A stretch of DNA of 14,364 bases from contig USEH01000036.1 in assembly GCA_900553675.1 (NCBI GenBank), positions 1 through 14,364 on the forward strand, read 5' to 3'. Numbering within the stretch: position 1 is the first letter of the stretch; each line of letters starts with the position of its first letter. The notes below the pieces were generated by a model. The model saw only the letters and a list, made by a program, of their open reading frames with translations, did not search any database and had not been told where the DNA came from. Position numbers and translations under genes: made by a program. Below, piece by piece: positions 1-14,364 of the stretch. The stretch is from an uncultured Ruminococcus sp. (GTDB lineage Bacteria; Bacillota; Clostridia; Oscillospirales; Ruminococcaceae).

Positions 1-38
1 TACAACCGCCGTATATTTTTACTTAACTTAAAACGCCG

Positions 39-1229
39 TTACTTCCTCATTTCCTCAACAACCTGCGCCAAAAGCTTAATTCCGCGCTCTATTTCCTCAT
101 CCGAGGGCATGGAGTAGTTCAGCCTGAACGAGCGGGTAGGCTCGGATTCGTCCGGCAAAAATGCCGCTCCCGGGACTACGAAGACGTTCTTTTCCGAGCA
201 TCTTTTAACAAACTCCGAAAGCTCATACCCCTCCGGCAGACTGCACCAAAGGAATATTCCACCCTGCGGGCGGGTGAATTTTACGTCTGCGGGCATATAT
301 TCGTCCAGTGCCTTAAGCATTAATGAGGATTTGTGGCGGTAAAGCGCGCGTATCTTTTCGATATGTGCTTCAAGGTCGCATTCCTGCATATATCTTGCGC
401 AGACCATCTGGAAGAATACGTTTGTGTGAACATCCTCAACCTGCTTTGCAACTACAATCTTAGAGACAAGCTCCTTGTTGGCGGTAAGTGTTCCCACTCT
501 CATGCCGGAGGAAAGAATTTTCGAGAACGAGCCGCAGTATACAACCCTGCCGTCAACGTCGAAGCTCTTGTATGAGGGGACGTTTTCGCCCTCGAATCTC
601 AGATCGCCGTATGGGTTGTCCTCGATTATGACAATATCGTATTTCCGCGCCAGCTCGTAAACAGCTTTTCTGTTCTCCAGGGTGGAGGTTATTCCGGCGG
701 GATTCTGGAAAGAGGGTATCAAGTATAAAAGCTTTGCTCTGGGGCTTGACTTGAGCGCTGCTTCAAGGGCTTCAAGGTCGATGCCGTCGTCTTTAAGCGG
801 GACTCCTTTAAGCTCTGCACCCAGCGAGCGGAAAGCGTTGAGCGCGCCGATAAAGCTGGGATTCTCGCAGATTACAACATCCCCCTCGTTGCACATAACC
901 TTGCAGGTAAGCTCGATTCCCTGCTGACCGCCTGTGACGATTATGGTGTCGTCGTCCTCGGTGCCGATATTGTAAAGCCTTTTCAGCCTTTGCGATACAA
1001 GCTCGCGGAGCTTGGGATAGCCCTCGGTTATACCGTATTGCAGGGCGGTAATAGGCTCTTGGGTTAATATGTCCGCCGCGATTCTCTTAATATCCTCCAC
1101 GGGGAAGGACTCCGGGCTGGGATTTCCCGCCGCAAAGCTTATGCATCCGGGCTTGCCGAGGCTTTTGAAGATCTCCCTTATGGCGGAGGGCTTCATATTT
1201 ACAAATTTATCCGATATTTTATAGTTCAT
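39..1229 (-). CDS. PLP-dependent aminotransferase, LysN/AraT (MocR-like) type
   Basis: A 396-aa fold-type-I, class I/II aminotransferase that moves an amino group between an amino acid and a 2-oxoacid in the cytoplasm. The N-terminal segment with AAGNPSPESFP (residues 33-43) is typical of the 2-aminoadipate/aromatic/branched-chain aminotransferase group related to the catalytic part of MocR regulators, but there is no helix-turn-helix here. Visible PLP-site residues are the QNP asparagine (about 176), Asp204 and Tyr207 in EDNPYGDL, the Schiff-base lysine in SFSKIL (Lys237), a following arginine in GMRVG, and the C-terminal FRLNYS arginine that binds the substrate carboxylate. The length is normal for the family. 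The start is well supported: on the minus strand AAAGGAG lies 9 nt before the ATG. It is transcribed divergently from the membrane-protein gene. The substrate cannot be told from sequence; a role in amino-acid metabolism alongside the BCAA genes is possible but unproven. Confidence 0.9.
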   Translation of the reverse strand: MNYKISDKFVNMKPSAIREIFKSLGKPGCISFAAGNPSPESFPVEDIKRIAADILTQEPITALQYGITEGYPKLRELVSQRLKRLYNIGTEDDDTIIVTGGQQGIELTCKVMCNEGDVVICENPSFIGALNAFRSLGAELKGVPLKDDGIDLEALEAALKSSPRAKLLYLIPSFQNPAGITSTLENRKAVYELARKYDIVIIEDNPYGDLRFEGENVPSYKSFDVDGRVVYCGSFSKILSSGMRVGTLTANKELVSKIVVAKQVEDVHTNVFFQMVCARYMQECDLEAHIEKIRALYRHKSSLMLKALDEYMPADVKFTRPQGGIFLWCSLPEGYELSEFVKRCSEKNVFVVPGAAFLPDESEPTRSFRLNYSMPSDEEIERGIKLLAQVVEEMRK

Positions 1230-1267
1230 TGGTGAATGCTCCTTTGCCGATTCATTGGTTTAAATCA

Positions 1268-1296
1268 AGTATAGCACTATTTTATCACTTTGTAAA
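1268..1296 (-). promoter_or_regulatory. Sigma-A promoter of the aminotransferase gene
   Basis: Read on the minus strand this is TTTACA, a 17-bp spacer, then TATACT, about 38 bp upstream of the aminotransferase ATG. Both hexamers are one base from consensus and the spacer is optimal. Confidence 0.7.
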
Positions 1297-1358
1297 TCCC
1301 TTTTTCAGGGAGACTGCGGTAAGATTATTAGGAAATGATTAAATTTTTTCGAGTCGTA

Positions 1359-1387
1359 TTGACACATATTTCATGCAGTGATATAAT
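1359..1387 (+). promoter_or_regulatory. Consensus sigma-A promoter of the DUF975-like gene
   Basis: TTGACA, a 17-bp spacer, then TATAAT: a perfect match to the housekeeping promoter in both boxes. Transcription should begin near 1394, which leaves a 5' leader of about 118 nt before the start codon at 1512. It diverges from the aminotransferase promoter, with about 60 bp between the two -35 boxes. Confidence 0.85.
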
Positions 1388-1393
1388 AATTTT

Positions 1394-1511
1394 AGTCGAT
1401 ACCGTTTTTGGTTGAGACAACATAGGTCTGCGCCCGACTTGTATTATTACATCTCAGCAGGCTTGCATGACAGACGCTGACCGAAAATATTAAATCAGGG
1501 GGAAAAATATA
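1394..1511 (+). other. Structured 5' leader of unknown class
   Basis: The roughly 118-nt leader contains complementary segments that could form a compact fold. An outer stem pairs 1405-1412 (TTTTTGGT) with 1480-1487 (ACCGAAAA), with one G-T pair. Inside it TGAGA (1413-1417) can pair with TCTCA (1452-1456), and GTCTG (1426-1430) with CAGAC (1471-1475). The last two cross, so together they would make a pseudoknot. CAGC (1455-1458) with GCTG (1476-1479) is a competing hairpin. The purine-rich ribosome site AGGGGGA (about 1497-1503) follows the closing stem. It does not look like a riboswitch class that I recognise by eye. It could be a regulatory leader or merely an untranslated stretch with chance pairing. 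Confidence 0.4.
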
Positions 1512-2411
1512 ATGAACAATACCATTGGCTCAAATTACAAAGCGGCTACGCAGATACTCAAGGACAAAAAATGGACGCTTTGCGGACTTATTCTTTTGGA
1601 AACTGTTTTCTCAATCCTTGCGGAAATCTTCGGAATTCTGCCGATAATCAGCCTGCCGATCTGCTTTGCAATATCGGTATCGTCGGCTGCCATCTGCCTT
1701 AAGGGCGTTAGAGGCGAAAACGTTGATTCCAAAAACCTGTTCGACGGCTTTAAAAACTTCAAGCACAACGCAGGCGGCATGGCATGGATGTCGCTGTGGG
1801 TTTACATCTGGGTAATAGTTCCTGCAATTGTTTTGATTAATATAGTACTGTCAAGCGTGGGCGATGTCATAACGGCTTATATGTCATACGGCATGGGCAG
1901 ATATTACGGTGGCAGTGCTTTGTCTGCGGGCAGCATTGTTATGATCTGCATAGCGGTTATAGCTTTACTGGTCGGACTTGTTATGATGATAATCAAGTCG
2001 TTTACCTATTGCTTCACTCCTTACATACTTATGGAAAAGCCCGAAATCCACGCAATGGACGCTATAAAGGAATCCAAAAAGCTTACCATGGGCATAAGAG
2101 GAAAAATCTTCTGGGCTTACGTTATTCCGGTGGTTATACTTATAGTTATCGATATAGTTCTTGCCGTTTTTGCAATGATTCCCTTTATCGGTGTGCTGTT
2201 TGATATAATTCTTACGGTTGTAAATCTTTTATCGTCGGTTGTTCTGAGCGTATTCTTAAGCCTTGTACTTGCAAGCTTTTACAACAAGGCAACCGCTCCG
2301 GAGGCTAAGGAGGTTGTCCCTGCGGCACCGGTTATTGAAAATCCCGCACCCGCTCCTGCACCGACTCCCGCTCCTGCACCTGCGGCAGACGAGACTCCTA
2401 AAGCGGAGTAA
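1512..2411 (+). CDS. DUF975-like multi-pass membrane protein with Pro/Ala-rich tail
   Basis: A 299-aa integral membrane protein with about six hydrophobic segments (roughly residues 22-42, 43-64, 98-120, 138-165, 200-225 and 228-255). The cytoplasmic-type signature ILMEKPEIHAMDAIKESKKL followed by a basic MGIRGK stretch resembles the conserved centre of DUF975 proteins, poorly characterised membrane proteins common in Firmicutes. The N-terminus (GSNYKAATQILKDKKW) also fits that group. After the last helix comes a low-complexity tail of about 40 residues rich in alternating Pro and Ala, ending acidic. Such a tail probably extends as a flexible arm. AGGGGGA precedes the ATG by about 8 nt. It is a single-gene unit between its own promoter and a terminator. 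Its function is unknown. Confidence 0.75.
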   Translation: MNNTIGSNYKAATQILKDKKWTLCGLILLETVFSILAEIFGILPIISLPICFAISVSSAAICLKGVRGENVDSKNLFDGFKNFKHNAGGMAWMSLWVYIWVIVPAIVLINIVLSSVGDVITAYMSYGMGRYYGGSALSAGSIVMICIAVIALLVGLVMMIIKSFTYCFTPYILMEKPEIHAMDAIKESKKLTMGIRGKIFWAYVIPVVILIVIDIVLAVFAMIPFIGVLFDIILTVVNLLSSVVLSVFLSLVLASFYNKATAPEAKEVVPAAPVIENPAPAPAPTPAPAPAADETPKAE

Positions 2412-2429
2412 TTTAACTGATAAACACTT

Positions 2430-2465
2430 AGCTGTGAGGGTTAATACCCTTGCAGCTTTTGTTTT
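2430..2465 (+). terminator. Intrinsic terminator after the DUF975-like gene
   Basis: A 12-bp stem (AGCTGTGAGGGT, 2430-2441, with ACCCTTGCAGCT, 2446-2457, including two G-T pairs) closes a TAAT loop. TTTT-G-TTTT follows. It lies 18 bp after the stop codon and separates this gene from the GH115 locus. Confidence 0.8.
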
Positions 2466-2490
2466 GTCCTGATGATTTATAATATTGTCC

Positions 2491-2519
2491 TTGCAACAAC
2501 AGGAAAAATAAGCTATAAT
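2491..2519 (+). promoter_or_regulatory. Sigma-A promoter of the GH115 locus
   Basis: TTGCAA, a 17-bp spacer, then TATAAT, 34 bp upstream of the ATG at 2554. The leader is short and ends in AGGAG (2541-2545), 8 nt before the start. Confidence 0.7.
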
Positions 2520-2553
2520 TATAATGATAATTTTTACGTGAGGAGCATTATAT

Positions 2554-3249
2554 ATGAAAAAGCTTTTATCAGCGGTGTTGATCGTCCTGCTGACGGTGAC
2601 AATGGCACTCCCTGCCTTTGCAACCGAAAACGACGGTTTAAAGCTCGAGCTTGTCTCGGACAAGGAAAGCTACAGCTCGGAGGACGAAATAGTCTTATCC
2701 CTTTCCGCTCAGAACGACTCGGGGCTTGACATTAAGGACATAACCCTCAAGCACATCGCGCCGGAGGGGTATGAAGCCCCGCAGGATTCGGAACTGTCGG
2801 GATATTTAGCCTCCGGAAACCGAATGAGCCTAAAGGCTGTATACGGCGGTAAAGGCTCGGCAGCGGGCGGAAACATTTTAATGATAATCGGCATAGCTGC
2901 GGCGGGTTGTTGCTGTCGCCGTGATTGCCGTTATTATAGCAAAAGGCAAAAAAGGCAAAAATGCAGCGGCAATGACGGTCTGCATGGCGTTGCTCGGCTC
3001 GGTGGCAGCTTCTGCCGTGCCAATAAACGCCGCAGGCAATACTCAAACGCAGGAGCTGAGCTGCAATGTAAGCGTCGACGGAAAAGACGTAATATTCAAA
3101 GCGGAGGTAACATATATGAAGCCTTTGGACAATTCAGCCAAGGTAACCTTGGCAAACAGTACGGGAGCGGCGCCGGTATATATCGACCCGAAAAGCCCGG
3201 CTTACGACGGTTTATCCCTGATAGCCGAAGCGTATGCAGACGATATTGA
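2554..3249 (+). pseudogene. N-terminal fragment of frameshifted secreted GH115 protein (signal peptide, Ig-like domain, half of a TM helix)
   Basis: This reading frame starts with a clear Sec signal peptide (MKKLLS, a hydrophobic core, then cleavage after ALPAFA, residues 1-22). A domain of about 80 residues follows (25-105) with alternating beta-strand character and phrases such as NDSGLDIKDITL and APEGYE. These resemble the DUF11/CARDB-like Ig folds found on Gram-positive surface proteins. From residue 107 (NILMIIGIAAA) a membrane helix begins. It is then broken at about residue 117-118, where the frame turns into a Cys/Arg-rich sequence that continues to 3249. That tail (about 2905-3249) has no protein-like features and overlaps the real downstream frame, so only 2554 to about 2904 is meaningful. 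AGGAG 8 nt upstream supports the ATG. With the frame restored, this is the first 117 residues of a protein of about 1,275 residues. Confidence 0.7.
2904..2906 (+). other. Probable +1 frameshift site (extra G) in the GH115 gene
   Basis: The upstream frame reads Gly-Ile-Ala-Ala-Ala up to the GGG at 2904-2906. Removing one G gives Ala-Ala-Ala-Val-Val-Ala-Val-Ala-Val-Ile-Ala-Val-Ile-Ile-Ala followed by KGKKGKN, a perfect membrane helix with a positive stop-transfer end. The upstream frame continues for 345 nt past this point and the downstream frame opens at 2897, so the frames overlap with no stop at the junction. It could be a true inactivating insertion or a consensus error. Confidence 0.75.
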
Positions 3250-6200
3250 GGCGCTCTGCGGGGTAAGACCCGAAATTGCGCAGACCGAGCCGACCTCGGG
3301 GACATACGTTATAGCGGGAGTAGTGGACGACGAATTAATCGCTTCCATGAACCTAAACTGGAGCATTTCTCCCTCAAACGGCGACTTTAAGTCGGAGCAG
3401 TGGGAAAGGTATGAAATCAAGGTGGTTGAGGACGGCGGCAAGACCAAAATCGTCATAGCCGGAAGCGACAAGCGCGGCGCGATCTACGGTTTGTTCCACA
3501 TCACTCAGGACATCTTCGGCGTAAGCCCGTGGATATGGTGGGCAGACATAAAGCCTGCACACAAGGACGAGCTTGTATGCACGGCTGCGGAGCTTGAAAC
3601 GGTCTCAAAGCGTCCGTCGGTAAACTTCCGCGGATTCTTTATGAACGACGAGAACCCCTGCTTAAACGGCTTTGCAGACAGTCACTTCGGCGGCTTGAAC
3701 TATATGTTCTACGACGAGATATTCAAGCTGATTTTAAGACTTAAGGGCAACTATATGTGGCCGGCAATGTGGTCGAACAACTTCTCCAACGACGGTATGG
3801 AGGGCGTTAAGGGTGAATTTGCCGAGCTTGAAAAGCAGTATCACTACAAGCTGGGCGGACTTATGTATGTGGATCAGCCCGGCAACGAGGGCGCTTCAAA
3901 CAACACTCCCAACACAAACATAAACGCCGAGCCGGATAAGGTTTTAGGTAAAGGCGAGTACCCGATGACCCTTGCAAACGCAGTTTTAGCCGACAGATAC
4001 GGAGTTGTTGTGGGAGCCTCACACCACGAGCCTATGGCAAGAAGCGGTGGCGAGTGGGGCGGTCTTCAGGGCTACTGGGGCGGCAAAACCACCTATACCG
4101 ACCCCGAAATCAAGTCGGCAGATGGTCAGAAGGTATGGAACTATCTTTTAAACCCCAACAACTTAGAATCCTTCTGGTCAGACGCTATTTACCGCAACGG
4201 CAGCTTTGACAGCCTGTTCACCATTGGCATGAGAGGCGAAAACGACTCTGCACTTATAGACGACACCGGAAGAACCCTCACCACCGAGGAAAATATAGAT
4301 TTGCTTAAGGCGGTTTTAAGAACTCAGGACAAGATTCTTAAAAACCATGGTCTGGGCGATACGCCTTCGCTGATAGCCGTATATAAAGAGGTTGAAAACT
4401 GCTGGTACGGCGGTTCGAGAAACGATCCCAAGGCAGCTAAGGGCAAGGGACTCAGGGACGACCCCGAGGTCACCGAGCTTTTGGGTGCGGACACCAACCG
4501 CATAGTAATGCTATGCGAGGACAACAACGGCTACCTTCGCACCATGCCCGAGCTTGACGAAAAGGATAAATTCAACTGGGGACTTTACTATCACTTCGAC
4601 TATGTCGGAAGCCCCAAGACCTCGATGTGGATAAACACCATGCCGCTTCAGCGCACATGGGAGAATCTTACCACCGCCTATGAATACGGCGTTGACGACG
4701 CTTGGATTGTAAACGTCGGCGACCTGCGACCCATGGAGCTTCCTCTGAGCTACTTCATGGATTTAGCCTACAATTTTGAAAAGTACGGCACATCCAACCC
4801 CAACAACGTTTATGAATACACCGAAAAGTGGGTTAAAGAGCAGTTTGCATCCGAACCCGATATCACCGAAGAGGATATCAATACAATCACATCCCTGCTT
4901 TACGACTACACCTGGCTTAACGGCAACTGTAAGCCCGAAACCCTTAAAGAAGGCGGAGACACCTCCTACAGCATCCTGCACTATAACGACGCCGCTTCAA
5001 GGCTTGCGCTTATTGACAGCATAATCGAGCGGGCGGACGGAATCCTTGATAAGCTCAGTGAGAGCAGTCCGGCTTACACTCCTTATTATCAGCTGGTATA
5101 CTATCCGGCAGTTGCTTCTGCAAACGTTGTCAGAATTCAGATAATGTACGGTATCAACAACCTTTACGCTCAGAGAAGGTCTACCCTTGCAAACACCTAT
5201 TACGACCTTGTAAATAAGTATCTTAAGTACGACGAGGAGCTTACCGAAAAGTACATGACCCTCGGCGAAGACCTGAACGGTCTTAACAAGTGGTACGGCA
5301 TGATAATCACCTCACCCGACTACTGCAAGCAGTATAAAGACCCTGTTCTGGGCAACGTCACCGCCAAGGCGCACATGAATTATTCCAGCTGGAACGGTGA
5401 ATCCGCGGTTAAAATCACTCCCCAGAAGGTGGAAGCCGAGCAGGGCGCGCAGATGATAGTGGACATCCCGACCGAAAAGCGCGCATACAAGGCAGGAACC
5501 GCCACTCTCCCCGATTTTGAGTCCACCCAGAAGCAGGCGGTGGTTGTAAACCTGACCAACGGCGGCAATGAAGCGGTTGATTACAGCATAACCAACAACG
5601 ACGATTTCATCATCATCGAGGGCGAGACAAGCGGCTCTTACCTTGTTTCCAAGAGCTTTACCGTCAAGGTCGACTGGTCTAAGGTATCGAGCGACAAGAG
5701 CGGCAAGATAACCGTAACCGGCGGCGACAGAACGGTTGATATCGCGGTAAATGCCAAGGCTGTAGACACCTCCAAGGCGAAGCTTACAAAGACCCACTTT
5801 ATGTCGGACGGCTTAATATCCATCAAGGCGGACGATTACGCCGACAAGGGTGCTAAAAACGGCATAAGCTGGACTGTTCTTGAAGGCTACGGAAAGTCCA
5901 AGACCTCGGTCAAGATGCTTGAAACCCACACCAAGGCGTTCAAGGCGGGTGAGGGACCGTGGATAGAGTATAACTTCTATATCCCGCAGGACGGCGACTA
6001 CAAGCTTACGGTCTACGCCGGTCAGGGCAACAACGTATCATTTGACGAGGGAACTCACCTCAACGCAGGAATACAGCTTGACGGCGGAGATATAAACGCG
6101 CTCAACATTCAGGGCGAGGGCTATGTTTCCGGCGTAAGCGGCGGATGGTATGCAGCCATCGAGCAGGGCGGAAGAAGATCCGAAACCGCTCTGACGCTGA

Positions 6201-6382
6201 CCAAGGGCGAGCACACCTTAAGAATCTGGGGCATGGATCAAAATCTGGTATTGCAGAAGTTTGTTATCATGCCGGCGGAGGAAAACTTAAAGCCTTCGCT
6301 TATCGGCCCCGAGCCGACCTATAATACCTCGATGGGAGAGGTCGAGCAGAAGCAGGCACTTGCGCTTATTGTAAATGATTAA
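2921..6382 (+). CDS. GH115 xylan alpha-1,2-glucuronidase (main part of a frameshifted gene)
   Basis: A 1153-aa frame encoding a glycoside hydrolase family 115 enzyme. Known members remove glucuronic or 4-O-methylglucuronic acid from xylan side chains. Residues 1-38 hold a KGKKGKN basic patch and a second hydrophobic signal-like segment ending PINAAG. Residues 45-66 form a short beta segment (VSVDGKDVIFKAEVTY). The N-terminal GH115 domain starts near 88. Catalytic-domain signatures include RGFFMNDENP (237-246), LRLKGNYMWPAMW (272-284), GASHHEPM, TIGMRGENDSAL, YHFDYVGSPKTSMWINT and AWIVNVGDLRPMELP. The C-terminal GH115 beta-domain contains GPWIEYNFYIP and LRIWGMDQ. No signature is missing. The GTG at 2921 has no ribosome site, and the frame is open only from 2897. 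The natural start is therefore almost certainly the ATG at 2554, reached through the frame break at 2904-2906. As sequenced, whether any enzyme is made is doubtful. No dockerin or sortase motif was seen. Confidence 0.85.
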   Translation: MIAVIIAKGKKGKNAAAMTVCMALLGSVAASAVPINAAGNTQTQELSCNVSVDGKDVIFKAEVTYMKPLDNSAKVTLANSTGAAPVYIDPKSPAYDGLSLIAEAYADDIEALCGVRPEIAQTEPTSGTYVIAGVVDDELIASMNLNWSISPSNGDFKSEQWERYEIKVVEDGGKTKIVIAGSDKRGAIYGLFHITQDIFGVSPWIWWADIKPAHKDELVCTAAELETVSKRPSVNFRGFFMNDENPCLNGFADSHFGGLNYMFYDEIFKLILRLKGNYMWPAMWSNNFSNDGMEGVKGEFAELEKQYHYKLGGLMYVDQPGNEGASNNTPNTNINAEPDKVLGKGEYPMTLANAVLADRYGVVVGASHHEPMARSGGEWGGLQGYWGGKTTYTDPEIKSADGQKVWNYLLNPNNLESFWSDAIYRNGSFDSLFTIGMRGENDSALIDDTGRTLTTEENIDLLKAVLRTQDKILKNHGLGDTPSLIAVYKEVENCWYGGSRNDPKAAKGKGLRDDPEVTELLGADTNRIVMLCEDNNGYLRTMPELDEKDKFNWGLYYHFDYVGSPKTSMWINTMPLQRTWENLTTAYEYGVDDAWIVNVGDLRPMELPLSYFMDLAYNFEKYGTSNPNNVYEYTEKWVKEQFASEPDITEEDINTITSLLYDYTWLNGNCKPETLKEGGDTSYSILHYNDAASRLALIDSIIERADGILDKLSESSPAYTPYYQLVYYPAVASANVVRIQIMYGINNLYAQRRSTLANTYYDLVNKYLKYDEELTEKYMTLGEDLNGLNKWYGMIITSPDYCKQYKDPVLGNVTAKAHMNYSSWNGESAVKITPQKVEAEQGAQMIVDIPTEKRAYKAGTATLPDFESTQKQAVVVNLTNGGNEAVDYSITNNDDFIIIEGETSGSYLVSKSFTVKVDWSKVSSDKSGKITVTGGDRTVDIAVNAKAVDTSKAKLTKTHFMSDGLISIKADDYADKGAKNGISWTVLEGYGKSKTSVKMLETHTKAFKAGEGPWIEYNFYIPQDGDYKLTVYAGQGNNVSFDEGTHLNAGIQLDGGDINALNIQGEGYVSGVSGGWYAAIEQGGRRSETALTLTKGEHTLRIWGMDQNLVLQKFVIMPAEENLKPSLIGPEPTYNTSMGEVEQKQALALIVND

Positions 6383-6390
6383 TTGAAATA

Positions 6391-6426
6391 TCAGGAAGGC
6401 AAATTTGCCTTCCTGATTGACTTTTT
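6391..6426 (+). terminator. Perfect 26-bp palindrome with T-tract, terminator of the GH115 gene
   Basis: Left arm TCAGGAAGGCAAA (6391-6403) and right arm TTTGCCTTCCTGA (6404-6416) are exact reverse complements. Transcribed, they give a strong hairpin, with CTTTTT at 6421-6426 shortly after. It starts 8 bp after the GH115 stop codon. It also directly abuts the -35 box of the next promoter, so an operator role is an alternative. Confidence 0.75.
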
Positions 6427-6445
6427 CGCACAAAGCCGCTATAAT
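6417..6445 (+). promoter_or_regulatory. Sigma-A promoter of the amidohydrolase gene
   Basis: TTGACT, a 17-bp spacer, then TATAAT. The -35 box begins at the base after the perfect palindrome and the spacer contains the terminator T-tract, so the upstream terminator and downstream promoter are fused. The start codon at 6491 lies about 45 bp beyond the -10 box. Confidence 0.8.
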
Positions 6446-6490
6446 ATGACTGTTTGATTACTGACATTAATGAAAGGACTTGCAGCATAT

Positions 6491-7291
6491 ATGCGAAAAA
6501 TAGTAGACTGCCACTGCCATGTTTATCCCGATAAAATCGCCGCAAAGGCTTCGGAAAGCATAGGCAGATTCTATTCCGCCCCCATGCGCTACGACGGCAG
6601 GGTGGAAACGGTTAAGGAGCTTATAAAAAAATCGGGACTTACAAAATGCATAATCTTTTCGGTGGCGACAAAGCCCTCGCAGACCCGCTCTATAAACGAA
6701 TTTATTGCGGGAACGGTTGCCGCCGATCCAGACATTTTCACGGGCTTGGGAACGGTTCACCCCGACAGCGAGGACATCAGGGGGGATATCGATCATCTTG
6801 TGTCGCTGGGACTTAAGGGCGTAAAGCTCCACGCCGATATCCAGCAGTTCAAGACGGACGATTACCGCTGCCTTAAGATATACGACATCTGCGAGAAAAA
6901 GGGGCTGCCCGTGCTTATGCACTGCGGCGACAATCGGTTCGACTTTTCAAACCCCAACCGCATAAAGCCGATTTTGGATATCTATAAGAATCTTACAGTT
7001 ATCGGCGCACATCTGGGCGGCTATACCGTTTGGGAGGACGCACGGCGTGAGCTGAGCGGCTATGATAATTTCTATGTCGACTGCTCTTCAAGCCTGTTTG
7101 CATTTTCACCCGAAGAGGGCAAGGCGCTTATCGAGGCTTACGGCGCGGATAAGGTGCTTTTCGGCACCGATTTTCCCATGTGGGACCCGTCGGACGAGCT
7201 TGAGCGGCTGTATGCGTTGGGACTTGGTGAGGACGAGCTTGACAATATCCTATACAAAAACGCCAACCGGATTTTTGATTTGGGACTATAG
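6491..7291 (+). CDS. Amidohydrolase-2 family (TIM-barrel) metal-dependent hydrolase
   Basis: A 266-aa cytoplasmic protein of the amidohydrolase-related family (PF04909 type), whose members hydrolyse or decarboxylate small carboxylated or cyclic substrates. Metal-site motifs are in the expected order: HCH in DCHCHVYP (His8, His10), GVKLHAD (about 111-116), MHCGDN (His144), GAHLGG (His174) and the terminal aspartate in FGTDFPMWDP (Asp227). The length is at the compact end of the family. I prefer the ATG at 6491. An in-frame ATG at 6470 has no ribosome site, whereas GAAAGGA (6472-6478) lies 12 nt before 6491 and the conserved strand begins at MRKIVDCHCH. It has its own promoter and no operon partner. 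The substrate cannot be assigned. Confidence 0.8.
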   Translation: MRKIVDCHCHVYPDKIAAKASESIGRFYSAPMRYDGRVETVKELIKKSGLTKCIIFSVATKPSQTRSINEFIAGTVAADPDIFTGLGTVHPDSEDIRGDIDHLVSLGLKGVKLHADIQQFKTDDYRCLKIYDICEKKGLPVLMHCGDNRFDFSNPNRIKPILDIYKNLTVIGAHLGGYTVWEDARRELSGYDNFYVDCSSSLFAFSPEEGKALIEAYGADKVLFGTDFPMWDPSDELERLYALGLGEDELDNILYKNANRIFDLGL

Positions 7292-7347
7292 TCAATATCA
7301 ACAGGAATACGGCAAGAACTGCGGTAAAATTTATCTGAAATATCATG

Positions 7348-7376
7348 TTGACTTCGCAGATTTAAAGTGATATAAT
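7348..7376 (+). promoter_or_regulatory. Sigma-A promoter of the T-box operon
   Basis: TTGACT, a 17-bp spacer, then TATAAT. Initiation is expected near 7382-7384, immediately before the T-box stem I, giving a leader of about 335 nt before the ATG at 7719. No terminator is obvious between the amidohydrolase stop (7291) and this promoter. Confidence 0.85.
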
Positions 7377-7471
7377 CTATTCAACAAATGCGATGACGAA
7401 GACGGAAATTCCAATTGACATCTTTCAGCGAGCCGGGCATGGTGGAAGCCGGCAGATATCGGGATGCTCCC

Positions 7472-7474
7472 ATC
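7472..7474 (+). promoter_or_regulatory. Candidate T-box specifier codon ATC (Ile)
   Basis: In the 3' side of the specifier loop, ATC is followed by the customary purine (A7475) and then C, right before the lower stem I helix TTCCG and the conserved GAGC. CTC at 7467-7469 is a poorer Leu candidate because C, not a purine, follows it. The downstream BCAA-type genes fit Ile. Assigned by eye from the folding. Confidence 0.5.
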
Positions 7475-7653
7475 ACTTCCGAGCAGAAGGTCCGATAGCT
7501 TTATTATAAAGATAAAAGCGGGTAGGCGCCTTACGTGATGCTGCGTTAATGTAAAGGGCTTGTCAGAGCCTGAAAGCGGCTGAATATGTGCTGTCCATTA
7601 TGGGATGGTGTCGGTTCGGCAATTTGAGTGGTACCGCGGGTTGAAGTAATTTC

Positions 7654-7687
7654 GCTCGTCTCAAAGAAATTTGAGGCGGGCTTTTTT
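7654..7687 (+). terminator. T-box-controlled intrinsic terminator
   Basis: The 12-bp stem GCTCGTCTCAAA (7654-7665) with TTTGAGGCGGGC (7670-7681) closes a GAAA loop and is followed by TTTTTT (7682-7687). It lies 31 bp before the start codon and is mutually exclusive with the antiterminator helix. Confidence 0.92.
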
Positions 7688-7718
7688 GTCGCCTCACAAG
7701 CTGAAAGGAGAAAATATA

Positions 7719-9989
7719 ATGACCGAAAATTCACAGACAAGACTGCTTGATATCGCCGCGCGTATAAAGGAAATGCGCGAGATAATGGGCTGGAGCACCA
7801 AGGAAATGGCTGACAAAACCGAAGTCAGCGAAGCGGAATACATAACCTACGAGGCGGCAGAAGCCGACCTTCCGTTTACCTTTATCCACAAGTGCGCACT
7901 GGCTTTTGATATCGACCTTACAGACCTTTTGGAGGGCAACAACGCCGCCCGCCTTTCATCCTACACGGTTACAAGAAAGGGAATGGGTCAGAAAACAGCC
8001 AAGGAGCAGGGTATAGATATTTCCAACCTGGCGCCCATGTTCCGCAACAAAATCGCCGAGCCTTACTGGGTTAAATACGAATACTCCGCAGCTCAGCAGA
8101 ATCAGCCTATTCATCTTACCAACCACAGCGGACAGGAATTCGACCTTGTCATCAAGGGAAGCTTAAAGGTTCAGGTAGGTCCTCATATAGAGATTCTGCA
8201 CGAGGGCGACAGCATCTATTACAACTCCTCAACCCCTCACGGTATGATAGCCGTTGACGGCGCCGACTGCACCTTTTTGGCAGTTGTTCTTCCCGGAGAG
8301 GACGTTAAGGAGGAAACCGTTAGGCAGAACGTCATTCAGGCGGGCAAGTCCGAAAAGCTTATCTGCGAGCAGAAGTTTGTTGACTGCATCGAGGACGAGT
8401 ACGGCAGATTAAAGGATATCAAGTTCAAGAACCTTGAAACCTTCAACTTCGGCTTTGATATCGTGGATGAAATTGCGAATAGATACCCCGACAAGCTTGC
8501 AATGCTCCATGTCGACAAGCACCATGTTGAAAGAAGCTTTACCTTTAAGGACATTAAGCGCGCTTCCAACCAGACCGCAAACTATTTCCGCTCGCTGGGA
8601 ATAAAGAAGGGCGACAGGGTAATGCTTGTTCTTAAGAGGCATTATCAGTTCTGGTACTGCATGGTTGCGCTTCACAAGCTGGGAGCTATTGCAATTCCCG
8701 CGACCAATCAGCTTAAAGAACACGATTTCAGCTATCGCTACAACGCTGCGGGAGTGTCGGCAATCGTCTGCACTGCCGACGGCGACACTGCGGATATCGC
8801 AATGCGTGCTGCAAAGGACTGTCCCAGCGTTAAGACCTTTATAATGGTAAACGGCGTGCGCGAGGGCTGGCACGACTTTAACAACGAATACTGCCTGTTC
8901 ACCGGCAGATTCGACCGCCCCGAGGACTGCTCCTGCGGGGACGATACTGCGCTGATGTTCTTCACCTCCGGCACGACAGGCAACCCCAAGATGGCAGCCC
9001 ACAAGCACACCTACGGTTTGGGTCACTTTGTAACCGCGAAGTATTGGCACTGCTGCCAAAGGGATGGACTTCACCTTACCATCTCGGACACCGGCTGGGG
9101 CAAATCGCTTTGGGGCAAGCTTTACGGTCAGTGGATGTGCGAGGGCGCGGTGTTTGTCTACGACTTTGACAAGTTCGACGCCAACGACATCCTGCCGATG
9201 TTTGCTAAATACCAGATAACTACCTTCTGCGCTCCCCCGACAATGCTGCGAATGATGATAAAGGAGGATCTTTCAAGGTTCGACCTTTCATCAATCAGGC
9301 ATATGACCACCGCCGGAGAAGCGCTTAACCCCGAGGTTTCAAAGAAATTCAAGGAATACACCGGTCTTGAGATAATGGAGGGCTTCGGTCAGACCGAGAC
9401 TACACTTATTATAGGCAACCTGTTCGGAACGGTGCCTAAGCTTGGCTCTATGGGCAAGCCCAGCCCGCAGTTCGATGTTGATATCGTCGATCCGGACGGC
9501 AACCCATGCGCAGCCGGCGAGGTCGGAGAAATCGTTATCAGAACCGACAAGGGCTCGCCCTGCGGATTATACAAGGGCTATTATCAGGACCCCGAAAAGA
9601 CCGAGGACGTTTGGCACGACGGTATGTATCACACCTGCGACACCGCATGGCGTGATGAAGACGGCTACTTCTTCTATGTTTCCAGAATCGACGACGTTAT
9701 CAAGTCTTCGGGCTACCGCATAGGTCCGTTTGAGATTGAAAGCGTGCTGATGGAGCTGCCCTACGTTTTAGAGTGCGGAGTTTCGGGCGCACCCGACGAG
9801 ATAAGAGGTCAAGTTGTCAAGGCAAGCATAGTTCTTACAAGGGGAACAGTCCCCTCCGACGAGCTTAAAAAGGAGATTCAGCAGTATGTAAAGAGCCACA
9901 CCGCTCCTTATAAGTACCCCAGAATCATCGAGTTCAAGGATGAGCTTCCAAAGACGATAAGCGGCAAAATCCAGCGCAATAAGCTCTGA
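7719..9989 (+). CDS. XRE HTH-cupin-acyl-CoA synthetase fusion (medium-chain ACSM type)
   Basis: A 756-aa three-part protein. Residues 8-72 form an XRE/Cro helix-turn-helix (RIKEMREIMGWSTKEMADKT). Residues 115-190 form a cupin barrel (IHLTNHSGQEFDLVIKGSLK, HEGDSIYYNS, TPHGM), the usual sensor of XRE-cupin regulators. Residues 235-756 form an AMP-forming acyl-CoA synthetase with the P-loop TSGTTGNPK (416-424), SDTGWGKSLWG (456-466), GFGQTETT (555-562), KSSGYRIGPFEIES (662-675) and the adenylating lysine in ISGKIQR (Lys750). SDTGW and SGYRIGPFE resemble medium-chain synthetases, some of which use branched short acids. It would turn a fatty acid, ATP and CoA into acyl-CoA, AMP and PPi. GAAAGGAG ends 8 nt before the ATG at 7719. 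The longer in-frame TTG start at 7671 lies inside the terminator hairpin and is rejected. The C-terminus stops just after the lysine motif. The exact substrate is inferred from the T-box and the VOR/BCAT neighbours. Confidence 0.9.
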   Translation: MTENSQTRLLDIAARIKEMREIMGWSTKEMADKTEVSEAEYITYEAAEADLPFTFIHKCALAFDIDLTDLLEGNNAARLSSYTVTRKGMGQKTAKEQGIDISNLAPMFRNKIAEPYWVKYEYSAAQQNQPIHLTNHSGQEFDLVIKGSLKVQVGPHIEILHEGDSIYYNSSTPHGMIAVDGADCTFLAVVLPGEDVKEETVRQNVIQAGKSEKLICEQKFVDCIEDEYGRLKDIKFKNLETFNFGFDIVDEIANRYPDKLAMLHVDKHHVERSFTFKDIKRASNQTANYFRSLGIKKGDRVMLVLKRHYQFWYCMVALHKLGAIAIPATNQLKEHDFSYRYNAAGVSAIVCTADGDTADIAMRAAKDCPSVKTFIMVNGVREGWHDFNNEYCLFTGRFDRPEDCSCGDDTALMFFTSGTTGNPKMAAHKHTYGLGHFVTAKYWHCCQRDGLHLTISDTGWGKSLWGKLYGQWMCEGAVFVYDFDKFDANDILPMFAKYQITTFCAPPTMLRMMIKEDLSRFDLSSIRHMTTAGEALNPEVSKKFKEYTGLEIMEGFGQTETTLIIGNLFGTVPKLGSMGKPSPQFDVDIVDPDGNPCAAGEVGEIVIRTDKGSPCGLYKGYYQDPEKTEDVWHDGMYHTCDTAWRDEDGYFFYVSRIDDVIKSSGYRIGPFEIESVLMELPYVLECGVSGAPDEIRGQVVKASIVLTRGTVPSDELKKEIQQYVKSHTAPYKYPRIIEFKDELPKTISGKIQRNKL

Positions 9990-10006
9990 TTTTGGGGATT
10001 ATCCCG

Positions 10007-10046
10007 CAAAATCGCGGTATTTTGGCTTTTAAGTGCCGCGATTTTG
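10007..10046 (+). terminator. Strong stem-loop after the acyl-CoA synthetase gene, possible weak terminator
   Basis: CAAAATCGCGG (10007-10017) is an exact reverse complement of CCGCGATTTTG (10036-10046) around an 18-nt loop. There is no clean T-tract after it; the only U-run is in the 3' arm. It may be an inefficient terminator, a processing site or an mRNA stabiliser between the synthetase and the VOR genes. Confidence 0.5.
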
Positions 10047-10059
10047 TGTAGTTATACAG

Positions 10060-10088
10060 TTGATTTTATCGCATAAAAGAGTTAAAAT
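10060..10088 (+). promoter_or_regulatory. Second promoter upstream of the NTPase-VOR genes
   Basis: TTGATT, a 17-bp spacer, then TAAAAT, about 42 bp before the GTG start at 10130. Each hexamer differs from consensus by one base. It would allow T-box-independent expression of the NTPase, VOR and BCAT genes. Confidence 0.55.
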
Positions 10089-10129
10089 AGATGTATGTTA
10101 AAGCGCGGAAACGAAAAGGAGGCGGCGAT

Positions 10130-10795
10130 GTGATAAGAACCAAGCGTGTCACCCTGTTTGCCGGTCATTACGGCAGCGGAAAGACCAATATCGCGGTGAA
10201 TTATGCGGAGTATCTGCACAAGTCCGGCTTTGAAGTAGTTATCGCCGACCTTGATATTGTAAACCCCTATTTTCGCACCAAGGACAGCGCAGAGCGGCTT
10301 GAAAACTCGGGAATAAGAATCATCTCTCCCGAATACGCCAATTCAAACGTTGACCTTCCCGCCCTGCCGAGCGAGCTTTACGGAGTTGTGGAAAACCGCT
10401 CCGCCCACGCCGTTTTAGACATCGGCGGCGACGACAGGGGAGCATATGCGTTGGGAAGATTTACGCCGTATATCTTAGAAGAAAACGACTACGAGATGAT
10501 ATTCGTTGCAAACTTCTGCCGTCCGCTTACACAAACCCCCGAAGAAGCCTTAGAGGTCATGCGCGAGATTGAAGCTGCCGGTGGAATAGGGTTTACGGCA
10601 ATCGTCAACAACACGAATTTAGGAAGAGAAACCACCCCAAAGGTTGTTTACAGCAGCGCTTCAAAGGCGCAGCGGCTTTCCGAGATTTCGGGGCTTCCGG
10701 TGTTGTTCACATCTGTGGAGGATAAAATCGCGGCGGAGTTTGATATGAATGATGTCTTCCCGCTGAAGCTACAGAAAAGGTATTATGATATTTAA
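10130..10795 (+). CDS. P-loop NTPase, CobQ/MinD/ParA-like, linked to the VOR genes
   Basis: A 221-aa soluble nucleotide-binding protein. The Walker A motif is GHYGSGKT (residues 12-19). The following ADLDIVNPYFRTKD and the Walker-B-like AVLDIGGDDRGAYALG place it in the SIMIBI group (CobQ/MinD/ParA-like). It lacks the leading lysine of the deviant KGGxGKT Walker A. The GTG at 10130 is chosen because AAAGGAGG (10115-10122) lies 7 nt before it. A further upstream in-frame ATG at 10091 would add 13 basic residues and has no ribosome site. It ends 17 bp before the ferredoxin gene, so co-transcription is likely. No enzymatic role is known to me. Position suggests an accessory job for the oxidoreductase, such as maturation or Fe-S handling, but this is inference. 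Confidence 0.8.
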   Translation: MIRTKRVTLFAGHYGSGKTNIAVNYAEYLHKSGFEVVIADLDIVNPYFRTKDSAERLENSGIRIISPEYANSNVDLPALPSELYGVVENRSAHAVLDIGGDDRGAYALGRFTPYILEENDYEMIFVANFCRPLTQTPEEALEVMREIEAAGGIGFTAIVNNTNLGRETTPKVVYSSASKAQRLSEISGLPVLFTSVEDKIAAEFDMNDVFPLKLQKRYYDI

Positions 10796-10812
10796 ATAAA
10801 GGAGATAATCTA

Positions 10813-11019
10813 ATGGCAAAGGTAACTTTTAAAGAGGATATCTGCAAGGGCTGCGGCTTATGCGTTGACGCCTGCCCTAAAAAGCTTCTGATTATCGCAA
10901 AGGATAAGATCAATAAAAAGGGTCATTCTCCGGCGGCGATAACCGATATGTCCAAATGTATAGGATGCGCATTCTGCGCGACCATGTGTCCCGACTGCGT
11001 TATAACCGTTGAAAAGTAA
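10813..11019 (+). CDS. 2x[4Fe-4S] ferredoxin-type delta subunit of the 2-oxoacid oxidoreductase
   Basis: A 68-aa bacterial ferredoxin-fold protein with two complete four-cysteine motifs, CKGCGLCVDACP (about residues 12-23) and CIGCAFCATMCP (about 47-58). It would carry electrons between the catalytic alpha/beta subunits and soluble ferredoxin. AAAGGAG lies just upstream of the ATG. It starts a tight delta-alpha-beta-gamma gene run; the alpha gene begins 14 bp after its stop. Small separate delta subunits of this kind are typical of KOR/VOR enzymes in Clostridia and archaea. Confidence 0.92.
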   Translation: MAKVTFKEDICKGCGLCVDACPKKLLIIAKDKINKKGHSPAAITDMSKCIGCAFCATMCPDCVITVEK

Positions 11020-11033
11020 AGGAGCTTTAAGTT

Positions 11034-12095
11034 ATGTCAGAAAAGGTACTTATGAAGGGCAACGAGGCTATTGCCGAAGCTGCCATAAGAGCGGGCTGCC
11101 GCCACTATTTCGGCTACCCCATAACCCCTCAGACCGAGGTTGCGGCATACATGGCAAAGCGTATGCCCAAAATCGGCGGAACATTTTTGCAGGCAGAGTC
11201 TGAAATAGCCGCTATTAATATGGTTTACGGCGTTGCCGCGGCAGGTCTAAGGGCGATGACATCATCCTCCAGCCCCGGGGTTTCGCTGAAGCAGGAGGGC
11301 ATAAGCTACTTAGCAGGCTCGGATCTGCCGGCACTGATTGTAAACGTTCAGCGAGGCGGTCCCGGTCTGGGAGGAATCCAGCCCTCGCAGTCGGACTATT
11401 TCCAGGCAACCAAGGGCGGCGGACACGGCGACTATCACCTGATAGTTTTAGCTCCCGCTTCTGTTCAGGAGATGGCAGATCTTACCGCAAAGGCTTTTGA
11501 TTTGGCGGATAAATACAGAATGCCTGCTATGATTTTAGCGGACGGCACTATGGGTCAGATGATGGAGCCGGTGGAGCTTCCCGAAGAGACTAATTCATCC
11601 GTCGAAAAGCCTTGGGCGCTTACCGGAACCAAAAATCAGCGCGAGCATAATATAGTCAACTCGCTATACTTAGTCCCCGAAAAGCTTGAAAAAATCAACT
11701 TTGAAAGATACGAAAGATACAAGACCGTTGAGCAGAACGAGGTAATGTACGAGTCCTATATGATGGATGACGCGGAGCACTGCATAGTAGCCTTTGGTAT
11801 CGCGGCAAGAGTTGCTAAAAACGCCATCACCACGGCGCGTGAAAAGGGAATAAAGGTCGGAATGATCCGCCCGATAACCCTTTGGCCCTTCCCGCAGAAG
11901 GCTATTGCGGAAGCTGCTAAGCAGGTAAAAGCATTCATATCGGTAGAGCTTTCTATGGGTCAGATGATAGAAGATATCAGGCTGAGCGAGAACTGCGCAA
12001 AGCCTTGTTATCTTTGCAACCGCGCGGGCGGAATGATCCCCTCGCCGGAGGATATTATGGAAACTATAAATAAAGTAGTGGGAGGTAACAACTGA
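11034..12095 (+). CDS. vorB: 2-oxoacid:ferredoxin oxidoreductase alpha subunit, VorB type
   Basis: A 353-aa alpha subunit of a VOR/KOR-type enzyme, which interconverts 2-oxoacid and CoA with acyl-CoA, CO2 and reduced ferredoxin. Family features are the N-terminal KGNEAIAEAAIRAGCRHYFGYPITPQ region that contacts TPP across the interface, AESEIAAINMVYGVAAAG, SSSSPGVSLKQEG, the RGGPGLGG loop and LADGTMGQMMEPVE. The C-terminal transketolase-like domain (about 240-345) includes MIRPITLWPFP and SVELSMGQMIEDI. The length matches stand-alone VorB/KorA alpha subunits, unlike the long fused pyruvate enzymes. Its stop overlaps the beta start by one base (TGATG). Substrate preference for branched-chain oxoacids is inferred from the acyl-CoA synthetase and BCAT neighbours; 2-oxoglutarate or an aryl-pyruvate cannot be excluded from sequence. 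Confidence 0.85.
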   Translation: MSEKVLMKGNEAIAEAAIRAGCRHYFGYPITPQTEVAAYMAKRMPKIGGTFLQAESEIAAINMVYGVAAAGLRAMTSSSSPGVSLKQEGISYLAGSDLPALIVNVQRGGPGLGGIQPSQSDYFQATKGGGHGDYHLIVLAPASVQEMADLTAKAFDLADKYRMPAMILADGTMGQMMEPVELPEETNSSVEKPWALTGTKNQREHNIVNSLYLVPEKLEKINFERYERYKTVEQNEVMYESYMMDDAEHCIVAFGIAARVAKNAITTAREKGIKVGMIRPITLWPFPQKAIAEAAKQVKAFISVELSMGQMIEDIRLSENCAKPCYLCNRAGGMIPSPEDIMETINKVVGGNN

Positions 12096-12844
12096 TGGTA
12101 GTTTTTGATAAGCCCAAGGCGCTTACAGACGCGCCGCTGCACTATTGCCCGGGCTGTACACACGGCATTATTCACCGTCTTGTTGCCGAGGCTATAGACG
12201 AGCTTGGCATTTTAGGTGATACAATAGGCGTTGCACCGGTCGGATGCGCCGTTATGTCCTACGATTATTTCAGCTGCGATATGATAGAAGCCGCACACGG
12301 CAGAGCTCCTGCCGTCGCAACAGGCTTAAAGCGTGCAAGACCCGAGAATATCGTTTTTACATACCAAGGAGACGGCGACCTTGCCTCCATCGGTATGGCG
12401 GAAACGGTTCACGCGGCTACAAGAAACGAGAATATCACGGTAATATTTGTAAACAACGCAATCTACGGCATGACAGGCGGTCAGATGGCTCCTACCTCTT
12501 TACCAGGTCAGGTAACACAGACATCGCCATATGGCAGAGACGTTAAGACAGTAGGCTTCCCGATAAAGATATGCGAGCTTCTTTCCTCGCTGGACGGTCC
12601 CGAGTTTATTCAGAGAGTGGCTGTAAACAATGTAAAGAATGTCTTGGCGGCAAAGAAAGCCATCAAGAAGGCGTTTGAAAACCAGATTCAGGGCAAGGGC
12701 TTTTCGCTGGTAGAGGTTATATCCTCCTGCCCGACCAACTGGGGAATGACTCCTCAAAAGGCTCTTGAATGGATAGATACCAACATGATTCCTTACTACC
12801 CCTTGGGAGTATATAAAGACCGCTCTGCAAAGGAGGACAAGTAA
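12095..12844 (+). CDS. 2-oxoacid:ferredoxin oxidoreductase beta subunit (TPP-binding)
   Basis: A 249-aa TPP-binding subunit. The CPGCTHG cysteines (residues 18-24), the GCAVMSYDYFSCD segment and the TPP/Mg motif GDGDLASIG (92-100) with NNAIYGMTGGQ (120-130) are all present. It therefore has the full cofactor site. GGAGGT (12081-12086) is placed 8 nt before the ATG, inside the end of the alpha gene, so translation is coupled. The C-terminal part (about 195-235) includes GFSLVEVISSCPTNWGM, characteristic of KOR/VOR beta chains. No residue that determines substrate could be read with confidence. Confidence 0.9.
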   Translation: MVVFDKPKALTDAPLHYCPGCTHGIIHRLVAEAIDELGILGDTIGVAPVGCAVMSYDYFSCDMIEAAHGRAPAVATGLKRARPENIVFTYQGDGDLASIGMAETVHAATRNENITVIFVNNAIYGMTGGQMAPTSLPGQVTQTSPYGRDVKTVGFPIKICELLSSLDGPEFIQRVAVNNVKNVLAAKKAIKKAFENQIQGKGFSLVEVISSCPTNWGMTPQKALEWIDTNMIPYYPLGVYKDRSAKEDK

Positions 12845-12845
12845 T

Positions 12846-13382
12846 ATGTACACACAAATCCTTATAGCAGGCTTCGGCGGTCAGGGAATACTGTTCGCCG
12901 GCAAATGCTTGGCGTATCAGGGACTTATGGAGGGCAAGGAGATAAGCTGGCTTCCATCATACGGTCCTGAAATGCGCGGCGGCACGGCTAACTGCTCTGT
13001 AATCGTGGCAGATACTCCGGTAGGCTCGCCGATAGTCTCCAATCCCGATATACTTGCCGTGATGAATCTTCCATCGCTGGATAAGTACGAAAACGCGGCA
13101 GTACCTGGCGCAAAAATCTTTGTCGATTCCACGCTGATTGAAAGAAAGCTTGCACGAACCGATGTCACCGCTTACTACATTCCGGCGACCGGAATGGCAA
13201 GAGAAGCGGGAATCCCCACCCTTGCCAACATGATTTTAATAGGCAAGCTTATAAAGGAGACAGGAGTCGTAAGCTTTTCGGACATCCGCAAAGGTCTTGA
13301 AAAGGTTGTCTCTGCGCGTCATGCAGACCTGTTGGAGCTTAATTTAAAGGCTTTGGAAGCCGGATATAATTACGAAGGGTAA
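12846..13382 (+). CDS. 2-oxoacid:ferredoxin oxidoreductase gamma subunit
   Basis: A 178-aa gamma subunit of the POR/KOR/VOR family. It opens with the glycine-rich IAGFGGQGILFAGKCLA (residues 7-23). SWLPSYGPEMRGGTANC (35-51) and the VSNPDILAVMNLPSLDKY region follow, all hallmarks of this subunit, which helps form the CoA-binding face of the complex. It begins one base after the beta stop, with GGAGG just upstream. It completes a four-subunit enzyme encoded in the order delta-alpha-beta-gamma. The length is normal and no frame disruption was seen. Confidence 0.9.
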   Translation: MYTQILIAGFGGQGILFAGKCLAYQGLMEGKEISWLPSYGPEMRGGTANCSVIVADTPVGSPIVSNPDILAVMNLPSLDKYENAAVPGAKIFVDSTLIERKLARTDVTAYYIPATGMAREAGIPTLANMILIGKLIKETGVVSFSDIRKGLEKVVSARHADLLELNLKALEAGYNYEG

Positions 13383-13423
13383 TAATAATTTTATACAGAA
13401 TTTAAAACAGGAGTTGATATTTT

Positions 13424-14364
13424 ATGCTTAACATTCGCATTGAAAAGACTACTTCACCCAAGGCAAAGCCTGCAAAGGGCGCAAAGCTCGGCTTTGGTCA
13501 CATCTTCACCGACCACATGTTTGTAATGAACTACGACGAGGGTCAGGGCTGGCACGACGCAAGGGTTGTACCTTTCGGCAACATAACCCTTTCTCCTGCC
13601 GCAATGGTATTCCACTACGGTCAGACCATGTTTGAGGGCTTAAAGGCATATAAGGGCGCAAACGGCGAGGTATACCTCTTCCGCCCCGACATGAACGCTA
13701 AAAGAGCCAACAATTCCAACGACCGTTTGTGCATACCCAGAATTCCGGAGGATGATTTTGTTCAGGCGATAAAGGCTGTTGTAGACGTTGACAGAGACTG
13801 GATTCCCGAAGAGCCAGGCACATCGCTTTACATCAGACCGTTCATCATCTCCACCGACGATCATCTGGGCGTTGCTCCCTCCAAGAGCTATCTGTTCATG
13901 GTAATTCTTTCTCCCTCCGGTGCATATTACGAAAGCGGACTTGCCCCCGTCGGCATATGGATAGAGGACGAGTATGTAAGAGCGGTAAGAGGTGGTATAG
14001 GATATGCCAAGACCGGCGGCAACTACGCCGCGTCCTTAAAGGCTCAGGTAAAGGCTCATGACGACGGCTATTCTCAGGTTTTGTGGCTGGACGGCGTTGA
14101 AAGAAAGTATATCGAAGAAGTCGGCGCAATGAACATCGTCTTCAAAATCAACGGCAAAATAGTAACTCCTATGCTCAACGGCTCTATCCTGCCCGGAATC
14201 ACAAGAAACTCTGTTTTAGAGCTTTGCCGCAGCTGGGGCTATGAGGTTGAGGAAAGAAAGATTTCGGTTGACGAGCTTATCGAAGCTGCCCATTCGGGAG
14301 CGCTCGAAGAAGTCTGGGGAACAGGCACCGCGGCGGTTGTATCTCCCGTAGGAAAGCTCAGATA
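13424..14364 (+). CDS. ilvE: Branched-chain-amino-acid aminotransferase (3' end outside window)
   Basis: A fold-type-IV PLP aminotransferase that interconverts Val, Leu and Ile with their 2-oxoacids. The 313 codons present are open to the window edge; the family is usually about 340-360 residues, so little is missing. Recognisable elements are FGHIFTDHMFVMNYDEGQGW, the FHYGQTMFEGLKAYKG loop (about residues 65-80), RPFIISTDDHLGV, the Schiff-base lysine in GGIGYAKTGGNYAASLKAQ (about 187-205), and VLWLDGVERKYIEEVGAMN. Order and motifs match the larger eukaryote/Bacillus-like BCAT group, not the short E. coli IlvE. CAGGAG lies about 9 nt before the ATG. It follows the VOR gamma gene by 41 bp with no terminator, so it is probably in the same transcript and would convert the VOR product into the amino acid. 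Confidence 0.92.
   Translation, partial: MLNIRIEKTTSPKAKPAKGAKLGFGHIFTDHMFVMNYDEGQGWHDARVVPFGNITLSPAAMVFHYGQTMFEGLKAYKGANGEVYLFRPDMNAKRANNSNDRLCIPRIPEDDFVQAIKAVVDVDRDWIPEEPGTSLYIRPFIISTDDHLGVAPSKSYLFMVILSPSGAYYESGLAPVGIWIEDEYVRAVRGGIGYAKTGGNYAASLKAQVKAHDDGYSQVLWLDGVERKYIEEVGAMNIVFKINGKIVTPMLNGSILPGITRNSVLELCRSWGYEVEERKISVDELIEAAHSGALEEVWGTGTAAVVSPVGKLR

Follow-up and report, generated by a model that had tools for sequence, protein, structure and literature searches.

The locus described here raises the question of what an acyl-CoA synthetase preceded by a T-box leader does beside the genes of a VOR-type 2-ketoacid:ferredoxin oxidoreductase and a branched-chain aminotransferase (BCAT). The window, by which we mean the whole stretch of 14,364 nucleotides that was analysed, carries all of these genes on the forward strand, in agreement with the initial annotation, which had proposed an anabolic route from branched-chain acids to isoleucine, leucine and valine with an entry enzyme switched on by shortage of the amino acid. 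Our analysis points, with good though not full confidence, to a salvage route that would be switched by isoleucine starvation and would start from 2-methylbutyrate.

The annotated sigma-A type promoter (TTGACT-17-TATAAT, matching 11 of 12 consensus positions) was found at 7348–7376 on the forward strand. It is followed on the same strand by a T-box leader at 7384–7666, which in a covariance search of 551 bases aligned to the Rfam model RF00230 over positions 1–219 of 219 (75.6 bits, E 1.3e-16). Because this score is lower than the gathering score of 93, the leader was seen in E-value mode only, and a gathering-threshold Rfam scan of the window gave no match. Six of 12 leaders of the synthetases in relatives (seven loci) reached the gathering score, with 94.7 to 111.8 bits, and six were below it. 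The specifier codon is ATC (isoleucine; 7472–7474), followed by A and a CTTC stem arm; it was read from the RF00230 columns which we take to hold the specifier. The T-box motif TGGTACCGCG (7629–7638), visible in the sequence and in the RF00230 alignment, belongs to the antiterminator and pairs with the acceptor end of the tRNA. The antiterminator columns aligned to the model, and a terminator scan detected the competing hairpin of the leader, followed by TTTTTT, at 7654–7681. The annotated T-box is therefore borne out by a match to the full model, a specifier and a terminator/antiterminator pair, at a score under the gathering threshold. From its codon the switch in the window is predicted to be specific for isoleucine and not common to isoleucine, leucine and valine; the earlier proposal of a switch for branched-chain amino acids is narrowed to the first of these.

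The gene behind this leader (7719–9989, forward strand) encodes, as annotated, an acyl-CoA synthetase (ACS) of 756 residues with an N-terminal HTH and cupin; the cupin and AMP-binding domains scored above their Pfam cut-offs and the HTH below its own. The best PDB match was 3etc (642 bits), the synthetase MacsMa of Methanosarcina acetivorans, for which the available part of PMC10455477 gives 2-methylbutyrate as the preferred acid. The acyl-site tryptophan is common to both proteins: the ACS motif TGWGKSLW contains G461 and W465, and W465 aligns with Trp259 of MacsMa. However, MacsMa is archaeal, and its 580-residue chain matches only the catalytic part of the window ACS, which is why the HTH-cupin region found no match in it. 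Against the equivalog model AcylCoAsynMbcS (NF047394) the ACS scored 440.5 with a cut-off of 850, and it was therefore not placed in that equivalog. MbcS of S. aureus is likewise an AMP-forming synthetase and takes 2-methylbutyrate and isobutyrate, but it primes fatty acid synthesis and serves branched-chain fatty acids, according to the available part of PMC10026030. Branched acids are likely substrates of the ACS, and comparison thus favours the substrates proposed earlier, the nearest solved synthetase being one that prefers 2-methylbutyrate.

The initial annotation had seen no strong terminator between the genes. This was not confirmed: a 16–17-bp hairpin of about -22 kcal/mol at 10007–10046 (forward strand), with an A-rich 5' side, a T-rich 3' side and few T after the stem, lies 3' of the ACS and is a candidate terminator, although the terminator scan of the window did not list it. 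A promoter-like sequence (TTGATT-17-TAAAAT, 9 of 12) at 10060–10088 on the same strand is weak, since eight such sites were found against 6.8 in shuffles. As the hairpin and this weak site precede the NTPase, VOR and BCAT genes, it is uncertain whether the T-box controls them, and in the window only the ACS is clearly under it. All of these downstream genes are on the forward strand and agree with the annotated functions. The P-loop NTPase (10130–10795) starts with GTG after AAAGGAGG and is ParA/NUBPL-like by sub-threshold Pfam and family matches only; a role in Fe-S maturation is a guess. The four VOR-type subunits lie at 10813–13382. A VorD-like ferredoxin subunit of 68 residues (10813–11019) with two 4Fe-4S motifs in its sequence is followed by VorB, the alpha subunit (11034–12095), which scored 565.7 bits against a cut-off of 399 for NF005507. 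VorB is adjoined by the TPP-binding beta subunit VorA (12095–12844; PF02775; NCBIfam PorB_KorB 119.8 with a cut-off of 261.9) and by the gamma subunit VorC (12846–13382; PF01558, 120.6 bits). The BCAT, an IlvE of type II, begins at 13424 and runs past the window end at 14364; even this incomplete protein scored 362.8 against the TIGR01123 cut-off of 250.05.

Leader, specifier, gene order and protein families are observed features of the locus, and from them we infer the tRNA binding, substrate, direction and flux of the route as follows. Uncharged tRNA-Ile would pair with the ATC specifier and the T-box motif, the leader terminator would therefore not form, and the synthetase would be made. 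The synthetase would convert 2-methylbutyrate to 2-methylbutyryl-CoA, which VorBAC and the ferredoxin subunit would reductively carboxylate to 2-keto-3-methylvalerate, and the BCAT would yield isoleucine from this keto acid by transamination. The earlier expectation of an entry enzyme turned on by amino acid shortage is thus upheld by comparison, with a T-box and an isoleucine codon before the ACS, for isoleucine only.

The codon reading was extended to related loci, the best 80 of at least 584 confirmed stretches. Where a host was named for these 80 relatives, it was usually a herbivore (goat, sheep, deer, yak, buffalo, cattle, rabbit and horse). A leader preceded the first-type ACS in 72 of the 80 loci as well as in the window, and a script with a stem-pairing rule, from which all codon counts come, read the specifier as ATC in 69 of these 73 leaders. 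The remaining ones were L012 and L017 (ATC by eye), L014 (incomplete) and L077 (GTC). A second ACS with its own valine-codon T-box was present in 45 of the 80 loci, with GTA in 35 and GTC in two by script. The other eight (L002, L003, L025, L027, L054, L060, L075 and L079) carried GTA or GTC by eye, L003 also by the covariance model; these eight, like L012 and L017, were read with the expected answer known beforehand. This second synthetase probably serves the valine branch in the relatives, and a Leu-type T-box precedes a LeuA-like gene there. No T-box motif was detected before the first ACS in six loci for which ample DNA upstream was available (L010, L037, L043, L064, L066 and L075) or in three of seven further one-ACS loci (L086, L087 and L088), and L087 had no VOR nearby either. 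Among the one-ACS relatives, L082 was inspected for a T-box upstream of its NTPase gene. None was found, and the gap there appears by eye to contain a GNAT-like reading frame.

The two synthetase types also differ at residue 461, near the acyl site, which is glycine in 79 of 81 first-type and alanine in all 46 second-type proteins. This residue tracks the specifier codon: both are changed in L077, and L023 is an exception to the rule. The difference suggests that the two types act on different acids. Furthermore, 43 of the 50 positions that separate Ile-type from Val-type ligases are within the first 230 of 756 residues. Because of this N-terminal clustering and the joint change of codon and pocket residue in L077, we tentatively consider a modular supply, possible though doubtful at present, in which each acid would have its own ligase, a codon-matched T-box and a fused HTH-cupin sensing the end product or the acid; RNA switch and sensor would co-diverge with the pocket, and the classical pathway would be swapped one amino acid at a time.

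The genomes of 50 of the 80 loci were searched for the classical pathway. IlvC was found in nine of these cluster-bearing genomes, the IlvD family in 11 and the control ribosomal protein L13 in 45. The IlvA model was over its cut-off in four (six at E<=1e-60) and the CimA model in none of the 50, both being imperfect tests, each reaching its cut-off in just 5 of the 14 control genomes. Where the locus contained a VOR (n = 48), IlvC was present in one of 36 genomes with two ACS versus eight of 12 with one. Three of these eight also have IlvA, so the complete classical pathway can coexist with the locus. In the order sample (297 genomes), among the matches listed, IlvC was present in 13 of the 97 genomes with at least two ACS matches and in 161 of the 200 others; for listed ACS matches of at least 65% identity, IlvC occurred in 8 of 8 single-match and 3 of 31 two-match genomes. 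In a tree of 55 rows, six well-supported independent contrasts gave about four in the expected direction, about zero in the opposite one and two with no difference, which on its own falls short of significance (median p 0.125). L081, the closest relative of the window, has two ACS, and no IlvC was found in it. An aconitase-type gene of G001, considered as a leucine isomerase, was rejected; it scores as an aconitate hydratase (976 bits, cut-off 612). In the relatives, then, IlvC and IlvD, and in most cases IlvA, tend to be lacking where the module occurs, above all where it has two ACS, and in many of these relatives the T-box-controlled enzymes seem to substitute for the textbook route. Since IlvC is mostly missing, especially from two-ACS genomes, an anabolic direction is the most likely for the route, which tends to take over from the classical pathway. 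The direction assumed in the initial annotation gains support from this comparison, together with the isoleucine codon and the 2-methylbutyrate-type relative.

Several of these points would also fit an ACS that lacks a strong preference for 2-methylbutyrate over isobutyrate or isovalerate. VOR and BCAT enzymes usually accept all three keto acids, and four of the 12 one-ACS loci are in genomes where IlvC was not found. S. aureus MbcS, moreover, takes both 2-methylbutyrate and isobutyrate (PMC10026030, as far as available). We nevertheless regard such an ACS as unlikely: IlvC was not found in 35 of 36 two-ACS genomes but was kept in all eight of the single-match genomes of the order sample (at least 65% identity, among the matches listed), and the G461/A461 difference suggests different acids.

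A role of the synthetase in branched-chain (anteiso) fatty acid synthesis, with the adjacency of VOR being secondary, draws on MbcS as the best NCBIfam relative of the ACS, though below cut-off, and on the lipid-priming function of MbcS (PMC10026030, in the part available). Lipid priming would not lead one to expect codon-matched paralogues, a T-box specific for an amino acid, a conserved cluster that includes both a transaminase and a VOR, or the loss of IlvC and IlvD, and we hold it to be very unlikely. The reverse, catabolic direction, in which BCAT, VOR and ligase would ferment isoleucine to 2-methylbutyrate with a gain of ATP, is likewise very improbable. VOR is reversible and oxidises branched keto acids in other anaerobes, but a T-box turns genes on under amino acid shortage, an AMP-forming ligase consumes ATP, and IlvC and IlvD are missing from most of the cluster-bearing genomes examined.

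Read as an isoleucine salvage route, the locus is a candidate gene set for the use of branched volatile acids by rumen bacteria, which has been known for decades. The codon of its switch can be read, a single Gly/Ala position provides a substrate rule open to testing, and the acid that each strain requires could be predicted from its genome. T-box codons would offer a way to read ligase substrates, and auxotrophy calls for gut genomes, in which IlvC absence can be taken as amino acid dependence, would improve. The leader resembles those of known T-box regulons (PMC2494555, PMC3766115) in its specifier and TGGTACCGCG and differs from them in its target, an acid-activating ligase; the words acyl-CoA, ketoisovalerate and oxidoreductase are absent from the available main texts of these two papers. 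We found no report, in the open-licence literature searched, of a regulated and defined gene set for making amino acids from branched acids. The overall conversion is that of rumen anaerobes, which turn 2-methylbutyrate into isoleucine and isobutyrate into valine (Robinson and Allison 1969; Allison and Peel 1971, as cited in the available part of PMC7356843). That physiology was described there without genes, whereas here there is a defined locus with a switch and with paralogues split by amino acid.

On the plus strand of the window, a strong promoter (7348-7376) precedes a T-box leader at 7384-7666, which matches RF00230 over the full length of the model (75.6 bits, E 1.3e-16). Next come the terminator of this leader (7654-7681) and, behind a good ribosome-binding site, the ATG (7719) of a 756-aa synthetase. 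The synthetase (ACS) is a fusion with the domain order HTH, cupin, AMP-binding and AMP-binding C (Pfam; the HTH lies under its cut-off). Downstream on the same strand lie genes for a P-loop NTPase, a 68-aa two-cluster ferredoxin, the ferredoxin oxidoreductase (VOR) subunits VorB, VorA and VorC, and a branched-chain aminotransferase (BCAT) that extends past the window end. The NTPase (10130-10795) matched no Pfam or NCBIfam family over cut-off, and its gene is kept between the ligase and ferredoxin genes. The initial annotation had described one T-box-controlled cluster. This description holds for the ACS, but is less certain for the VOR-BCAT genes, which may have their own transcript in the window organism, since the ACS-NTPase gap contains a 16-17-bp hairpin with a T-rich 3' side, absent from the terminator-scan list, and a weak promoter-like site.

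At the Rfam gathering score for RF00230 (93) the window leader escapes detection; 6 of 12 ACS leaders from the loci of seven relatives reach that score (94.7 to 111.8 bits). In the Rfam alignment, the specifier columns read ATC (7472-7474). This codon stands for isoleucine, and behind it come A and a CTTC arm pairing with GAAG. The T-box had been expected to read a shortage of branched-chain amino acids; the codon agrees with this, but makes the window switch isoleucine-specific and not a joint Ile/Leu/Val switch. The defensible product of the locus is therefore isoleucine, and counting valine and leucine as products would take evidence from elsewhere in the organism's genome.

A contig search provided relatives' loci, of which we used the best 80 of at least 584 (L001-L080). 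Among these 80, a T-box motif was found no more than 400 bases 5' of the isoleucine-type (first-type) synthetase in 72. The upstream DNA was just 252 and 9 bases long in two of the other 8 (L040 and L080), and no T-box motif was detected 5' of the first-type ACS in L010, L037, L043, L064, L066 and L075, despite enough upstream DNA. The 73 first-type leaders, window included, read ATC (69 by script, 2 by eye) except for one truncated leader and one with GTC. In L010 a T-box lies 5' of BCAT instead of the synthetase (L010:11645), its codon parsed as GTA, uncertain with 3 of 4 stem pairs. VOR requires TPP, and a TPP riboswitch (60.1 bits) was seen upstream on the same strand at L024:1431-1550.

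In 45 of the best 80 loci a second, valine-type synthetase, about 60% identical, follows the first with its own T-box. Its leaders read GTA (35) or GTC (2) by script and GTA or GTC by eye in the remaining 8; the L003 codon was also read by covariance model. A representative order in relatives was T-box(Ile)-ACS1-T-box(Val)-ACS2-NTPase-ferredoxin-VorB-VorA-VorC-BCAT; in some loci BCAT lies 5' of the NTPase, in others it is out of view. In 58 of the best 80 loci, 54 of them also with VorB, the NTPase lay 3' of a same-strand ACS. The ACS-NTPase gap was 62 bases or less in 31 of the 58, which should put the VOR genes of those loci on one transcript with a T-box-controlled ligase. L081, the nearest relative identified (ACS 87% identical), carries both units in full; the window carries the isoleucine unit only. 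An order sample (297 genomes of the same order, completeness filter 90) supplied seven more genomes in which a first-type ACS stands alone. An ATC T-box was present in L082 to L085, none was seen 5' of the ACS in L086 to L088, and L087 had no VOR near its ACS. A distant version (L090, 6832-12965; ACS 60%, VorB 51%) runs T-box ATC, ACS, VorB-VorA-VorC-BCAT, with no NTPase match between ACS and VorB, and its genome (G107) gave no IlvC match in the order-sample search.

The top PDB match of the window synthetase was 3etc, the Methanosarcina acetivorans enzyme MacsMa (642 bits; runner-up 355). MacsMa prefers 2-methylbutyrate as acyl substrate, and its Trp259 is critical for substrate binding (PMC10455477). 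W465 of the window synthetase aligns with this residue in the printed alignment, the PDB-chain numbering offset being inferred. When 81 first-type and 46 second-type sequences were compared, one catalytic-part position split the types almost perfectly: position 461, which lies four residues N-terminal to W465, is occupied by Gly in 79 of 81 first-type and by Ala in 46 of 46 second-type sequences. Position 464 is Leu in 80 of 81 first-type sequences and Met (31), Ala (13) or Thr (2) in the 46 second-type ones, and 43 of the 50 type-separating positions fall in the HTH-cupin part (residues 1-230). Position 461 presumably corresponds to an acetate-pocket residue of acetyl-CoA synthetase. The Gly/Ala difference would be accounted for by a pocket that is smaller for isobutyrate than for 2-methylbutyrate. 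The first-type exceptions at 461 are L077 (T-box GTC) and L023 (T-box ATC); in L077, which lacks Gly461, codon and pocket seem to have been altered together.

Classical-pathway genes were searched in 50 of the genomes behind the 80 loci (G001-G050), where the completeness control, ribosomal protein L13, was found in 45. IlvC was present in 9 and the IlvD family in 11, including those 9; both models match 14 of 14 control genomes. The IlvA model TIGR01127 gave 4/50 over cut-off (6/50 at E<=1e-60) and the citramalate synthase model 0/50 (2/50 at E<=1e-40), both undercounts, since each passes its cut-off in just 5 of 14 controls. Of the 48 genomes whose locus includes VorB, those with two ACS at that locus had IlvC in 1 of 36 cases and those with a single ACS in 8 of 12 (Fisher p 1.1e-5, kinship ignored). 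The order sample, with IlvC in 174 of 297 genomes, gave 13/97 for genomes with at least two ACS matches (E<=1e-120, part of them without the HTH-cupin part) versus 161/200 for the others. Among the matches listed at 65% identity or more, IlvC was kept in 8 of 8 one-match genomes, 4 of them without an IlvA match, and in 3 of 31 two-match genomes. On a tree of 55 VOR sequences either trait requires 13 or more changes, which makes a repeated origin of the link probable; a strict pairwise contrast test on this tree was not significant (about 4 of 6 agreeing, about 0 opposing, median p 0.125). Two results point the opposite way: no IlvC was found in the genomes of 4 of the 12 one-ACS loci, and 4 of the 50 genomes combine the module with both IlvC and IlvA.

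Leaders parsed outside ACS genes read CTC in 8 cases and CTG in 1, and where tested (L044, L070, L076) these stood 5' of a short LeuA-like protein. This leucine-type unit was seen at L012:3363-7213, L076:3555-8627, L070:18701-20166, L044:10164-11853 and L081:704-5390. In L012, L076 and L081 the LeuA-like gene precedes a xylose-isomerase-like TIM barrel/AMP-dependent ligase fusion (Pfam for L012 and L076), followed in L076 and L081 by an amidohydrolase gene; no T-box was found in the 700 bases upstream of the L081 LeuA-like gene. The unit may represent an unusual leucine-linked pathway, and the window amidohydrolase (6470-7291; 72% to that of L081) may be its remnant. A LeuA-type dimer domain was detected in 48 of the 50 cluster genomes and, among the matches listed, LeuD-size frames with an Aconitase_C match in G006, G028 and G043 only. 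An aconitase-type gene of G001 (L091:1860-3788) was rejected as leucine isomerase, being an aconitate hydratase.

Elsewhere in the window, a frame with a signal-peptide-like start (2554-3249) runs, in a different reading frame, into the beginning of a GH115 (alpha-glucuronidase type) frame (2921-6382), possibly a frameshift. A stand-alone aminotransferase (39-1229, minus strand) has MocR-type regulators (PdxR) as top NCBIfam models, under cut-off, and no HTH was found in it with Pfam or NCBIfam.

In the open-licence literature, which leaves out most subscription papers, no publication turned up that connects a T-box with VOR or with a ligase of this kind. The formation of isoleucine from 2-methylbutyrate and of valine from isobutyrate by rumen anaerobes is an old observation, as cited in PMC7356843. 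A 2-methylbutyrate-preferring synthetase from an archaeon and T-boxes on amino acid genes were likewise already known.
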